A stretch of DNA of 64,000 bases from Chloroflexota bacterium (GTDB taxonomy: Bacteria; Chloroflexota; UBA11872). The notes beneath the pieces are model-generated. The model saw only the letters and a program-made list of their open reading frames with translations, had not been told where the DNA came from and did not search any database. Numbering within the stretch: the first letter of the stretch is position 1; the number at the start of each line of letters is the position of its first letter. The stretch lies in contig JAJEDE010000007.1 of assembly GCA_022821645.1 (NCBI GenBank), positions 1 to 64,000 of the forward strand, given 5' to 3'. Positions 1-64,000 of the stretch are shown here, piece after piece. Made by a program: the position numbers and the translations under genes.

Positions 1-309
1 CACCCCGGCGTCCTCCACCACGGGCGAAAACCGGTCCAGCACGTCCAGGACCGCCTCGAACGCCTGGGCGTAACGCGGCGGATCGTCGGGCACGTAGACG
101 CCCTGCGGGCAGCGCTGCGCCGCTTCCTTGACCGCCATCCCCAGCCGCAGCCCCGCGGCGTGGGCGGCCTCGGAAACCTCGATCAGCCGCCGCTGGTTAG
201 CTTGCCGCGCGTAGACCGCCAGCGGCTGCGCCGACCACGACGGCTGCGTCTGCGTCTCCACGGTGGTTCGAAAGCGCGGAATCCACAGGCACAACGTCTT
301 GCGGTCCAC
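1..309 (-). CDS. imuB: ImuB-like Y-family DNA polymerase, N-terminal part (runs off window)
   Basis: This is the first 103 codons of a Y-family polymerase-like protein, cut by the left edge. The GTG start at 309 is preceded by GGAGG four bases upstream. The reading frame gives LCLWIPRFRTTVE, then PLAVYARQANQRRLIEVSEA and GLRLGMAVKEAAQRCP, matching the palm start and the substrate-binding fingers of ImuB/DinB-type proteins. ImuB usually works with ImuA and DnaE2 as a translesion mutasome and often lacks catalytic acidic residues; that part lies outside the window. Its start overlaps the end of the imuA-like gene by 113 bases, so the two are translationally coupled. Identification rests on family pattern and the imuA neighbour. 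Confidence 0.75.
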   Translation of the reverse strand, partial: MDRKTLCLWIPRFRTTVETQTQPSWSAQPLAVYARQANQRRLIEVSEAAHAAGLRLGMAVKEAAQRCPQGVYVPDDPPRYAQAFEAVLDVLDRFSPVVEDAGV

Positions 310-1063
310 CGGACCTCCTCGTAAACGGACAGTCAATCACCAGGTATTGCGCGCCCGCGTTGCTGCGGGACTTCAGCACCCGAACCTCCAGCGTCAGTCC
401 CGTCGGCACCCGGGTCAGGCGACTGCGCTGCCAGCGCCAGCCCCGGCAGGCCACCCCCAGGCGCAGCGAGGCGAGGTACGGCAATCCGGCAACCCGCGAA
501 CTCCCTGTCGCCGTCACCACCACCAGCCCGGCGGATCCGCGTCCCGCCAGATCGGCCAGCTGCGACCACCGGTTGCCGCGCGGCCGGGCCGACTCCAGGT
601 CCAGCAGCACCGCCTCAAAGGCATTGCTCCGCAGCAACGTCGCGGCCGCTTGGAGCGCGGCCTCCGCATCCGGCGGCCGCACCACCACCAGCCGCGACAG
701 ATCCAGGCCCAGCCCCACCCCCGCCATAGGCGCGAACGTGCCGGGCAGGTCCACGTAAGCTGCCAACCCCCCGCCCTCCAGCGCGGCCCCCAGCACCCGC
801 CACCCCAGCGTTAGCGCCCCGCTCCCCGGCGGACCGGTCAGTTCGCTCAGGCGCCCCCTGGGAATCCCCTCGAACCCGGTGGCTTCATCCAGCGCCCCGA
901 TGCCGGTCGAAAACCCGGCCTCTTGCGGACTGACCCCAAACAGCCGCCCCGCGGCATGCAACCCCCAGCGCTGTTCGATTTCATGCACGGCCACCCGCAA
1001 CGCGGCGGGACGCTCGGTGTCGGGAAGAGCCAGCGGAACACCCTGGGCAATACGGGACCCCAT
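197..1063 (-). CDS. imuA: ImuA-like RecA-fold protein (288 aa)
   Basis: The protein has a RecA-like core: an initial LDEATGFEGIPRGRLSEL segment, a phosphate-loop remnant GPPGSGALTL at residues 77-86, and a Walker B-like strand AVLLDLES near residue 151. The Walker A lysine is missing, as is common for ImuA, which is a RecA-related accessory subunit rather than a recombinase. The start at 1063 (MGSRIAQG) is chosen because the longer frame upstream is low-complexity and lies partly in a dispersed repeat; no clear Shine-Dalgarno is visible. The last 37 codons overlap imuB. Together they would form a damage-induced mutagenesis cassette; no dnaE2 is seen in the window. A plain RecA/RadA paralogue is less likely. 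Confidence 0.7.
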   Translation of the reverse strand: MGSRIAQGVPLALPDTERPAALRVAVHEIEQRWGLHAAGRLFGVSPQEAGFSTGIGALDEATGFEGIPRGRLSELTGPPGSGALTLGWRVLGAALEGGGLAAYVDLPGTFAPMAGVGLGLDLSRLVVVRPPDAEAALQAAATLLRSNAFEAVLLDLESARPRGNRWSQLADLAGRGSAGLVVVTATGSSRVAGLPYLASLRLGVACRGWRWQRSRLTRVPTGLTLEVRVLKSRSNAGAQYLVIDCPFTRRSGGPQDVVPVDSALSNHRGDADAAVVVGAAAGGLRAAS

Positions 1064-1453
1064 GATACCAAACAAAAACCGAACACAGGCCGACACCGAA
1101 AAAAACTCAACGCGGAACACGCCTGGACAGCCCCACCCAACGAACCACCGCACCCTCGTCACCCTCACCCACCACCTCCTGGCGGTCTCAAACCGCTCGA
1201 CCTAGTCGGCTTGCCTGCGAGAGCGCGGCTCGGGACCGTCTTTAAGCTGGATTGCAACTGGTACTGGTTGGTGCCAGTGCTGCTGCCGTTCGAAGCGAGT
1301 CCGTTGGGCATCCGGCACGTTCAGATAGTTCACCCATCGACAGTCCTGTTGTCTAAGCCTTGACTGGATGGTCCGACCCACAAGGCATGATTTGCATCCG
1401 TCAATCACTCTCGATAAGGTCACCAGCAAGCGCGTGGTCAGACGAGTCATCCT
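1064..1453. other. Intergenic region with one copy of a dispersed repeat
   Basis: No convincing gene is seen here. Short frames exist on both strands but have no ribosome-binding site or family likeness. Positions 1131-1199 hold one copy of an imperfect repeat of about 65 bp whose partner is at 2379-2443. Confidence 0.5.
1131..1199. repeat. Dispersed imperfect repeat, copy A
   Basis: About 65 bases closely match 2379-2443 in the same orientation. The best-conserved core is CACCCTCGTCACCCTCACCC and the element ends in AACCGCTCG in both copies. It lies upstream of the imuA-like gene. Confidence 0.6.
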
Positions 1454-2095
1454 ATGGTCGCCCGCAAACGCCTCCAGGAACCCTCGACGACGATGGTCAT
1501 TCGCTTCGTGCTCATCGTCCTCTTGGCAAGCGCTGCATTCTTGTTATTCGCGCGCGAGTCCAACGCCTGTTCGTTCGCGCCCCCAGGCTCTCCATTGGCA
1601 GAACTTCAGAAAGCCACTTTCGTATTTGCTGGCGAGGTCATTGCGGTGCACCCGGTGCAGAGCGACAAGATCTATGAATTCAGAGTTGACAGAGTTTGGA
1701 AAGGTCCTCTGAAGGAAACGGCCTATGTCAGAGGGAATGAATCCGCAAATGCAGGTACGTCTTGTGCAGGCAGCTATCGACCATTCTTTGTCGGACTCCA
1801 ATATCTCGTTTATGACGCCAATCACGTTGCGAGCCGAACAGGTCTTCTGAAGCACGCAAGTGAAGACATGGCTGAGCTTGGCGAAGGCCAACGCCCCGTG
1901 GCCGGATCGAAAGCACTTGTTCCAATTGACTTGTTCAGGGCACGCGCAGCCGCCGCTGAGTCTCTGGCCCTTGAGGAGCGCGAAGCCCGGGCACAGACGG
2001 CGCGCATACTGATCGTCGTGGCGGCGGTCACTCTTCTGGCAGTCATAGCAGGTGGTGGGCTGCTGCTCCGGAGACGTGGCCTGTCCCGTCGCTGA
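1454..2095 (+). CDS. Secreted NTR/TIMP-like protein with C-terminal membrane anchor
   Basis: A 213-residue protein. An internal Met at codon 14 starts a clear signal peptide (VIRFVLIVLLASAAFLLFA) ending SNA before CSFAPPGSP, so translation may begin at 1493. The mature start CSFAPP followed by ATFVFAGEVIAV resembles the netrin/TIMP-like (OB-fold) module of bacterial proteins that begin with a Cys-Ser-x motif. A second cysteine (TSCAGSYRPFF) may pair with the first. A hydrophobic segment near residues 184-205 followed by RRRGLSRR would anchor the C-terminus. Function is unknown; bacterial homologues are usually hypothetical. Base composition is lower in GC than the flanking core genes, so this may be acquired DNA. 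Confidence 0.6.
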   Translation: MVARKRLQEPSTTMVIRFVLIVLLASAAFLLFARESNACSFAPPGSPLAELQKATFVFAGEVIAVHPVQSDKIYEFRVDRVWKGPLKETAYVRGNESANAGTSCAGSYRPFFVGLQYLVYDANHVASRTGLLKHASEDMAELGEGQRPVAGSKALVPIDLFRARAAAAESLALEEREARAQTARILIVVAAVTLLAVIAGGGLLLRRRGLSRR

Positions 2096-2548
2096 AGCGA
2101 GGCCGTCATTGATCGACATCCAGGACTTACGCGCTGAGTTCCCGGGACTTCCCACTGGACCGGGTGGTCGCGGAGGGTTACTCGTGCGAAGCCAACCGAC
2201 GACAGAGACTCTTTGGCCATGAAGACAGGTGCGTTGTGGACGACCTGTGTTCCCGATAGTCGAATTGGCTCAGGCAGGAATCCCCGTGGGAGTGAAGCGA
2301 ACGCTATTACCTCCGTCGCATCTTCACCGACACCTTCTCCGGCATCGCCCGCCCAATCCGCCGCCATCTTTATCCCAACCCACCCAACCGCCGCCACCCT
2401 CGTCACCCTCACCCACCGCCTCTTGGCAGCCTCCAACCGCTCGCCGTAAGCTTCGCCTCCCATCGCTTGCGGATTGCCACTCCTTGCACGGAGCGAGTTC
2501 GCCCAATCCTCAGCAACCATAGCTGCCTGACACGCGAAAGAAAGCCGA
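2096..2548. other. Intergenic region with second copy of the dispersed repeat
   Basis: About 450 bases with no supported gene. Frames on both strands are proline- or alanine-rich shadows. Positions 2379-2443 repeat the element found at 1131-1199. Confidence 0.45.
2379..2443. repeat. Dispersed imperfect repeat, copy B
   Basis: Partner of 1131-1199; same strand and same end sequence. Both copies lie 5' of accessory genes. Origin is unknown; it could be a relict of a duplicated gene end or a short interspersed element. Confidence 0.6.
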
Positions 2549-3709
2549 ATGAGCGCCGAACCCCAACTCTTCAGAATCAACCCCGAAAACCGTGAATCCG
2601 AGAAGATCGCCGAGGTCGAATTCGCCAGCCTCGGCTTCCAGGAGCGCCGCGACATCCAGGAATGGATCGCCGCCAACCCCGGCATCCTCGGCGAAGACCT
2701 GCTCATCATCGGCAAGGAGTTCAGCGGCTTCGACCGGACAGACGAGCGGCTGGACCTCCTGGCTGTGGACGCTGACGGCAATCTCGTCGTCATTGAACTG
2801 AAGCGCGACGACACCGGCGCCGACGCACACTGGCAGGCCATCAAATACGCGAGCTACCTCCAACGAGCCAGCGCCGACGACATCATTCGCATGCTCGCCG
2901 AATACAGCGATACATCGGAAGACGATGCGACAAGCAGACTTCTCAAGCATCTCAACGCTGACGACCTGAACTCGCTGAACAATGACCAGCGCATTATCTT
3001 GGCCAGCCACCGATTCGCTCCGGAGGTAACCTCGGCCGCCCTCTGGCTGAACGAAAAGGCACCTGGTGACGACCTGATTTCGTGCGTCCAACTGACGCCG
3101 TACCAGGATGGCGACGATGGGCCGCTCTATGTACAGGCCAGCACAATCATTCCCGTTCCTGGCGTCGACGACTACATCATTAGCATTGGTGAGTCTTCTG
3201 GTGACAATATCCCGGTTAGGCCGGGAATGAGCAAGTTGGCTCAGACTTTCGCGAAGAATAGAGGTGATGAGATCACACGCTTTCTTCGTGAAGTGTCCAA
3301 TCGATCAATTGCCGGAGTACGTCCCCATCGAAGGCCGGATAAGACGAGTCGATGGGCTGGTGGTAACCCTTCTTGGCGCTATTGGCACTTGTGGTACTCG
3401 CGTCCGTATTGGGGCAACTGGAAGATGTCCTATTTTATCCATTTAGTCCGGCAAGAAGAAGGCCCAAATGAATGGCGGGCGTGGATTGGTCTTGGGTTTT
3501 GGGACAGTGAGATTGAAGGCCTGAAGCAAAGACTTGATGGCCTTAAAGTGTTCGAAGATCAGCGATTCGCTAACAGTGAATTACATGTGTCGCGCGTCGG
3601 GAATGTACAGGACGACTCCTTCGCCGGAGAGATATCCAAGACGATTTGCCAGTTTATTGAAGTGGTAACACCGAGGATTGATTCCATATCTGACGAAATC
3701 AATGAATGA
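2549..3709 (+). CDS. DUF4268-type protein with PD-(D/E)XK nuclease fold
   Basis: A 386-residue protein. Residues about 25-110 carry a restriction-endonuclease-like core: FASLGFQERRDIQEWI, NPGILGEDLLIIGKEF, then ERLDLLAVDADGNLVVIELK, in which the D...ExK triad fits the PD-(D/E)XK active site, and WQAIKYASYL. This arrangement is that of DUF91/NucS-related and DUF4268 proteins, several of which lie in defence or repair loci. The C-terminal part (about 210-386) is the less conserved DUF4268 region. Cleavage activity is inferred from the intact triad. Composition changes inside the gene: the 5' part is GC-rich like the chromosome, while the 3' part from about 3130 is clearly AT-richer, suggesting a module exchange. 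Confidence 0.7.
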   Translation: MSAEPQLFRINPENRESEKIAEVEFASLGFQERRDIQEWIAANPGILGEDLLIIGKEFSGFDRTDERLDLLAVDADGNLVVIELKRDDTGADAHWQAIKYASYLQRASADDIIRMLAEYSDTSEDDATSRLLKHLNADDLNSLNNDQRIILASHRFAPEVTSAALWLNEKAPGDDLISCVQLTPYQDGDDGPLYVQASTIIPVPGVDDYIISIGESSGDNIPVRPGMSKLAQTFAKNRGDEITRFLREVSNRSIAGVRPHRRPDKTSRWAGGNPSWRYWHLWYSRPYWGNWKMSYFIHLVRQEEGPNEWRAWIGLGFWDSEIEGLKQRLDGLKVFEDQRFANSELHVSRVGNVQDDSFAGEISKTICQFIEVVTPRIDSISDEINE

Positions 3710-3890
3710 ATGTCACCGTTGAAAGTGAGAATGTTCTGAGTGTCTTTCTATTCCATGTGGCCTACAACAATTCTGCTCGCCTTCACATTAGGATGACTCG
3801 GAGGTCCCAGCTTTCGTCTGCGGGAACTCAACGGGAACGCCGTGTGCCAATGACAGTGTTCCAGTCAGCTTAGTTGACGCGCCAAAGCTT
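3710..3890. other. Spacer before the coiled-coil gene array
   Basis: No gene, promoter or terminator could be supported in these 180 bases. Base composition stays AT-richer than average until the first array unit begins. Confidence 0.4.
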
Positions 3891-3910
3891 CGCCTGATAT
3901 AACTATCCAA

Positions 3911-4016
3911 CGGACCGTGGGCGGTCGGTTCGCAAACCTCTCAGCCACGCACGCCAGCGACGAGTTGGCAAGTCGCAGAGACGACGCGTGGCTAGCTCGC
4001 AAGGAGAACCGCCACG
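3911..4016 (+). promoter_or_regulatory. Conserved structured leader, unit 1
   Basis: CGTGG within 3915-3920 can pair with CCACG at 3945-3949, enclosing an almost perfect palindrome GGTTCGCAAACC at 3927-3938. A second hairpin can form between CGTGGC (3987-3992) and GCCACG (4011-4016), with the AAGGAG ribosome-binding site (4001-4006) in its loop. The same layout recurs in the other units, which suggests selection on RNA or DNA structure. Confidence 0.5.
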
Positions 4017-4040
4017 GACGCCACAGCCATCATCATCGCC

Positions 4041-4211
4041 ATGGTCACGGTCGGAGCAACAATCGTCTTTGCTGTCGGCGGCGCGGCTTGGCGACTCGGC
4101 AGTCGGCTGGGAGCCGTCGAGAAGGGCTTGGCAGTCTGCGAGTCCAACATCCGTGACTTGAACCGGAAAGTCGACCGCATCCTGGAGCGACTCCCTCCAC
4201 CGCCGTCCTAG
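4041..4211 (+). CDS. Array copy 1: short membrane-anchored coiled-coil protein
   Basis: 56 residues from the first ATG, or 65 if translation begins at the ACG at 4014, which lies seven bases after AAGGAG (4001-4006) where copy 4 has TTG. The ATG itself has no ribosome-binding site. A single membrane helix (VTVGATIVFAVGGAAWRLG) is followed by GAVEKGLAVCESN with a conserved cysteine, then a short amphipathic helix ending NRKVDRILERLPPPPS. There is no added coil segment, making this the shortest of the four paralogues. The helix and the final RKVDRILERLP are shared with copies 2-4. Function is unknown; a single-pass protein with a soluble stalk is inferred. Confidence 0.6.
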   Translation: MVTVGATIVFAVGGAAWRLGSRLGAVEKGLAVCESNIRDLNRKVDRILERLPPPPS

Positions 4212-4290
4212 CGGCTAGACACACCACTCGCCACTGCCCGTACCCGCCGGTTTGACTGGTTTGCAGACCGCCTGATACAAACAATCAACG

Positions 4291-4395
4291 AGCCGTGGGC
4301 GGTCGGTTCGCAATCCCTCCCAGCCACGCACGCCAGCGACGAGTTGGCAAGTCGCAGAGACGACGCGTGGCTACCTCGCAAGGAGAACCGTCACG
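4291..4395 (+). promoter_or_regulatory. Conserved structured leader, unit 2
   Basis: Same layout as unit 1: CCGTGG at 4293-4298, a degenerate palindrome at 4305-4316, CCACG at 4324-4328, then CGTGGC and GTCACG flanking the AAGGAG at 4380-4385. The second stem here needs one G-T pair. The 40 bases before the ribosome-binding site are almost identical to unit 1. Confidence 0.5.
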
Positions 4396-4419
4396 GACGC
4401 CACACCTGTCGTCATTACC

Positions 4420-4611
4420 ATGATCACCGTTGGAGCGACGCTGCTCTTGACTGTCAGCGGCGCAGCATTACGTCTCGGCAGTCGCCTTGGAGCCGTGGAA
4501 CAAGGCCTTGCAGGCTGCCAGTCTCAGATCCGTGAAATTCGAACCGACATCCGCGAACTCAACCGGAAAGTCGACCGCATCCTCGAACGACTCCCTCCAC
4601 CACCCGCGTAG
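4420..4611 (+). CDS. Array copy 2: membrane-anchored coiled-coil protein (63 aa)
   Basis: Residues 1-23 are a membrane helix (MITVGATLLLTVSGAALRLG), followed by GAVEQGLAGCQSQ with the conserved cysteine, IREIRTDIRELNRKVDR and the shared ILERLPPPPA end. Compared with copy 1 it has gained one heptad-sized coil segment (REIRTDI). As in copy 1, the AAGGAG at 4380-4385 is seven bases before an in-frame ACG (4393), giving 72 residues, while the first ATG at 4420 lacks a ribosome-binding site. The downstream flank is nearly identical to that of copy 3. Confidence 0.6.
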   Translation: MITVGATLLLTVSGAALRLGSRLGAVEQGLAGCQSQIREIRTDIRELNRKVDRILERLPPPPA

Positions 4612-4690
4612 CGGATCCGCCCATCATCCCGCGATGCCCGATCCCACCAGATTGACGAGCCCGAAGGCCGCCTGATACAAACAATCAACG

Positions 4691-4797
4691 AGCCGTGGGC
4701 GGCGGGTTCGCGAACCTTCCGAGCCACGGTTGCCAGCGACCAACTGGCGATCCGCACAGGCGGAACGTGGCTACCCGACAAAGGAGAACCGCCACGG
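4691..4797 (+). promoter_or_regulatory. Conserved structured leader, unit 3
   Basis: CCGTGG (4693-4698) pairs with CCACGG (4724-4729) around a perfect 12-bp palindrome GGTTCGCGAACC (4705-4716). CGTGGC and GCCACG again flank the ribosome-binding site AAAGGAG. The upstream GTG at 4695 is in frame with the gene here but not in units 1 and 2, so it is unlikely to be the start. Confidence 0.5.
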
Positions 4798-4820
4798 ACG
4801 CCACAGCCGTCATCATTACC

Positions 4821-5066
4821 ATGATCACCGTCGGGGGCACGCTAGTCCTCGCCATTGGTGGAGCAGCCTGGCGCATCGGCATGCGCCTCGGCATGGTCGA
4901 GCAAGGCTTGGCCGGCTGCGAGGACAACATCCGCGAACTGCGGATTGATGTTCGCGAATCTCGCGCCGAAAACCGCGCCAATACCCGCGTGCTGCGGACC
5001 GAAATCCGCGAAGTCAACCGCAAGGTCGACCGAATCATCGAACGGCTCCCTCCACAACCCGCGTAG
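4821..5066 (+). CDS. Array copy 3: membrane-anchored coiled-coil protein (81 aa)
   Basis: The same plan as copies 1 and 2: membrane helix MITVGGTLVLAIGGAAWRIG, GMVEQGLAGCEDN with the conserved cysteine, a longer coil (IRELRIDVRESRAENRANT, VLRTEIREVNRKVDR) and the shared end IIERLPPQPA. Two more coil segments are present than in copy 2. The AAAGGAG site again precedes an in-frame ACG at 4794 by seven bases. A longer frame opens at GTG 4695, but it covers the conserved leader, which is out of frame in units 1 and 2, so I regard it as non-coding. Function unknown. Confidence 0.6.
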   Translation: MITVGGTLVLAIGGAAWRIGMRLGMVEQGLAGCEDNIRELRIDVRESRAENRANTRVLRTEIREVNRKVDRIIERLPPQPA

Positions 5067-5145
5067 TGGACCTGCCCATCATCCCGCGATGCCCGATCCC
5101 ACCAGATTGACGAGCCCGAACGCCGCCTGATACAAACAATCAACG

Positions 5146-5248
5146 AGCCGTGGGCGGCGGGTTCGCGAACCTTCCGAGCCACGGGTCAGAGGCGTGCTGG
5201 CGGAACGCACCGGCGACGCGTGGCTATCTGACAAGGAGTTCCGCGTTG
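5146..5248 (+). promoter_or_regulatory. Conserved structured leader, unit 4
   Basis: CCGTGG (5148-5153) and CCACGG (5179-5184) enclose the perfect palindrome GGTTCGCGAACC (5160-5171). The middle of the leader is diverged, and the right arm of the ribosome-binding-site hairpin is changed, where the start codon is TTG rather than ACG. Confidence 0.5.
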
Positions 5249-5899
5249 GACGCCACACCCATCGTCGTCACCATGATCACCGTCGGCCTTACCCTGATCT
5301 TTGCCGTTGCCGGCGCGGCTTGGAGAGTCGGCATGCGCGTCGGTACCGTCGAGGAAGGCGTTAACGGTTGCGACCTCCGGCTCCGAGAACTTCGGCTCGA
5401 TGTCCAGGACCAGGGCGCTCGGCTGCACTCCGACATCCAGGGCGTTCGGACCGACGTAAAGACTGGCATCGATAGCCTGCGAACCGAGATGAATGACAAC
5501 ACCCAGCTAGTACGGACCGAGGTCCAGAACCTGCGCACCGACGTCAAGACCGACGTCCAAAGCGTGCGGACCGAGGTCCAGCAAGTTCGGACCGAAGTCC
5601 ACGATCTGCGGGCCGAGGTCAAGGCCGACATCCAACTCGTCCGGACGGAAGTCCGCGATCTTCGGACTGAGGTGAAGACCGACATTCAAGATCTCCGGTC
5701 CGAGGTTAAGACCGACATCCAGGATCTGCGAACCGACGTCAAGGCGAACATCCAGAACCTACGCAGCGACGTCAAGACCGACATGCAGGAACTCCGCACC
5801 GAAATGCACGACGACATCGACGATCTCCGGTCCGAGGTTCGGCAGAACAACGACAAACTCGACCGAATCCTCGAGCGCCTCCCGCAAACCGTCCCCTAG
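5246..5899 (+). CDS. Array copy 4: long membrane-anchored coiled-coil protein (217 aa)
   Basis: The TTG start at 5246 follows AAGGAG by seven bases. A membrane helix near residues 10-32 (MITVGLTLIFAVAGAAW) is followed by GTVEEGVNGCDLR with the conserved cysteine, then about 150 residues of uninterrupted repeats: 11-residue units such as LRTEVKTDIQD, LRSEVKTDIQD and LRTDVKANIQN mixed with 7-residue units such as VRTEVQQ and VRTEVHD. This 7/11 mixture is typical of slightly right- or left-wound coiled coils. The protein ends with NDKLDRILERLPQTVP, like its paralogues. Highly charged stalk, no enzyme motif. It could act as a tether or spacer at the membrane; this is inference. Repeat-rich coils also resemble Bdr-like and phage structural proteins. 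Confidence 0.75.
   Translation: MDATPIVVTMITVGLTLIFAVAGAAWRVGMRVGTVEEGVNGCDLRLRELRLDVQDQGARLHSDIQGVRTDVKTGIDSLRTEMNDNTQLVRTEVQNLRTDVKTDVQSVRTEVQQVRTEVHDLRAEVKADIQLVRTEVRDLRTEVKTDIQDLRSEVKTDIQDLRTDVKANIQNLRSDVKTDMQELRTEMHDDIDDLRSEVRQNNDKLDRILERLPQTVP
5425..5850 (+). repeat. 33-bp and 21-bp in-frame repeats inside array copy 4
   Basis: The coil-coding region is built from repeated segments of the type CTGCGAACCGACGTCAAGRC with unit lengths of 33 bases (11 codons) and 21 bases (7 codons). The change in unit length is always in frame. Such repeats readily expand or contract by slippage or recombination. Confidence 0.75.
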
Positions 5900-6092
5900 C
5901 GCGGACCTACCGTCCCAGACCGCGCCGTTCTCAGCCGGATCGGCCAGCCTCAGCGTGGTAGAGCAACGGCGGTAGCAGACTACGACCGGTCGCGCGTTCG
6001 ACTGCATTGCGAACGCGCTGGCTCCCGACATTGAACAATGCCAGCCTCCGCTCCCCGCTTAACCTGCCTCTCCCGGCCCGGTGATCGTTGTC

Positions 6093-6425
6093 CTACCCCG
6101 GCGCCTCGGCCGCCAAGACCTGCGTAATCCAGCTGTTGATGCTCTGACCGCTCTCGGCCGCCGCCAGGGCCACCCGCCGATGCAACTCGCTCCCCAGCCT
6201 TAGCTGCAGCTTCCCCGAAAAAGGCGCCAACGGCTCCACCCCGTCCTCCCGGCAGGACGACAGGTACTCGTCAACGGACCGCTCGAACTCCAGCCGTAGT
6301 TCCCGCACCTCCGTCGCCTCGAACGTCGCGATGGGATACGCCCCGGTGTTCACGACTCGCCCGTGCAGCCGCTCCACCGAGCCGTCGTACTCCACCGTCG
6401 CCACGTAGCCCTTGTACTCCATCAT
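6093..6425 (-). CDS. hicB: HicB-family antitoxin
   Basis: A 110-residue protein. The N-terminal half (YKGYVATVEYDGSVERLHGRV) is a partially degraded RNase-H-like HicB fold; residues about 80-110 (LRLGSELHRRVALAAAESGQ, SINSWITQVL) form a ribbon-helix-helix/Arc-type DNA-binding end. HicB proteins neutralise HicA and repress the shared promoter. The start ATG overlaps the stop of hicA by ATGA (6422-6425), so the pair is translationally coupled. A second ATG directly follows and could serve instead. The gene order toxin then antitoxin is the usual one for hicAB. Confidence 0.88.
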   Translation of the reverse strand: MMEYKGYVATVEYDGSVERLHGRVVNTGAYPIATFEATEVRELRLEFERSVDEYLSSCREDGVEPLAPFSGKLQLRLGSELHRRVALAAAESGQSINSWITQVLAAEAPG

Positions 6426-6676
6426 GGTTCCACTCCCAGCGCCGCTGGGATCGCCGCAATGTCGCGCACCGTGGCCTGCCCCGTCTCCGGCCGCGGATGC
6501 GGGCGATGCACCACCATCCGATCAGTACCCTTCCTGAGCAGCACTCGCGATCCTGATCTCTCGACTACCTCCACCCCAACCGCCCTCAGCAACGACTCAA
6601 TGTCGCGCCAGCGAATCCCCGCAGGCGTCGGCCGAAGGAAGACCCGCTGCAGGGTGCGTCGGTGCGAAGCTCGCAT
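6422..6676 (-). CDS. hicA: HicA-family mRNA interferase toxin
   Basis: 84 residues with a double-stranded-RNA-binding-like fold. WRDIESLLRAVGVEVVERSG, SRVLLRKG and MVVHRPHPRPETGQATVRDI match the HicA subgroup with a GSR...HRPHP signature. The usual G-S-H catalytic histidine position is arginine here, and the histidines of HRPHP may take over, as in that subgroup. HicA cleaves mRNA when free of HicB. The start at 6676 (MRASHRRTL) is chosen by homology length; no Shine-Dalgarno is visible, and a longer frame begins at 6718. HicB downstream is coupled by a 4-bp overlap. Confidence 0.85.
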   Translation of the reverse strand: MRASHRRTLQRVFLRPTPAGIRWRDIESLLRAVGVEVVERSGSRVLLRKGTDRMVVHRPHPRPETGQATVRDIAAIPAALGVEP

Positions 6677-6919
6677 ACTGACGTCGATAGTACTACGAGC
6701 GGTACCACTGCTCCGCACAGAGAGGGGCCTGCTCGCCGGACGTTCGTCATCGGCCTAAGCCTCCGACGACGTGCGCCTCCCTGGCTGAGCCGAGAAACCG
6801 GCTCGGGTCCCGCAGCCGATTCCTCGGCAGCGACATCACCCTGGTCCCCAGCGAACTGGCAATCGTCGCGCCTGGCAGTCATCGCGTAGTGCAAGTCCTT
6901 GACGCTTGACCGCCTTGGG

Positions 6920-6948
6920 TTGCCCTCTGTTCTCGTTCAGTGTACACT
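6920..6948 (+). promoter_or_regulatory. Candidate sigma-70-type promoter
   Basis: TTGCCC at 6920-6925 is followed, after 17 bases, by TACACT at 6943-6948. Each hexamer matches the consensus at four of six positions. The -10 lies in a 10-bp palindrome AGTGTACACT that might be an operator. It would leave a leader of about 560 bases before the first sulfatase. Confidence 0.3.
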
Positions 6949-7069
6949 AGGCCTGACGTTCTCGCAAGCCTTCTCGGAGATCCCTCGTGTCCGCCGCGCC
7001 AGCCTGCTCCCCGAGATTCCGACCAGGGCTCCCCAGCACGCCCCGCTTCGGAGTCCTCCGGGCCCCGCG

Positions 7070-7110
7070 GCGCCTCAAGAGTTTTTTGGAAAAAACTCTT
7101 ACCCGCGCGA
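7070..7110. repeat. 41-bp hairpin repeat, copy 1
   Basis: An inverted repeat with 11-base arms AAGAGTTTTTT and AAAAAACTCTT around GG, flanked by GCGCCTC on the left and ACCCGCGCGA on the right. All 41 bases are identical in copy 2. The A/T-rich stem contrasts strongly with the GC-rich surroundings. It could act as a bidirectional terminator or be a short interspersed palindromic element. Confidence 0.8.
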
Positions 7111-7354
7111 CAACCCGACTCCGGCGCCTCGCTCCCGGTTTCTCTTCACCGCCACCGCAACGGCCCCGTTCTACGCCAGGCTCGATCCCCGTCGCGCTCG
7201 GCTTCTCCAGGTTCGTGGTCAGCTCGTCGACCTTGGCCACCCTCTCCCGCGGCTACGGCACTGTCCGGCACTCCGCCCCCTCCGCGCCTGCCAAACCCGA
7301 CCTCCCGTTGTCCGTCCCCAACCCCTCCGAATTCGCGCCAGAACACACCCCGCC

Positions 7355-7395
7355 GCGCCTCAAGAGTTTTTTGGAAAAAACTCTTACCCGCGCGA
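7355..7395. repeat. 41-bp hairpin repeat, copy 2
   Basis: Identical to 7070-7110 and in the same orientation, 285 bases further on. The sequences between and around the copies are unrelated, so the element itself, not a longer segment, was duplicated or selected. Confidence 0.8.
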
Positions 7396-7511
7396 GGGCC
7401 ACGTTTCTGGCCCCATCCGCCGCCGCTCCCAACTCGCATCCCGCCGCCCAAGTTGAGCCGCCCGCCCCCAGGCGGTACCGTCAGGCGCAGCCTGCCCACG
7501 GGACACGCCGC

Positions 7512-8969
7512 ATGAGCCAGGATCAGAGCCGCCCCAACGTGCTGCTCATCATCACCGACCAGCAGCGCGGCGACTGCCTCGGCATCGACGGCCACCCCGT
7601 CCTGCAGACGCCCGCCATGGACTGGCTCGGAGCCTCCGGCACCTTCTTTCGCCGCGGCTACTCCGAATCCCCCTCCTGCATCCCCGCCCGCCGCGTCCTC
7701 ATGTCCGGCCGCCCGCCCGACGAGGACGGCATGGTCGGCTTCATGAGCGCCCCCTGGGACCCGCCCGCCACCCTCGCCGGCGAACTCCGCGCCGCTGGCT
7801 ACGAAACCCGCATGGTCGGCAAGCTCCACCTCCATCCAAAGCGCCACCGCTTCGGCTTCGATGTCCTTGAACTCGCCGACTCCACCCGCGCCGACGACAA
7901 CGAATACCTCGACTGGCTCCAAGGCGAATTCCCCCTCGACCGCTGGGCCATGGCCCACGGCGCCACCCCCAACGGCTGGATCGGCCGCCCCAACCACCTC
8001 CCCGAGGAGAAGACCCACACCTTCTGGTGCGTCTCCCGCGCCATCGAATACCTCGAAAAACGCGACCCCTCCTGCCCCTTCTTCCTCAACGTCTCCTTCA
8101 TCGATCCCCATCCCCCGATGACCCCGCCCGACTGGTTCTACGACCGCTACGCCGCCATGGACCTGCCCGAACCCGCAATGGGCGACTGGATGGAACCCTG
8201 GGATGGCCCGCCCCGCGGCATCCCCGCCGAAAAGGGCCCCTACGGTCAGCGCGGCCCCATCGACCCGGACGCCATGCACAACCTGCGCGCCGCCTACTAC
8301 GGCCTGATCAACCACATCGACATGCAACTGAGCCGGCTCTTCCAGTACATGCGCGACAACGGCCTGCTGGAAGAGACCTTCATCGTCTTCGTCAGCGACC
8401 ACGGCGAGATGCTGGGCGACCACCAGATGTACTCCAAGTGCCGCGCCTTCGACGCCTCCGCCCGCGTCCCCTTCCTGGCCCGCGCCCCCCAGCGCATGGG
8501 CTTGCCCCGCGAGGTCGTCTGCGACCAGCCCGTCGGCCTCCAGGACCTCATGCCCACCATCCTCGAAGCCGTTGGCGCGCCCATCCCCGAGTCCGTCAGC
8601 GGCCGCAGCCTGCTCCCACTAATGCGCGGCGAGGACGCCGACTGGCGCCGCTACCTGCACGGCGAGCATTGCGGCATGTACCGCTACATCGACGGCAATC
8701 ACTGGCTGGTCGATACGCGCTACAAGTACATCTGGATGAGCCAGACCGGCCGCGAACTCTTCTTCGACCTCCACGAAGACCCGCTCGAGGAGCGCGACCT
8801 GTCAGCCCAAGCCGACCTCACGCCCTGGCGCGAACACCTCATCGAGGTCCTACGCGACCGCCCCGAGGGCTTCACCGACGGCCAGCGCCTGATCCCTGGC
8901 CAACCCCACGAGCACATGATTCCAACCATGGTCCCGCCGGGCATCACCGTGACCCGGCCCAAGCTCTAG
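7512..8969 (+). CDS. Type I sulfatase (485 aa), first of a tandem pair
   Basis: An alkaline-phosphatase-superfamily sulfatase. The N-terminus RPNVLLIITDQQRGD gives metal-binding Asp16 and neighbours. Residues 56-60 CIPAR are the formylglycine signature (C-x-P-x-R), so Cys56 needs conversion to formylglycine. VSDHGEMLGDH near residue 295 gives the second metal-site Asp-His. There is no signal peptide, so it should act in the cytoplasm on imported sulfate esters or related phospho/phosphonate esters. Start ATG at 7512 is chosen at the family N-terminus; the open frame extends upstream through the hairpin repeats. The next gene, 11 bases on, is a close paralogue, indicating tandem duplication. 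Confidence 0.9.
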   Translation: MSQDQSRPNVLLIITDQQRGDCLGIDGHPVLQTPAMDWLGASGTFFRRGYSESPSCIPARRVLMSGRPPDEDGMVGFMSAPWDPPATLAGELRAAGYETRMVGKLHLHPKRHRFGFDVLELADSTRADDNEYLDWLQGEFPLDRWAMAHGATPNGWIGRPNHLPEEKTHTFWCVSRAIEYLEKRDPSCPFFLNVSFIDPHPPMTPPDWFYDRYAAMDLPEPAMGDWMEPWDGPPRGIPAEKGPYGQRGPIDPDAMHNLRAAYYGLINHIDMQLSRLFQYMRDNGLLEETFIVFVSDHGEMLGDHQMYSKCRAFDASARVPFLARAPQRMGLPREVVCDQPVGLQDLMPTILEAVGAPIPESVSGRSLLPLMRGEDADWRRYLHGEHCGMYRYIDGNHWLVDTRYKYIWMSQTGRELFFDLHEDPLEERDLSAQADLTPWREHLIEVLRDRPEGFTDGQRLIPGQPHEHMIPTMVPPGITVTRPKL

Positions 8970-8980
8970 CGGGGCGCCTG

Positions 8981-10501
8981 ATGCCCGACAAGCAACCCCA
9001 CATCCTGCTGATCATGACCGATCAGCAGCGCAACGACGCGCTCGGCATCGCCGACCATCCCGTCCTGCAGACGCCCAGCATGGACTGGATCGGAGCCTCC
9101 GGCACCCGCTTCCGCCGCGGCTACACCGAGTCCCCCGCCTGCATTCCCGCCCGGCGCGTTCTCATGTCCGGCCAGGCGCCCTGCGTCAACGGCATGGTCG
9201 GCATGACCGGCGGCATGCCCTGGGATCCTCCGGCCACGCTTGCCGGCGAACTCGGCAACGCGGGCTACGAGACCCGCATGATCGGCAAGATCCACCTCTT
9301 CCCCAACCGCCGCCGCTTCGGCTTCGACGCCATGGAGCTGGCGGACAGCACCCGCGGGACGGACAACGACTACCTGGACTGGTTGCACGGCGAGATCCCC
9401 CTCAACCGCTGGGCCATGGCCCACGGCGCAACCCCCAACGGCTGGATCGGCCGACCCAACCACCTGCCTGAGGAACTCACCCACACCTTCTGGTGCGTCT
9501 CCCGCGCCATCAATTTCCTCGAGCGTCGCGACCCCAGCCAGCCCTTCTTCCTCAACCTCTCCTTCATCGACCCCCATCCCCCCTTCACCCCGCCCAAGTT
9601 CTTCTTTGACCGCTACGCGGAGATGGATCTGCCGCAGCCGGTCATCGGCGACTGGGTAGAACCCTGGAAGGGCCCCGATCGCGGCATCGACCCGGAGGTT
9701 CGTTCCGAGCGGCGCTTCTACCGCCGCGGCATGAATCTCGATCCGCTGCCCATGCACTACATGCGCGCCGCCTACTTCGGAATGATCAACCACATCGACA
9801 TGCAACTCAGCCGCCTCTTTCAGTACATGCGCGACAAGAGCCTGCTGGAGGACACGCTGATTGTCTTCGTCAGCGACCACGGCGAGATGCTGGGCGACCA
9901 CTACCACATCGCCAAGAGCTTCCCCTTCGAAGCCTCGGCTGGGATTCCTTTCCTCATCAACCCGCCCGAGGCCTGGGGCGCCCCGCGTGCCCAGGTTCTC
10001 GACCAGCCCGTGGGACTCCAGGACGTCATGCCCACCCTGATCGACGCTGCCGGCGCTGAAATCCCGTCCTCGGTCACCGGCCGCAGCCTCGTGCCGCTGG
10101 TCCGCGGCGAGTCGCCCGCCTGGCGCGACGCGCTGCACCTCGAATACGCCAGCGGCGCCGGATCTGAACTGGCGCTCGGAACGACGCAAGACGAACCCCC
10201 GCCCGCCGAACAGCAATGGGCCCGCGGCTGGCACGCCCTGGTCAACGACAGCCACAAGTACATCTGGGAAAGCCAGACCGGTCAGGAACTGCTATTCGAT
10301 GTCCGCAACGACCCATTTGAGGAACGCGACCTCTCCTCCCAGACCGACCTCGGCCCCTGGCGTCAGCGCCTGATCGAGCAGCTCCGCGACCGCCCCGAAG
10401 GCTTCACCGACGGCTCACGGCTCATCACCGGCCGCCCCCACGATCACATGGTCCCCGGACTCGCCCCACCCAACTACAACCCCGGCCCTCCCGTCTACTA
10501 G
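8981..10501 (+). CDS. Type I sulfatase (506 aa), second of a tandem pair
   Basis: A close paralogue of the preceding gene along its whole length (for example HATPNGWIGRPNHLPEE-like core, INHIDMQLSRLFQYMRD, VSDHGEMLGDH). Metal ligands come from MTDQQRND; residues 54-58 CIPAR form the formylglycine site. It has a short insertion before the C-terminal KYIWESQTGQELLFD block. No signal peptide is present. Its TAG stop at 10499-10501 shares the tetranucleotide CTAG with the stop of the convergent MFS gene. It probably works with the adjacent transporter on related substrates; specificity cannot be read from the sequence. Confidence 0.9.
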   Translation: MPDKQPHILLIMTDQQRNDALGIADHPVLQTPSMDWIGASGTRFRRGYTESPACIPARRVLMSGQAPCVNGMVGMTGGMPWDPPATLAGELGNAGYETRMIGKIHLFPNRRRFGFDAMELADSTRGTDNDYLDWLHGEIPLNRWAMAHGATPNGWIGRPNHLPEELTHTFWCVSRAINFLERRDPSQPFFLNLSFIDPHPPFTPPKFFFDRYAEMDLPQPVIGDWVEPWKGPDRGIDPEVRSERRFYRRGMNLDPLPMHYMRAAYFGMINHIDMQLSRLFQYMRDKSLLEDTLIVFVSDHGEMLGDHYHIAKSFPFEASAGIPFLINPPEAWGAPRAQVLDQPVGLQDVMPTLIDAAGAEIPSSVTGRSLVPLVRGESPAWRDALHLEYASGAGSELALGTTQDEPPPAEQQWARGWHALVNDSHKYIWESQTGQELLFDVRNDPFEERDLSSQTDLGPWRQRLIEQLRDRPEGFTDGSRLITGRPHDHMVPGLAPPNYNPGPPVY

Positions 10502-11730
10502 CGGCGTCCCCCCGCCATCCGCACCGCCTCCGGCCGCCGCCGCAACGCCAGCATCGAAACAACCCCAAACACCGGCCCCACCGCCAACAGCCCAAACGCC
10601 GCCGCCCAATGCGGCCCGCCATCCACCAGCAGCCCAACCAGGTGAATACTCACAAACGTCAGCAGAAACCCAATGCAGATCTGCATGGTCAACGCGGTAC
10701 CCACGTACTGGGACGGGCTCAATTCCGAGATCGCCGCCGAGAACTGTGCCGAGTCCGCAATCACGCTGAACCCCCAAACCAACATGACCGGCGCCAGCAC
10801 CCACAGCGGCGCATCCGCTAGCAACGCCACAGCAATCGCCGCGCTCCCGCTCACCGCCATCGCCCCAGCCGCCGTCACCGACCGCCCCACCCGGTCGGCA
10901 ATCCAGCCTCCGGCCACTGCTCCACCCCCACCAACCGCAATCACCGCAAACGCCAACCCCGCCGCCAACTCCGGCTCCCCGCCTTCCCGTGCCACGACCT
11001 GCGCCAGAAACAGCGGTATCCAGGCCCACATCGCATAGAGTTCCCACTGATGGCCCAAGTACCCGAGCGTCGCCAGCCGTAGCCCCGGCGCGCGCACGAT
11101 CTCAAGCGCGAACCGAGGATTGAACCGAGCCGCCGGCGCCGCAAACGGCCCCTGCCGAACCCCGCCCAGCACCAGCAGTCCCGCCACCATCGCCAGCCCC
11201 GCCGTAACCAGCACCACCGGCCGCCATGACGCATCCAGCAACGCCCGAACCAGGTGAGGGCTCGCCGATCCAATGGTCAGCGCGCCCACGATCAGACTCA
11301 ACGCTAGCCCCCGACTACGACGGGTCCAAGTGGCGGCCAGCTTCAAACCTGGTGGATACACACCCGCCAGAAACGCTCCAGTCAGGAAACGCAGGACCGC
11401 TCCGTCAAGCGGGCCAGTGGCAATCACGGCAAGACCGGCAGTCGTCAGGGCCGCGCCGGCGGCACTGAGTGCGAAGAGTCGCGACGCGTCGAAGCGATCG
11501 GGAATGTTCAGAACGCCGCTCACCAGCGTTCCAGCTACGAATCCCAGCTGCACGGCCAGCGTCAGCCATGCGGCCGCTCCAGCCGTGAGCCGCCACTCAG
11601 TTTGGATCAGCGGCGCTACCGCGGCCGCGCTGAACCATGGCGCCAGCGCCAGCAACTCGGCCAGCGTCAGCAAGCCCAGACTGCGCCACCGTCGGACGCC
11701 GTCCTCGGCCGCAGGCAAGACCCTGGTCAT
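10498..11730 (-). CDS. MFS transporter (410 aa)
   Basis: A 12-helix major facilitator. Helix-rich sequence throughout, with a cytoplasmic basic loop after helix 2-3 and a conserved motif-A-like GGWIADRVGRSVTAAG in the second half. The first half contains GVYPPGLKLAATWTRRSRG. It is an inner-membrane secondary carrier; the substrate is unknown but the convergent sulfatase pair makes an organic sulfate, sugar or organic acid attractive. The ATG at 11730 is the family start. It ends tail to tail with the second sulfatase, sharing CTAG. The next gene on this strand upstream is the binding protein, separated by a strong terminator. Confidence 0.8.
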   Translation of the reverse strand: MTRVLPAAEDGVRRWRSLGLLTLAELLALAPWFSAAAVAPLIQTEWRLTAGAAAWLTLAVQLGFVAGTLVSGVLNIPDRFDASRLFALSAAGAALTTAGLAVIATGPLDGAVLRFLTGAFLAGVYPPGLKLAATWTRRSRGLALSLIVGALTIGSASPHLVRALLDASWRPVVLVTAGLAMVAGLLVLGGVRQGPFAAPAARFNPRFALEIVRAPGLRLATLGYLGHQWELYAMWAWIPLFLAQVVAREGGEPELAAGLAFAVIAVGGGGAVAGGWIADRVGRSVTAAGAMAVSGSAAIAVALLADAPLWVLAPVMLVWGFSVIADSAQFSAAISELSPSQYVGTALTMQICIGFLLTFVSIHLVGLLVDGGPHWAAAFGLLAVGPVFGVVSMLALRRRPEAVRMAGGRR

Positions 11731-11783
11731 TCTCAGACTCTACCCAGCATCGGGATCCGCGTTCGTCGGGTGCTCAAAGCGAA

Positions 11784-11811
11784 CGAGGCCCCCGCCGAAG
11801 CGGGGGCCTCG
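11784..11811 (-). terminator. Strong GC hairpin after the solute-binding protein gene
   Basis: Perfect 12-bp stem (11784-11795 with 11800-11811) and a 4-base loop, starting 20 bases after the stop of the binding-protein gene on the minus strand. The following T-run is short (TTCGCTTTG), so termination may be only partial. Confidence 0.6.
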
Positions 11812-11831
11812 CTCAATGGACGGGTCGAGCG

Positions 11832-13481
11832 CTAGCGATTGACGTCACCCATTGACAGGCCGTCCTGGAACTTCTTGAGAAGCCCATTGACCTGTTCGCT
11901 TGCCTTCTCCAGCGATTCCTGAGCCGACGCTTCGCCGACCAGCGCGCGGTCCATCTGTGGTCGCCAGAGGGCGCGGATCTCGGAGTAGAAGCCGCCCGGC
12001 ACGTACCACTGCATCGCCCGCAGATTCGGGTTGGCAATGTACTCGTACAGGTGGTGCATGCCTTCCGGCGGCGCGGCGTTCGCCACGGGTAGGTCCGCAA
12101 CTTCCTTCCACAGCGGCAGGTGACCACGGTCAATGGAGACGCGACCCTGCACTTCCGGTCCGGCGAGGAAGTAGACCCATTCAACCGCCTGTTCTTCCAC
12201 GCCGGTCACAGTGGCCGTACCGGCCACGATGTGCGGCTGGTCGTTCCACTCAAAGTTGGCGTGGTTGGTGTTCTCGCCCCAGGGCATCGGCCCCAGTGAC
12301 CACTCGAAGCGGTCGGAGATGCGTGGCGCACGGAAACCGGTGCTGTAAACAACTCCACCAATCTCAACGGCCTGCTTGCCCGCCGAGAAGGGGTCGCCAA
12401 ACTCGGCCGACAGGTCGCCGCGCTGCTCAGGCGTGTAGGACACGTTGTCCTTGTGGATGTAATCCACAATGTCCTGCCAGCCCTGCCAGCCGTCGTTCAG
12501 CGGCGGACCCCAGATCTGGGCACCGTCGGGTCCGTCGACGCGTGCCTGGCCATTGTTGTATCCGTACATCTGCGGGAAGACCTGGAACTGCTCGGATCGC
12601 GTGGCGCGAATTCCAAATATGTCGTTCTCCGGGTCGCGCAGCTTTCGCATTTCTTCCAGCAGGTCGCTGTAGCGCATGCCTTCGCTTGGCTGGTTCGCTC
12701 CCGCCGCCTCAAACAGCGTGACGTTGTAGGCGAGTCCCCCAATTGCGCCTTGGTACGGCATTCCGTACAAGGGCCCCTGCAGACGGGTGGAGTCGTACGG
12801 GTAGCTCTGGTCCATGTTGTCCGAGTAAATGTCGGGCTGGAACCAGTAATTCGACGGGTCGTAGCCGTCCTTCTTGGCCAGGATGTCGTCGATGTTCAGC
12901 CACACGCCCGCACCCTGGAACTGCTGGAAGGATACGCCGTTGAGCAGGTTCGACTCGGAGAGCGTGCCGGCCACCGCTTCCACGGCGATCTTCTCGTAGT
13001 AGATGTGGTCCTGCGGGATGAACTTGACCTTGATGTCAGGTCGCTCAACCGCAAATCGCTCGATTGCCCACTGCATGGCCGCGCCACGTGGACCCGAGGT
13101 GTGGTCGGTGGCGTGCTCGATCTTGACGGTGCGAGTTACAGGCGGCGCCTCCTGAATCACTACCTTCTCGACGACCTTCTCGACCTCGACCGTCTGCGTT
13201 ACGACCTTCTCGACCTCGACGACCTTCTCGACCTCGACCGTCTTCGTGACGACGCGATCGACTTGCTGGGTCACGATCTTCTCGACCGGGACTTCCCTGA
13301 CCTCAGTCTCACGGACGATCTTCTCGACCGGGACTTCCTTGATCACCGTCGTCTCGACCGGGACTTCCTTCGTGACGACCTGCGTCTCACCGCAGGCTGC
13401 CAAGGCTGCCAGTCCGGCAATTCCAGTTGCTCCAGCGGCAGCGCCTCGCAGCATATGCCGTCGTGAAATCAATCGACGCAT
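11832..13481 (-). CDS. ABC transporter solute-binding lipoprotein, family 1, Tat-exported
   Basis: 549 residues. The start ATG at 13481 follows GGGAGG by a few bases. The N-terminus SRRHMLRG is a twin-arginine motif, followed by a hydrophobic stretch and the lipobox LAAC with Cys30. Residues about 35-125 are a Val/Glu/Lys repeat linker (VEKIV, EVPVEK, VEVEKVV) that is characteristic of Chloroflexota binding proteins. The rest is a periplasmic-binding fold of the sugar/oligosaccharide type (PDIKVKFIPQ, GPLYGMPYQGAIGGLAYNV, AVEWVYFLAGPEVQG). It would deliver a carbohydrate to an ABC permease, but no cognate permease genes are adjacent, so it is an orphan here. The nearby sulfatases make a sulfated sugar an appealing guess. 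Confidence 0.88.
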   Translation of the reverse strand: MRRLISRRHMLRGAAAGATGIAGLAALAACGETQVVTKEVPVETTVIKEVPVEKIVRETEVREVPVEKIVTQQVDRVVTKTVEVEKVVEVEKVVTQTVEVEKVVEKVVIQEAPPVTRTVKIEHATDHTSGPRGAAMQWAIERFAVERPDIKVKFIPQDHIYYEKIAVEAVAGTLSESNLLNGVSFQQFQGAGVWLNIDDILAKKDGYDPSNYWFQPDIYSDNMDQSYPYDSTRLQGPLYGMPYQGAIGGLAYNVTLFEAAGANQPSEGMRYSDLLEEMRKLRDPENDIFGIRATRSEQFQVFPQMYGYNNGQARVDGPDGAQIWGPPLNDGWQGWQDIVDYIHKDNVSYTPEQRGDLSAEFGDPFSAGKQAVEIGGVVYSTGFRAPRISDRFEWSLGPMPWGENTNHANFEWNDQPHIVAGTATVTGVEEQAVEWVYFLAGPEVQGRVSIDRGHLPLWKEVADLPVANAAPPEGMHHLYEYIANPNLRAMQWYVPGGFYSEIRALWRPQMDRALVGEASAQESLEKASEQVNGLLKKFQDGLSMGDVNR

Positions 13482-13602
13482 CGGTCCCTCCCTGGTTCCA
13501 GCCGGAGCGCCTTCTGACGCTCGGTGATCCGTCGCGACGCTCACTCTAACGCAGCCGTGAATTTAGCGTCGAACGACCGTCCAGCTAGCCCTGTTTGGCG
13601 GC

Positions 13603-15072
13603 CTACAAGATCGGCTGTGCCAACGTGGCGGGGCGTGGCGGGGGTTCAACAACGTCGGGCCAGGTGTCTCGCGTCGCGACGAGCCAGCGGCCTAGTGCCT
13701 GTCGCGAAAGATCCAGTTGATTCCCGTACTCCGGGTTTGCAATCTGGTTGTGCAGTTCGAGCGGGTCGTCGCGCAGGTCATATAGCTCGTTGCTGTCGTC
13801 CTGCGATTCCACGTACTTCCAGCGCTCGTCCACCCACATCCGCAGCGGATGCAGCGGATCGGTCCAGTTCACCGAGTGAAACTCCGCGACCACGCCCTCG
13901 TTGACCTGGGCGTCGCCGCCACGAATGAGATCTCCAAAGTCGACGCCCTGCAGCACGTCCGCCGGTTGACCTCCACACATGGCGACGATGGTGGGTACGA
14001 GGTCGACTAGTGATACGACCCGAGCCGAACGATGGGCGAACCCAAGCCCGCCGGGTGGTCGAACAACAAGCGGAATCCGCACCAGGTCCTCGTACATCAC
14101 CGCGCCTTTGGCTGCCAGCCCGTGATGCCCGAGCATCTCCCCGTGGTCCGAGAAGAAGATAAAGAGTGTGTTGTCCCACTTGTTGGCATCCAGCAACGCC
14201 GTAACCAGTCGGCCAACCAGGTGGTCCACATACGAAACGGCGCCCCAATAGGCCGCCCGCATCGACCGGACCTCGTCATCAGTCCAGTCCGATATGACCT
14301 TCAGCTGCTCGGCGTCGCGGTGGGCGACCAGCGCCGGGCCGGCCGGGTCGTGCCGGTTGGCCGGCAGGTCCATGTCGTCCGGGTCGTACATGGAATGGAA
14401 AGGCTCTGGCGAGGTGTAGGGCGGGTGCGGTTCGTGACAGGAATAGACCAGACAGAATGGCTGATCGTCGCCCTTGCGGCTGCGCACCCAGTCCGTGGCG
14501 TGGTCCATGTGGAAGAAGGACGGATGCTGGGCGAGCGGAAGCAACGATGGTCCGACGCTGGTCTTCCGGTTGTAGACGGCGGGATCCGGCTCGAACCCAT
14601 GCTCCTTGCCGCCGATTTCCACGCCGATCTGCTGTGTCAGCCGCAGGACCTCATTCTGCGCACGCCGGTCCACGTCGATATCTCCCGAACGAGAGCAGAA
14701 GTCGGGAAATCCCGGCCGCGCCGCCCCGCTGCCCAGGTGCCACTTGCCCGCATAGCCGCGTAGGTACCCAAGATCTCCGAGATAGTCGCCCAGGTTGCGC
14801 ACGCCTTCCGGATAGCGCATGAGATCGCATCCCGGCCGCATCTGGTGATTGGCCACCATGCCGTTGGTATGCGGATACAACCCCGAAAGCGTGGCCATGC
14901 GTGACGGCGAACAGATGGGATAGGGACAGTAGGCTCGGTCGAACAGCGCCCCGTCGCTGGCGATCCAGTCGAGGTGTGGTGTCCGAATACCCTCCACGCC
15001 GCCGGCCGCAATGGTGTCGGCGTGCTGCTGATCGCTGATGAACAGAACGACGTTCGGACGAGTGCCGGGCAT
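13603..15072 (-). CDS. Type I sulfatase (489 aa)
   Basis: RPNVVLFISDQQHAD supplies the first metal ligands and CSPSR at residues 54-58 is the canonical formylglycine motif, Cys54 being the nucleophile precursor. Conserved blocks GYAGKWHLG and FFSDHGEMLGHHG support an active enzyme. There is no signal peptide. It lies 58 bases upstream of the binding-protein gene on the same strand, so it may be co-transcribed with it; the product would then be a sulfatase-plus-uptake unit. It is not a close paralogue of the 7512/8981 pair. Confidence 0.9.
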   Translation of the reverse strand: MPGTRPNVVLFISDQQHADTIAAGGVEGIRTPHLDWIASDGALFDRAYCPYPICSPSRMATLSGLYPHTNGMVANHQMRPGCDLMRYPEGVRNLGDYLGDLGYLRGYAGKWHLGSGAARPGFPDFCSRSGDIDVDRRAQNEVLRLTQQIGVEIGGKEHGFEPDPAVYNRKTSVGPSLLPLAQHPSFFHMDHATDWVRSRKGDDQPFCLVYSCHEPHPPYTSPEPFHSMYDPDDMDLPANRHDPAGPALVAHRDAEQLKVISDWTDDEVRSMRAAYWGAVSYVDHLVGRLVTALLDANKWDNTLFIFFSDHGEMLGHHGLAAKGAVMYEDLVRIPLVVRPPGGLGFAHRSARVVSLVDLVPTIVAMCGGQPADVLQGVDFGDLIRGGDAQVNEGVVAEFHSVNWTDPLHPLRMWVDERWKYVESQDDSNELYDLRDDPLELHNQIANPEYGNQLDLSRQALGRWLVATRDTWPDVVEPPPRPATLAQPIL

Positions 15073-15134
15073 CGGTCAGCCCCCTTCCGGGACAACGCTG
15101 GCGAGCGTATCGAGGTCTTTGGTCTGAGCTGGCG

Positions 15135-15569
15135 TTAAGCCGCATCTCCTCGGGCGCGTCGCCAAAGACGCAGTCCACTCGCTGCCGCCACTGCAATCAG
15201 CGGCGGGTTGATGAACGGCCAGCTTAGCGTGGACGAGGATTCCGGATCCGCTGCCCAGTTCTGATCGAACCACTTCCAGAAGAACAAAATGCACAGGATG
15301 ATCGACGCGTAGAGCAGCACGTTGGTTTCCAGGTACTCGCGGGTCACGCCGGATGTAGCACTGGAGTCGCTCCGGTTCAGCGCCAACTTGAAATGCAGGT
15401 TCGCCGACAGCATCAGGATCAGCGCGACTGCCCAGAACCAATTCAGCACGTTCCAGACCGGATAGCTGCTCGAGCCGTCGTGGTAGAGCGGCGTAACCAC
15501 AAAGTGAACGCCCACGGCTATCGCCAGCGCAACGATATACGCTCCCGCAACCATTCTGACGAGCTGCAC
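15135..15569 (-). CDS. Small four-helix membrane protein (144 aa)
   Basis: I do not recognise the family. Four hydrophobic helices are visible: VAGAYIVALAIAVGVHFVV, NVLNWFWAVALILMLSANL, NVLLYASIILCILFFWKWF and WPFINPPLIAVAAASGLRL, with a basic C-terminal end. The GTG start at 15569 has GAGG eight bases upstream; an ATG five codons later is possible. It lies between a sulfatase and an alpha/beta hydrolase on the same strand. Function unknown. Confidence 0.6.
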   Translation of the reverse strand: MQLVRMVAGAYIVALAIAVGVHFVVTPLYHDGSSSYPVWNVLNWFWAVALILMLSANLHFKLALNRSDSSATSGVTREYLETNVLLYASIILCILFFWKWFDQNWAADPESSSTLSWPFINPPLIAVAAASGLRLWRRARGDAA

Positions 15570-15622
15570 GTTCCCTACCTCGCGACCAACCGGAACGTCC
15601 GTTGGGACGGCTGCCGGCGGGA

Positions 15623-16300
15623 TTATATGACTGACCCGATCCAGCGAGCCGTGGTTGCTGCTGCTTCGGCCAGCACGTCGTCCGCAGTGCGCCCGGAGCG
15701 TTTCAAGACCTTGAAGCTGTGATCCGCTCCCCGGAGGACGTGCAGGCGGACCGGGACCGGCACGCCGGCTATGGCCGCGCGAAGCAGGTCGAGCCGAGCC
15801 ATCCGGTCGCGGTCGCCCGATAGGAACAAGAGCGGCGCTGCGCATTCGCCCAGGTGTTGGGCCCGCGCTATGTCCGGCCGTCCAGCCTGGTGCAGCGGGA
15901 ACGCGAAGGCCACGATCCCTGCAAGGTCATTGAGCAGACCTCGGGCGGCGGCCAGCGTCGTCATCCGACCGCTCATCGAATGCCCGCCGGCGAAGAGGGG
16001 GAGATCGGGCGCGACTTTCCGGGCTGAGACGACCGCTGCTTGCACTGCGGTTAGGCGCACGCGCTCGCCGTCCATGCCGCCGCGGCCGGCTTCCGAATAG
16101 GGATAGTTGTAGCGAAAAGTGGCGACGCCGGCAGTAGCCAGCGCTCGGGCCAGCCGCTCCATGAACGGGTGGCGAGCGTTCGTGCCCGCCCCGTGTCCAA
16201 GCACCAGCAGCGCCCGCGCTGCGGGTGGGCGTAACAGCAGGGACGACACGCGCCCGCGCTCGGGCAAGGCCTCGAACGAACCGGTGATCCCAGACGTCAT
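15623..16300 (-). CDS. Alpha/beta-hydrolase of the KANL3/Tex30-like group
   Basis: 225 residues with LLVLGHGAGTNARHPFMERLA as oxyanion-hole region, FRYNYPY, and the nucleophile elbow GGHSMSGRM with Ser as nucleophile near residue 107. FLSGDRDRMARL gives a likely acid Asp and GADHSFKVLKRSG the histidine. These blocks match small bacterial dienelactone-hydrolase-like/KANL3-Tex30 proteins. No signal peptide, so cytoplasmic. Substrate unknown. Its 5' end faces the parS pair. Confidence 0.75.
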   Translation of the reverse strand: MTSGITGSFEALPERGRVSSLLLRPPAARALLVLGHGAGTNARHPFMERLARALATAGVATFRYNYPYSEAGRGGMDGERVRLTAVQAAVVSARKVAPDLPLFAGGHSMSGRMTTLAAARGLLNDLAGIVAFAFPLHQAGRPDIARAQHLGECAAPLLFLSGDRDRMARLDLLRAAIAGVPVPVRLHVLRGADHSFKVLKRSGRTADDVLAEAAATTARWIGSVI

Positions 16301-16345
16301 CGGGCGTCGGGTTATCCGACAGTTCGGAGGACGTTGGCGAGTGAG

Positions 16346-16361
16346 TGTTTCACGTGAAACA
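16346..16361. other. parS: parS site 1
   Basis: TGTTTCACGTGAAACA, an exact 16-bp match to the canonical chromosomal ParB-binding parS palindrome. It lies between the divergent start of the hydrolase and the end of the ankyrin gene. ParB loads here and spreads, and ParA then segregates the origin region. No parA or parB gene is in the window. Confidence 0.93.
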
Positions 16362-16406
16362 TCGGCAGGGCGCGATCCGGCACTTCAGCGGACGCCAGCA
16401 AATGGA

Positions 16407-16422
16407 TGTTTCACGTGAAACA
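16407..16422. other. parS: parS site 2
   Basis: Second exact copy of TGTTTCACGTGAAACA, starting 61 bases after the first and 3 bases beyond the ankyrin gene's stop codon. Two exact copies this close are not expected by chance. Confidence 0.93.
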
Positions 16423-16425
16423 TCC

Positions 16426-17820
16426 TCAGCGGGGATTCTCCGGCAGATCGGCGGACGCCAGCCCACCTTGGCGGCGAAGCGCCTGCGCCACGTCGTCGCA
16501 TCCCGAAGCCGCGGCGCGGTCGAGGTGTGTCTGGCCATCGGCGCCAATCCGGTTCACATCGGCATCGACCGCCGCCAGCAGGTCCACGGTCCGCGGGTAG
16601 TCGCCTTTGGGGTCGCGAAAGTTGCCGGCACCCCAAATTGCGCCGCCCAGCGGCGTGCCGCCGAAATCGTTGGTGACTTCCAGCGATGGGTTATGCGCGA
16701 GTAACACCTCCACGATGTCCGCGTATCCCCGCACCGCGGCGCGGTCCAGCGGCGTGCCGTTGTCGTCGCCGCGAGCGTCCACCGGAAATCCCACCTCTAG
16801 CATCAGCGCGACCCCCCGGCAGTTGTTATTCCAGGCAGCGTCGCAGATGGCGCGGGTTTCTTCGGCGACGAGCGATGCGACGAGTCCAGGGTGCGCATCC
16901 ACCAGCGTCTGCGCACCAGCGCGGTTGTCGGTCCAGGCTGCATGAATCAGTTGCTCCGCCGGATTGGCCCGCGTTAGCAACTGCTCAACGAACGCGTCAT
17001 GGCCTCTGGTGCTGGCATACGGTAGCGGGCGCATCCCTACACCCATCCGGTAGATGTACATGTGCCCCCCGGGTGGTCGGTTTGCCATGTGCGGGCCGTG
17101 GTTGCTGCGAAATCGGAGGGCATCTGGGTGCGTCGCCAGCACCCGATCCGCTACGGCAATGTCGCCAAGCGCGCACGCGACATAGATGTCCGGCGTGGCC
17201 CCGCGTTCAATGAGCTGTCGACATACGGCCGGTTCATCAATAGCCCACTGGGCTGGTGTCGCGCCGTGGTCAATGTCCCGCATATCAACGTCGGCGCCGC
17301 GATCAACCAGCAGATCCACGATTGCCGGCGTCCGTGCCATGTGCAGCGGCGATGCCCCGTCGCGTCCGCGCTCGTTCACGCAGGCAGGCCGCTCGTCAAC
17401 CAGACGTCGAAGCTTGGCCGCATCGCCAAGATTCGCAGCAGCATGCGCGTCAACCCGCAGGCCGCGGCTGACAAAGTCGACGAACAGCTCGGTCATCACC
17501 GGCGAACCATCGGCGCGCCGCTCTTTCACCCACAGCTCCACGTGCTCTCCATCAAGCACGCCCGAACCGCCCAGCTCCCATCCCGACCGGGCATTCACGT
17601 CGGCGCCGTCCTCCGCCAGCACCCGCATTATGTCCGCATCCCCGCGCGAACTGGCCTCAACAAGCGCCGGCGCATCGAAATACCCCCACGGCTGGTCAAT
17701 GTTCGCGCGCAACCACGAATCCGAAGCCAGCAGCGCCCGCATCCCGGCCGAGTCGCCGCTGCGTAGAACACTAAGGAATCCGAGCCTGACTGACTCGCGA
17801 TTGGATTGGTCGTCGTTCAT
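16426..17820 (-). CDS. Ankyrin-repeat protein (464 aa)
   Basis: Multiple ankyrin repeats of about 33 residues are visible: DAPALVEASSRGDADIMRVL with DGADVNAR, DGASPLHMARTPAIVDLLVD with RGADVDMRD, NGTPLDRAAVRGYADIVEVL, and DGQTHLDRAAASGCDDVAQ. There is no signal peptide or enzymatic domain. Such proteins mediate protein-protein contacts; in host-associated bacteria they are sometimes effectors, but free-living bacteria have them too. The stop codon lies directly beside parS site 2, so transcription of this gene runs into the partition sites. Start ATG 17820 is the first Met of the repeat-bearing frame. Confidence 0.8.
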   Translation of the reverse strand: MNDDQSNRESVRLGFLSVLRSGDSAGMRALLASDSWLRANIDQPWGYFDAPALVEASSRGDADIMRVLAEDGADVNARSGWELGGSGVLDGEHVELWVKERRADGSPVMTELFVDFVSRGLRVDAHAAANLGDAAKLRRLVDERPACVNERGRDGASPLHMARTPAIVDLLVDRGADVDMRDIDHGATPAQWAIDEPAVCRQLIERGATPDIYVACALGDIAVADRVLATHPDALRFRSNHGPHMANRPPGGHMYIYRMGVGMRPLPYASTRGHDAFVEQLLTRANPAEQLIHAAWTDNRAGAQTLVDAHPGLVASLVAEETRAICDAAWNNNCRGVALMLEVGFPVDARGDDNGTPLDRAAVRGYADIVEVLLAHNPSLEVTNDFGGTPLGGAIWGAGNFRDPKGDYPRTVDLLAAVDADVNRIGADGQTHLDRAAASGCDDVAQALRRQGGLASADLPENPR

Positions 17821-17914
17821 TGCAACGCCGCCATAGCGAGTTCTCCGCTCTGCGGACTCAAGCGATGCGTCCGCAGCAGCCAGGCCATGCTTTACTAGTG
17901 CCGACAGGCACTGG

Positions 17915-18295
17915 TCATAGCAGTCGCTCCACTGCTTCGGCTGTCGCGACCGCTCTCTCGTACTCCTGCTCGGTAACTGGTCTGGCCGTTCCGGGGTACC
18001 TGGTGATCACCGCGAATGGTGTAAGTCCGGCAGCCTCGCGAATGTCTGCCGAAACCGATTCTCCATATTCGGCAAGCAACGACAAGAGCTGTGCTAGGTC
18101 GTGGACGTAGGGAAACTCGATGCCACGTCGAATCAGCACCGCCCTGAGTGCTTTCTCGGCACGTTGCTGAGCCTCAAAGCACAGGTCTTCGAGATTGGCA
18201 TTCGGAACGCGACTCTTGGCCAACCCGAGATTGCTTTTTGCTCGGTTCAGCCACTCCCTTGGATCATCCGGAGCGAAGCGTTCAGGGGGCCTCAT
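17915..18295 (-). CDS. HEPN-domain protein of an MNT-HEPN pair
   Basis: 126 residues. PREWLNRAKSNLGLAKSRV, LCFEAQQRAEKALRAVLIRRGIEFPYVHDL and a C-terminal ARPVTEQEYERAVATAEAV form the alpha-helical HEPN fold. HEPN proteins of this type are potential RNases whose activity is blocked by the partner nucleotidyltransferase, often by AMPylation. The ATG at 18295 overlaps the upstream MNT gene by 14 bases; no clear Shine-Dalgarno is present, so coupling is likely. The pair forms a probable type VII-like toxin-antitoxin module. Confidence 0.82.
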   Translation of the reverse strand: MRPPERFAPDDPREWLNRAKSNLGLAKSRVPNANLEDLCFEAQQRAEKALRAVLIRRGIEFPYVHDLAQLLSLLAEYGESVSADIREAAGLTPFAVITRYPGTARPVTEQEYERAVATAEAVERLL

Positions 18296-18596
18296 AAACG
18301 ACCGTTCCGTCTCGCAACGCGGGCTTGAACACGAGCGCATGTGAGTCCTTGTATCGCTCGACGTCCTCGGCATTGGCGACGACTGCATCCACGGCGACTC
18401 CGACCCCGTGCAGCCGTTTGTAGATGCGCGACATAAGGCTGATCGGGTCGCTTGCGTCCTTAATGATTAGCAAGTCCACGTCGCTGTTTCGACTCATGCG
18501 TCCCTGGGCGGCGGACCCGAAGAGAATGATCCGCTCGGGCTGGGCTACCTCAACGACGCGCTGAATGACGTCGTCCAACACTGTCTGGTCAAGCAT
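18282..18596 (-). CDS. Minimal nucleotidyltransferase (MNT) partner of HEPN
   Basis: 104 residues of the DNA-polymerase-beta-like superfamily. The signature IILFGSAAQGRMSRNSDVDL gives Gly27-Ser28 and the catalytic Asp39 and Asp41. It is the size of a stand-alone MNT. In MNT-HEPN pairs it acts as antitoxin, modifying or binding the HEPN toxin. It precedes the HEPN gene and overlaps it. The neighbouring parS region and lack of mobile-element genes give no sign of recent transfer. Confidence 0.85.
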   Translation of the reverse strand: MLDQTVLDDVIQRVVEVAQPERIILFGSAAQGRMSRNSDVDLLIIKDASDPISLMSRIYKRLHGVGVAVDAVVANAEDVERYKDSHALVFKPALRDGTVVYEAP

Positions 18597-18823
18597 CGGA
18601 CGCAGCTTGGGTTGACGGCTTCGACGGGGGGTCGTGCATCGACACGCGTTCCTACCGTCCGGTCACCCATTTTGGCAGGTCGTGATTGACCGCGGCCGTA
18701 CACATCGCGAGATTCACCCTCTGGACAGGCTAGTGGCTGGCTGAACCTGGCGAACACAAGAGACCCGTGTCGGAGCTGGGGCTTGCGGCAGGCTGGCGCC
18801 TTTGCTGAGTGCTCCTGCTCACC

Positions 18824-20293
18824 TCAGTACGGCCGCCGTCCCCACGGCTGGGGGTTCGGCCGACCAAATCTGGTCGTCGCCTCTTCGTAGTCGCTGCCGC
18901 GCAGGTCATCCTCGTCAAGTGCCGCGTGACCGCTATGCGATCGGACGATTTGCACGAGGGCGGCGCGCATCCGCCCAAGCTCATCGTCATAGGCAGGGTC
19001 GTTGGCCAGGTTGGTAAGTTCGGTGGGGTCGGTTTCACGGTCAAACAGCTGCTCAAATCGGCCGTTCGCCCACCAGATGTACTTGTAGCGCTCCTCGATC
19101 AGCGCCAGTTGGCGATTCTCCTGATTGCCGAAGACGCCGTGGACCGGCTCCCCTGGGTGGCGACCGGCGATCACGTCGGCCAGGGGCGGCGCCGTGCCGA
19201 CATCCGACGGAATCTCGGCGCCGGCGGCGCTGAGCATGAACGGCATCAACTGCTCCTGGCTGGTGAGGGAGTCGATGTGGCGGGAAGGCCCCAGGTCTAA
19301 CTCCCGCCGCACTGACTCAGGCGCCCACACGATGAGTGGGACGTGCGTGGACTCCTCGTAGAAATTGCTCTTGAAGAAGAGGTTGTGGTCGCCCATCAGG
19401 TCGCCGTGATCGGAGTTGAAGACGACGACCGTGTCGTCGCGCAGACCCAGCCCGTCCAGCACGCCCAGCAGGCGCCCGATGCAGTGGTCCAGGTGGGTGA
19501 TGTTGCCGTAGTAGAACGCGCGCGCCAGCGCAATCTGCTCGGACCCCAGCGAGTGCCAGGTGTACTGAAAGTTCGCCCGCCGAAGCTGCGGTGGGCTCTC
19601 CGTCATGTCCTTGCCGTTGCGCCACGGCTCTGGAACGTCGTCGGGGGAGTAGAGCCGGTCGTATGGACGCGGCGGGTCGTAAGCCGAGTGCGGCTTGGTG
19701 AAGCTGCAATGCAGGTAGAAGGGGCGCTCAGGCTCGGTTGCCTGGTGTCGGTTGAGAAAGCTGATCGCCTCGTTGGCGGTCCAGGTGGATACGTAGTGGG
19801 ATTCGGGGACCGGCGATGGCGCGGCAAAGATGTCGTTGTTACCGACGCCGTGGGCACGCTCCAGGCCGGCCCAGGGCGTCGTTTGCAGCCAGTGGTGGTA
19901 GTCGTCACCCTCCGGCATGCGGCCTTCTTCGCAGATCACGGTGCTCTCGAAGCCGTTCAAGGCGCGCTGGTCCGGCGTGAAGTGAAACTTGCCGGCGCCA
20001 TGGGTGCGATAGCCGTTCCGCGTTAGCACGCCTGGCAGCGTGTTATCCGGGTTCATCGGGTTCCGCGAGTTGCCAAATACCCCGTGCGCCCACGGATGTT
20101 GTCCCGTCATCCACGTCGTCCGTGCCGCCACGCACACCGGCGTCTCGCTGTAGCAGCGCGTCAGGTAATACCCATCCCTAGCCAGCGCGTCCAACGTCGG
20201 CGTCTGCAACCACCCCTGCCCGGCCACGCCCAAGGCGTCGCCCCGCTGCTGATCGGTCGTAATAAACAGAATGTTCGGTCGCTGCGCGGGCAT
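18824..20293 (-). CDS. Type I sulfatase with CVAAR motif (489 aa)
   Basis: RPNILFITTDQQRGD supplies metal ligands. The formylglycine site at residues 54-58 reads CVAAR: the usual proline is alanine, which the C-x-(P/A)-x-R form of the motif tolerates for some modifying enzymes. FNSDHGDLMGDH gives the second metal-site residues. Further blocks GAGKFHFTPDQ and CSFTKPHSAYDPP match family members. There is no signal peptide. It stands alone on the minus strand, divergent from the DUF2071 gene. Activity therefore depends on whether the host's maturation enzyme accepts Ala at the third position. Confidence 0.85.
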   Translation of the reverse strand: MPAQRPNILFITTDQQRGDALGVAGQGWLQTPTLDALARDGYYLTRCYSETPVCVAARTTWMTGQHPWAHGVFGNSRNPMNPDNTLPGVLTRNGYRTHGAGKFHFTPDQRALNGFESTVICEEGRMPEGDDYHHWLQTTPWAGLERAHGVGNNDIFAAPSPVPESHYVSTWTANEAISFLNRHQATEPERPFYLHCSFTKPHSAYDPPRPYDRLYSPDDVPEPWRNGKDMTESPPQLRRANFQYTWHSLGSEQIALARAFYYGNITHLDHCIGRLLGVLDGLGLRDDTVVVFNSDHGDLMGDHNLFFKSNFYEESTHVPLIVWAPESVRRELDLGPSRHIDSLTSQEQLMPFMLSAAGAEIPSDVGTAPPLADVIAGRHPGEPVHGVFGNQENRQLALIEERYKYIWWANGRFEQLFDRETDPTELTNLANDPAYDDELGRMRAALVQIVRSHSGHAALDEDDLRGSDYEEATTRFGRPNPQPWGRRPY

Positions 20294-20430
20294 GTGAGGG
20301 ATCCCATAGAGTTGGCGCCGACGGCATTCTGATTGATAGGCCCGACCCTGGCGAACATTGAAGGCCGTCGCGCTACGCTGGATTCGCCGCAGGCCACGAA
20401 CTCTTACATCGCCTTTCCGGTCATTTCGCC

Positions 20431-21150
20431 ATGCCTGAACGAGTCTTCCTCACCGCCGAATGGCGTGACCTGGCGCTCCTCAACTACGAGATCGAGCTGG
20501 ACGTGCTGCGGCCTCATGTGCCCGCGGGAACCGAGCTTGATCTATGGCAGGGCCGCTGCTTTGTCAGCGTGGTTGGGTTCCGGTTTCTGAAGACGCGGCT
20601 GATGGGGATGCCGGTTCCGTTTCACTCCAACTTCCTGGAGGTGAACCTCCGGTTCTACGTGCGGCGCGAGGTTGAAGGCGAGGTGCGGCGCGGGGTGGTG
20701 TTCATCAAGGAGATCGTTCCGCGGCGCGCAATCGCCTGGGTAGCGCGGGTGGTCTACAACGAGAACTACGTTGCGCTGCCGATGCGCCATCAGGTTGACG
20801 GCGTCTCGGCGCGGTACGAGTGGCGGTTCGAGGGCATGTGGAACCGACTGGCGCTCTCGGGACTGGGTGACTGGCGGACTCAAGACCCGGCGTCCGAGGC
20901 CGCGTTCATCACGGAGCACTACTGGGGCTACGCGGTTCAGCGGGATGGCTCGACGCTCGAATACCAGGTCGAGCACCCGCGCTGGCGGGTAGCGCCGGCG
21001 GCCGAGGTCGAGTTGGCGTGCGACGTCGGGCGACTGTATGGCGACGAATTTGCCGAAGCGCTGAGCCGCGAGCCGGCATCGGCCTTCCTGGCGGATGGAT
21101 CGGAGATCGTCGTGCGGCGCGGTCGGCAATTGACCAATCGCGACGCCTGA
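20431..21150 (+). CDS. DUF2071 / YqjF-like protein (239 aa)
   Basis: FLTAEWRDLALLNYEIELDV, LRPHVPAGTELDLWQGRCFV, SVVGFRFLKTRLMGMPVPFH, NFLEVNLRFYVRREV and VFIKEIVPRRAIAWVARVVYNENY match DUF2071 end to end at the normal length. The fold is related to acetoacetate decarboxylase-like proteins, but no biochemical role is established. The C-terminal YQVEHPRWRV segment is also typical. The next gene downstream is a sulfatase 71 bases away on the same strand, so co-transcription is possible. Confidence 0.85.
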   Translation: MPERVFLTAEWRDLALLNYEIELDVLRPHVPAGTELDLWQGRCFVSVVGFRFLKTRLMGMPVPFHSNFLEVNLRFYVRREVEGEVRRGVVFIKEIVPRRAIAWVARVVYNENYVALPMRHQVDGVSARYEWRFEGMWNRLALSGLGDWRTQDPASEAAFITEHYWGYAVQRDGSTLEYQVEHPRWRVAPAAEVELACDVGRLYGDEFAEALSREPASAFLADGSEIVVRRGRQLTNRDA

Positions 21151-21221
21151 CGAGCCGCTCGGCAGTCACGCAAGGGTCCGCGCTACGCTGAGCCGTCCTC
21201 ACATCCACCAGGGCACGGCCC

Positions 21222-22586
21222 ATGCCGCCGAACTTCCTGTTCCTGATTGCCGACGATCACCGGCACGACGCCATCGGGTCGCTGGGCAATCCGGCGGTGC
21301 AGACGCCGACGCTGGACGCCCTGGCCGCCGCCGGTACCGCGCTGAGCAGCACCTACATCATGGGGTCGACGTCGAACGCAGTCTGCATGCCCAGCCGGGC
21401 GATGCTGATGACCGGCCGCTCGCTGTTTCGGGTTTTCGCTCCGAATCCAGAGGGAGTTTCGCCATACCCGATGGATCCGGGGAGCCCCACGTTTCCGCAG
21501 TTGCTTCGCGACGCTGGCTACCGAACCTACGGCGTGGGCAAGTGGCACAACGAGCCGGAACTCTTTGCCCGCAGTTTCGAAGGCGGCGGCAGCATCTTCT
21601 TCGGCGGGATGTCGGACCACGACGCCGTGCCGCTGCACGAGTTTGACCCGGACGGCGATTATCCGCCGGAGGCCATGGCTGTCGGCGACGGCTTCTCGAC
21701 CGAAATGTTCGTCGACAGTGCCATTCAGCTGCTCAGGGAGCATCCCGCCGACCAGCCGTTTTGCATGTACACGGCGTTTACTGCGCCGCACGATCCGCGT
21801 ACGCCGCCACCCGAGTTCGCTGAGATGTACCCGCCCGGGGAAATCGAACTCCCGCCCAACTTCGCCCGAATGCATCCCTTTGACAACGGACACCTGCACG
21901 GGCGCGACGAGTCCCTCGCGGCGCATCCGCGCGACCCGGACGAAATCCGTCAACACATCGCCGACTACTACGGGATGATCAGCCACCTGGATGCGCAGAT
22001 CGGCCGCCTGCTCGATGCACTGGCGGCTTCAGGCCATGCCGACGACACGATCGTGGTCTATACCGCCGACCACGGACTGGCCGTCGGTCAGCACGGCCTG
22101 CTGGGCAAGCAGAACGTCTACGACCACAGCCTGCGTGTCCCGCTGATCATGCGCGGGCCGGGTATCGCCGCGGGACACCGCCTTGAAGGGCTGTGCTACT
22201 TGCACGACGTCTTCCCGACCATCCTCGACCTGGCCGGCGTCCCGGTGCCGGACGGATGCGAAGGGATCAGCCTGCTTCCGGCCCTGAGCGGACGGGATGC
22301 CGGCCTGCGTGACTGCGTCTTCTCGGCATTCCAGCGCAGCCAGGATCTGGATCCCGACGATTCCACCCAGCGCATGGTTCGCCGTGGAAGTCTGAAGTTG
22401 ATCGAGACGCGCAAAGTCGGCCAAACGCATCGTCAGCTATACGATTTGGCGGAAGACCCCTGGGAAACGCGCAATCTGGCGGACAACCCGGCATATTCGG
22501 GTCAGCTGGCCGACATGCAGCGTTTGCTTGCCGGGGAGCGCGTGCGAGTTGGCGATCCGGCGAAGACCAAGACAGGCGAGGAGTAG
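21222..22586 (+). CDS. Type I sulfatase (454 aa)
   Basis: PNFLFLIADDHRHD carries the Asp-Asp metal ligands and CMPSR at residues 55-59 is the formylglycine signature. VVYTADHGLAVGQHGLLGKQNVYDHSLRVP is the usual second metal site and substrate loop region, shown here only in part by TADHGLAVGQHG. It is closest in layout to arylsulfatase/choline-sulfatase-like enzymes, different from the other four sulfatases. No signal peptide. It follows the DUF2071 gene and converges with the amidohydrolase pair. Confidence 0.9.
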   Translation: MPPNFLFLIADDHRHDAIGSLGNPAVQTPTLDALAAAGTALSSTYIMGSTSNAVCMPSRAMLMTGRSLFRVFAPNPEGVSPYPMDPGSPTFPQLLRDAGYRTYGVGKWHNEPELFARSFEGGGSIFFGGMSDHDAVPLHEFDPDGDYPPEAMAVGDGFSTEMFVDSAIQLLREHPADQPFCMYTAFTAPHDPRTPPPEFAEMYPPGEIELPPNFARMHPFDNGHLHGRDESLAAHPRDPDEIRQHIADYYGMISHLDAQIGRLLDALAASGHADDTIVVYTADHGLAVGQHGLLGKQNVYDHSLRVPLIMRGPGIAAGHRLEGLCYLHDVFPTILDLAGVPVPDGCEGISLLPALSGRDAGLRDCVFSAFQRSQDLDPDDSTQRMVRRGSLKLIETRKVGQTHRQLYDLAEDPWETRNLADNPAYSGQLADMQRLLAGERVRVGDPAKTKTGEE

Positions 22587-22634
22587 CGCCACAGGAGCGC
22601 GCGGTCACGGGTCAGATCCACACCTGCCGCCGGA

Positions 22635-23465
22635 TTAGAGGCCCAGCACGCCTCGAATGTTCTCGCTGAAAATCTTGCGCTTTTCTTCGTGGCTCAGATC
22701 TGCATGCGCCACATTGCCCAGCTGCCAGGTCTGGCCGAGCACCGGGTAATCGGATCCGAATACAGCGCTCTCGACCCCGGCCACCCGCACAAATGCCTCG
22801 ATCTGCCCCCGGCGGTTGCCCGAACCAGACATCTCGCAAAAGACGTTCGGCAGGTCACGCACCGTCAAGGCCAGGTCCGGCGTGCGGATGTGCTGCCAGA
22901 TGGCGTGCGCCCAGATGAATCGTGCGTTGGGATACGTGGTTGCCAGTTGGCGGATGCGCGCCGGCGAGTCGTAGGTGTGGCTGAGGATTGGCAGCCGGTG
23001 GTCGTCGGCGAACTCGTACACGGGTATGTAGTTGGGGCCGTGAATCGGGTACTCGTGGCTGGTGGAGTGGATCTTGATGCCGCGAAACCCCTGCTCGTCC
23101 ACGCGTCGAATCAACTCTTCCTTCGCCAACGCCGGATAGTTCGGATTTGGAACCGCGAATCCGATCACCCGTGTCGGATGATCGCGCACTGCCCCGGCGA
23201 CCAACTCGTTACCGCGCACGAAGTCAGGCCCAATGGCCGTGTACGCGCTGAAGCAGCAGTAGTCGACACCAGTTCGGTCCATGACCCGTAGCAGGTCGTC
23301 CGCTCCGCCGCCCTGGTAGAAGAAGTTGGTGCCTGGCCCCGGGTGGCTGTGGACGTCGATGACGAAATCGTTCAGCGGTTCGCCTGCCAATGCATCGGCG
23401 GCAACCGGATCCGGCCGGTGGTGATGCGGGTGCGGCGCGTTATGGCGCCAGACGTGGCCAAACAC
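22635..23465 (-). CDS. Amidohydrolase family 2 protein (276 aa)
   Basis: A TIM-barrel metal-dependent hydrolase. FVIDVHSHPGPG supplies the H-x-H metal pair, GFRGIKIHSTSHEY and ILSHTY provide later barrel ligands, and VFGSDYPVLGQ contains the C-terminal Asp. This is the amidohydrolase_2 group, which includes decarboxylases of aromatic acids and lactone hydrolases. The start is GTG at 23465, four bases after the stop of the upstream gene, so both are in one operon. The reaction is not determined by sequence alone. Confidence 0.82.
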   Translation of the reverse strand: MFGHVWRHNAPHPHHHRPDPVAADALAGEPLNDFVIDVHSHPGPGTNFFYQGGGADDLLRVMDRTGVDYCCFSAYTAIGPDFVRGNELVAGAVRDHPTRVIGFAVPNPNYPALAKEELIRRVDEQGFRGIKIHSTSHEYPIHGPNYIPVYEFADDHRLPILSHTYDSPARIRQLATTYPNARFIWAHAIWQHIRTPDLALTVRDLPNVFCEMSGSGNRRGQIEAFVRVAGVESAVFGSDYPVLGQTWQLGNVAHADLSHEEKRKIFSENIRGVLGL

Positions 23466-23469
23466 AGCG

Positions 23470-24225
23470 CTACCAGGCCGCCATGGCCAACAGCCGGTCC
23501 AGGTTCAATGAGCCGATGGCCCGGCGGGCGTCGTCGTCGATATCCGCGTACATCAGTTCGGCGTGCGGTGGTCCAACCGCCTGCCAGGGTAACTTCGTGC
23601 CGAACACCATGCGGTCGGCGCCGACGGCTTTGGACAGGTACTCGATCCCCCGGTGCGTGCGGAACCCGCCGGTCTCCAGCCAGATGTTCGGCGCTTCCCG
23701 CATCAGCGGCGTGATTGTTCGGTTGATCATCTTGTCGACGTCGCAGATCACGATTTGCAGATCGGGATGAGCGGTGGAGACCCGGTATAGCTCACGGGCT
23801 GTCGGCGCGTCCAAGCTGTCAATGTGCCAGAACAGGGGTACGTGGCCGGCCAGCGCCGCAAAAAGCTCGCCCAAGACCCAGTCGTCAGTCAGGAACCGCT
23901 GCTGGTCGGGGAAGATTCGAACTGCCTGCACACCGGCCGAGCGCAACTCCCCAATGAACAGTTCGGGTTCCGGGAACTCGCCTGTGTGATGCGGGAGCGC
24001 GAGCCATGAAGGGACCAGGCCTGCATGACCCTCTATGGCCTGCATCAGCAGTTCGTTACCGGCGGTCGGGTGCTCCTCCAGCGCCAGCGAGTGATACACC
24101 AGTGCCTTGCCAATCCCAAAGCGCGCTTGATGGGCTACCAGGGCGTCGGCATTCAGAAACGCCCCGGCCGGCCCCGGGCGGGAGACCATGCCGACTGCGC
24201 AGTTTGCGTCAAAGAGTTCAGCCAC
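23470..24225 (-). CDS. Amidohydrolase-related TIM-barrel protein (251 aa)
   Basis: A relative of the next gene. AELFDANCAVGMVSRPGPAG replaces the H-x-H metal pair by D-A-N-C, IWLETGGFRTHRGIEYL and MVFGTKLPW replace the usual GSDxP Asp. Several metal ligands are therefore missing, which suggests a non-metal or degenerate member of the amidohydrolase_2 superfamily, possibly a partner of its neighbour. The GTG at 24225 is chosen because it starts directly at the conserved FDAN block; a longer frame begins with TTG at 24261. The downstream gene is four bases away. Confidence 0.72.
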   Translation of the reverse strand: MAELFDANCAVGMVSRPGPAGAFLNADALVAHQARFGIGKALVYHSLALEEHPTAGNELLMQAIEGHAGLVPSWLALPHHTGEFPEPELFIGELRSAGVQAVRIFPDQQRFLTDDWVLGELFAALAGHVPLFWHIDSLDAPTARELYRVSTAHPDLQIVICDVDKMINRTITPLMREAPNIWLETGGFRTHRGIEYLSKAVGADRMVFGTKLPWQAVGPPHAELMYADIDDDARRAIGSLNLDRLLAMAAW

Positions 24226-24311
24226 GATGGCGATGGTACGGAACCGAACCGGCGCGGCCAACCAAGGCCGTCGGAAACCGCCGAAGATCTGCTAGGGACA
24301 GCAGGCGCAAC

Positions 24312-24815
24312 CTATTCCGTCGGCGAGGTCTCCGTCGTACGTCCCCGTCGCCGGTCAATCACATAGGTTCCGGCCATCTTGTCGTGGACGCCCTGCCGGT
24401 GCTCGTCGAACGAGGCCCAAATGAAGCCAAGGCATAGTGGAATCTGGACGGTCCGCACGAGGGCGCGCTCGAGACCAATGGGGCCGCCGGCCTGGTCGAC
24501 TACCCGCAGGCCGAAAATGAGCTTGCCGGGCGTCGCTCCCCAGATCCACCAAAAGACCGCGAAATAGATGATGGCGTAGTAGAGGTAGTAAGGAATGATA
24601 TAGATGGCGTATTCGGATTCGAGCAGGCTCGCATGGTCAAGGCTGAACGCCAGGCTGGCAAGCATCATCACGAGGAGCAGCACGCAGAGATCGAGCAGAT
24701 TGGCGTCGAAGCGGGTTCGAAGTCGGGCCAGGCGATAGCCGCCGAGCGAAGGCTCGTCGGTGACCCCAGAGGCGCCGGCAGACGGGGCCGTCGGCAAATC
24801 TGGTCGAGTGGCCAC
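24312..24815 (-). CDS. RDD-family membrane protein (167 aa)
   Basis: GTG start at 24815 is preceded by GGAGG. After a 40-residue N-terminal tail, RTRFDANLLDLCVLLLVMML is the RDD first helix, followed by IIPYYLYYAIIYFAVFWWI, the signature WGATPGKLIFGLRVVD, and DEHRQGVHDKMAGTYVI. RDD proteins are three- to four-helix membrane proteins; some are Na+ (or Li+, K+)/H+ antiporters, and most are uncharacterised. It is followed upstream on the same strand by a second RDD gene with two domains. Confidence 0.82.
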   Translation of the reverse strand: MATRPDLPTAPSAGASGVTDEPSLGGYRLARLRTRFDANLLDLCVLLLVMMLASLAFSLDHASLLESEYAIYIIPYYLYYAIIYFAVFWWIWGATPGKLIFGLRVVDQAGGPIGLERALVRTVQIPLCLGFIWASFDEHRQGVHDKMAGTYVIDRRRGRTTETSPTE

Positions 24816-25078
24816 CGCTCGCCTCCACGCAGGGTTCACGTTGCTACTGCGGGGCCGAAGTATACCGCTCGCGAGGCCTGCCTGCGGCTCATTGGATTCT
24901 GGATTGGCGCGAAGCCAACGCCATGGCACGGAGGCTCGCACGGCTATCGTGGTTCGCCGGCCGGCTTGTTCTGTGTCCGCCCGCGTTTGGCATTCGGCTC
25001 TTGGGGCCGTCCCGGTGGCCAGGTCCGTTCGTTGACCGTGTGTCAGGGCGACTCGTCGGCCTCGCCTGGGCCAGGGGT

Positions 25079-26293
25079 TCACTCGGAGGGCCAGTCGCTG
25101 CGCCGTCGTCCCCCACCAGTCGTGCGCGGACGCTGGGTCGCGTGCTGGTCGCTGACGCGCCCTTCGCCGGTGTAGGTTACGTATGTGTCGGCAATCTTGT
25201 CGTGCCAGCCTTGCGACGAATCATCAAACAATACTGAAATGAAGCCCATCAGCAACGGCGGTGCCGAGACTAAGTAACAGATGTTCCTGGCGAATAGCTT
25301 CGAAAGATCTGCGTTCTGGCCGTCGGAACCAACGACTTGCAAGTGCATGAGTTTCTTGCCGACTGTGGACTTGAACATCCAGTTAGACATCACTGGATAT
25401 ACAAGATAACCAAAGACCAGGGAAATGATTATGGCGAGCCTGATGGCGTCTTGTCTGGCAGCATCTTCCCCAACAGAATCGGGCGGAGCCTGTGGGATCC
25501 AGATTGACATAACGAAGAGCGCCACCACCGACGTGACGAGTGATCCGATGAGGTCCAGACAGAATGCAACCGAGCGTCGGGCGAAGTTGGCAACCGGGTA
25601 GTCACCAATGACCACTCTATCCGTACCGCCCTTCTCGGCGTGGTCCACATCGACCCGCCGCACACGTCGCCCTTCCTGATCTTGGGCGTCACCAGCGAGG
25701 ACCACGTTTGCGGCCTCGATCGACCGCTGTCCGGCGAAGTCTCGTCTCTTCGGTGGTCCGCCGAGGAGGTCCTTATACAGGTCGCCGGCCATGTCGCGGG
25801 TTACAGACTCTTTTTGTCCGAGGTAGACAACGTAAGTCCCGGCGATATGGTCATGCCATCCACGTCCGAAGCGACTGACGAAGATCCACGCGAATCCCAG
25901 GCCGACACACAGCGTCGATATTCCGTAGCCGAAGAGTCGTCCAATGGACTGCACGATGCCAATTCGCCATCCGTTGCGATCGACGATCTGCAACTTGAGG
26001 ATCATCTTGCCCGGGGTAGCGCTGAACGCCGTCCACGCCAGAATGTGATAGAAGATCAGGAAAGCGACGGTCAGCAGGCCGGCGGACTCTGGGGGCATCT
26101 GGGGGTTGTCGCCTGCGACCGCGCCTACGAAGAGCATCACGACAATCAGCCCGACAATGGCGCTGTCGATCGCCAAGGCGCCCAAGCGACGGCTGCGGCT
26201 GGCGAGTTCCTGGCCGTGGAGTACGTAGACAGTCTTTTCGGGACCGTCGGTCGTGTCCGGCGTCTCTGGGACGGTCTGCTCAGGCGTAGCCAC
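25079..26293 (-). CDS. Double RDD-domain membrane protein (404 aa)
   Basis: Two RDD modules in one chain. Domain 1 (about residues 30-155) has RRLGALAIDSAIVGLIVVML, SATPGKMILKLQIVD and RGWHDHIAGTYVVYLG. Domain 2 (about 245-385) has ARRSVAFCLDLIGSLVTSVV, STVGKKLMHLQVVG and QGWHDKIADTYVTYTG. They are joined by a charged linker of about 90 residues (PKRRDFAGQRSIEAANVV). The duplicated pattern matches the single-domain gene next to it, so it may have formed by gene fusion. The gene is slightly less GC-rich than its neighbours. Role unknown beyond membrane location. Confidence 0.82.
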   Translation of the reverse strand: MATPEQTVPETPDTTDGPEKTVYVLHGQELASRSRRLGALAIDSAIVGLIVVMLFVGAVAGDNPQMPPESAGLLTVAFLIFYHILAWTAFSATPGKMILKLQIVDRNGWRIGIVQSIGRLFGYGISTLCVGLGFAWIFVSRFGRGWHDHIAGTYVVYLGQKESVTRDMAGDLYKDLLGGPPKRRDFAGQRSIEAANVVLAGDAQDQEGRRVRRVDVDHAEKGGTDRVVIGDYPVANFARRSVAFCLDLIGSLVTSVVALFVMSIWIPQAPPDSVGEDAARQDAIRLAIIISLVFGYLVYPVMSNWMFKSTVGKKLMHLQVVGSDGQNADLSKLFARNICYLVSAPPLLMGFISVLFDDSSQGWHDKIADTYVTYTGEGRVSDQHATQRPRTTGGGRRRSDWPSE

Positions 26294-26583
26294 GATATCC
26301 AGGTGTTCGGCGTCAGCAGGGCGGCTGCGAATCCATCGATTCTACGACCGGGACAAGCGGCAACCTGGATCGCCTGGCCCTCCTGGCAGCTTGGCTCGCG
26401 GGAACCTGTTGGGCCAAGGTTCCAATAGCAACGAGTTCAGGTCGAAGCAGGGCTGAAGTCAAGGGTCGTCCACTTGAAGCCGAAGCCGCGGTTGTTCACA
26501 CTGCGGCCACCCCGTGCCGCCGCGAGTCCCGCGAACCCGAACCACGGGGAGAAGGCGCGGGACCCGAGCAAAAGGAGGCCCGC

Positions 26584-27633
26584 ATGGCGTCGATGAAGGG
26601 CCCTGCCATCCTGCTGGCGCAGTTTCTGCGCGACGAACCGCCCTACGACAACCTGGAGAACATTGGTCGCTGGGTTGCCGGCCTTGGGTACAAGGGCGTG
26701 CAGGTCCCGACCTGGGATCCGCGCGTCATCGATCTTGACAAGGTTTCCGAGTCCAAGGACTACGCCGACGAATACCTGGGAGGGTTGGCTGAGCTTGGAC
26801 TTGAGGTCACCGAGCTTGCGTCCCACTTGCAGGGCCAGGTGCTGGCCATGCATCCCGCCTATGCCGATGGCTTCTCGGTGTTTCATCCTCCCGGGCTCTC
26901 GGGCCCGGAGGTCACGGAGTGGGCGACAGATCAGCTTGGCAAGTCGATCAAGGCCTCGGCCAACCTCGGGGTCAGCGCGCTGCCGGTCATGTCCGGCGGC
27001 TTCGCCTGGCACATGATCTACCCGTGGCCGCAGCGGCCGCCGGGCGTGATCGAGACGGCATTTGAGGAACTGGCCCGCCGCTGGCGTCCGATCCTGGACA
27101 TGGCGAGCGATCACGGGGTGACCATTGCGTACGAGCTTCATCCCGGTTCGGATCTCTACGACGGCGCGACCTTCGAGATGTTCCTGGACGCCACGGACAA
27201 CCACGAAGCCGCCTGCATTAACTACGACCCCAGTCACTTCGTGCTCCAGCAACTGGACTATCTGGACTTCATTCGCCGGTATGCCGACCGGATTACGGCC
27301 TTCCATGTGAAGGACGCCGAGTTTCGACCGGACGGGCGGGTTGGCGCGTACGGCGGGTACCAGGAGTGGGCCGGGAGGGCCGGGCGCTTCCGGTCGCTGG
27401 GCGACGGCCAGGTGGACTTCACCCAGGTCTTCACCCTGCTGACCGAGGCCGGCTACCGCAGCTGGGCGGTGCTGGAGTGGGAATGCTGCGTCAAGAGCCC
27501 CGAGCAAGGCGCGGCCGAAGGCGCGCCGTTCATCGCGCAGCACCTGATTGATGCCGCCGACGTGGCCTTTGACGACTTCGCCGGCGGTGACATGGACGCT
27601 GACGCCAACCGCCGACTGCTGGGCCTGGACTAG
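26584..27633 (+). CDS. Sugar phosphate isomerase/epimerase (349 aa)
   Basis: A xylose-isomerase-like TIM barrel (AP endonuclease 2 superfamily). LENIGRWVAGLGYKGVQVPT, VTELASHLQGQVLAMHP, TIAYELHPGSDLYDGA (metal Glu), CINYDPSHFVLQQLDY (Asp, His) and AFHVKDAEFR (His, Asp) are the expected barrel ligands, and AVLEWECC holds the final Glu. The start ATG follows AAAAGGAGG. A Gfo/Idh/MocA dehydrogenase follows 31 bases downstream, a pairing that is typical of sugar oxidation or epimerisation pathways. The substrate is not predictable. Confidence 0.88.
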   Translation: MASMKGPAILLAQFLRDEPPYDNLENIGRWVAGLGYKGVQVPTWDPRVIDLDKVSESKDYADEYLGGLAELGLEVTELASHLQGQVLAMHPAYADGFSVFHPPGLSGPEVTEWATDQLGKSIKASANLGVSALPVMSGGFAWHMIYPWPQRPPGVIETAFEELARRWRPILDMASDHGVTIAYELHPGSDLYDGATFEMFLDATDNHEAACINYDPSHFVLQQLDYLDFIRRYADRITAFHVKDAEFRPDGRVGAYGGYQEWAGRAGRFRSLGDGQVDFTQVFTLLTEAGYRSWAVLEWECCVKSPEQGAAEGAPFIAQHLIDAADVAFDDFAGGDMDADANRRLLGLD

Positions 27634-27664
27634 CCGCCAGGGTCCGTCCGAAAGGAATCCTCCA

Positions 27665-28825
27665 ATGGACTCGTGGAATCGCAAGTTGCGGATGGGCATG
27701 GTCGGCGGCGGCCCGGGGTCTTTTATCGGCCCGGTGCATCGGATGGTCGTGGCCATGGAGCAGCAGGCCGAGATGGTGGCTGGTGTGTTTTCGCGCGACG
27801 CGGATCTCAACCGCGAAACGGGCGCCGAGCTTTACCTGGACCCTGGCCGGGTTTACGCCTCGTACACCGAAATGGCCGCCGCCGAAGCCGCCTTTCCCGC
27901 CGATGAGCGCATCGACTTCGTCAGCATCGTCACTCCCAACGTCTCCCACTTCGACATCTGCCGCGCGTTCCTGGAAGCCGGCATCCACGTCGTCTGCGAC
28001 AAGCCGATGACCTACACGCTGGAGCAGTCCGAGCAACTTGTAGAGATCGTCGAGGAGTCTGGCCTGGTCTTTGCCCTGACCCACAACTACACCGGCCACC
28101 CCATGGTCCGGCAGGCGCGCGCGCTGTTCAGGTCCGGCCAGATGGGGCGGGTGCGCAAGGTCATTGTCGAGTACCTGCAGGACTTCCTGGCCACGCCGCA
28201 CGAGAAACTCGGTATGCGACAGGCCGAGTGGCGGCTGGACCCCGCTCGCTCCGGCATCGGCGCCACCATCGGCGACATCGGCACCCACGCGTTCAACCTG
28301 CTTGAGTACGTCACCGGTGAGAAGGTGAGTGAAATGTGCGTGGACCTCAGCACCTTCCTGCCAGACCGCACGCTGGACGAAGACGTCAACGCCCTGCTGC
28401 GCCTGGAGGGCGGCGGCAAGGGCCTGTTGACAGCCAGCCAGATCGCCACCGGCGAGGAAAACGGCATCACCCTGCGCGTCTACGCCGAACACGGCGCGAT
28501 TCGCTGGGGGCAGGAGAACCCGAACTACCTGGACGTCTGGCGACTCGGCGAACCGCGCCAGACTTTCAGCCGCGCCCAGGGTTACCTGGACGCGCATGCC
28601 TCGGCCGCCGGACGCATCCCGCCCGGCCATCCCGAGGGCTACCTGGAAGCCTTTGCCCAGATCTACGTTGGCGCGTTGGCCGCCATCCGCCGCCACCTCG
28701 ACGGCGACCCGATGCCGACCGAGGAGTACGACTTCCCGACGGCGCACGACGGGCTGCGGGGGATGCAGTTCATTTACCGCGCGGTGGAGTCGTCACAGAA
28801 GGGGGCGGCGTGGGTGTCGCTTTAG
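27665..28825 (+). CDS. Gfo/Idh/MocA-family oxidoreductase (386 aa)
   Basis: An NAD(P)-dependent sugar dehydrogenase-like enzyme. LRMGMVGGGPGSFIGPVHR is the Rossmann start, TPNVSHFDICRAFLEAGIHVVCDKP contains the CEKP-type active-site motif (CDKPMT) and DIGTHAFNLLEYVTG holds the conserved D-x-x-x-H metal/active-site residues. The ATG at 27665 follows GAAAGGAATCC. It is probably co-transcribed with the isomerase upstream and together they would oxidise a free sugar or inositol-like compound. It converges with the enolase-superfamily gene 31 bases away. Confidence 0.88.
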   Translation: MDSWNRKLRMGMVGGGPGSFIGPVHRMVVAMEQQAEMVAGVFSRDADLNRETGAELYLDPGRVYASYTEMAAAEAAFPADERIDFVSIVTPNVSHFDICRAFLEAGIHVVCDKPMTYTLEQSEQLVEIVEESGLVFALTHNYTGHPMVRQARALFRSGQMGRVRKVIVEYLQDFLATPHEKLGMRQAEWRLDPARSGIGATIGDIGTHAFNLLEYVTGEKVSEMCVDLSTFLPDRTLDEDVNALLRLEGGGKGLLTASQIATGEENGITLRVYAEHGAIRWGQENPNYLDVWRLGEPRQTFSRAQGYLDAHASAAGRIPPGHPEGYLEAFAQIYVGALAAIRRHLDGDPMPTEEYDFPTAHDGLRGMQFIYRAVESSQKGAAWVSL

Positions 28826-28856
28826 AGGGCTCTGGCTAGAGGCCGCGTATCACCTT

Positions 28857-30080
28857 CTACAGATTCGTGAGGATGTCTCCTTCGATCCGCTGAAACTTCT
28901 CGGCAACTACTGCCTCGTTCAGCTCGATCCCGAGTCCGGGCCGTTCGGGAACGGTTACGTGGCCGTCGACGGGCAGGACGGGGTTGATGAGCAGGTCGTC
29001 CATGAGGCGGTTGTTGATGGTCTGGTGTTCGAGGGTGTAGCGGTTGGGGATGGCGGCGACGAAGTGGGCGGTGGCTGCGAAGGAGATGCCGGTGGTCCAG
29101 CTGTGGGGGATACAGAGCTTGCCGCGCGCTTCCAGCCAGCGGGCGAAGCGGCGGGCCTGGTCCAGGCCGACCCAGGTGACGTCCAGGTTGACGATGTCCA
29201 GCGCGTCGCTGTCGATCAGGCGGCGCACGACGCGGGGATCGAAGGTCGTCTCGCCGCCGGAAATCGGCACGCCGGACTCTTCCCGTAGCCGCCGGTAGAC
29301 GGTGACGCTGTCGGCGTCGGTGGCTTCGGCGGTGATGCCGCGGTAGGAGGCGTCGTCTTCCGCGCGCATGATCGGGTCTTCGAACCAGCGAAAGTTCAGC
29401 TCGTGCAGCCCGCGGGCCAGCTCCAGCACCTCGTCCGCCTCGTCGGGGCTGAAGCGCATGTTGGCGTCGAGCATCAGCTCGAAGTCTGGACCGACGGCGT
29501 CGCGCAGGCGTCCCAACAGGTCCAGGAATCGGCCCGGCGTCACCTCGGAGCGCGCCCAGGAGGTTCCAATACGCAGCTTCATGGCCGTGTAGCCGTTTGC
29601 CTGATGTTCCAGCGCTTCTTCGATCAGCTGGTCCGGGCGGTCGAACCAGGCCCAGCTCACGCCGCCGCTGGCGTAGCAGCGCAGGCGCGGTTGGGCCAGG
29701 CCCTCGGTGTCCAGCAGCCGGTATACGGGCGTGTCGGTGGCCTTGCCCACGATGTCCCAGCAGGCCACGTTGGCGGCGGCCAGGGCGAGGTTGGTGTCGA
29801 GGTCGGGTCCAAACACCGTCAGCTTGTCGGCGTCGAAGGGGCTGCGACCGAGGAGCCGGGGGCGAACGACATCGCGTACCGCACGAATCCGGGTGTCGAT
29901 ATCGGACCAGGGCATGATCTCGCCCAGGCCGGTGATGCCCTCGTCGGTATGCACGCGCAACACAATGGCGTTGAAGTGCATGGCCAGCGGCTCGCGCTGG
30001 CCGCGTCCGCCGGCATACCAGCGGTCGGCCTCGGGGAAGGCGTAACTGCAGACGAAGGTCTCGATGTCGGTGATGCGCAT
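28857..30080 (-). CDS. Enolase-superfamily (mandelate racemase-like) dehydratase (407 aa)
   Basis: N-terminal capping domain MRITDIETFVCSYAFPE followed by an enolase barrel: acid/base motif TAMKLRIG with Lys168, metal ligands Asp205 (LMLDANMRF), Glu234 (RWFEDPI) and Glu277 (ISGGETTFD), and His326 (CIPHSWTTG). This is the pattern of mandelate-racemase-subgroup sugar-acid dehydratases. The second residue of the usual K-x-K is Arg, and about 17 extra residues lie between the last two Glu ligands. The start at 30080 is the family N-terminus. It lies 16 bases downstream of an RraA-like gene, so the two are probably co-transcribed. Confidence 0.87.
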   Translation of the reverse strand: MRITDIETFVCSYAFPEADRWYAGGRGQREPLAMHFNAIVLRVHTDEGITGLGEIMPWSDIDTRIRAVRDVVRPRLLGRSPFDADKLTVFGPDLDTNLALAAANVACWDIVGKATDTPVYRLLDTEGLAQPRLRCYASGGVSWAWFDRPDQLIEEALEHQANGYTAMKLRIGTSWARSEVTPGRFLDLLGRLRDAVGPDFELMLDANMRFSPDEADEVLELARGLHELNFRWFEDPIMRAEDDASYRGITAEATDADSVTVYRRLREESGVPISGGETTFDPRVVRRLIDSDALDIVNLDVTWVGLDQARRFARWLEARGKLCIPHSWTTGISFAATAHFVAAIPNRYTLEHQTINNRLMDDLLINPVLPVDGHVTVPERPGLGIELNEAVVAEKFQRIEGDILTNL

Positions 30081-30096
30081 GTCGGTCGGCGCCTTC

Positions 30097-30870
30097 CTAG
30101 AGCCGGAACTCGCGTTCGAGCGGGTCGCGGCCTTGCGCTCGCAGCCACTCCTGGAACTCGGCCAGGACTTCGGCGTTGGGCGGATAGTGGGTGTGCAGGC
30201 TGCCGCGGCCGGCGCTGATCTCTTCGCGGATCCAGACTTCCAACTCCTCGTGCGTCGAGGCTTCCGCGATGACTTCGTCAACCGCGTGCGGTGGTATCAC
30301 CACCACGCCGTCGCCGTCGCCCAGCACGATGTCGCCCGGCATCACGGCCACCTCGGCAATCTGCACCGGCTCCTGGCTGCCCACCGACATCAGGCGGCGG
30401 TCGATGCCCTGGCCGTGCACTCCGCGGGCGTAGAGCGGGAGGCCGACTTCACGAATGGCCGTGATGTCGCGGCAGACGCCGTCGATCACGATGCCGAGTC
30501 CACCGCGCGCCTGGACGCGTCGGGTGAAGATGTCGCCCACCACGGCGGCTTCCAGGCAGCCGCGGGCGTCGATGACCATGATTTCACCCGGTTCGATCGA
30601 CTCCAGCGCGTTGCGGTGGGGTGAACTCTCGAGGTCGGCGTACTGCGCCTTCACCAGGTCTTCGCGCTTCTGGATGAATCGCAGCGTGCGCGCCCGTCCC
30701 ACCATGCGGCCGCCCTGCGGCGGCGCCAGCGGGTTGATGCCCGTCGTGTAGGCAAAGTCAAACCCCAGCTTGCCCAGGGCCGCGGTGACGGTGGGCGTCG
30801 CCAGTTCGGCCAGCGCGTCCAGGGCGGCTTGGTCTACGGATACGTCGCTCGAAGGCGCGAAGTCGGCCAT
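30097..30870 (-). CDS. RraA-like / 4-hydroxy-4-methyl-2-oxoglutarate aldolase-type protein (257 aa)
   Basis: [71 protein letters not shown], and [17 protein letters not shown] match the RraA/HMG-aldolase fold, where the Gly-Asp and Arg-Asp motifs hold Mg2+ and the keto acid. A C-terminal extension (about residues 215-257) beyond the usual 160-240 range is basic and acidic mixed. In a catabolic setting such proteins cleave 4-hydroxy-2-oxo acids to pyruvate, which would suit the product of the dehydratase next to it. Direct RNase E inhibition is less likely here. Confidence 0.85.
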
Positions 30871-31015
30871 GCGCGTGGATTCCAAAGCGCGTGCAGCCCC
30901 GATTGTGCGCGTTCGGCGGTCACCGCGCACGGGGGCGGCTTCACGCGCGTTCGCCGCGCGGCGCGTAGGATGCCAATGGCACGGTGGCCATTCGAACTTC
31001 CCAGGAGCGCGCCTC

Positions 31016-31798
31016 ATGGCGGATTCCATCCGCGTCACTGTTTGGAACGAATTCCGACACGAACAGCGCAACCCCAAGATTGCGGCGATCTACCCGGACG
31101 GCATCCACGGCGCCATCGCGGGGCCGCTGGCGAAGCATGGCGATCTTGAAGTCCGCACCGCCACCCTGGACGAGCCGGAGCACGGGCTGACCGATGAGGT
31201 GCTGGCGGCTACCGACGTGCTGACCTGGTGGGGGCACACGGCCCACGGCGAAGTGGACGACGCCTTCGTGGAGCGCCTTCGCAAGCGTGTGTGGGAAGGC
31301 ATGGGCCTGGTGGTGTTGCATTCCGGCCATCTCTCAAAGATCTTCTCGTCCCTCATGGGCACCAGCTGCTGGCTGAAGTGGCGGGAGGCGGACGAGCGAG
31401 AGCGCATCTGGGTGGTGGACCCGTCGCACCCCATCGCGGCGGGTCTGGGCGAGTACTTCGAGATTCCGCAGTGCGAGATGTACGGGGAGCACTTTGACAT
31501 TCCGCCACCTGACGAGTTGGTGTTCATCAGCTGGTTCGAGGGTGGCGAGGTCTTCCGCAGCGGCTGCACCTTCCGGCGCGGCAACGGCAAGATCTTCTAC
31601 TTCCGACCCGGGCACGAAACGCTGCCCATCTACCACCAGGCCGAAGTCCAGCACGTGATCGCCAACGCCGTGCGCTGGTGCGCGCAGCCCAGAGGCGTCT
31701 ATCACGGTTACGGCAACTATTTGCCGCGTGAGGAACTGGAGGGCTACACCGGCCCGGACTTCAGCGGACACCCGGACGACGTGGCGGCCAAGGGCTAG
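31016..31798 (+). CDS. ThuA-like trehalose-utilisation-family protein (260 aa)
   Basis: [60 protein letters not shown] and [20 protein letters not shown] match ThuA, a class-I-glutamine-amidotransferase-like fold with a conserved His cluster. Start ATG follows CCCAGGAGC. ThuA-like proteins act with Gfo/Idh/MocA dehydrogenases in disaccharide oxidation (3-keto sugar) pathways, and genes of that kind are close by. The reaction is unproven. Confidence 0.85.
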
Positions 31799-31916
31799 CT
31801 TCACCGAGGTATGGCTTCGCGCCGCCGCTGGAGCGTGCGGTGGGTAGAGTCCCGAGGCGCGTCCCTGCACTGTAGGCGTAGGATGCAGGGTGGCTGAAGC
31901 GGGGGAGATCGATCCA

Positions 31917-32621
31917 ATGGTGCAGGGCTATCCGGGACAGGCGGGCATCTGGTTTCAGGGTGATCCGGAGGTCATCAAGGACTATCTCGAATTCAATCCC
32001 GTGGGCATCGTGACCAACACACTGGTTCTGGACGGGTTGGTCGACACGTACGGTCCGATGCTGGGCGTGATCGAGCGCTACCTGGAACTCGACAATGACG
32101 GCCCGGTGGTGGTGGAAGTGGACGGCGACACGACGGGGGACATCGTCAACGCCTCCGCCCCCTTCCAGGCGCTGTCCGAGCGCGTCGTGATGAAGATCCC
32201 CAGCACCAGCAAGGGCTTCCGGGCCATCGCCCGCATGAAGGCCGAGGGACGCGAGTCCATGGTCACCACCCTGTTCTCGGCCAGCCAGGCGGTGGCGGCG
32301 GTGCAGGTCGGTGCGACGTACATCGCCCCATTCGTCGGCCCCCTGATCGACTCCGGCGCCGACGCTGGCGCCATTGTGAGCGATATCGTCCAGGTCGTGC
32401 GCGGGCGGGCCAATCAGCCGTATGTGCTGGGCGGCATCATCCGCAACTGGATCGCCGCCGACGTGGCGTTGCGCGCCGGCTGCGATGGTGTCGTGGTGTT
32501 TCCGCACCATTTTGAGGAGATGATGCTCCACGCAGGCACGTCGGAGTGGAACGCCACGTTCCGCGGGCATTGGGACCGCATGGTGGACAAGGGGGCGCTT
32601 GCCGGGGTGATCGACGGCTGA
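31917..32621 (+). CDS. Transaldolase / fructose-6-phosphate aldolase-like protein (234 aa)
   Basis: A short class I aldolase barrel: IWFQGDPEVIKDYL, GIVTNTLVLDGLVDT, VVVEVDGDTTGDIV, then VVMKIPSTSKG with Schiff-base Lys93, MVTTLFSASQAVAAVQVGAT and IAPFVGPLIDSGADAG. These are the blocks of the TalB-like/FSA family. The ATG at 31917 is preceded by GGGGGAG; a longer form starting at GTG 31890 is possible. It would cleave or form a dihydroxyacetone-containing sugar and could be the carbon-skeleton step of the preceding catabolic block. Confidence 0.85.
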   Translation: MVQGYPGQAGIWFQGDPEVIKDYLEFNPVGIVTNTLVLDGLVDTYGPMLGVIERYLELDNDGPVVVEVDGDTTGDIVNASAPFQALSERVVMKIPSTSKGFRAIARMKAEGRESMVTTLFSASQAVAAVQVGATYIAPFVGPLIDSGADAGAIVSDIVQVVRGRANQPYVLGGIIRNWIAADVALRAGCDGVVVFPHHFEEMMLHAGTSEWNATFRGHWDRMVDKGALAGVIDG

Positions 32622-32692
32622 GCCGCGATGCGCCCGCGTGCGTGGGACGGCGTTTGATATTTAGAAGTCGAACCTGATAGCGCGCTTTGGCA

Positions 32693-32721
32693 TTGCCGCA
32701 GACACAGGCTTCGGGCACAAT
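32693..32721 (+). promoter_or_regulatory. Candidate promoter for the amino-acid ABC operon
   Basis: TTGCCG at 32693-32698, a 17-base spacer, and CACAAT at 32716-32721, about 50 bases before the binding-protein start. Each hexamer fits the consensus at four or five positions. Confidence 0.3.
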
Positions 32722-32769
32722 CCCCAACCGTGTGCCGAAGACAGCCTCTCGGCTGTGAGGGAGGAATAT

Positions 32770-33858
32770 ATGGGGCGGGCTCGGACGCTGTTCAAGCTGG
32801 GGTTGGTTGTTGTGGCCCTGGCGCTAGCAATCGCCGCAATCGCGGCCTGCGGTGAAGAAGAAGAGGCGGATACGACCGTTGTCAACCGTCTCGCCGCCGT
32901 CAAGGAACGCGGCACCCTCATCTGTGCCAGCCGTAACGACGTTCCGGGCTACGGTTCGCTGGACGCGGCCGGCCGCAATGTCGGCTTTGACATCGACCTG
33001 TGCCGCGCCGTGGCGACGGCCGTGCTGGGCGACCCCGAAGCGATCCAGATCAACTACATCACCGCGGCTGAGCGTGGCCCGACCATCCAGTCCGGTGAAG
33101 TTGACCTGCTGGTCCGCACCGTCACGTGGACAACCTCCCGCGACGCGCAATGGGGCAACTATGTCCACACGACCTTCTACGACGGTCAGGGCTTCATGGT
33201 TCCGCGGAACCTGGGCGTTTCCTCGGCCCTGGAGTTGGGCGGCGCCGCCGTCTGCGTGACCGCCGGAACCACGACCGAGCTGAACATGGCCGACTTCTTC
33301 CGTCAGAACAACCTGGAGTACAACCCGCAGGTGTTCGAGGACACGGACGTGGTGCTTGAGGCGTACCAGGAAGGCCAGTGCGACGTCTTCACCAACGACC
33401 GCTCGCAGTTGGCCGCGCTCCGCAGCGCCCTGCCTAACCCGCAGGACCACGTGATCCTCCCGGAGACCATCTCCGAGGAGCCGCTGGGTCCGGTGGTTCC
33501 GCACGGTGACGAGCAGTGGTTCGACATCGTCAAGACCATCATGGCCGGCCTGATTTACGCCGAGGCGTACGGGATCACCAGCGCGAACTACGCGCAGGTG
33601 GCTGGCGGCGACAACGTCAAGGCCAAGCGCCTGCTCGGTACCGAAGGCAGCTTCGGCCAGGAGACGCTGGGCCTGAGCGAGACCTTCATGCAGGACGTGA
33701 TCTCGGCCGTGGGCAACTACGGTGAGATCTACGACCGCAACCTCGGGCCGGGCGGCATTGACCTCCCGCGCGAGGGTGGTCGCAACGCGCTCTGGGCCAA
33801 CGCTCCGTGCACGGACTGCCCCAAGGGCGGTCAGATCTACGCACCGCCGCTGCGCTAA
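32770..33858 (+). CDS. aapJ: Amino-acid ABC transporter binding lipoprotein, AapJ-like
   Basis: 362 residues. ATG at 32770 follows GGGAGGAA. A signal peptide with lipobox IAAC is followed by TVVNRLAAVKERGTLICASR, LDAAGRNVGFDIDLCRAVAT and VTWTTSRDAQWGNYVHTTFY, which mark the AapJ/BztA family of general L-amino-acid binding proteins. It is lipidated and sits outside the cytoplasmic membrane. The two permeases and ATPase follow in the same direction. A pair of hairpins after the stop codon probably makes this gene more expressed than the rest. Confidence 0.9.
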   Translation: MGRARTLFKLGLVVVALALAIAAIAACGEEEEADTTVVNRLAAVKERGTLICASRNDVPGYGSLDAAGRNVGFDIDLCRAVATAVLGDPEAIQINYITAAERGPTIQSGEVDLLVRTVTWTTSRDAQWGNYVHTTFYDGQGFMVPRNLGVSSALELGGAAVCVTAGTTTELNMADFFRQNNLEYNPQVFEDTDVVLEAYQEGQCDVFTNDRSQLAALRSALPNPQDHVILPETISEEPLGPVVPHGDEQWFDIVKTIMAGLIYAEAYGITSANYAQVAGGDNVKAKRLLGTEGSFGQETLGLSETFMQDVISAVGNYGEIYDRNLGPGGIDLPREGGRNALWANAPCTDCPKGGQIYAPPLR

Positions 33859-33869
33859 GCGCGGCAACT

Positions 33870-33919
33870 GGCGAGTTCGCTCGCCGCGGTCTCGGGGGGA
33901 CGCATTCGCGTCCCCCCGA
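33870..33919 (+). terminator. Two hairpins between binding-protein and permease genes
   Basis: First hairpin: 6-bp stem with TTCG loop (33870-33885). Second: perfect 12-bp stem (33892-33903 with 33908-33919) and ATTC loop. No T-run follows the second stem. The position directly after a binding-protein gene is the usual one for a partial terminator or mRNA-stabilising structure. Confidence 0.6.
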
Positions 33920-33973
33920 AACTCTTAAGGGCATTTCCTGTAGGCTGACGCGGGCCGACAGCGACGGGGGCAA

Positions 33974-35158
33974 TTGCACAGCGCCGTGACGCGACTGCTC
34001 TATGTCCAGGGCGTTCCGATTTGGCGCAACGTGGTCGCCCTGCGCTGGGCTGTGCAGGTTGTTTCGGCGGTCGTGGTGCTCTCCACGATCACCCTGTTTC
34101 TGCTCAATGTCGCTCGCGAGATCGATGCGCGCGACATCCCCTTCGGCTTCACCTTCCTTGACCGCGCCGCCCAGATTCCAATCGGCGAAGCCGTCATTCC
34201 CTACCAGCCGTCCGATTCATATCTGTACGGATTGGTCGTGGCCGCACTCAACACGGTCAGGGCCTCGGTGCTTGGCGTCATCCTGGCGACCGCCATCGGA
34301 ATCCTGATCGGCGTGGCTCGTCTGTCGCCCAACTGGCTGCTGAGCCGTATTGCACTCGTCTACATCGAGGTCTTTCGAAACATCCCCCTCATCGTGCAGT
34401 TGCTTTTCTGGCTCACCATCGTGCTTACCCTGCCCAGGGTGGCGGAAGGCTACGTTATCGGCGACACGGTCTTCATCAACAACAGCGGCCTTTACCTTCC
34501 CTGGTTTGAGGCGCAGGACGGCTTCTGGCCGTGGGCCCTGATCACGGCGATTGGCGTGGCGCTGGCGGTCTACGCCTTCAGGCGCCTGAGTCGACGCGAA
34601 ATCGAGACTGGCCACCCGAGCTATCCGTTGCTCGCGGCTGCCGTGATCGCCATCGGACTCAGCCTCGTCGCCCTGCTGATCCTGGGGCCCCTGGCGATCG
34701 ACATCCCGCAGATCGAGGGGCGCTTCGGGCGGCTGCAGGGCGGCGCGCAACTGAGCGGCAGCTTCATGGCGCTGCTGGTTGGGCTGGTGGTCTACACCTC
34801 GGCATTCATTGCAGAAATCGTCCGAGCCGGCATCCAATCGGTCGGCAAGGGCCAGACCGAGGCGGCCCGGTCGGTCGGGCTCTCGGGAATGCTGACGCTG
34901 CGGCACGTGACCTTCCCGCAAGCGCTGCGCGTCATCATTCCGCCGCTGATCAGCCAATTTCTCAACCTGACCAAGAACTCCAGCCTGGCCGCTGCCATTG
35001 GCTACCCGGACCTAGTCAGCGTGGCCAACACGATGACGCAGATCGCGCCGGCGATCTCGCTGTTCATGATCGTGATGGTCAGCTACCTGTCCATGAGCCT
35101 GCTTTACTCGCTCATCGGCAACCTCTACAACCGCATGATCCGGTTCAAGGCCGCGTGA
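33974..35158 (+). CDS. aapQ: Amino-acid ABC transporter permease, AapQ-like
   Basis: 394 residues, eight or so hydrophobic segments, with a long extracytoplasmic insertion near residues 45-80 (REIDARDIPFGFTFLDRAAQ) typical of AapQ. The EAA-type cytoplasmic loop is QTEAARSVGLSGMLTLRHVT. The start is TTG at 33974 after GGGGG; GTG at 33986 is an alternative. It forms the membrane channel with the next gene. The insertion and the presence of a second, shorter permease distinguish it from HisM/HisQ-size permeases. Confidence 0.88.
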   Translation: MHSAVTRLLYVQGVPIWRNVVALRWAVQVVSAVVVLSTITLFLLNVAREIDARDIPFGFTFLDRAAQIPIGEAVIPYQPSDSYLYGLVVAALNTVRASVLGVILATAIGILIGVARLSPNWLLSRIALVYIEVFRNIPLIVQLLFWLTIVLTLPRVAEGYVIGDTVFINNSGLYLPWFEAQDGFWPWALITAIGVALAVYAFRRLSRREIETGHPSYPLLAAAVIAIGLSLVALLILGPLAIDIPQIEGRFGRLQGGAQLSGSFMALLVGLVVYTSAFIAEIVRAGIQSVGKGQTEAARSVGLSGMLTLRHVTFPQALRVIIPPLISQFLNLTKNSSLAAAIGYPDLVSVANTMTQIAPAISLFMIVMVSYLSMSLLYSLIGNLYNRMIRFKAA

Positions 35159-35168
35159 GGGCCCAGGC

Positions 35169-36446
35169 ATGACCGCGCGCGCCGCTCCCGCCCCGCTTCC
35201 GCCGGCCACAACCGTCGGACTTCAGGGATGGCTGCGGCAAAACCTCTTCAGTTCCAGGGGCAACAGCATTGTCACGGTCGTCCTGGCTGTGGTGCTGGTC
35301 TGGTTCGTCTTCAACCTCGGCAGCTGGGTCCTTGTGGAGGCCGACTGGACCGTCATCATCAGCCGTGTGCCGCTATACGTCGTGGGGCTGTATCCCTACG
35401 AGGGCTATTGGCGGCTCTGCATCTGCCTGCTGCTGATCAGCGTGCTGCTGGGCATGACCTGGCGGGCCTGGCCCAACGCCGCGCGACGCTTCGCCTTTGC
35501 CTTTGGCGCGATCATGCTGTTCGTCGGCGTGTTCCCGCATGAGATGGCGCCGGTCCATCGGGCCCTGTTGCTGATGAACCTCCCATTCATCGGCCTCGGC
35601 TACGTCCTGACCCCTCGTCCCGCGGAAACAAGCCCCGGTCGCCTGGAGGCGGTCGCGGGCAGTGCGCTGGCCCCGGCCCTCGAGCGCGTGGCCATCATCT
35701 CAACGTCCCGGCGCATGGTCATCGCGGCGCTTGTCGCCCTGGTGCTGATCATGATCCTGATCCTGGGAATTGCCGGAGTGCCGGGCCTCGACCCCGTCAA
35801 TCCGCAGGATCTCGGCGGTCTGATGATCAACTTGCTGCTGGCCTTCTTCGGCATCGTCTGCTCGTTGCCCATCGGCATCGGGCTAGCGCTTGGGCGGCGC
35901 AGCAGCCTGCCGATTCTCAAGGTCGCCTGCGTGATCTTCATCGAGGTTATTCGCGGCGTACCCCTGATTACGCTGCTCTTCATGTCCCGCCACATCCTCC
36001 CGCTCACGTTCCCTGAAGATCTCAACATCGACCGCGTCTACTTGGCGGGCATCACGATCACGATCTTCTCGTCCGCCTACATGGCAGAAAACGTGCGCGG
36101 CGGGATGGCGGCGGTGCAGGCGGGGCAAACGGAGGCGGCCCAGGCGCTGGGCCTGCGCGGCTGGCAGACCACGCTCCTGATCACCCTGCCGCAGGGGCTG
36201 CGCAACATCATTCCGGCCATCGTCGGCCAGTTCATCAGCCTCTTCAAGGACACCAGCCTCGTCTACTTCATCGGCATGCTGGACCTGGTGGAGATGGGCC
36301 GCGTCAGCGTTCAGGGCAACCAGGAGTTCATCGACAACGGCCGCGAGGTTTACCTCTTCATTGCCCTGGTCTTCTGGGTTTTCTGCTTCAGCATGTCGTT
36401 CATCAGCCGGCGCATCGAGGGCGCCCTCGGCGTCGGTCGGCGCTAA
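35169..36446 (+). CDS. aapM: Amino-acid ABC transporter permease, AapM-like
   Basis: 425 residues with an N-terminal group of helices and the core permease domain in the C-terminal half: LMINLLLAFFGIVCSLPIGI, KVACVIFIEVIRGVPLITLLF, the EAA loop QTEAAQALGLRGWQTTLLIT and SLFKDTSLVYFIGMLDL. It starts ten bases after the first permease. The extra N-terminal helices (about residues 30-150) are usual in AapM. Pairs with AapQ in the heterodimeric channel. Confidence 0.88.
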   Translation: MTARAAPAPLPPATTVGLQGWLRQNLFSSRGNSIVTVVLAVVLVWFVFNLGSWVLVEADWTVIISRVPLYVVGLYPYEGYWRLCICLLLISVLLGMTWRAWPNAARRFAFAFGAIMLFVGVFPHEMAPVHRALLLMNLPFIGLGYVLTPRPAETSPGRLEAVAGSALAPALERVAIISTSRRMVIAALVALVLIMILILGIAGVPGLDPVNPQDLGGLMINLLLAFFGIVCSLPIGIGLALGRRSSLPILKVACVIFIEVIRGVPLITLLFMSRHILPLTFPEDLNIDRVYLAGITITIFSSAYMAENVRGGMAAVQAGQTEAAQALGLRGWQTTLLITLPQGLRNIIPAIVGQFISLFKDTSLVYFIGMLDLVEMGRVSVQGNQEFIDNGREVYLFIALVFWVFCFSMSFISRRIEGALGVGRR

Positions 36447-36470
36447 CCCGAGCCGCGGAGGAGTACAGCC

Positions 36471-37283
<813 letters not shown>

Positions 37284-37320
37284 TCCGACGAGCGCGAGTC
37301 ACACGTAACCCCGAGCATTC

Positions 37321-38511
37321 ATGGCGTTGAAGGCGCCTAGTTCGATAGACACCAGCCGCCTCTCCATCTGGGCCGCCAGGCTGGTTGTACTGACAGCCTT
37401 CTTTGATCTGTTTGTGCAGTTTCCGACCATTGCACCCCACGCCCGGAGTCTTGGAGCTACCACGATCCTGGTCGGCGTAGTCGTCGCGGCCTACTCCGTC
37501 ACGAACTTGTTTGGGAACCTGGGGGCCGGATTTGTTCTTGACCGATGGGGCCGTCGCCGCCCCATGATTCTCGGCTTGGCGATTACGGCCATCGCCGTCG
37601 TCAGCTACGCCTTTGTCAACTCGCCCGAGCAGCTGCTTGTCGCCCGTGCCGTACACGGCATCGGGGCTGCCGCGCTCACGCCTGGAGCCTTCGCAATCCT
37701 TGGCGACCGGGTTGCTTCCGATCAGCGAGGCCGGGCTATGGGACTCGCCGGCGCTCTGATTGCCATCCCGGCCATGATCGGCCCCCCCGTCGCGGGTATT
37801 CTCCGGGACGCTTGGGGCGCTGATGCGGTCTTCTTCGTCGACGCCGCCTTCGTCGTCTTCACGCTCGTCGTGTTCGTGACCGTCACTCGCGAAACCCCAC
37901 GAACCGCCTCATCGCGCACTGCCAGCGCCGGTCTCAGCGCGTTGCTGACCAGCCGCGTCCTTTGGTCAGGATACGCCGCCCAGTTCGCCATTACCGTTGG
38001 CGTTGGCGTGCTCGTGGCGCACTTGCCACTCGTTCTCGAGAACCAGGGCGAAACCGCGGCCCGCGCCGGCTACAGCTTTGCGATCTACGCCCTCGTGTCA
38101 ATGCTCGTGATGGCGAGTCCGGTTGGCGGCGCTAGTGACCAGTTTGGACGATTTGTCCCCTTGCTCATCGGACTCCTGGGCGTTGCAGCCGGCCTGGGTG
38201 TCGTGGGATTGGCCAATGGCTACGGTGGGATCGCGGCGGGCATGGCCGTGTTCGGCCTCGGCTACGGGCTGGTATTCCCTGCGGCTACCGCTCTGGTCGT
38301 TGAAGCCGCAGGCCCCAAACGCCGCGGCATGGCGTTCGGAATCTTCTACGCCGTGTATTCGCTGGGCGTCGCGGTCGGGTCGGCCGGCAGCGGGCGCCTG
38401 GCCAGCTTCTACGACGACTCGATTGGCCTGCCGTTCCTCGCGGCCGCTGTCGTCGTGCTGGCTGCCGTGCCGATCACCTGGTCGATCAAACGTCAAGCAG
38501 CGGGAGAATAG
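37321..38511 (+). CDS. MFS transporter (396 aa)
   Basis: A 12-helix drug/solute:H+ antiporter-like MFS protein. GAGFVLDRWGRRRPMILGLA is motif A, RAVHGIGAAALTPGAFAILG resembles the helix-4 region, and GPPVAGILRDAWGADAVFFVD is a motif C-like stretch. The first helices are followed by the LVVLTAFFDLFVQFPTIAPHA segment. Substrate is unknown. It lies 37 bases after aapP in the same direction; a separate promoter cannot be ruled out. Confidence 0.8.
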   Translation: MALKAPSSIDTSRLSIWAARLVVLTAFFDLFVQFPTIAPHARSLGATTILVGVVVAAYSVTNLFGNLGAGFVLDRWGRRRPMILGLAITAIAVVSYAFVNSPEQLLVARAVHGIGAAALTPGAFAILGDRVASDQRGRAMGLAGALIAIPAMIGPPVAGILRDAWGADAVFFVDAAFVVFTLVVFVTVTRETPRTASSRTASAGLSALLTSRVLWSGYAAQFAITVGVGVLVAHLPLVLENQGETAARAGYSFAIYALVSMLVMASPVGGASDQFGRFVPLLIGLLGVAAGLGVVGLANGYGGIAAGMAVFGLGYGLVFPAATALVVEAAGPKRRGMAFGIFYAVYSLGVAVGSAGSGRLASFYDDSIGLPFLAAAVVVLAAVPITWSIKRQAAGE

Positions 38512-38546
38512 ATACACGGACCCCCGCCGCCAGTACGAGCCGTCGC

Positions 38547-39419
38547 CTACGCATACCAGGGGAGCATCGGCTCGACGGCCAGGACCAGGAATATCAAGGC
38601 CAGGTACAGCAGGGAGAACTTGTAGGCGCTCAGCGTCTGTCCGGCGGTCGCGCCGTTGCCCAGGGGCCATGACGCGCGCAGCCAATAGACGCTCAACAGG
38701 GTTCCGACGGCGGCAAACGTAAGGCCGCCGTAGCCAGCCGCCACAGGCAGCCACACCAGCCCAGTCAGCAGCACGACGTACAGCAGGACCTGCACGGCAG
38801 TGTCCCTCGGACTCGCGACGGCGCCGAGCATGGGAATGCCGACGGCGGCGTAGTCATTGCGCAGCAATAGCGAGAGCGTCCAGAAGTGCGGCGGCGTCCA
38901 GAAAAAGATGAACGCGAACATGTACAGGCCAACGGGATCGACCTGACCCGTCACGGCGGCCGCCCCGATCAGCGGAGGAAAGGCGCCGGCCGCGCCCCCG
39001 ATCACGATGTTGTTCCAGGAGCGGCGCTTCAGCACTACCGTGTACACCAGCACGTAGACCGCGGCCGCGGACAGCGTGAGCAGCGCAGCCAGCAGATTGG
39101 TGGTAACTGCCAGGCCCACGACGGCGGCAGCTACGAGGATGAGGCCCGCGGCGATGACTGCGACCGCGCTGACTTGCCGCGACGCCACCGCGCGTGCTCG
39201 GGTCCGGCGCATCCCGGCGTCGATATCGGCTTCCAGGCCCTGGTTGATGAGATTGGACCCGGCGGCCGCGACCGTCACGGCCACGATCACCGCAAACATC
39301 GTTGGGGGATCCGGCTGACCGCCGGCGGCCTTCCATACGCCGGCAGCCGCCACGAAGACGACCAGCAAAACGATTCGCGGTTTCGCCAGCGGAAACAGGT
39401 AGCGGGCCAGTGCTGCCAT
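38547..39419 (-). CDS. ctaB: Protoheme IX farnesyltransferase
   Basis: 290 residues of the UbiA prenyltransferase superfamily: PLAKPRIVLLVVFVAAAGVW, the Asp-rich site NLINQGLEADIDAGMRRTRARA, and the second Asp motif FFWTPPHFWTLSLLLRNDYAAVG with multiple membrane helices. CtaB converts haem B to haem O in the membrane as the first step of haem A synthesis. The ATG at 39419 overlaps the ctaA stop, so the genes are coupled. Confidence 0.92.
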   Translation of the reverse strand: MAALARYLFPLAKPRIVLLVVFVAAAGVWKAAGGQPDPPTMFAVIVAVTVAAAGSNLINQGLEADIDAGMRRTRARAVASRQVSAVAVIAAGLILVAAAVVGLAVTTNLLAALLTLSAAAVYVLVYTVVLKRRSWNNIVIGGAAGAFPPLIGAAAVTGQVDPVGLYMFAFIFFWTPPHFWTLSLLLRNDYAAVGIPMLGAVASPRDTAVQVLLYVVLLTGLVWLPVAAGYGGLTFAAVGTLLSVYWLRASWPLGNGATAGQTLSAYKFSLLYLALIFLVLAVEPMLPWYA

Positions 39420-40306
39420 CAGCTGCTTCGGTGCTTCAGCGCCAGGCTGAAGTGGATGACGATGACTCCCCAAAGCAACGCTGCCAGTGTCAGGTGCAAG
39501 ACCCGCAACTCCGGATACAAGCCGATGGCCTTGGACGCGACGCCAATGCCAATCTGCGTGGAAACCAAGAGCACAGCGCCATAGCTGAGCAGCGCGGCCA
39601 TGCGCGAACCGCCGCGCTTCCAGACCTGCCAGGCTGTGACGTAGATAGTCAGCGCAAGCGCCGACGCGGCAATGCGGTGCAGCATGTGAAGGCTCAGGGC
39701 CTCCATGCCAACGTTGCCGTCGCAGAAGGGCAGGGTCGGGCAGCTGGCGCTCGCATTCCTTCCCACGGTGACGCCTCCAAGCAACACCACAAACGCGGTC
39801 GCCACCAGCACGGCCCGCGTTCGGCGTACGCCCGGGAGTTCCACCCCTGGAACGTCCAGGGCTCGCAGCGCGCCCCCGGTGAGCAGGGCCAGCGTTAGAA
39901 GTGAGAACGTGAGGTGAGCGAGTCGAACCATGCCGTCAAGATGGGTGAGGACCGTGATGCCGCCCAGCACTGCCTGGATCAGGATCACCACCAGCGCGAC
40001 TCCGATGAGCCGGGCGGTGAAACGGTCAGCGGCCCGTCCGCGCCACGCATACCACGCGGCCACGACCACGGCGAGCATGGTCACCCCCGCGTAGACGCGG
40101 TGGCCGAATTCGATGGCGGTGGCACCCTCCAATTCGGGAACCACCACGCCCTCGCAGAGCGGCCAGTCGGGGCAGCCCAGCCCCGATCCCGAGACCCGTA
40201 CCCACGACCCGTAGGCAATCAAGCCAATGGTGAGGAGCGCCGAGGCGGCGGCCCACTGGCCGGCGCGGCGCACGTGTAATGCGCGGGTTGGGCGGGACGA
40301 GGTCAA
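39419..40306 (-). CDS. ctaA: Haem A synthase
   Basis: 295 residues with eight helices in two four-helix halves. GSWVRVSGSGLGCPDWPLCEG, EFGHRVYAGVTMLAVVV and LTHLDGMVRLAHLTFSLLTL carry haem-ligating histidines of the first half; NASASCPTLPFCDGNVGMEA and HMLHRIAASALAL of the second. A cysteine pair is present in each half. The TTG start at 40306 has GAGGA six bases upstream, giving the usual length; the longer frame into the next gene is less likely. CtaA oxidises haem O to haem A for an aa3-type oxidase. Confidence 0.9.
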   Translation of the reverse strand: MTSSRPTRALHVRRAGQWAAASALLTIGLIAYGSWVRVSGSGLGCPDWPLCEGVVVPELEGATAIEFGHRVYAGVTMLAVVVAAWYAWRGRAADRFTARLIGVALVVILIQAVLGGITVLTHLDGMVRLAHLTFSLLTLALLTGGALRALDVPGVELPGVRRTRAVLVATAFVVLLGGVTVGRNASASCPTLPFCDGNVGMEALSLHMLHRIAASALALTIYVTAWQVWKRGGSRMAALLSYGAVLLVSTQIGIGVASKAIGLYPELRVLHLTLAALLWGVIVIHFSLALKHRSS

Positions 40307-40320
40307 GGGATTCCTCGGCT

Positions 40321-40521
40321 CTAACCGGCGTTGAGTGACATTACGACCAGTGTGATGAGGAGCAACGCCGGAAGCAGTGTCCAAACCACTTCGGCTGGCC
40401 GCCCGCCAACCACGCTGCGCGCCGCCAGCGGCTGTATGCGTATCCGCAGCGCCGTCACGATGATGGTGGCTTCGACGAGCACCAGCGAACCCACGACGAG
40501 CCAAAACCCTAGAGTGGTCAT
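40321..40521 (-). CDS. 66-residue protein resembling the Cox2 membrane hairpin
   Basis: Two membrane helices: GFWLVVGSLVLVEATIIVTAL and VVWTLLPALLLITLVVMSL, joined by a positively charged loop ending GGRPAEVVWTLLPA. The latter resembles the start of the second helix of cytochrome c oxidase subunit II (xxEIxWTxxPxxIL), but the CuA domain is absent. It lies 14 bases upstream of ctaA, in the same direction. It could be a small oxidase-assembly or oxidase subunit, or simply a membrane hairpin of unknown role. Confidence 0.5.
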   Translation of the reverse strand: MTTLGFWLVVGSLVLVEATIIVTALRIRIQPLAARSVVGGRPAEVVWTLLPALLLITLVVMSLNAG

Positions 40522-40643
40522 ACCGGCAAGAGTAGCGAGCCGCCGCCGTTCATGCGTCGCACGGGCGGCAATTGCCGGCTGGCGAAGCCGGCCGGATGTC
40601 GGCAGGTTAATGTCGAGTCTCCAAGCGACGTCGGGCAACTCGT

Positions 40644-41120
40644 CTACCACCGGTCCGGTAGCTGATCGATCGTCCGGAGACTTTCGCGCAGGCGCTCCGC
40701 GTAGCGTCGCCGCTCGGCATTGTCCGCCCGCCGGAAACGCGAGCCGCGCCACTTGCGCCCACGGTGGCACGGAACTACGTGCGTGTGCAGGTGCCAGACG
40801 TCCTGCCCGCCGGCCGGCTCATTGTTCTGGCGGATGGTCACGCCGTCACACGGATATCCATGGCGCATGGCGACGGCGACTCGGCGAACGACTCGGGCGA
40901 TTCGGCCCTCCAGTTCGTCGGGAAGCGTATAGATGTTCTCGACGTGAGCCACCGGGATCACGAGTGCGTGTCCAGGGAAGTCCGGGTCCCAGTGCAGACT
41001 GATCCGCACCAGCACATGCTCATCACGCTAGGCCGTGAACTCGCTCTGCGACCCGGCCGCGACCGCACAGAACGGGCAGTCGTAATCGGGCGGCGCGTGG
41101 GACGCAATCGGAATGGCCAA
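40644..41120 (-). pseudogene. HIT-family hydrolase gene interrupted by an amber codon
   Basis: The normal HIT N-terminus is present upstream: YDCPFCAVAAGSQSEFTA with a CxxC pair, then TAG at 41028-41030, then RDEHVLVRISLHWDPDFPGH and the catalytic triad block QDVWHLHTHVVP. Without the stop this would be a complete protein of about 158 residues starting at TTG 41120. HIT proteins hydrolyse nucleotide phosphoramidates or similar. Translation could restart at GTG 41015 to give 123 residues without the zinc motif. The single stop could be a recent mutation or a sequencing error. Confidence 0.75.
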
Positions 41121-41272
41121 TGAACCTGTCTTGTTTAGAACTCTCAGACTCGAGCCTACACAGCGTGAGCCAGTGGCCCTTGCGAGCAGTCGTTGAGGGC
41201 GTGCGGCTAATCTGGCTTGGACACTGACCGAAGAGGCGGGCGCCGTGGCGGACCTACGATGGCAGCGAATCG

Positions 41273-42151
41273 ATGACGACTCAGTCTGAGCGTCTGCACG
41301 GCAGCAAGCCGCTGGATCGCGCGTCGCTCGTGAGCGACTTCTCCCGCCTCGGCGTCCGTCGCGGCGGCCTACTCATGGTTCACAGCTCCCTGCGAAGCCT
41401 GGGACATGTTGCCGGCGGAGCACGCACGGTGGTGGATGCGCTACTAGATGCGCTCGGGCCCGAGGGAACCTTGGTGGTTCCCACGTTCACCTACCCGATC
41501 GCCCGCGAGCCCGGCTTCGTATTTGATCCGCTCCGCACGCCGTCGCTCATGGGTGCGATTTCGGACGCTGCCCGGCGGCACCCTCAGGCGCAACGCAGCA
41601 TTCACCTCCAGCACAGCGTTGCCGCCATCGGTCCGCTTGCCGAGACCATCGTGACCGCCGGCGGCGAATCGTCCTGGGACATCGATAGCCCCATGCGGCA
41701 GATTCGCGACCGCAACGGCCGATACCTCCTGCTCGGCGTCCCCTACCAGAACCTCACCGCCGTTCATGTCTGCGAGGTTGAATTGCAGGTGCCCTATCGC
41801 AAGCCGGTTCGGATCGAGACCAGAATGCGCTGCGCCGACGGCTCGCTCGCGCCGCTTGTCAGCGTTGGCTGCCCGCCGCTGCCCGGGCACCCGGGCAGCG
41901 ACTTCAACCGGCTCGGTCAGCGCATGGAAGACGCTGGCCTTGTACGCATCGGCGAGGTCGGCAACGCGATCGCCCGTCTCCTCGGCGGCCACGACCTGAC
42001 GCGTATGGCGCGAGAACTCTTCGAAGAAGACGTCAACGGATTCCTTCGGCAGGAGGGAGCGGTCACCCGGCTCACCTACGGTCACACCATCGAAACTCAC
42101 CGTGGTGAGCATTGCGTCGCCGATCCATCCCGGATGTATCGCGCGTCGTAA
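41273..42151 (+). CDS. Aminoglycoside N(3)-acetyltransferase-family protein (292 aa)
   Basis: DFSRLGVRRGGLLMVHSSLRS, GPEGTLVVPTFTY, RRHPQAQRSIHLQHSVAAIG, RYLLLGVPYQNLTAVHVCEV and HTIETHR match the AAC(3)/YokD-like antibiotic N-acetyltransferase family at full length. Members acetylate aminoglycosides using acetyl-CoA or have unknown substrates; chromosomal genes such as this often are not resistance genes. It is monocistronic. I infer the fold, not the drug specificity. Confidence 0.85.
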   Translation: MTTQSERLHGSKPLDRASLVSDFSRLGVRRGGLLMVHSSLRSLGHVAGGARTVVDALLDALGPEGTLVVPTFTYPIAREPGFVFDPLRTPSLMGAISDAARRHPQAQRSIHLQHSVAAIGPLAETIVTAGGESSWDIDSPMRQIRDRNGRYLLLGVPYQNLTAVHVCEVELQVPYRKPVRIETRMRCADGSLAPLVSVGCPPLPGHPGSDFNRLGQRMEDAGLVRIGEVGNAIARLLGGHDLTRMARELFEEDVNGFLRQEGAVTRLTYGHTIETHRGEHCVADPSRMYRAS

Positions 42152-42472
42152 CACGATTAACCTGCCCGATGCCCTACCAGACGTAGGCGTCACTCCGTAC
42201 AACAGGCGGTAGCCAATCATTCACGTCCTGATCGTCAGGCGTGACTGTTCGGGCTGCGCGAACGCTTCTAGAAGACTCGCTTCGAGGAAGGCGCCGCTGC
42301 GGGCGTCGAAGCCAGCCGGGAGGCGGAGAGGCCGCTAGATGCGACCGGCGACCCGGAAGCGCCCATCCAGAGCCGGGCACTTCATGGTCGACGTCGAACC
42401 CGGCTAGCCCTCCGACACCAAGCGGACGCGGGGGCTCGATGCCCCGCACCCACGGTCAACAGCGAGGTCTGG
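42152..42472. other. Intergenic region, no supported feature
   Basis: About 320 bases between the acetyltransferase and the convergent flotillin gene. A short inverted repeat GGGGC-TCGAT-GCCCC near 42429-42445 may be part of a flotillin terminator. No gene is convincing. Confidence 0.4.
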
Positions 42473-43927
42473 CTATTTCTCGTCTTCGGGCGTCGTTTCG
42501 TCCTGCTCGACCGCGCCATTCTGCGCCGACTCGTCGGACACGATGCCTGGCAGGTTCTTCAGTGAGCTGATCAGATCGACGCCCGTCAGCGACTGCACAA
42601 GCGCGGGAAGCTGCGCGATTGTGGACGAAACGTCCTGCGTGACTTTGCTGGCCCCTGCGCCCGAATTGCCGTCCCCGCCGTTGCTGATGACCACAATGCT
42701 GTCGGTCTTGGCCAGCGGTTCCGCGACCGCTCCCGCGACATCCGGTAGCGAGTCGAACAACTGCTGGATCATGGCTGCCTGGCCGTACTCCTTCCAGGCA
42801 TCGGCCTTCTTGTTCATTGCCTGGGCTTCGGCGAGACCCTGGGCTCGAATGGCGTCGGCTTCGGCCTCACCACGCGCCCTGATGGCGTCGGCGTCCGCCT
42901 GGCCGCGCAACCTGATCGACTCCGCGCCTGCCTGGGCCTCGGCGATGATCCGGCTGCGTTCGCCTTCGGCGACCGTTTCCAGCTTGTAGCGCTCGGCTTC
43001 CGACTCGACCCTGATGCGCCGCCGGTTCCCTTCGGCGATCAGTTCCAACTGGTCGCGTTCGGCCTCGGCCGGCCGACGGATCGTGGCATCCAGTTCACGC
43101 TCCCGGCGAATGATCTCCTGCTGCTGGACTTCAATCTGCTTCTGGCGTTCGACAACCTCAATCTGCAGTTCCTCACCGCGGATCTGCTGTCGGGTCTTCG
43201 CTTCCTGGAGTGCGTACGCCAGCTCGGCCTCGGCGGTACGGGCGTTGACCTGCTGGTCGTACGCGGCTTTCTGGGTCTGGAAATCGCGCTCGGACTCGGC
43301 GATTGCCGTGTCGGCCTCGAATCGGGCGGCCTGACGTTGCTGGTCAGCGGAGGCTTCCTTGATGCCGGCATCACGCTCGGCCTGGGCCTCGCCAATAGCC
43401 GCATCCCGCTTCACTTCCGCCGTCCTACGTACGCCCAGGGCCTCGAGATAGCCCTGCTCATCCTGGATATCGCGGATCGAGAAGCTGACGATCTCCAACC
43501 CCATGTTGGTCATGTCGGTCGCCGCGACGTCCCGAACCTGCTCCGCAAACGCCACACGGTCGCGGTAAATGTCCTCGACCGTCATCGTGCCCAGGATGGC
43601 GCGTTGCTGACCTTCGAGGGTTTGCAGGGCGACTTCGGCGATTTGTGTCGCGGTCTTGCCCAAGAACTGCTCGGCAGCGGTGCGAATGGCTTCCTCGCTG
43701 CGCCCAACTTTCACCTGAGCCACACCGTCAACGGAAACCGAGACGCCTTCCTTGGTGTAGACCCTGGCAGTGTTGACTTGGAGGGTCATTACCTCCAGCG
43801 AGATGATTTGCGCTTTCTGCAAGATCGGCAGCACGAACATCCGGCCGCCGACTTTCAGTTTGGGCTGAACACTTCCGCCTGAGACGATCAGCGCGTGATT
43901 GGGGCCTACTGTGTGGAAGCCAGCCAT
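42473..43927 (-). CDS. floT: Flotillin-like membrane scaffold protein
   Basis: 484 residues. An N-terminal SPFH/PHB domain (VGPNHALIVSGG, QVNTARVYTKEGVSVSVDGVAQVK) is followed from about residue 180 by a long Glu/Ala/Arg-rich coil with repeats such as IRARGEAEADAIRAQGLAEA, and a C-terminal tail PEDEK. Flotillins organise lipid domains in the membrane. The N-terminus has no clear transmembrane helix, so hairpin or lipid insertion is likely. Upstream by 45 bases is the NfeD gene; this pairing is standard. Start chosen at the family N-terminus. Confidence 0.9.
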   Translation of the reverse strand: MAGFHTVGPNHALIVSGGSVQPKLKVGGRMFVLPILQKAQIISLEVMTLQVNTARVYTKEGVSVSVDGVAQVKVGRSEEAIRTAAEQFLGKTATQIAEVALQTLEGQQRAILGTMTVEDIYRDRVAFAEQVRDVAATDMTNMGLEIVSFSIRDIQDEQGYLEALGVRRTAEVKRDAAIGEAQAERDAGIKEASADQQRQAARFEADTAIAESERDFQTQKAAYDQQVNARTAEAELAYALQEAKTRQQIRGEELQIEVVERQKQIEVQQQEIIRRERELDATIRRPAEAERDQLELIAEGNRRRIRVESEAERYKLETVAEGERSRIIAEAQAGAESIRLRGQADADAIRARGEAEADAIRAQGLAEAQAMNKKADAWKEYGQAAMIQQLFDSLPDVAGAVAEPLAKTDSIVVISNGGDGNSGAGASKVTQDVSSTIAQLPALVQSLTGVDLISSLKNLPGIVSDESAQNGAVEQDETTPEDEK

Positions 43928-43972
43928 GGGTCTTCTCCAGTTCCAGTATTCTCGGCTTTGATTATGCCCGAC

Positions 43973-45349
43973 TTAGCGCCTGCGTTTCTGAAGCAGGCGT
44001 TCAACTTTGAGCACTTGACCATAGACGCCCGTGACTCGAACTTCGTCGCCTTTGCGAATTGAAACCCCCGGATCGGTAGACGCTGCCCACTCTTTGCTCG
44101 CTACTCTGACTCGTCCTGACGGTTCGAGGTCAGAAAGCGCCACACCCCACGCTCCCTCTAACGACGCCTGATCCTCCGTTTGGAAGCCGCTTGACGTGCC
44201 TCCCTCCACCCTGACAAAGCGGATGAACAGGACCCAGGTCGCGGCCGTGAGCGCGGTTGCCGCCGCGATCATGATCGGGCTCACCATGTAGCTCGGCTCC
44301 GGAAGGTCTGACGGGCCTGACGTGTTCCCAAACAGGAACACCGAGCCAAGGACCAGCGCCACCAGCCCGCCTGCACCGAACAGGCTGAAGCCCGGCGCCG
44401 AGGCCTCGGCGTAGAAGAGTCCCAGCGCTAGCGCGATGAGCAGCAGTCCGCCCCAACTCCCAGGCAGACTGAAGAAGCCGACAAATGCCAAGGCCAAGGC
44501 GATGGTCCCAGCGATCCCCGGTCCAAGCATCCCCGGAGCGGAGATCTCCACAAGAACAGCAATTCCTCCGAGCAGAAACAGCGCGAGGACGACATTGGGG
44601 TTGGCGAGAATGTCGAGGGCGCGTTCGAAGAGTGTTCGGTCAACCCGGCTGACATCTCCACCCGCGGACGAGATGACCACTGGGCCAGCGGCGGTCTCAA
44701 CGGTGCGTCCGTGCAGTTGCTCCAGCATCTCGTTCATTTCGGGAACGAGTAGGTCGGCGATACCCGCCGCCAATGCTTCCTGGGCCGAGTAGGCCAGGGC
44801 CTTGGACACCGTGGCTTCCAAGGCTTCAGCGTTGCGATTGCGGACTTGAGCGATGCTCCGTATGAAGGCTTGCGTACCTTCACTGACTTTCCGTGAGAGG
44901 GTCGCCGGTAGGTCGGCACCTCCCGAGCCAACTGGGGCCGCGGCTCCCACGCTTGTCCCGGGAGCCATTACGGCAACATGGGCTGCGGCTAGTACGAAAG
45001 TTCCGGCGGAAGCAGCTCTAGCTCCAGCCGGCGACACGTAGACCGCGATTGGGATCTCCGATTCGAGCATGCGCTCTACGATTTCACGGGTCGATTCAAG
45101 TAGACGGCCCGGGGTATCCAGTTGAATGACGAAGAGCGTGGTGCCGTCGCTGTGTGCCTGATCCAGCGTCCGTCCGATATGCCCGGCGGTTGGCGGATCA
45201 ATGGTTCCGTCAATCCTTATCACCGAAACTCGCGGTTCGGTTCCGGAAGCCGCTCCGGTCGATTCCCAGCCGAGGAGCGCAATGGCTGCAATGGCCGTCA
45301 AGAATCCGATGAGGCGAAGAACGAGCGGGCTGTTGCGGCAATTGATCAC
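43973..45349 (-). CDS. nfeD: NfeD-family membrane-bound serine protease-like protein
   Basis: A long-form NfeD of 458 residues from GTG 45349. Signal helix RLIGFLTAIAAIALLGW is followed by a ClpP-class domain (VIRIDGTIDPPTAGHIGRTL, LFVIQLDTPGRLLESTREIV, AVYVSPAGARAASAGTFVLA with the likely Ser-Lys protease nucleophile in SAGTF), then four membrane helices and a C-terminal OB-fold NfeD domain (SLEGAWGVALSDLEPSGRV). It acts with the adjacent flotillin. The start is uncertain because no Shine-Dalgarno is visible; the frame also opens at 45433. Confidence 0.87.
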   Translation of the reverse strand: MINCRNSPLVLRLIGFLTAIAAIALLGWESTGAASGTEPRVSVIRIDGTIDPPTAGHIGRTLDQAHSDGTTLFVIQLDTPGRLLESTREIVERMLESEIPIAVYVSPAGARAASAGTFVLAAAHVAVMAPGTSVGAAAPVGSGGADLPATLSRKVSEGTQAFIRSIAQVRNRNAEALEATVSKALAYSAQEALAAGIADLLVPEMNEMLEQLHGRTVETAAGPVVISSAGGDVSRVDRTLFERALDILANPNVVLALFLLGGIAVLVEISAPGMLGPGIAGTIALALAFVGFFSLPGSWGGLLLIALALGLFYAEASAPGFSLFGAGGLVALVLGSVFLFGNTSGPSDLPEPSYMVSPIMIAAATALTAATWVLFIRFVRVEGGTSSGFQTEDQASLEGAWGVALSDLEPSGRVRVASKEWAASTDPGVSIRKGDEVRVTGVYGQVLKVERLLQKRRR

Positions 45350-45419
45350 GGCGGCTAGTCCCACAGCCGTTTCAGCTTCGGCGCGGCGTCCGGCGCACGA
45401 ATCGAAGCCGCGGATTTGC

Positions 45420-45438
45420 AAGCCGTGTGACACGGCTT
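45420..45438. repeat. 19-bp perfect inverted repeat
   Basis: AAGCCGTGTGACACGGCTT, arms of nine bases around a central G. It lies between tRNA-Leu and the nfeD start. It could be a tRNA terminator without T-run, or an operator for nfeD. Confidence 0.5.
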
Positions 45439-45546
45439 CTGAAGGTCGGCGCTCGACTCTGTGACATTGCGCACGATTCCTTGCAGTGCGTTGTGCGCGC
45501 CATGCATTCGAGCGGTCATCGACGCGCGCCCGACAAGAAGTGCGGG

Positions 45547-45631
45547 TGCCGAGGGCGGGACTCGAACCCGCACAGCCCGAAGGCCACTAGCCCCTCAAGC
45601 TAGCGCGTCTACCAAATTCCGCCACCTCGGC
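45547..45631 (-). tRNA. tRNA-Leu (anticodon GAG)
   Basis: 85 bases forming a complete class II cloverleaf: acceptor GCCGAGG pairing with CCTCGGC plus discriminator A, D-arm GGCGGAATTTGGTAGACGC, anticodon stem CTAGC/GCTAG with loop TTGAGGG, a long variable arm, and a T-arm GCGGGTTCGAGTCCCGC. The anticodon GAG reads CUC and CUU. CCA is not encoded. It stands alone between the amidotransferase and nfeD. Confidence 0.97.
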
Positions 45632-45653
45632 CTGCGCCCATTGTAGACGGGAG

Positions 45654-46400
45654 TCAGCGAGTCGATTCGCCAGCTTTCTCCTCGGCTGCCTCGACAAACG
45701 ACGCAAACAGCGCACGGTGGGGTGCGGCGTCCAGCATTTCCTCGGGGTGCCACTGTATGCCCAGCACGAATCGACGGGAGGGGTCCTCAACGGCTTCAAC
45801 CAGGTCGTCAGAACTCCACGCCGTAGGTCGCAGTCCCTGCCCGAGCGCACGAATGGCCTGATGGTGGAATGAGTTGGTAGCCAGCAGATTGAAGCCAACG
45901 ATCCGGTGGAGCAGCGACCCATCGGCTATCCGGATTTCGTGGCCCGGCGAGTGCGGATCGCCGCGCTGGCTGTGGCGCAAACCGGCGGGCAGCTGGCTTG
46001 GAAGGTCCTGCCAGAGCGTTCCGCCGCGTGCAACATTAAGCACCTGGTGACCGCGGCAGATTGCCAGCACCGGCAGGTCGCGTCTGAACGCGGCTTGCAG
46101 CAAGGCGAGCTCCAGCGCATCGCGTTCAGGGCCTGGAGTCACGGAGGCGTTGAGCACTTCCTCGCCGTAGTTGGCGGGGTGAACATCCACGCCGCCTACG
46201 AGCATCAGGCCGTCGATGCGGGACACGACCTCATCGGCTGCCGGCGTTGCTTCAGGCGCGATAACGATGGGGATGGCACCGGCTCCGGCCACGGCGTCCA
46301 GATAGTCCTGCTTGAGGGCCGCATGCGGCCGATTCGGCACGCCTTCGGCCGAGCGCTCGCGAAACGCATCTCCCGACGTGACGCCAATAATCGCGGGCAC
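45654..46400 (-). CDS. Peptidase C26 / gamma-glutamyl-GABA hydrolase-like glutamine amidotransferase
   Basis: 248 residues. LPVLAICRGHQVLNVARGGT holds the catalytic Cys115 and IQWHPEE the catalytic His-Glu pair near residue 217. GLMLVGGVDVHPANYGE and TNSFHHQAIRALG are the other family blocks. PuuD-like enzymes cleave gamma-glutamyl compounds and release glutamate. No transporter or polyamine gene adjoins it. Its 5' end faces the epimerase gene, with only about 60 bases between the divergent starts. Confidence 0.87.
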   Translation of the reverse strand: MPAIIGVTSGDAFRERSAEGVPNRPHAALKQDYLDAVAGAGAIPIVIAPEATPAADEVVSRIDGLMLVGGVDVHPANYGEEVLNASVTPGPERDALELALLQAAFRRDLPVLAICRGHQVLNVARGGTLWQDLPSQLPAGLRHSQRGDPHSPGHEIRIADGSLLHRIVGFNLLATNSFHHQAIRALGQGLRPTAWSSDDLVEAVEDPSRRFVLGIQWHPEEMLDAAPHRALFASFVEAAEEKAGESTR

Positions 46401-46462
46401 GTCAGGATCCTCCGGCTGGGGTCGGCATCGCAGTATTGAGCGTTGGGTGCAACAATGTGCGC

Positions 46463-47293
46463 ATGCGGTTCAGGGTATCCGGATTCGGCGACGAAATCTC
46501 CGACGAGTTGTCGGTGCAGCTTCGCGTGATGTCAGACCTTGGCGTGGACGCGCTGGAGCCGCGACGGGTTCAACTGCCGGGCGGTGACACCCACAACATC
46601 GTCGATATGTCGGACTCGGACCTCCGAATGATGCGCCGCATGCTGGACGACCACGGGATGGTGTGTTCGCAGATTGGCTCGCCGGTGGGCAAGGCACCGT
46701 TGGAGTCCGACATTCAGGCGCAGTTTCAGCAGCTTGAAGGCGCGGTCCGGGCGGCGCACGCGCTGGACGCGGCGTACATACGAGTTTTCGGATTTCAGCC
46801 CGAGAAGGGTGAGCCGCTGCCGACTGACCGCCCGGCGGCGCTGGATAGATTCCAGCGAGTTGCCGAGCACCTAGCATCGCTCGATTCGAGCCTGACGCTG
46901 AGTCTGGAGAACGAACACGATCTCTACGACGACACCCCGGCCGCCTGCGCCGAGTTTCTGGCGCTGGAGGGCGCACCGATCAGGATGTGCTTTGATCCGG
47001 GGAACTTTGTGCGGGCTGGCGTGCGTCCATTTGACGAGGCGTGGCCCGTGCTTGGCGCGACAACGCGCATGATCCACGTGAAGGACTACGACACCGCCAT
47101 CGCCGACTGGGCGCCCGCGGGTGCGGGCGACGGTCAACTGACCGACGTGCTGGGTGCGGCCGATCCCGAGTATGTGGCCTACTTGTCGCTTGAGCCGCAT
47201 CTTTCGGGCACCGCGGCCGGCCAGGGTCGCGATCGTGCGGACGTATGGCGAGAAGCGCACGCCGCTTTGATGCGGATTCTCAACTCCCTGTGA
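46463..47293 (+). CDS. Sugar phosphate isomerase/epimerase (276 aa)
   Basis: A second AP-endonuclease-2-like barrel: FGDEISDELSVQLRVMSDLG, ALDAAYIRVFGFQ, LTLSLENEHDLYDDT (metal Glu), PIRMCFDPGNFVRAG (Asp), MIHVKDYDT (His, Asp), YLSLEPHLSG (Glu). It differs from the 26584 gene in sequence and length. The ATG at 46463 begins the conserved RFRVSGFGDE block; frames upstream open at 46436. Its TGA overlaps the GTG start of the MOSC gene (GTGA), so they are coupled. Confidence 0.83.
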   Translation: MRFRVSGFGDEISDELSVQLRVMSDLGVDALEPRRVQLPGGDTHNIVDMSDSDLRMMRRMLDDHGMVCSQIGSPVGKAPLESDIQAQFQQLEGAVRAAHALDAAYIRVFGFQPEKGEPLPTDRPAALDRFQRVAEHLASLDSSLTLSLENEHDLYDDTPAACAEFLALEGAPIRMCFDPGNFVRAGVRPFDEAWPVLGATTRMIHVKDYDTAIADWAPAGAGDGQLTDVLGAADPEYVAYLSLEPHLSGTAAGQGRDRADVWREAHAALMRILNSL

Positions 47294-47748
47294 GCCTGCC
47301 GCCGCACGTGGCCTGGGTTCGTGTTTCGCCAAGGCCGGGCCGCAATGAGGAGATGTCCAGTCTCAACCTGATTGAAGGGCTGGGTATTGAGGGGGATCGC
47401 CACGCTCGACCGGAGAAGCGAAATCAAGTCCTGGTGATGGACGTCGAGACCCTGGACCATTTCGAGCTACGCGCGGGAGACATCCGTGAGAACATCGCCA
47501 CTCGCGGTCTGGACGTGGCCGGACTGGTCGAAGGCGATCGGCTTCGATTCGGCGCCGACGCCGAAGTGTTGATCTCCCATCCGTGCGCGCCGTGTTACAA
47601 GATGGATGCCCTACGGACGGGTCTCCAGGAGGCTTTGCGGGGCCGCCGCGGCATGCTGGGCATCGTCACGCGCGGTGGCGTGGTCCTCCCAGGCGACGTT
47701 GTCAAGCTGGTTCCCAAGCAAGACCGAGGCCGGCGAGGGCAGGTCTAG
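47290..47748 (+). CDS. MOSC-domain protein (152 aa)
   Basis: EGLGIEGDRHARPEKRNQVL, ENIATRGLDVAGLVEGDRLR, EVLISHPCAPCYKMDALRTG and GIVTRGGVVLPGDVVKLV are the MOSC blocks, with the conserved cysteine in HPCAPC that in this family handles sulfur on molybdenum-cofactor-related enzymes. GTG start overlaps the epimerase stop. The stop TAG shares CTAG with the stop of the convergent Gfo/Idh gene. No molybdoenzyme is adjacent; the sulfur substrate is unknown. Confidence 0.85.
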   Translation: MSLPPHVAWVRVSPRPGRNEEMSSLNLIEGLGIEGDRHARPEKRNQVLVMDVETLDHFELRAGDIRENIATRGLDVAGLVEGDRLRFGADAEVLISHPCAPCYKMDALRTGLQEALRGRRGMLGIVTRGGVVLPGDVVKLVPKQDRGRRGQV

Positions 47749-48854
47749 TCCCGCCGGATCGACACCTCGCGTCCAGTCTGGGCCGATTCGTACGCGGCTT
47801 CGACCCAGCGGTGGGTGCGCAGCGCCTCGTTCCAATCGGGCGAGTAGTCGGCGCCGGACGCCACGCTTCGGACGAACGCGCGTAGCTGAACCTCGAACGG
47901 ATCCACCGCGGTCGTCGGGACTGCTTCCCAACCATCCAGCGGATCGCCCTGTTCGGCGGCCGGGTCGTAGGAGAAGAGCGGGCCGTCGCCGCGCTGCACC
48001 CAGCAGCGGTTGGCTGTGATCAGCAGGCCGCCGTGGCTGCAGTCAATCTCGATAGTCGGCACGTCTTCGTGGCGCCGCCGTACCCAGCTCGAGAAGACCT
48101 GGCCGATTGCGCCGTTTTCGAACCGCATATTCACTGCGCAGGAATCTTCGACATCGCTGTGAAACGGGCCGCTTTCCGGATCCTCCCGATCGGTGATGCC
48201 CTCGAAGGTCAGGCAGTGCGTGCTGGAAATGGGACCTATCAGCCAACCCAGCAAGTCGTAGAAGTGCGCCATCATGTCGTGCACCACGCCGCCCGCGGAC
48301 TCTTCGCGCTTGAAAAACCAGGGCGGGCGGTTGGCAACCAGCGGCGGGACGAAGTAGCCAAACACCACGCGCGCGTGAAACACGTCGCCCAGGTCGCCCG
48401 ACTCCAAAATGGCCCTGGCCGCTTGCGGTCCGCCCTGGAATCGCATGTTCTGGATGATCCCATGCCGCACGCCGGCTGCTGTGGCGGCCTTGAGGAGTTC
48501 TTCGGACTCTTCGAGCGTGGCGCCCAGCGGTTTGTCCGTGAAGACATGCTTGCCGTCGCCAATGGCCTGCATCAGTGGGTCAAAGTGCAGCCGGTTCACC
48601 AGGCAGTTGTCGACCACATCCACGTCGTAGCGCCCTACGGATCCTTCCAGATGGTCGCTGGAAAAGTCGGCATTGTAGGCGTGGAAAATCTGGCGCAGGC
48701 GCTCCGGCGTGCGGCCATATACGCCGAGGATTACCGGGACTTCTGCGCCATTGACTACTTCCGGCTGGACGCGGATCTTCGCCAGGGCGGCCGCGTGACG
48801 GTGGGCCATGCGGCCGGTCCCGAGGACGAGAAACGTGATGGGGTTGGCAGGCAC
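47745..48854 (-). CDS. Gfo/Idh/MocA-family oxidoreductase (369 aa)
   Basis: PITFLVLGTGRMAHRHAAAL is the Rossmann start, VFTDKPLGATLEESEELLKA the active-site CEKP-type motif (TDKP), and GGVVHDMMAHFYDLLGWLIG contains the conserved D-x-x-x-H. The C-terminal beta-sheet domain includes the GHGxL-like SHGGLLITAN stretch. It would be an NAD(P)-dependent sugar or inositol dehydrogenase-like enzyme. It converges with the MOSC gene and is not in an obvious operon. Confidence 0.87.
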   Translation of the reverse strand: MPANPITFLVLGTGRMAHRHAAALAKIRVQPEVVNGAEVPVILGVYGRTPERLRQIFHAYNADFSSDHLEGSVGRYDVDVVDNCLVNRLHFDPLMQAIGDGKHVFTDKPLGATLEESEELLKAATAAGVRHGIIQNMRFQGGPQAARAILESGDLGDVFHARVVFGYFVPPLVANRPPWFFKREESAGGVVHDMMAHFYDLLGWLIGPISSTHCLTFEGITDREDPESGPFHSDVEDSCAVNMRFENGAIGQVFSSWVRRRHEDVPTIEIDCSHGGLLITANRCWVQRGDGPLFSYDPAAEQGDPLDGWEAVPTTAVDPFEVQLRAFVRSVASGADYSPDWNEALRTHRWVEAAYESAQTGREVSIRRD

Positions 48855-49099
48855 GGGCGATCTCTGGGGCGACGGTGGGCGAAGTTTATACGAGCCGGGA
48901 GCGCAATCTTCGGCGTTCCGTAAAGCGGGTGCGAGACATGGGTTGCAGCTCGGCAGGCGGATAACGTGGGCATGCGACTGGTCTCGCGGTAGGTCCTCCG
49001 ATAGCCTTGACCGTCAGGCGGCTGGGGACTGCACGTGTTCTCGACAGCAGGCAGCGACGACCTGACCGCACTTGGCGGCCTGCGGCGGGCCTTGATGCC

Positions 49100-50434
49100 A
49101 TGAGCACGGATTCTCAGACCCCCGCAGCGCGGCCTACTGGCTGGTTCTTCACGCGCATCAGCCTGTTCTGGGTCGGTCTCTCATTCATGTGGGGGGCCAT
49201 CAACATCCAAGTCCTGCCCGCGGTGATTCCCGACATGGTCGGATTGAATGTTCAGGGCACGGCCATTGGCGCGGTTGTGTTCGTGGGTCTGGCCATCGCG
49301 ATCGTGGTGCAGCCGTTTGCAGGTGCGGTCAGCGACCGGGCCCAGTTCCGGATCGGTCGCCGTCGTCCATTCATGCTCGCCGGCGTGCTCTTCCTCATTC
49401 CGTTCCTGGTGGTCATCGGCCTGTCGCCGTATTACTGGTTGTTGTTTCTCGCCGTCGTGGGCGTGCAGGTTGGCGGGAACATTGCCCACGGGCCGTACCA
49501 GGGCGTGATTCCCGACCAGGTGCCGCCGTCCGCCCGTGGACGGGCGTCGGGGTTCTTCGGTATCGCCAATCTCATCGGCACGATCCTCGGCGCTGCCGTG
49601 GCTGGACAGTTCATAGCCGACGGCCAGATTTTCCTGGCCTTGCTGACGATTGCAATCGTGCTGGCGGCCATGTCGTTGATGACGTGGGTCTTTGTGAAGG
49701 AGTCGCCGCCGCCCCCACCGGAGACGTACGGCCCCGTCTGGAACGAAGTGCGTCGCCGCGTTCGCGAGTTGCGGGGCAAGCGGGCTTTTGTGTGGCTGAT
49801 GGGCTCACGCCTGCTCTTCTTTATGGGATTGCAGTCGATGGACAACTTCCTTCAGCTCTTCTTTCGACAGGGCCTGGGCGACGACAGTCCGGAGGGCAAA
49901 ACGACGATCGTGCTGGGCACCGTGTTGATCCTGGCGGTGCTCACGAGCATCCCGGCGGGCTGGGCGTCTGACCGATTCGGCCGGTTGCGGCTGGTGGCGG
50001 CGGGTTCGTGCCTTGGCATGGGCTCGGCTGTTCTCCTGGTATTCGCGCAGGACTTCGTCCAGGTTGTTGCCTTTGCCACTCTCCTGGGTGTCGGGCTCGG
50101 TTTGTTCACGGCGGCGGACTGGGCCGCGGCGATTGATCTGGTTCCGGATGCGCGCGCGGCGGGGCTCTACATGGGGCTCACAAACGTGGCTACCGCCGGC
50201 GGCGACGCGCTGGCAACGCTCTCGGCGGGAATCGCCCTGGACGTCGTAAACCAGTTCGCGCCGGGCTTTGGATTCCGGGCTGTTTTTGCGCTCATGGGAC
50301 TCTATTTCCTGCTAAGCGTTCTGGTGCTGGGCAAGGTGCGCGCGCAGGTGCATGCGGCCCCAGGCTCGACAGTGCTTGCTCCCGAGGCGGGCGACTCCAG
50401 CGAGCGGACGTCTACCAATTCCACGGCCTCGTAA
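49100..50434 (+). CDS. MFS sugar-transporter-like protein (444 aa)
   Basis: A GPH/sucrose-type major facilitator. VVQPFAGAVSDRAQFRIGRR with RRRPFMLAG is motif A, NIAHGPYQGVIPDQVPPSAR is the conserved loop of sucrose-H+ symporter-like carriers, and GRASGFFGIANLIGTILGAAV a helix-5 region. Second-half motif GWASDRFGRLRLVAAGS. Twelve helices are present. The start ATG 49100 gives the normal N-terminus. It could take up a disaccharide related to the nearby epimerase and dehydrogenase, but that is inference. Confidence 0.82.
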   Translation: MSTDSQTPAARPTGWFFTRISLFWVGLSFMWGAINIQVLPAVIPDMVGLNVQGTAIGAVVFVGLAIAIVVQPFAGAVSDRAQFRIGRRRPFMLAGVLFLIPFLVVIGLSPYYWLLFLAVVGVQVGGNIAHGPYQGVIPDQVPPSARGRASGFFGIANLIGTILGAAVAGQFIADGQIFLALLTIAIVLAAMSLMTWVFVKESPPPPPETYGPVWNEVRRRVRELRGKRAFVWLMGSRLLFFMGLQSMDNFLQLFFRQGLGDDSPEGKTTIVLGTVLILAVLTSIPAGWASDRFGRLRLVAAGSCLGMGSAVLLVFAQDFVQVVAFATLLGVGLGLFTAADWAAAIDLVPDARAAGLYMGLTNVATAGGDALATLSAGIALDVVNQFAPGFGFRAVFALMGLYFLLSVLVLGKVRAQVHAAPGSTVLAPEAGDSSERTSTNSTAS

Positions 50435-50612
50435 CGCGGGTCGGACACTGCCTGGGAGCCGCTTCACGGCGCAGGCGGCGCATGGCGGCATGCGCGATCC
50501 AAGGATGTTAGGCATAATCTGTTGTGCGGCCCCGTCTGGCGTCTGGGCAGGGCCATAATGTCCGAGCCAGCACAGCCCAATTGCCAACGGGCCGAACTGG
50601 AGGCAGTCCGGA

Positions 50613-50720
50613 ATGCAGACAGTGGTTTTCTATCTCGTGATCGGGGTCTCGTTTGGAGGTCTCATCATTGGACTCCTCTACTGGATCTACTCTCTGATTC
50701 GAGGCTCGTCGGAGGAATAG
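50613..50720 (+). CDS. Small single-pass membrane protein (35 aa)
   Basis: The reading frame is MQTVVFYLVIGVSFGGLIIG, continuing LLYWIYSLIRGSSEE. A GGAGG at 50599-50603 lies nine bases before the ATG. The middle is a single hydrophobic helix followed by an Arg and an acidic tail, with no other charge until the end. That is the makeup of a small bacterial membrane protein that binds to and modulates a larger complex. No known family is recognised. It sits downstream of the MFS carrier and opposite hisF. Confidence 0.6.
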   Translation: MQTVVFYLVIGVSFGGLIIGLLYWIYSLIRGSSEE

Positions 50721-50869
50721 TCAGCTAGAAGAAGCACTCTGTGCTACTCGGCTGAGAGTTCTGATGCTGTCTGCAGGTCGGCGTCACGTATTGGCGGGGT
50801 CGTTTCGAGCCTCGGCGTAGGGGCGTCTCGTCACCCTTGCCTTTTTGACTTCTGGCCTCGGTCGCTCCA
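50721..50869. other. Spacer between the 35-aa gene and hisF
   Basis: Convergent region of 149 bases; no clear terminator hairpin for the long minus-strand operon is seen. Confidence 0.4.
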
Positions 50870-51649
50870 TCAGTGGTAGGGGTCGAGGCGCATTGGAATC
50901 CCGGCGGATGCCATGTACTCCTTGGCTTCACGCACGCTATACACGCCAAAGTGAAAGATTGACGCTGCAAGTACAGCGTGAGCGTTGCCCAGGGTTATCG
51001 CGTCCCGCAGATGATCAAGGGATCCCGCGCCACCCGAGGCAACCACTGGGATTGACACTGCGTCGGTAACGGCGCGTAGGAATTCCACGTCGTATCCCTC
51101 GCGCGTTCCGTCCGCGTCGATGCTGTTGAGCACGATTTCACCAGCGCCCAGTTCCTGTCCTCGCTGAGCGGTTTCCACGGCATCGAGATCGGTGCGTACG
51201 CGTCCGCCGTTGAGATAAATCGTCCAACGCGGCGGATCGGTGTCCGGATTGCGTAGCGCATCGATCGACAGGACGACGCACTGTGATCCGAACCGATCGG
51301 CACAGGCTCGAATCAGGTCGGGATCGCGATGCGCAGCGCTGTTTATGGAGACCTTCTCGGCGCCGCTCCGCAGCATCAGGTACATGTCGTCGACCGTACG
51401 CACGCCGCCGCCAACCGATAGCGGAATAAAGACCTGGGAGGCCACCCGCTCGACCAAGTCAACCATGATGTCGCGGCCCTCGGCTGACGCGGTGATGTCG
51501 TAGAAGACGAGCTCGTCGGCGCCCTCGTGGTCGTAGCGCGCGGCCAGTTCCACGGGATCACCGGCGTCGATGTCGGCCGAAAAGCGGACGCCACGGACAT
51601 TGCGACCGTTCTTGACGTCCAGGCACGGGATGATGCGGCGCGTCAACAT
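50870..51649 (-). CDS. hisF: Imidazole glycerol phosphate synthase, cyclase subunit
   Basis: 259 residues of a (beta/alpha)8 barrel. [20 protein letters not shown] gives catalytic Asp11, [17 protein letters not shown] and [20 protein letters not shown] the phosphate-binding and later catalytic regions, with [15 protein letters not shown] as the second phosphate grip. HisF makes imidazole glycerol phosphate and AICAR from PRFAR with ammonia from HisH. Last gene of the operon; hisA stops three bases upstream. Confidence 0.95.
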
Positions 51650-51652
51650 CGG

Positions 51653-52378
51653 CTAGCCCTGAGCCGCTCGACGGGCGTCGGGCAGCGTGACGGATCCCGT
51701 GTAGAGCGCTCGGCCGATAATCACGCCGGCGGCTTTCAGGCTGGCGAGCCGCGACACGTCGTCAAGGCTGTGGACGCCGCCGGAGGCGATGACGTCCAGA
51801 CTGTCGCCGTGGAGTTGCACCAGTTCGGCCGTAGCTTCAAAGTTCGGCTCGCCGAGCATTCCATCGCGGTTGACGTCGGTGTAGACGACGGCCGCCGCGC
51901 CGGCAAGCGCCGCCGCGGCCGCCAGGTCCATCGCCAGGACCGCGCTGTCTTCGACCCATGCCTCGATTGCGACTCGTCCGTTGCGAGCATCTACCCCAAC
52001 GGCGACTCTTCCGGGATGCGCGGCCGCGGCCGCGTGAACCAGGTCGGGATCGCGCACGGCGGCGGTTCCGATCACCGCGCGCGCGGCGCCCGCGTCCAGC
52101 ACCTCGCGGACCGCCTGCAGCGTGCGAATGCCGCCGCCGACCTGCACGGGGACTGAGCCGGCAAGTTCTATGATTTCGGCTACGAGCGTGTGGTGGACGC
52201 GGGCCGCGCTTCGCGCGGCATCCAGGTCCACGATGTGAAGCCAGTCTGTCCCGCAATCCAGGAAGTAGCGGGCCGCCTCGCGCGGATCCTCGTAGAACAT
52301 GGTTTCGCGGGCGAAGTCACCTTGAACCAGGTTGACGCACTTACCGCCTCGAATGTCGATTGCCGCGTAAATGTCCAT
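51653..52378 (-). CDS. hisA: ProFAR isomerase
   Basis: 241 residues: YAAIDIRGGKCVNLVQGDFA (catalytic Asp near residue 8), VPVQVGGGIRTLQAVREVLD, YTDVNRDGMLGEPNFEATAE and VIASGGVHSLDDVSRL. Paralogous half-barrel repeats to HisF are evident. It carries the Amadori rearrangement before HisFH. Spacing of three bases to hisH and hisF supports one transcript. Confidence 0.95.
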   Translation of the reverse strand: MDIYAAIDIRGGKCVNLVQGDFARETMFYEDPREAARYFLDCGTDWLHIVDLDAARSAARVHHTLVAEIIELAGSVPVQVGGGIRTLQAVREVLDAGAARAVIGTAAVRDPDLVHAAAAAHPGRVAVGVDARNGRVAIEAWVEDSAVLAMDLAAAAALAGAAAVVYTDVNRDGMLGEPNFEATAELVQLHGDSLDVIASGGVHSLDDVSRLASLKAAGVIIGRALYTGSVTLPDARRAAQG

Positions 52379-52381
52379 GTG

Positions 52382-53011
52382 TCAGGCGAACTCCGCTACA
52401 GGCCGCTGACCGGCCAGACGAATGAAGTTGGCGTACAGGCGAAGCCCAACGAGACCGCTCTTTTCGGGATGAAACTGGGTTGCGAAGAGGTTGTCTCGAC
52501 GTACAACGCTCGTGAACTCCAGCCCATAGTCGGTGGTGCCGGAAACGGTTGCTACATCCGACGGCTGGGCGTAGTAGGAGTGCACGAAATAGAAGTTGGA
52601 GTCCTGCGGCACGCCGGTGAAGAGCGGGGAGTTTTCAACCTGCCGTACCTGGTTCCAACCCATGTGCGGTATCTCCAATCCCTCGGGAAAGCGGACGACT
52701 TTGCCTGGGATTACCCCGAGGCAAGGCGTTTCGTCGTCTTCCTCGCTGCGGTCGAACAGGACCTGCAGACCCATGCAGATGCCCAGGTACGGGACTCCAC
52801 GCGCAATGGCTGCGACTACCGGGTCGTCGACGCGTGCGGTGCGTAGTCCTTGCATGGTGTCGGCTGCCGCTCCCACGCCCGGCAGGACCACGGCCTCGGC
52901 CGCGGCCACGTCGGATGGATCGTTGGTGACGGCGAAGGTTGCGCCCACACGGTCGAGCGCTCGCGCCACGCTGTGGATGTTCCCCGCGCCATAATCGACG
53001 ACTGCAATCAT
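52382..53011 (-). CDS. hisH: Imidazole glycerol phosphate synthase, glutaminase subunit
   Basis: 209 residues of a class I amidotransferase: AVVDYGAGNIHSVARALDRV, VPYLGICMGLQVLFDRSEED with the catalytic Cys near residue 78, and LFATQFHPEKSG with the catalytic His-Glu. It supplies ammonia to HisF. The stop of hisS overlaps its start by four bases, so histidine tRNA charging and histidine synthesis are translated together. Confidence 0.95.
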   Translation of the reverse strand: MIAVVDYGAGNIHSVARALDRVGATFAVTNDPSDVAAAEAVVLPGVGAAADTMQGLRTARVDDPVVAAIARGVPYLGICMGLQVLFDRSEEDDETPCLGVIPGKVVRFPEGLEIPHMGWNQVRQVENSPLFTGVPQDSNFYFVHSYYAQPSDVATVSGTTDYGLEFTSVVRRDNLFATQFHPEKSGLVGLRLYANFIRLAGQRPVAEFA

Positions 53012-54276
53012 GTGGCGCCCGCCAGTGCCGATTGAATGCGCTTCACGGCATCGCTACGGGGAATCTCTACCTGGGCGGCGCCATTGAGCGGCTTTAGAGC
53101 CAAGACACCACGTTCCAACTCCCGCTGTCCGATTAGGACGGCGGCGTTTGCCCTGGAACGATCTGCGCGGCGGAGATGCGAGCGCGGACTGGCCCGGCGA
53201 AATCCGCACTCGACGCTTACGCCGCCTTGGCGAAGCTCGCGTGCCAGGCGCATCGCGTCCGCGATCGCGCCTTCGGCCAGCGGCGCGACGTAGACGTCAA
53301 TCGACAGGGGATCTTGGAGACTTCCGCCACATCGTTCCAGGTTGAGCAATACCCGCTCGATTCCGCTTCCGAAGCCAACGCCTGGCACGCGGTCCGCCCC
53401 TATGAGTTCTGCCAGGTAGTCATAGCGCCCGCCGCCTCCCACCGTGCTCTGCGAGCCGGCGCCCGGTGGAACGAACTCGAAGACCGTGCGGTTGTAATAG
53501 TCAAGTCCTCGTACCAGTCGATGGTTGATCGAAAATGGAATCTCCAGCGCCTCCAGAAGCTTCTGAAGTTCGCCAAGGTGGTCGAGGGCAGGTCCATCCA
53601 GAAAGTCCAATGACCGTGGCGCGTCTTCGCAGAGCTCGGTAACCGAGGGGTGCTTTGAATCGAGAATCCGCAGTGGGTTTACCGCCAACCGCTCGCGGCT
53701 CTCGGAATCCAGTCGATCCGCCAGGGGCGTGAAGTAGTCGACGAGCGCTTGCCGGTATACAGGTCGGGTTTCCGGGTCGCCGAGCGAATTCAGCTCAAGC
53801 CGCAAGTCGTCAATCCCGAGGGCCTGGTATGTGGACCAGAGCAGATCGATCACTTCGGCGTCAACGGCAGGGCTGGGATCTCCAAGTGCCTCGGCACCAA
53901 TCTGGTGGTGCTCCCGGTACCGTCCGGCCTGCGGTCGGTCGTATCGAAAAATCGACGTGACGTAATACAGCTTCACGGGTTGCATCAGGTTGTGCAGGCC
54001 GTTCTGCACATACGCGCGGACCACAGGGGCCGTGCCTTCGGACCGCAGCGTTAGTGAGTCGCCGCCGCGATCCTCAAAGGTGTACATCTCCTTCTGGACG
54101 AGATCGGTGGCATCGCCGGTTGTGCGCGAAAAAAGCTCAGTTCGCTCAATCGTTGGCGTGCTGATCGGCGCGAACCCACGCAGTTCGCACTCGCGCTGGA
54201 AGGTTTCGGTCACCAATCGCCACGCTGGCGCCGCCTCCGGCAAACGGTCGGCGGTTCCCCTTGGCCGCTGAATCAT
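53008..54276 (-). CDS. hisS: Histidyl-tRNA synthetase
   Basis: 422 residues of a class II synthetase. Motif 1 region near AWRLVTETFQRECELRGFAP, motif 2 in LRSEGTAPVVRAYVQNGLHN followed by FRYDRPQAGRYREHHQIGAE, and the HisA motifs LVRGLDYYNRTVFEFV and GRYDYLAELIGADRVPGVGF. The C-terminal anticodon-binding domain is present. It overlaps DUF167 (54273) by four bases and hisH by four. In this operon it may be co-regulated with histidine biosynthesis. Confidence 0.95.
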   Translation of the reverse strand: MIQRPRGTADRLPEAAPAWRLVTETFQRECELRGFAPISTPTIERTELFSRTTGDATDLVQKEMYTFEDRGGDSLTLRSEGTAPVVRAYVQNGLHNLMQPVKLYYVTSIFRYDRPQAGRYREHHQIGAEALGDPSPAVDAEVIDLLWSTYQALGIDDLRLELNSLGDPETRPVYRQALVDYFTPLADRLDSESRERLAVNPLRILDSKHPSVTELCEDAPRSLDFLDGPALDHLGELQKLLEALEIPFSINHRLVRGLDYYNRTVFEFVPPGAGSQSTVGGGGRYDYLAELIGADRVPGVGFGSGIERVLLNLERCGGSLQDPLSIDVYVAPLAEGAIADAMRLARELRQGGVSVECGFRRASPRSHLRRADRSRANAAVLIGQRELERGVLALKPLNGAAQVEIPRSDAVKRIQSALAGAT

Positions 54277-54557
54277 CCGGCGTCCTCCAGACGACTGACC
54301 ACCGCGAGCAGCCCTGATGGATCGTTGGTCGTCACCGCGACTCGCTTATCGCGAGCGCGCAAGCCTTGTTCGATGCTGATGTTTCGCCGTGGCAGGTCAA
54401 GAGCCTCGGCCAGAAGATCAACCAGTGCCCGATTTGCGCGGTCGTCTGTGGGCGGCGCGGTAACTCGAGCGGCCAGCGATCCGTCAGCGCGTCGCCGCAG
54501 GGATGCAGCGCGTGCCCGCGGAGTGGCTCGGACGCGGAGTCGAACAGTGGTTGGCAT
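54273..54557 (-). CDS. yggU: DUF167 (YggU-like) protein (94 aa)
   Basis: VRLRVRATPRARAASLRRRA, LAARVTAPPTDDRANRALVD and LLAEALDLPRRNISIEQGLR match the small DUF167/YggU family, whose fold is known but whose role is not. It commonly travels with yggS and yggT next to division genes. Overlaps hisS by four bases. Confidence 0.85.
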   Translation of the reverse strand: MPTTVRLRVRATPRARAASLRRRADGSLAARVTAPPTDDRANRALVDLLAEALDLPRRNISIEQGLRARDKRVAVTTNDPSGLLAVVSRLEDAG

Positions 54558-54580
54558 GTGGAGGCTCTGTCATCGGTCGC

Positions 54581-54841
54581 TCAGCCAAGCGCGAGGGAGC
54601 GCACAAGGCTCCAGAGCACCTGAATGACAAGGATTGCGATCAGCGGCGAGAGATCAATCATCCAGGACTGCGGCAGCGCCCGGCGGATCGGACCCAGGAT
54701 TGGCTCGGTGACGTCGATCAACAGTCGCATGAGCGGATGGGATGGGTCTCGGACGAACCACGAGAGTATTGCCCGTCCGATGATGGCGAACACGATGATC
54801 GTCACCAGCCAGTCGAGAAGCTGGACGAGAGCGGCAAGCAC
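54581..54841 (-). CDS. yggT: YggT-family membrane protein (86 aa)
   Basis: LVQLLDWLVTIIVFAIIGRA, ILSWFVRDPSHPLMRLLIDV, TEPILGPIRRALPQ and WMIDLSPLIAILVIQVLW are two YggT-type helices with the DPxxPxxR-containing loop. YggT is linked to division, osmotic response and photosystem assembly in different bacteria. Six bases separate it from yggS upstream. Confidence 0.9.
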   Translation of the reverse strand: MLAALVQLLDWLVTIIVFAIIGRAILSWFVRDPSHPLMRLLIDVTEPILGPIRRALPQSWMIDLSPLIAILVIQVLWSLVRSLALG

Positions 54842-54847
54842 GCTGCG

Positions 54848-55558
54848 TCAAGTACCTGGAGCGGGGGAACGCTTCCCAAAGATAGCGCGTCCCACGCGGA
54901 CGATTGTGGCGCCCTCCACCAGCGCGGCGTCGAGGTCGTCCGTCATTCCCATGGAGAGTTCGATGATTGGCTGGTTGGGTAGGCGGACGCGAAGGGCGTC
55001 GCGCAGTTCGCGTAACTGGCCAAAGCAAGCGCGGCTGGCCGCCGCCTCCGTACCCATTGGTCCGATCGTCATGAGTCCACGCAACGAAAGGCCGGTCTCG
55101 CGGTCAATGGCGGTTGCGAGTTGCGAAAGACCGTCGCGGGAAACACCGCCCTGCGTCTGCGCGCCCGTGAGATTGACTTGGATCAGCACGTCGCACGGAT
55201 TGCCGTCTCGCACAACGTCCAGGCGGCGCGCCAAGCGCACGGAATCCACGGAGTGGATCAGCGAGAACAGTTGCGTGGCCAGGCGTGCCTTGTTGCGCTG
55301 AAGGCGCCCCACGAGATGCCAGCGACCACCACCGACCTGCGGGATCTTGGTCTGCGCTTCCTGAACCCGGTTCTCGCCGAGATCCGTTAGCCCCGCGGCG
55401 AGCCCCAGACGCACGGTTGCGGCGTCGAACGTCTTGCAGACAGCCACCAACGTGACAGAATCCGGCGAGCGCCCGGCTTCCTGACAGACCTCGGCGATTC
55501 GTGCCCGGACGTCCGCCACATTTGCGGCGATCCCGGCTGTGACATCGGCCTTTGTCAT
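54848..55558 (-). CDS. yggS: YggS-family PLP homeostasis protein
   Basis: 236 residues of a TIM barrel. VTLVAVCKTFDAATVRLGLA includes the PLP-binding Lys; LGENRVQEAQTKIPQVGGGR, WHLVGRLQRNKARLA, VLIQVNLTGAQTQGGVS and LSMGMTDDLDAALVEGATIV are the family blocks (HxxGxLQxNK becomes HLVGRLQRNK). It is non-enzymatic and balances PLP and amino/keto acids. It follows ftsZ by 18 bases. Confidence 0.92.
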   Translation of the reverse strand: MTKADVTAGIAANVADVRARIAEVCQEAGRSPDSVTLVAVCKTFDAATVRLGLAAGLTDLGENRVQEAQTKIPQVGGGRWHLVGRLQRNKARLATQLFSLIHSVDSVRLARRLDVVRDGNPCDVLIQVNLTGAQTQGGVSRDGLSQLATAIDRETGLSLRGLMTIGPMGTEAAASRACFGQLRELRDALRVRLPNQPIIELSMGMTDDLDAALVEGATIVRVGRAIFGKRSPAPGT

Positions 55559-55576
55559 GCGCCGATTGACTTCGGG

Positions 55577-56770
55577 TTAGCGCCCCTCCGAACGGCGACG
55601 AAGGAATGCCGGGATATCCACTTCGCTCGATTCGCGTGAGCGGCTCGAGAAATCGAGTTCGCGAACCACTGGGCTGCTGGAGGGCCGCGAACTGCGGCGT
55701 CTGGTCGGCCGCGCCTCTGCCGTGCCGGTCTGGAACCCTGTCGCGATGACCGTGACCTGGAGACGTCCTTCCATGGCCTCGTCGATTACCGTTCCGAAGA
55801 TGATGTTGGCATTCGGCTCGGCCGCTTTGGCCACGATGTCTGCGGCTTCGTTGACTTCGTGAAGCGTCATGTCCGGGCCACCGGTGAAGTTCAGAAGCAC
55901 CCCGCGCGCGCCGTCCACCGACACGTTGAGCAGGGGACTGTTCAGGGCTTGCTGAATCGCTTCGGTGGCTCGATCCTCGCCCTGGGCCTCACCGATAGCC
56001 ATCAACGCTGTGCCTGACTCGGTCATGACCGCGCGCACATCGTTGAAGTCGAGGTTGATCAAGCCTGGTTGCGTTATCAGGTCGGAGACGCCCTGGATAC
56101 CCTGGCGCAGCACATCGTCGGCCAAGGCAAAGGCCTCGGTTACAGACATTTTCGGGTCGGCGACGGCCAAGAGCTGTTGGTTGGGAATCATGACGAGGGT
56201 GTCAACGCGCTCCTGCAGGTTTCGGAGGCCTTCCTCGGCGTAACGTGCGCGCGTACTTCCCTCGAAATCGAAAGGTCGAGTAACAACACCCACGGTCAAC
56301 GCGCCGGATTCGCGCGCGACGTCGGCGACAACCGGGGCGCCGCCGGTCCCGGTACCGCCGCCCATACCGGCGGCGATGAAAACCATGTCGGCGCCTTCCA
56401 CGGCTTCTCGAATCTCATCCAGCGACTCTTCGGCAGCCTTTTGGCCGAGGGAAGGCTGGCCACCTGAACCAAGGCCGCGCGTGGCTTTGTCGCCTACGCG
56501 GATGCGTGTCGGCGCACTTGAGCGCACCAGCGCCTGCGCGTCGGTGTTGATAGCAATGAACTCGACGCCTTGCACATGTTCTTCGATCATGCGGTCGACG
56601 GCGTTGCTTCCGCCGCCGCCAATGCCAACCACCTTGAGTTCTGCGAGCGAATCGCCACCGACGGGTTGCCTCGCTACGCGTCCCGCCGGTGCCGAATGCG
56701 GCTCACCATCTGCGCCCGTCAGCCGCGTGATTCGACTTCCACCGCGGCCATCACTTTCGGCCATGTCCAC
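55577..56770 (-). CDS. ftsZ: Cell division GTPase FtsZ
   Basis: 397 residues. ELKVVGIGGGGSNAVDRMIE opens the GTPase domain; GGGTGTGG at 137-144 is the tubulin signature; NLDFNDVRAVMTESGTALMA is the T7 loop with catalytic Asp. A linker of about 35 residues leads to the conserved C-terminal peptide VDIPAFLRRRS that binds FtsA. The start at 56770 adds a 38-residue N-terminal tail; Met3 is an alternative start. Upstream lies a 103-base gap from ftsA, the largest in this operon, which may hold an internal promoter (GGGCATAAT, near 56830-56850). Confidence 0.95.
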   Translation of the reverse strand: MDMAESDGRGGSRITRLTGADGEPHSAPAGRVARQPVGGDSLAELKVVGIGGGGSNAVDRMIEEHVQGVEFIAINTDAQALVRSSAPTRIRVGDKATRGLGSGGQPSLGQKAAEESLDEIREAVEGADMVFIAAGMGGGTGTGGAPVVADVARESGALTVGVVTRPFDFEGSTRARYAEEGLRNLQERVDTLVMIPNQQLLAVADPKMSVTEAFALADDVLRQGIQGVSDLITQPGLINLDFNDVRAVMTESGTALMAIGEAQGEDRATEAIQQALNSPLLNVSVDGARGVLLNFTGGPDMTLHEVNEAADIVAKAAEPNANIIFGTVIDEAMEGRLQVTVIATGFQTGTAEARPTRRRSSRPSSSPVVRELDFSSRSRESSEVDIPAFLRRRSEGR

Positions 56771-56873
56771 TCACCCTTCCCAGGCGCGCCAACGTTGGAC
56801 GGCCAGACCGCTCTCGGTGCAACGCCACAACAGTAACGCCATTATGCCCAAACTGAATCACGCGAAGTGCCTT

Positions 56874-58121
56874 TCACCTGACCGTGGGCGAGACGACCGA
56901 ACGCATCCAGCCGCCCAGCCTGTCCAAGACGCCCCGGTGCCGGAGGCTCGAGGCGGTCACCCAGCCATCCGCTTCCTCGGCCGCGGCCGCTGAAAGTAGC
57001 AGGCCGACGCCAGTGCTGAATTCGGGCGCCCGGAGGTTGTCGCCCAGTCCCCAGAGTGCCCGTGGTCGACCCATGGCTACCGGCATATCCAAGATGGTGC
57101 TGGTTAGTTCCTTGACGCCAACGAGCCGGGAACCGCCTCCGGTGAGCACGACTCCTGCTGGAAGAATGTCGTAGTAGCCGCTGCGCGTGATCTCATCGCG
57201 CACCAGGTGCAGCAACTCCTCGATTCTTGCCGTGATGACTTCGGAAAGATCGCGACGGCGAACGGCCACCGGTGCGCCGTGGTCGAACCCCGGAACGGCG
57301 ACCGTTGCATCGTCTTCGTCAACTGGCCAACCGACGCTGCCGTGTTCGATCTTGAGTGCTTCGGCGACCTTGGTGGGGAGCCGCAGGCCTCGGGCAATGT
57401 CAGCCGTGACCAACGCGCCGCCGATGGGAATCACGGCAATGTGCCAACACGCGTCGTCCACGAATAGTGCGACATCAGTTGTTCCACCGCCGATGTCAAT
57501 AAGCACGACACCCTCGCGCCGCTGCTCCGAGGTCACGCAGGCGCGTGCCGAGGCCAGCGGCTGCAGAACACGGCCCTGGGTTGACAGGCCCGCCTGGTGC
57601 ACGCAGTGCTCCAGGTTGGCCATGGCGTTTGTGGCGCCGGTGACGACATGAGCTTCAACGGCAAGCCGGCGCGCGGTGAGGCCACGCGGGTCGAGCACGT
57701 CGGTGAGGTGGTCGGTTGCGAATGTTTTGGGAATGACTGCCACGACCTCTCTATCCGCGGAGAGACTCAACATGGTCGCTCCGCGGACAACCGCCCCGAC
57801 GTGGCGTTCGCGAACCTCGCGCTCACCGGACGGCAAACGGACTTCGCCACGCTGGCTGTGAGATTGGAGGTGCCCCCCGGCGATACCGGTAACGACATGC
57901 GACGACCGAGTTCGGGCGGCCTTTTCGGCTCGGTGAATCGCTTCGTCAATGGCCTTGACGGTCAGCACGACGTCAATAACCTGACCGCCCTTGAGTCCGT
58001 ATGAGGGCGCCGTGCCGACGCCAAGGACATGCAGTTGCGCGCCCCGGTATTCCTGCCCGATCACTGCGCAGGTCTTGGTCGTTCCGACGTCCAGCCCCAC
58101 GAACGTCCGTTTGCGGCTCAT
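56874..58121 (-). CDS. ftsA: Cell division ATPase FtsA
   Basis: 415 residues of actin fold. VGLDVGTTKTCAVIGQEYRG is the phosphate 1 loop, VVLIDIGGGTTDVALFVDDA phosphate 2, and GVVLTGGGSRLVGVKEL the adenosine loop. SHVVTGIAGGHLQSHSQRGE belongs to the 1C domain. The C-terminus (LGGWMRSVVSP) is an amphipathic helix likely to bind the membrane. FtsA tethers FtsZ filaments. The gene sits between ftsQ and ftsZ, as usual. Confidence 0.94.
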   Translation of the reverse strand: MSRKRTFVGLDVGTTKTCAVIGQEYRGAQLHVLGVGTAPSYGLKGGQVIDVVLTVKAIDEAIHRAEKAARTRSSHVVTGIAGGHLQSHSQRGEVRLPSGEREVRERHVGAVVRGATMLSLSADREVVAVIPKTFATDHLTDVLDPRGLTARRLAVEAHVVTGATNAMANLEHCVHQAGLSTQGRVLQPLASARACVTSEQRREGVVLIDIGGGTTDVALFVDDACWHIAVIPIGGALVTADIARGLRLPTKVAEALKIEHGSVGWPVDEDDATVAVPGFDHGAPVAVRRRDLSEVITARIEELLHLVRDEITRSGYYDILPAGVVLTGGGSRLVGVKELTSTILDMPVAMGRPRALWGLGDNLRAPEFSTGVGLLLSAAAAEEADGWVTASSLRHRGVLDRLGGWMRSVVSPTVR

Positions 58122-58176
58122 GCCCTCACCCCTGGCCGAACGGAATTCTCGGAAAGCGACAGTTTACATAACACAA

Positions 58177-58947
58177 TTACGGTGTCCTAGGATTCTGTTT
58201 GCTGGCCAGCGGCGGGGCGTCGACGGTGCGATAGGTGGGCCGCTCGATTGGCCGCAGGTCCACGCTGGCGATTCGCTCTCCGAGACGGTTCGCCTGCTCG
58301 AGGACGGCATACAGTGCGACGAGTTTTGCGTCGAGCTGCGATGTGTCTCCGAAATCGAGTTCCCGCCCAGCGTGATCGACCACGGTCAGCTGGCCTTCCG
58401 AATAGCGAATGTGGCTGGGTATGACCCGGAGCAATGGAAGATTGCTTTGTAGTTGATGTGCGGCGATTAGCGCTCCCACGCTGACCACGTCGCCAGGCAC
58501 CAGGGGATTCACCGAATCATCCTCTATCGTGAGCGGTACTTTGGGCTCGAACTGCTCCGCCAGGACTTCGCCTGATGCATTAACGAGGTAACTCTGACCG
58601 TTGGCGACCCAGTTCGCCACCGGCGCCTCGTAGGCAACCGTCACGGTCGCCCGCCCGTCCACTCCGACCTGAACCGTTGCGTCCGCCACTCCCGGCAAGT
58701 CCTGGATATGCCGCTTGATCGCCTTGGCGTCGATGCGAAACACGTTCTCGCCAATCAAGCGACGTGCGGCGGCCTCGATGCTGGCGGGATCGACCGCTGG
58801 TGGCGGCGATGAGTCGGCCCGGTGTACGGCGACATTCCTGACGTCGAACACTGGCGAGTTGAGAAACCAGATAAGGACACCGGACGCGAGCATGGCGATG
58901 ACCAGCGACAGCGCCTTGGTGAAGAGCCCCCCACGCAATTCGGTCAT
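58177..58947 (-). CDS. ftsQ: Cell division protein FtsQ
   Basis: 256 residues. One N-terminal membrane helix (LVIAMLASGVLIWFLNSPVF), then a POTRA domain (VRNVAVHRADSSPPPAVDPA, RLIGENVFRIDAKAIKRHIQ, LPGVADATVQVGVDGRATVT) and the FtsQ/DivIB beta domain (YLVNASGEVLAEQFEPKVPL). It links FtsB/FtsL to the divisome. ATG overlaps the murB stop by four bases. Confidence 0.9.
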   Translation of the reverse strand: MTELRGGLFTKALSLVIAMLASGVLIWFLNSPVFDVRNVAVHRADSSPPPAVDPASIEAAARRLIGENVFRIDAKAIKRHIQDLPGVADATVQVGVDGRATVTVAYEAPVANWVANGQSYLVNASGEVLAEQFEPKVPLTIEDDSVNPLVPGDVVSVGALIAAHQLQSNLPLLRVIPSHIRYSEGQLTVVDHAGRELDFGDTSQLDAKLVALYAVLEQANRLGERIASVDLRPIERPTYRTVDAPPLASKQNPRTP

Positions 58948-59867
58948 GTAAACAACGCCCGCGCGTGGCTGTTCCAGCGGCCCAGGAGCCGAACTTCAGG
59001 TGTGAGCCGGACACCGGTTGTCTCGGCGACGCGTTCACGAACCGCAATAGCCAGATCTAATACGTCGCGAGCCGTCCCGCCGGGGCTGGCCGAGAGGAAG
59101 TTTGCGTGGACTGGCGAAACAAACGCGCCGCCAAGCTCGTGGCCCTTTAGGCCGCTAGCCTCGATCAAGCGTCCTGCGTAGTCGCCGTCGGGATTCATAA
59201 AGAACGACCCCGCGTTTTTTCCCAGCGGCTGGGTGGCGCGCCGTCGTCGGGCGAGGGCCAGCAATTCTCGGCGGAGCGCGGCGGGGTCGGCAGGCTGGAC
59301 GCGAAAGCTGGCTGCCAGCACTACCGGCCCCGTCGCATCGTCGTGGAGGTTGCTTCGCCGATAGTCGAAGTCGAAATCCGATGCCAGGGCTTCAACCTCG
59401 TGACTGCGACGCCAGACGCGAGCCGACTTCAGAACGGCGGCAATGTCGGACCCGAACGCTCCCGCGTTGCCGTAGATAGCGCCGCCCACCGTGCCCGGAA
59501 CGCCAATGGCAAACGACATGCCACCAAGCCCCAGGCGCGCGCAGCGCCCGGCCAGGCGCGCCATGCTGTGGCCGGATGCAACCCGGACAATCTCGTCGGC
59601 GGCGTTCGCGGCAAAGTCCACGTAGCGGTTGTAGATCACCAGGCCGTCAATCCCAGAGTCGGCTACGAGCGAATTCGTGCCGTGGCCCATGATTGTTCGA
59701 GGGATTCCCAGGCGATCCGCCGTTTCCAGGGCCAGGCGCAGGGCGTCCAGGCTGCGCACCTCAACCCAGTAGTCGGCAGGTCCCCCGACGCCAAACGAAG
59801 TGTGCCGATCCATAGGCTCGTGCGTACGAACCCGAAGCTTGGAAGGGAATCCAGATATTGCGCTCAT
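58944..59867 (-). CDS. murB: UDP-N-acetylenolpyruvoylglucosamine reductase
   Basis: 307 residues with FAD domain TSFGVGGPADYWVEVRSLDA, GTNSLVADSGIDGLVIYNRY, GVPGTVGGAIYGNAGAFGSD and the type II-like C-terminus NAGSFFMNPDGDYAGRLIEA, with Ser in AGSFF serving as proton donor. MurB reduces enolpyruvyl-GlcNAc to MurNAc. It overlaps murC by four bases. Confidence 0.95.
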   Translation of the reverse strand: MSAISGFPSKLRVRTHEPMDRHTSFGVGGPADYWVEVRSLDALRLALETADRLGIPRTIMGHGTNSLVADSGIDGLVIYNRYVDFAANAADEIVRVASGHSMARLAGRCARLGLGGMSFAIGVPGTVGGAIYGNAGAFGSDIAAVLKSARVWRRSHEVEALASDFDFDYRRSNLHDDATGPVVLAASFRVQPADPAALRRELLALARRRRATQPLGKNAGSFFMNPDGDYAGRLIEASGLKGHELGGAFVSPVHANFLSASPGGTARDVLDLAIAVRERVAETTGVRLTPEVRLLGRWNSHARALFT

Positions 59868-61252
59868 GTCACCGTACGGTGTGTGAGTCGCGCCGCCAGG
59901 CGATCTGCCAGGGGCGTCACAGACTCCGGTCCCATGACCAGGACGATGTCACCCTCGCGAGCCACGTTACGTATGCGGTCGGCGATCGCTTCGAAACTGG
60001 GCAGCGCCATGGCGTTTGGGTGGCGAATGGCCTCAGCCAGGTCACGAGCAGTGATTCCGATGGACGTTTCGCGCCCAGGCGGTGAGTAGATTTCCGCCAG
60101 AAGCACCTGATCGGCATCTTCAAACGCATCGAGGAAGTCGTCGAATAAGTCCCGCGTCCGCGACTCGAGGAGAGGTTGATACACCGCGAGGACTCGCTGG
60201 GGCCGTAGTTCTCTCACGGCTTGGAGGCTTGCGCGCACGGCTGTTGGATGGTGAGCGTAATCCTCAATGACTGTTATGCGTTGGTCGCTGGCTCTCAGCT
60301 CCAGCCGGCGTTCGGCGCCGGAGTAGCTCTCCAGAGCACGTGCGGCCTCAGGTCCGTCAATCCCGGCCAAGCTCGCTGACGCCAAGGCGGCCAGCGCGTT
60401 CAGTGCGTTGTGGCGCCCAGGGATTGGCAGGCTGAGCGTCAGTTGCCCGTCGGGGCCACGGACGTCCAGCGTTGGGCCTGGTACGCCAGGGGAATACTGC
60501 TCAATGTGCCAGTCGCCTCCAGGCCCAAACCATGTGGTCTTTCCTGGATGCCGCTCTGCCACGCGCCGCAGGAGAGGTACATCGCGACGAGCAACTAAGG
60601 CGGAATCGTCGGGCAACTGGTCGATAAACTGCTCGAATGTCGAGACCATCCGGTCGACGGTGCCGAAGTGGTCCAGGTGGTCCGGTTCCAGGTGCGTCAA
60701 GGCGGCGATTCGAGGCCTGTAGGCAAGGAAGGCATCGTCGAACTCGTCGGCCTCCAATACCATCCACGCCCCCGGTCCGATTCGCCCATTCACTCCGCCG
60801 AGTGATGGAATGTCGGCGCCAATCAGGAATGAAGGCGCCAGACCCGAGTTTTGCAGGATTGTCGCGATCAACGCTGACGTGGTGGTCTTGCCGTGTGTGC
60901 CGGCCACCGCAATCCCGCGGCGAGCATTGAACAAGTCCGCTATGGCTTCGGCTCGCGTGCCCACGGCAGTTCCGGTGGCATGGGCGGCCGCAAGCTCGGG
61001 ATTGTCGGAGGGAATCGCCGATGAGTGGATTACGATATCGGCGTCGGCGATGTTCGCGGAGCGGTGTCCCAGGGCGATTCGAGCGCCGCGCCGCACCAGG
61101 CGTTCGGACTGCGGCGAGTGTTTCAGGTCGCTGCCGCTCACGGTCTTGCCGAGATCCAGCAAGGCCGCGCCGATGGCGCTCATGCCCTTTCCGCCGACGC
61201 CCACAATGTGGACGTGTCGAACGTCTGGATCGGTGACTTGTGGCGACATCAT
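59864..61252 (-). CDS. murC: UDP-N-acetylmuramate-L-alanine ligase
   Basis: 462 residues. Rossmann start VHIVGVGGKGMSAIGAALLD (residues about 14-33), ATP motif VAGTHGKTTTSALIATILQN at 117-136, EADEFDDAFLAYRPRIAALT for Mg2+ and substrate, and LRASDQRITVIEDYAHHPTA. It adds L-Ala to UDP-MurNAc. Two ATG codons in tandem occur at the start. Its stop overlaps murB and its start overlaps the murG stop. Confidence 0.95.
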   Translation of the reverse strand: MMSPQVTDPDVRHVHIVGVGGKGMSAIGAALLDLGKTVSGSDLKHSPQSERLVRRGARIALGHRSANIADADIVIHSSAIPSDNPELAAAHATGTAVGTRAEAIADLFNARRGIAVAGTHGKTTTSALIATILQNSGLAPSFLIGADIPSLGGVNGRIGPGAWMVLEADEFDDAFLAYRPRIAALTHLEPDHLDHFGTVDRMVSTFEQFIDQLPDDSALVARRDVPLLRRVAERHPGKTTWFGPGGDWHIEQYSPGVPGPTLDVRGPDGQLTLSLPIPGRHNALNALAALASASLAGIDGPEAARALESYSGAERRLELRASDQRITVIEDYAHHPTAVRASLQAVRELRPQRVLAVYQPLLESRTRDLFDDFLDAFEDADQVLLAEIYSPPGRETSIGITARDLAEAIRHPNAMALPSFEAIADRIRNVAREGDIVLVMGPESVTPLADRLAARLTHRTVT

Positions 61253-62367
61253 CCGTTGACCAGCGCATCCCGGCGTGCGAGACGGAAGGCAAGCTGGGCT
61301 ATTTGCCTGGCCGCATGCGGCTGTCCCCTTGACCTCGTCGCATCACTCAAGCGGCGCAACTGACTTCGATCGTCCAGCAGGTTGAGCAGCGTCGCGCCCA
61401 ATTGACCGGATTGGAGATCCGATTCCGAGAGCATCACCGCGGCACCGGCCTTCGCCATGGCTGCTGCGGTCGCGACCTGGTGCCCTGCACCAAACCGACC
61501 GGGAATGAGCACAGCGGGAGCACCCACCGCACTCAGCTCGGCGACTGACGTGGCTCCGGCTCGGCTTACAACGATGTCTGCCGCGGCGAGAAGGTTGGCA
61601 AATCCAGTGCGAATGAAGTCGTGAAGGCGGTAACGTCCCCGCAGCGGTTCGGGCAGTTGGTCGCGTGTGGATGCAAGGGTCTGAAAGTCGCGTTGGCCGC
61701 TGACATGAACGACCTGGGCCTTTTGAAGCAGACACAGCAGGTCGGTGCGCAGTGCCTCGTTGATGACGTGTGAGCCCTGGCTCCCACCCATCACGACAAT
61801 AAGAGGATCGGTCTCGGCAATCCCGAGTGCCGAGCGACCGGCCGGCGCGTCGGGTGCTGCGAAGGTGCTGCGAACCGGGTAGCCCACAGTTTCGACGGGC
61901 GTGCGCCAGATCTGACCACGAGCTTCCTCGAACGCAACTGTGGCCAACGATGCCAGGGGTGCCATGACACGGGTGGCCCAACCGAGCGCGGCATCGCCCG
62001 AGAAGATCACCGAAGGGATGCGGCAGATCCAGCTGACGAGAAGCACGGGTGCGCTGACATAGCCGCCACTGGCGACCACGGCGTGCGGGCGCCGCCTGCT
62101 GAAGTCGCGCCAAACGAAGAATATTGACTGAACGAGGAGCCAAGCCCGCCACGGTAACCGCCACCAGGCAACTCCCACGATGCCACGAGCAGGGAGAGGG
62201 AGGACGTCGAGGTCTACATCTCGATAGAGCAATCGATCGAGTTCACGGGATCCGCAGACGGCGCTGAGTTCAACCTCTGACCCTGACAGCATGGCCAGCT
62301 GCCGGGCGACGGCGATGGTTGGAAATATGTGGCCGGCTGTGCCTCCGCCGACCAATACGAGTCTCAC
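61249..62367 (-). CDS. murG: UDP-GlcNAc:lipid I GlcNAc transferase
   Basis: 372 residues from the GTG at 62367, which overlaps the ftsW stop. RLVLVGGGTAGHIFPTIAVA is the N-terminal Gly-rich loop, PHAVVASGGYVSAPVLLVSW the second, and VVMGGSQGSHVINEALRTDL and SRAGATSVAELSAVGAPAVL the donor-binding C-domain. MurG forms lipid II at the membrane. A longer open frame reads into ftsW but lacks family likeness. Confidence 0.94.
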   Translation of the reverse strand: MRLVLVGGGTAGHIFPTIAVARQLAMLSGSEVELSAVCGSRELDRLLYRDVDLDVLPLPARGIVGVAWWRLPWRAWLLVQSIFFVWRDFSRRRPHAVVASGGYVSAPVLLVSWICRIPSVIFSGDAALGWATRVMAPLASLATVAFEEARGQIWRTPVETVGYPVRSTFAAPDAPAGRSALGIAETDPLIVVMGGSQGSHVINEALRTDLLCLLQKAQVVHVSGQRDFQTLASTRDQLPEPLRGRYRLHDFIRTGFANLLAAADIVVSRAGATSVAELSAVGAPAVLIPGRFGAGHQVATAAAMAKAGAAVMLSESDLQSGQLGATLLNLLDDRSQLRRLSDATRSRGQPHAARQIAQLAFRLARRDALVNG

Positions 62368-63506
62368 GTGCTTCGCTCGAGATCGGACTGGCGGGCGACG
62401 TTCATCAGGATGCCCATCAATATCATCGAGGCCAGAAGCGATGAGCCCCCGCGACTGATGAACGGCAAGGTGATGCCGGTCACCGGGGTCAAGCCGGTGA
62501 CGACGGCCATGTTCACGAAGGCCTGAAAGCACAGTTGCGTCACGATTCCGATAGCCAGCAACCGGCCAAATACGTCGTCGGTGGCAGCTGCAATCTGAAT
62601 GCCGCGCACGAAGAGTGCGAGAAACAGCACCAAAACCAAACTCGTTCCGACCAGTCCGAACTCCTCGCCAAGGACCGCGAATACCGCGTCCGAGTCTGGA
62701 ATGGGCAGCCGGAACTTCTGGGTCCCCAGACCCAGTCCGCGACCGGTGACGCCACCCGAACCCATGGCGATTTGTGCCTGCGCCGCCTGGTAGCCGGTGC
62801 GATTGATGTCGGGATCGCCACTGAGGAACGTGATGAGACGCTCGCGCTGATAGGCGTTTTGGGTCACGGACACGAAGGCGACAGGCACCAATGACGCGAA
62901 GCCCAGGAGCAGGTGCCAAAGGCGGGCGCCAGCGGCAAAGATCATTACGAATCCGACGAACGAAATCGTGATGGCGGCGCCCAAGTCCGGTTCCAACACA
63001 ATGGGAATCACTACCAGGGCCACGACGCCACCCAAATACAGGATGGAAACCCGCAGTTCCCGAATTCGTCCGCCGAAGTGCTGGGCCAACGCGGCCAGCA
63101 TGACCACCATGGCAACCTTCGCGAATTCGCTTGGCTGCAACGTGAGATCGCCGACCCGAAACCAGCGACGGGCCGCAAAAAGGCTGGTGGCGTCTTCAAC
63201 AAATAGCACCCCGACGAGCGCGATGAGGATGCCCAGGAAAGCAAATGGCGCGATTTGCGCATAGCGCCGGTAATTCACGGAACTGAGCGCCAACGCCAGC
63301 GTGACGCCTACGGCCGCCAAGACCATCTGCTGGACCGACACTCGTTCAAAAACCGAGTCTCCACCCAGAACAACGGGCACTCTGGCGCTGGCCACCAGTA
63401 CGACGCCACCAAGCGGCAAGATAAAGGTCAGGAGCAGCAGGTACGGGTCGCGGGAAGGCCAACTCGGCAGCCGCCCGGCGAGCCACTGGCCAGTTCTCGT
63501 GCTCAT
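62364..63506 (-). CDS. ftsW: SEDS peptidoglycan polymerase FtsW
   Basis: 380 residues, about ten helices. FRVGDLTLQPSEFAKVAMVV, IPIVLEPDLGAAITISFVGF, GYQAAQAQIAMGSGGVTGRG, LPIPDSDAVFAVLGEEFGLV and TGITLPFISRGGSSLLASMI are the SEDS signatures, including the catalytic-Asp region near EPDLG. It makes septal glycan with FtsI, encoded upstream; the two overlap by four bases. Confidence 0.95.
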   Translation of the reverse strand: MSTRTGQWLAGRLPSWPSRDPYLLLLTFILPLGGVVLVASARVPVVLGGDSVFERVSVQQMVLAAVGVTLALALSSVNYRRYAQIAPFAFLGILIALVGVLFVEDATSLFAARRWFRVGDLTLQPSEFAKVAMVVMLAALAQHFGGRIRELRVSILYLGGVVALVVIPIVLEPDLGAAITISFVGFVMIFAAGARLWHLLLGFASLVPVAFVSVTQNAYQRERLITFLSGDPDINRTGYQAAQAQIAMGSGGVTGRGLGLGTQKFRLPIPDSDAVFAVLGEEFGLVGTSLVLVLFLALFVRGIQIAAATDDVFGRLLAIGIVTQLCFQAFVNMAVVTGLTPVTGITLPFISRGGSSLLASMILMGILMNVARQSDLERST

Positions 63507-64000
63507 GTCCGTGCGGTACGCGGAGGGACTCGGAGGTGAGCGAAGACGCGGCTCATCACACGGGCGAACGTAGGCGATGCGACGTGAGCGCCGAAGAACG
63601 CTGCCTGCGGACGTTCGATGACAACCAGAGCCAGGACCCGCGGCAGTTCAAGTGGACCGAATCCCACATACGACGCTATCGAGGTGTCTTCGAGGAAGCG
63701 ACCGCTCGACGCGATTTCCGATGTCCCAGTCTTGCCGGCGGTTCGATAGCCGGGGATGCGGGCCAGATTGTTAAACACGCCGGATTCCGCCGCCTCCATC
63801 ATCTTGAGCAGCGTCTGGGCTGTTTCGCGTGAAATGACCCGTCGAATCGGCTGTGACTCGATCGTCTCGCGGCGACCGTCCACCTGAGTAACGGCACGCG
63901 CCACGTGCGGTCGCATCATCACCCCATCGTTCGCGATAGCCCCGACGGCGGTGGCCAATTGGAGTGGTGTGACCGATATCCCCTGGCCGAAGGAATTGGA
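63503..64000 (-). CDS. ftsI: Septal penicillin-binding protein (FtsI/PBP), C-terminal part
   Basis: The last 165 residues of a class B penicillin-binding protein, cut by the right edge. SNSFGQGISVTPLQLATAVG and AIANDGVMMRPHVAR are typical, and the KTG box is AGKTGTSEI. IASYVGFGPLELPRVLALVV follows. The SxxK and SxN motifs lie outside the window. It is the transpeptidase partner of FtsW and would be the first gene seen of this dcw operon. Confidence 0.92.
   Translation of the reverse strand, partial: SNSFGQGISVTPLQLATAVGAIANDGVMMRPHVARAVTQVDGRRETIESQPIRRVISRETAQTLLKMMEAAESGVFNNLARIPGYRTAGKTGTSEIASSGRFLEDTSIASYVGFGPLELPRVLALVVIERPQAAFFGAHVASPTFARVMSRVFAHLRVPPRTART

Follow-up and report, generated by a model that had tools for sequence, protein, structure and literature searches.

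Results

A twinned palindrome upstream of a sulfatase gene

The window analysed here is a 64,000-nucleotide stretch from a Chloroflexota bacterium (assembly GCA_022821645.1, contig JAJEDE010000007.1, positions 1 to 64,000 of the forward strand). The same 41-mer, GCGCCTC-AAGAGTTTTTTGGAAAAAACTCTT-ACCCGCGCGA, stands at 7070-7110 and again at 7355-7395, and we could verify both copies of the two identical 41-bp hairpin elements, 285 bases apart, described by an earlier sequence-only reading. The core of the 41-mer, which we call P, is a perfect 24-nt palindrome, AAGAGTTTTTT-RG-AAAAAACTCTT. At up to three mismatches the core matched only two sites in the window (7077-7100 and 7362-7385), and it had no match in 100 dinucleotide-preserving shuffles of the window. 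A second motif, S, precedes the first copy, and the features around the pair are as follows.

6093-6718, minus strand: HicB/HicA toxin-antitoxin pair (PF05534, PF07927), directly left of S
6920-6967, plus strand: motif S (pattern match on both strands; position-weight matrix score 63.1; consensus)
6968-7076, plus strand: spacer from S to the first P, C-rich and G-poor by sequence
7077-7100, plus strand: first copy of P, with 11-bp arms and centre GG, within the 41-mer 7070-7110
7101-7361, plus strand: 261-nt stretch separating the two copies of P, from alignment with loci L113 and L116
7362-7385, plus strand: second copy of P, within the 41-mer 7355-7395
7512-8969, plus strand: sulfatase gene 1 (PF00884), start codon 126 bp past the second P
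8981-10501, plus strand: sulfatase gene 2 (PF00884), part of a C-skewed block (skew -0.56)
10498-11730, minus strand: MFS transporter gene (PF07690), plus strand C-skewed (-0.57)
11832-13454: gene after the MFS transporter gene, skew +0.09

The sequence around the two copies had been called unrelated, which holds only in part, as the module of the first copy has a 5' part, S (6920-6967), that recurs elsewhere; from S to the end of P the window is 77% identical to locus L022 over 185 bp. The 261-nt stretch between the copies has a single match beyond itself in the compared DNA, of 26 nt. In the orthologous loci L113 and L116, S is followed by a single P with the sulfatase gene 126 bp on, whereas in the window a second P, 261 nt past the first, comes before the sulfatase gene. 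The single P in these orthologs implies that the window pair came from an insertion or duplication ending at P, or from loss in the orthologs. Given the 26 exact copies described below, we rejected local duplication as the whole story and kept it as the origin of the second window copy.

P is dispersed within one clade

P is a dispersed palindrome specific to a single clade of uncultured Chloroflexi. G000, the genome that contains the window (3.55 Mb in 28 contigs), holds 26 exact copies of the core pattern AAGAGTTTTTTNNAAAAAACTCTT and 2 copies with the symmetric double change TTTCTT/AAGAAA, with neither single-mismatch copies nor matches to a reversed-pattern control. A looser frame, AAGAG-N14-CTCTT, returned the same 28 and none extra (reversed control, 1 per strand), and one half-copy, at C20:152357, ends just beyond the centre. 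The density is about 1 copy per 130 kb. This genome-wide count, which the sequence-only reading had proposed, agrees with its suggestions of a recurrent module of this genome and of more than a terminator needs, there being 26 exact copies and no T-run after the stem; far from occurring only here, the element has copies dispersed throughout the genome.

We scanned 61 genomes for copies with up to two differences. P was present in 11 of the 13 genus genomes, at 6-28 copies each, and in 0 of 48 genomes of relatives from other genera at this threshold; among the genus members it is missing from G002, a single 3.0-Mb contig, and from G003, which is 76% complete. The 11 genomes together hold 201 copies, of which 182 are exact and 6 carry one change; of the remaining 13, 7 were listed with two changes and 6 derived by subtraction, their sequences unread. 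A scan of named genomes gave at least 103 stretches; among the 80 matches listed, 79 came from Chloroflexi/Chloroflexota MAGs and 1 from Alistipes. The Alistipes match and locus L157 both have an AT centre and flanks unrelated to those of the other copies, and we dismissed them as fortuitous. The exact P and S patterns were found in no viral contig of a viral collection, on which we rejected a phage origin, and the exact P strings were not found in a full-text literature search with preprints outside its coverage.

The arms of P are near-invariant and its centre is asymmetric

Oriented copies share their flanks as well as their core. CCCC at -14 to -11, a variable stretch and CCTC lead into P, positions -4 to -1 being mostly C, C, T and C (42, 47, 43 and 43 of 48 cluster representatives). 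On the 3' side, the first base is A in 46 of the 48, the next C or T and the one after T, G or C; a short G/C-rich stretch then leads to CCC about 15-17 nt past P. We rejected an intrinsic terminator on its AT-rich stem and the A that follows where a T-run belongs.

The centre of P is asymmetric, reading GG or AG on the S-to-P strand: with the central pattern left free, 115 distinct contexts passing a flank filter carried GG (93), AG (21) or CC (1). At position 7014 of L096 the core is inverted amid otherwise normal flanks. The arms, which include T6/A6 in the stem, hardly vary. Two of the six single changes fall inside the stem (positions 17 and 18), where the S-to-P strand retains a U-G pair in both cases; two others affect the loop-side pair (11 and 14) and two the stem foot (23 and 24). 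TTTCTT/AAGAAA, present at two loci each in G000 and G001, is the sole double change that keeps every pair; of the 4 doubly changed copies observed in G001, 2 have incomplete pairing. As RNA, the 41-mer folds at -15.4 kcal/mol (z = -3.7), and the reverse strand of P folds as well as the forward strand. That all A-T pairs are kept argues for recognition of the sequence, which a DNA-binding protein would explain equally. A search of window positions 6850-7550 against Rfam 15 gave no family match at E up to 1.

S accompanies P in a fixed order

S is a dyad, TTGC-N15-AGTGTACACT-N15-GCAA, with the consensus TTGCC, then AGTGTACACT, then GCAA at mirror distance. S and P occur jointly in one order, S standing 0.1-0.8 kb to the left of P (median distance 265 nt). 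Scored with a matrix trained on 61 sites from these same loci, S exceeded 12 in 88 of the 95 units having 1000 nt of left sequence; neither right flanks nor shuffles passed this score. Read on the reversed strand, the left sequence likewise exceeded 12 in 51 of the 95 units, and at one locus (L037 and L138) S scored higher on that strand. The direction of S is therefore uncertain, since the near-dyad passes on the reversed strand as well. From its composition (TTGCCN, in the window TTGCCC; 17 bp; TACACT) we infer that S may be a sigma70-like promoter aimed at P.

Searched for on its own in G000, the S pattern TTG-N16-AGTGTACANT has 20 sites, 17 of which lie within 1.1 kb of an exact P; the remaining three comprise one with a half P, one at a contig end and one without P. 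Of the 13 genus genomes, the 11 that have P are also those that have this pattern; outside the genus it turned up in two genomes, each from a different genus. From S to P, units of unrelated loci can be aligned, and their spacers, pooled over all loci, are C-rich and G-poor (C 0.49, G 0.21). S and P, the approximate conserved ends of the unit, differ in sequence. We rejected a leader peptide at S, as an ATG is present in some copies and absent in others.

Two further observations concern the spacer. At about 5690-5838 of L162, at the end of G000 contig C15, some 150 nearly pure C follow soon after an S site, which may reflect a sequencing artefact or else a genuine C-rich spacer. A second, GC-rich type of hairpin recurs in spacers (about 250 nt left of P in L031; at about 6586-6640 in L164), and is also seen upstream of valS in L180, where other genomes have P.

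Units lie beside unrelated genes

We clustered the right-hand genes of 120 loci into 49 ortholog groups, of which 38 are co-directional with the unit and 11 convergent (tandem arrangement, ++ versus --, 15:5, p = 0.04). Where the gene is co-directional, the called start lies a median of 97 bp past P, with 27 of 38 groups falling within 41-141 bp; genes were called with a home-made codon-usage caller whose starts may err, three clusters starting within 2 nt of P. At all seven loci of the amylo-glucosidase (glycogen debranching enzyme) cluster, P lies 35-47 nt from the start codon, which leaves little room for a promoter between them, and transcription of this gene probably starts at or left of P.

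A Pfam scan of 40 of the 49 cluster representatives, 8 of them without a match, identified right-hand genes for sulfatase, dapF, a fabF-like synthase, UvrD helicase, HisG, a class-I tRNA synthetase, the glycogen debranching enzyme, aldehyde dehydrogenase and others; the convergent ones include DNA polymerase I and hydantoinase B. On this diversity among the 40 representatives scanned, we rejected a single-pathway regulon. A class-I activator geometry was also rejected, the spacing from P to the -10-like box of the next gene being variable at a few loci judged by eye (about 24-56 nt).

P is constrained in place while the unit is gained or lost

At the orthologous dapF site, P is kept letter for letter. 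Having located dapF by protein, we found the identical 24-mer upstream of it in all seven P-clade genomes in which that DNA was readable; the adjoining 100 nt on the left of P differ by 37% on average (range 4-57%). S was seen within 420 nt in six of these seven genomes, and dapF in G002 has no unit. An unchanged P amid diverged surroundings argues for selection on P in place. Across 151 ortholog pairs the core differs by 0-1%, except for 19% at the centre purine, whereas ungapped comparison at 15-40 nt gave differences of 21-62% in the left flank and 9-41% in the right; this conservation is partly circular, most loci having been fetched through the exact P pattern. Because the identity is partly by construction, the claim of constraint rests on loci found without P.

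The unit as a whole comes and goes. At valS, 2 of 12 genomes have an exact P, 1 has a P with one change and 9 have none. Four genomes show a compact junction between valS and an upstream transporter-like gene (judged by eye) with a conserved promoter-like box, the three unit-bearing genomes carry the unit upstream of the same box, and the remaining five have other DNA. Since the unit lies upstream of an older promoter-like box, it is not evident that P at valS belongs to the main transcript's leader. By eye, no target duplication was recognised between occupied and unoccupied valS alleles. At polA, four genomes carry P, in two cases exact and in two with the symmetric double change, and six lack it within 700 nt; G005, available for only 322 nt downstream, is counted with neither.

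Comparison with known systems

Processive antitermination leaders such as put, nut and ops place a strand-specific signal between a promoter and unrelated genes. The S-P arrangement resembles such leaders in layout. Another nearly invariant inverted repeat close to gene starts is CIRCE, which is bound by HrcA and has 9-bp arms and a 9-bp spacer; P shares these general properties but is unlike CIRCE in sequence and spacing, and chaperone families were absent from the Pfam matches near P (40 of 49 right-hand-gene representatives scanned, 8 matchless).

Correia-type and other bacterial MITEs are known to have promoter and hairpin functions. Like the S-P unit, they are small, dispersed and intergenic (for example PMC2229807, PMC5896051). 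The S-P unit differs in that neither inverted terminal repeats nor a target duplication could be recognised and in having one end that is invariant in place. The HIP1 element of cyanobacteria, an 8-mer present at high frequency, is likewise an over-represented, clade-specific palindrome of unclear function (PMC4390886); P differs in being 24 bp long, in reaching at most 28 copies per genome and in its tie to S.

In REP elements the stem measures 5-13 bp and the loop 2 bp or more, many families comprise 20-100 units or fewer, and the super-families are defined by a GTAG/CGTC tetranucleotide at the palindrome end (PMC3733652). P is similarly short, dispersed, intergenic and clade-specific, with an 11-bp stem, a 2-nt centre and tens of copies. 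It differs in its AT-rich arms, its S partner and its near-invariance. No GTAG or CGTC tag stands at the palindrome end in 48 cluster representatives, and the RAYT/IS200-type Y1 transposase family PF01797 was detected in 0 of 13 genus genomes versus 5 of 14 control genomes. We therefore rejected membership of the GTAG/CGTC REP/RAYT super-families, and the earlier suggestion of a REP-like element is unsupported.

Candidate roles for the S-P unit

We favour, tentatively (probability of roughly 0.36), a reading in which P is the gene-proximal end of a clade-specific, dispersed and host-constrained cis module, made up of S, the C-rich spacer and P, that would act as a strand-specific leader element. 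S would be the promoter, and its transcript would carry P as an RNA hairpin with a 10-pair stem and a loop containing RG; alternatively, the transcription machinery would read P in the non-template strand. A sequence-specific factor would recognise P and act on the transcription or the mRNA of the DNA to the right, be it by conditional antitermination, attenuation or mRNA stabilisation, and a C-rich, G-poor spacer would suit a Rho-sensitive leader. We prefer a transcribed, strand-specific element because the centre is asymmetric and near-invariant, S is one-sided and most ortholog groups point at a start codon. Against it stand the 11 of 49 convergent clusters and right-hand genes that share no common pathway. 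That a 24-mer next to dozens of unrelated genes is near-invariant and has a promoter-like partner speaks for a clade-private recognition system, and the near-invariance of P offers a clear handle for finding its factor.

Two other readings come close to the leader reading in likelihood, a DNA operator and a mobile-element end. The first, which we hold to be possible though doubtful, has a dimeric regulator or nucleoid protein of the clade binding the 24-bp palindrome and controlling or insulating neighbouring promoters. The perfect dyad unchanged at dapF, the symmetric TTTCTT/AAGAAA change at two loci each in G000 and G001 and the nearness of P to gene starts would all suit such a site. A symmetric dimer, however, needs no asymmetric centre with a nearly invariant G at position 13, the lack of a common pathway among right-hand genes counts here too, and one copy per 130 kb or so is few for a nucleoid protein.

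It is somewhat unlikely that S and P are instead the ends of a non-autonomous, MITE-like element that spread within the clade, the need of a transposase keeping P invariant. The alignment of units from S to P at unrelated loci, the presence or absence of the unit at valS (3 versus 9 of 12 genomes) and polA (4 versus 6) and the HicAB pair left of the window unit are in keeping with mobility. Decayed copies are few, however, with 17 exact P and one half P at the 19 evaluable S sites of G000, and P is intact at the dapF site in all seven genomes. S and P are moreover unlike in sequence, no target duplication was recognised and no gene was called between them; PF01797, the sole transposase family searched, is missing from the 13 genus genomes, as are P and S from viral contigs. 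Of the MITE-like label given by the sequence-only reading, a history of gain and loss, as at valS and polA, thus survives as possible, while terminal repeats, target duplication and transposase were not recognised.

Strand bias around P

The strand carrying the unit is rich in C over G around P. Skew on the unit strand in the 250 nt left of P is -0.43 in the window's own genome and -0.36 in the others, and the C-skew fades over about 5 kb rightward and faster leftward. Its sign does not depend on whether the right-hand gene is co-directional (98 loci) or convergent (20 loci). At fourfold sites lying 0-500 bp past P on this side, the unit strand has C 0.82 and G 0.11 in genes on that strand, and C 0.76 and G 0.18 in genes on the opposite strand. 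The ratio of C to G at silent sites of co-directional genes adjoining P is thus about 7:1, and the association of P with such strongly asymmetric blocks makes the origin of local strand bias in bacterial genomes a testable question. By right-gene cluster, skew is negative in 41 of 43 (median -0.685), including 8 of 9 convergent ones. In G000, 25 of 26 right-hand genes are negative, and 17 of 26 exceed 0.6 in size versus 21 of 310 background genes; left-hand genes are negative in 10 of 13 cases (median -0.16).

The window follows this pattern. Fourfold-site skew on the plus strand of sulfatase gene 1 is -0.67 when the gene is called as 7215-8969, or -0.74 when taken as the first gene right of the second P, and the C-skewed block spans about 6.1-11.7 kb with an abrupt end, stopping after the MFS transporter gene because the gene at 11832-13454 has a skew of +0.09. 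More widely, in 20 stretches of 20 kb from G000 (L218-L237) and in window 6093-11730, the genome appeared as a mosaic of blocks with fourfold G- or C-bias on one strand regardless of gene direction, some with sharp sign changes, as near 3 kb in L221. No other palindrome recurred at skew peaks, judged by eye in the 20 stretches.

Decay of the skew with distance speaks for P as its cause. At dapF, third-position skew is -0.60 to -0.65 in eight clade genomes versus -0.16 in G002; among the matches listed, 18 single-genome P clusters have a median skew of -0.44 versus -0.74 in 27 larger ones (p = 0.004). Against P as the cause of the C skew, the polA skew is the same without P and the skew at valS fails to follow P. 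Genes of the polA block lie at -0.73 to -0.88 in genomes with the unit (G000, G004, G007) and without it (G006, G009, G011), and the last 1.5 kb of polA is skewed alike in all six P-free genomes, whose silent sites there differ by 12-19% (saturation for the composition of G009 being 27%); G002 and the other genera tested show no strong polA skew. The unit is therefore not needed for skew blocks, and G000 indeed has skewed blocks without P; the unit tends to occupy their left edge. We consider it improbable that S-P units start a directional, strand-specific process of kilobase range that rewrites silent sites from G to C over about 5 kb rightward, with P as its recognition signal. Antiterminated transcription and strand-specific DNA synthesis would be examples of such a process, which would act whatever the gene direction.

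Least probable is a site-specific recombination site, with two 11-bp arms and a directional 2-bp core, at which segments were inserted upstream of genes: the P-X-P order of the window versus the single P of its orthologs, the inverted core in L096 and the half-P at C20:152357 would fit, but only one close tandem pair exists among the 28 copies in G000, and perfect palindromes are inherently unstable, which can explain both inversion and half copies.

Other observations in the window

To the left of some other units, toxin-antitoxin, restriction or ATPase-like genes were noted by eye. At window positions 3874-5899, repeats of about 380-455 bp stand in tandem and contain small ORFs, and similar small membrane or coiled-coil ORFs also occur left of some other units. 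Two exact TGTTTCACGTGAAACA sites lie at 16346-16361 and 16407-16422 of the window; we take TGTTTCACGTGAAACA to be the parS consensus, in which case the window may be close to a replication origin.

Follow-up and report, generated by a model that had tools for sequence, protein, structure and literature searches.

A pair of perfect parS sites in a Chloroflexota bacterium as a probable part of a lineage-specific, scattered parS set

CTP-dependent loading of ParB clamps at parS and the recruitment of SMC by ParB are established for other ParB proteins. Bacillus subtilis, which carries eight parS sites over ~0.75 Mb, is a known case of both scattered arrays and SMC loading (PMC8357415). Streptomyces coelicolor and Listeria innocua have arrays with 22 sites near the origin (PMC5815017), while the system of Streptococcus pneumoniae is described as incomplete, its parB being an orphan and its four sites lying near oriC; origin-domain parS sites are taken to be those within 20% of the chromosome around oriC (PMC7022226). 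Scattered parS sites are said to occur in only a few lineages, Bacilli among them, and how and why a bacterial centromere goes from one site to many is an open question (PMC5815017, PMC8357415). Our literature search on parS in Chloroflexi/Chloroflexota found nothing relevant.

The Chloroflexota system described here resembles B. subtilis Spo0J/Soj in its parS consensus, its canonical ParB domains, its many sites over a wide region and the presence of an SMC gene. It differs in having up to 22 sites, which in the genome studied are spread over at least ~1 Mb of its 3.55 Mb, and in having at least one site (the pair analyzed below) that is not placed near the origin. Moreover, parB lies beside dnaA with parA elsewhere, and ParB carries serine at position 201 and lacks the ParA-binding motif. 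The S. coelicolor and L. innocua arrays are alike in site number, but their lineages are unrelated, and the array here arises in a single family in which the other genus carries 1-3 sites. As in the orphan ParB-parS system of S. pneumoniae, ParB-parS may be partly uncoupled from ParA; unlike in that system, a ParA-type gene is present, at an inferred distance of ~0.25 Mb from dnaA.

The window that we analyzed is a stretch of 64,000 nucleotides from the 82-kb contig C21 of a draft assembly (G000; 3.55 Mb, 28 contigs, 7% contamination). A motif scan identified two exact matches to the 16-bp palindrome TGTTTCACGTGAAACA with starts 61 bp apart (Table 1), confirming the two mismatch-free copies reported by a sequence-only reading of the window. 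Dinucleotide shuffles gave 0.13 matches to this motif, even with three mismatches allowed. Both copies fall within the 125-bp spacer (16301-16425) between an ankyrin-repeat gene and an alpha/beta hydrolase gene, the position that the same reading had given, and the second copy ends 3 bp ahead of the ankyrin stop codon. A third match, at 63821 with three mismatches, was not convincing as parS. The tandem repeat around the pair has a unit of 61-63 bp, and each of the two gaps between its ~25-bp elements holds one parS. Since a related genome (G011) has just one parS at the same spot, the doubling is local to G000: the window pair represents a single conserved site that the imperfect tandem repeat has doubled. 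Similar local pairs occur in congeners, at C33:7499/7551 (52-bp spacing) and C54:5606/7009 in G011, and at C5:46303/47711 in G006.

Table 1. Features of the window around the parS pair and the ftsZ marker.
Feature	Position in window	Strand	Details
parS site 1, TGTTTCACGTGAAACA	16346..16361		flanks GAG..TCG; exact match; orthologous single parS in G011 and G008
parS site 2, TGTTTCACGTGAAACA	16407..16422		flanks GGA..TCC; exact match; second copy in imperfect tandem repeat
Imperfect tandem repeat	16314..16462		~25-bp element x3 (16314, 16375, 16438), ATCCGACAGTTCGGAGGACGTTGG and variants; direct reading, alignment
alpha/beta hydrolase gene	15623..16300	-	PF20408; downstream neighbor of the parS pair
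Ankyrin-repeat gene	16426..17820	-	Ank; upstream neighbor of the parS pair; conserved in relatives
ftsZ	55577..56632	-	named by recognizing its translation; orthologues located in relatives

Several other genes in the window were noted. Beside the ankyrin gene, overlapping genes on the minus strand (17915-18596) encode HEPN (PF05168) and MNT-type nucleotidyltransferase proteins, likely a HEPN-MNT toxin-antitoxin pair. Inspection of translations by eye revealed five sulfatase-like genes within 15 kb (7512-22586), and similar genes lie on contigs C17, C20 and C1. The window ftsZ served as a marker for placing the window contig in relatives and is no part of the parS system; second ftsZ copies in the relatives are 51-60% identical to it.

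Across the whole 3.55-Mb assembly, the 16-bp palindrome occurs in 17 exact copies spread over 11 contigs, with no copy at one mismatch and one at two, while an independent-base model at the genome's GC content predicts ~0.00008 exact copies. Seventeen copies against ~0.0001 expected are not a product of chance. Fifteen of the 17 lie outside called genes, although 79% of positions are inside genes (P=7e-9). The small tandem repeat that holds the window pair could suggest that a mobile element or REP-like repeat carrying a parS spread the copies. Against this, the flanks of the 17 sites are unrelated to one another, with no common sequence past the ~20-bp palindrome, and the sites are orthologous between species; we consider such spread extremely unlikely. 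The unrelated flanks refute it genome-wide, and it is valid just for the local 61-63 bp duplication. Over 104 crown-clade sites from nine species, the palindrome extends to the 20-bp sequence RATGTTTCACGTGAAACATY: position -1 is A in 94% of half-sites and A or G in all with one exception, and position -2 is A or G in every half-site.

We counted parS sites in thirteen genomes of the genus, in the sister genus and in other genomes of the phylum. Crown species of the genus have 5-22 exact sites. On the deep branches, G002 has two and G003 (76% complete) has none. Genomes of the sister genus carry 1-3 sites, for the most part next to parB, and 0-2 were counted in other genomes of the phylum. We then gathered the sites of nine crown species with their surroundings and clustered them by flanking sequence. 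Most crown sites lie at the same locus in several species: nine location families are present in six to eight of the nine species, with the families near proS, thrC and tyrS and one on C10 each reaching eight. Decayed orthologues with one base changed are found near gyrB in G004 (TGTTCCACGTGAAACA) and G007 (TGTTTCGCGTGAAACA). Given the 17 exact copies, their intergenic placement and this orthologous conservation, the window pair is, as judged from sequence, number and conservation, genuine parS.

The window site itself is present in three of the nine crown species. G011 (C121) and G008 (C223) each have one exact parS at the corresponding spot, flanked by the same pair of genes, and the order of the hydrolase and ankyrin genes is kept in G004, G005, G007, G008 and G011. 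In G005 and G007 both genes are there, with a spacer ~125 bp shorter and no parS; the site is likewise not found in G004. G000 and G008/G011 fall in different sub-clades of the ParB tree, so most of the crown probably inherited the window site from a common ancestor, with several later losses; that it was gained twice independently at this spot is less likely. Loss of orthologous sites is frequent, the window site being absent from G004, G005 and G007, so that none of the sites is essential on its own.

The sequence-only reading had proposed to look for dnaA, parAB and GC skew in the full genome. The search located dnaA on contig C13, directly followed by the only ParB-family gene in G000; the possibility that the genome lacks ParB, which would have undercut the reading, is thereby set aside. 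The encoded protein has the ParB_N, HTH_ParB and ParB_C domains (PF02195, PF17762, PF23552), a GERRWRAA CTPase motif and arginine at position 173, and it aligns with solved ParB and Spo0J structures. GC skew was too weak and of mixed sign to place contigs. Three DnaA-box-like 9-mers (TGTGGATAA/G; 0-1 mismatch, 20-21 bp spacing) lie between dnaA and parB, and oriC is for this reason most likely located there. The interval forms a compact putative oriC. A ParA-type ATPase gene lies on C10, not beside parB, and is followed by an FtsZ paralogue (C10:30384 onwards) distinct from the window ftsZ; an SMC gene is located at C12:142811. The window, on C21, has no parAB nearby, as the reading had said; the reading had called this unusual, yet it is ordinary here, where most of the 17 sites are far from parB.

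We placed the sites relative to this origin through relatives. On the 535-kb contig C16 of G004, dnaA lies at 79 kb, parS sites at 47, 138, 204 and 261 kb, and a one-mismatch site at 490 kb, close to gyrB. We used the contig ends of G004 and G007 to chain G000 contigs: C18 to C5, C5 with the dnaA region, C12 to C24 through smc, then C10-C7-C16 and C16-C6-C15, the last joins being weaker. The resulting chain (C26-C12-C24-C18-C5-C13-C10-C7-C16-C6-C15) spans ~1.44 Mb, or 41% of the genome, contains dnaA-parB and carries 14 of the 17 sites. With the window pair counted once, this excess gives a binomial P=0.0002, which is indicative only, as the chain was built partly from site-bearing contigs. 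The distances come to roughly 0.3-0.6 Mb to either side of dnaA, an approximate figure, as gene order differs between species. These placements support a parS set that as a whole appears origin-centered, at distances inferred via relatives with differing gene order, and its span of 41% is wider than the 20% used to delimit origin-domain sites (PMC7022226).

Off this chain lie a single site on C8 and, as the main exception, the window pair on C21. The reading had taken two exact parS sites as a marker of the origin domain, with the pair close to oriC in an origin-proximal centromere. That most G000 sites are origin-centered speaks for this idea. The evidence on the window itself speaks against it: dnaA and parB are on C13, and the block to which the window belongs (C21 joined to C23, then C27) could not be connected with the dnaA chain through the relatives examined. 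The G004 and G007 counterparts of these contigs are free of parS. In G002, the only single-contig congener, ftsZ lies 1.05 Mb, the folP/murF region 0.99 Mb and eno 0.85 Mb from dnaA, where the maximum possible distance is 1.5 Mb. Gene order in G002 is rearranged, with proS 939 kb from dnaA as against 31 kb in G004; we rejected it as a scaffold and treat its distances as weak evidence. Overall, an origin-domain position of the window is not supported and seems unlikely. Because parS sites are scattered widely in this genus, the presence of two is no sign that a locus lies near the origin.

ParB of the crown species differs from its relatives at the DNA interface. In Caulobacter crescentus ParB, the parS interface includes R173 and G201, which have been described as absolutely conserved among extant ParB orthologues (PMC7383237). 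Position 201 is serine in all 11 crown ParBs and glycine in G002, G003, six ParBs from g2/the sister genus and other outgroups; every one of a further 30 ParB/Noc proteins that allowed scoring has glycine or arginine there. Position 184 is lysine in 10 of the 11 crown proteins. Ser201 could be neutral, because deep mutational scanning found serine at 201 to be compatible with parS-specific ParB (PMC7383237). A second change concerns the conserved N-terminal motif by which ParB binds ParA (PMC12462528). As read from predicted start codons (the open frame upstream of the G000 start is two codons), a GLGRGL-type motif is missing from the 11 crown ParBs and G002 or survives there in degenerate form, and an ALGRGL-type sequence is present in G003 and g2/the sister genus. 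The order on the ParB tree is loss of this motif before Ser201 and the parS expansion (crown node support 71).

These substitutions raise the possibility that ParB in this clade is drifting towards Noc, with sites that are Noc-type or regulatory (nucleoid occlusion, transcription) and not centromeric. Lys184 and Ser201 count as permissive states or as intermediates between ParB and Noc (PMC7383237), the Noc profile TIGR04285 scores 189 bits (under its 315 cut-off), and the scatter of the sites resembles the layout of Noc sites. Noc and its NBS sites share with this system the ParB fold, scattered sites and lysine at 184. The two part ways at the specificity residues, which are Q173 and R201 in Noc and R173 and S201 here, with the R173 required for parS retained. 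Furthermore, the parS cores are perfect, G000 encodes one ParB-family protein only, and the NBS sequence TATTTCCCGGGAAATA was not found within two mismatches in the six crown genomes tested. We rejected Noc sites and a dual-specificity ParB on that last result, and we regard a Noc-type or regulatory role as improbable.

Instead, we consider it highly probable that the window pair is authentic parS bound by the single ParB of this bacterium, and that it belongs to a lineage-specific scattered set of 17 sites lying mostly on the ~1.4-Mb chain around oriC. Our analysis directly establishes the motif, its number, intergenic placement and orthologous conservation, the domains and residues of ParB, and the SMC and ParA genes. 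From these we infer ParB binding and SMC loading at the sites and any change in ParA dependence; the scattered array probably loads SMC and depends less on ParA. ParB would load on each parS as a CTP-dependent clamp and spread a short distance from it, making each scattered site an independent point of nucleation and SMC loading. A large origin-centered region would then be condensed as a multi-site, distributed centromere and not from one focus, with its coupling to ParA probably weakened. The window pair would be one such loading site, present in at least three species and doubled by the short tandem repeat. More tentatively, and with less than even confidence, we suggest that the ParB-parS system was rebuilt stepwise: the ParA-binding motif was lost first, and Ser201 and Lys184 were then gained at the contact surface with parS while parS rose from 1-3 to up to 22 conserved, scattered, near-perfect 20-bp sites. 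Such a course would have replaced a single centromere pulled by ParA with a distributed array that loads SMC independently of ParA.

For the window itself the lesson is modest, in that two perfect parS sites are no proof of origin proximity. What is new is the lineage-wide pattern, in which sister species have 1-3 sites and crown species 5-22, of which most sit at orthologous loci. Both states, together with intermediates, occur in one family, such that gain, loss and decay of orthologous sites can be followed, and matching changes are seen in ParB, at a DNA-contact residue reported to be invariant and in a lost ParA-binding motif. The expansion of a bacterial centromere from one site to many is therefore testable in this family by comparative genomics and simple binding assays.
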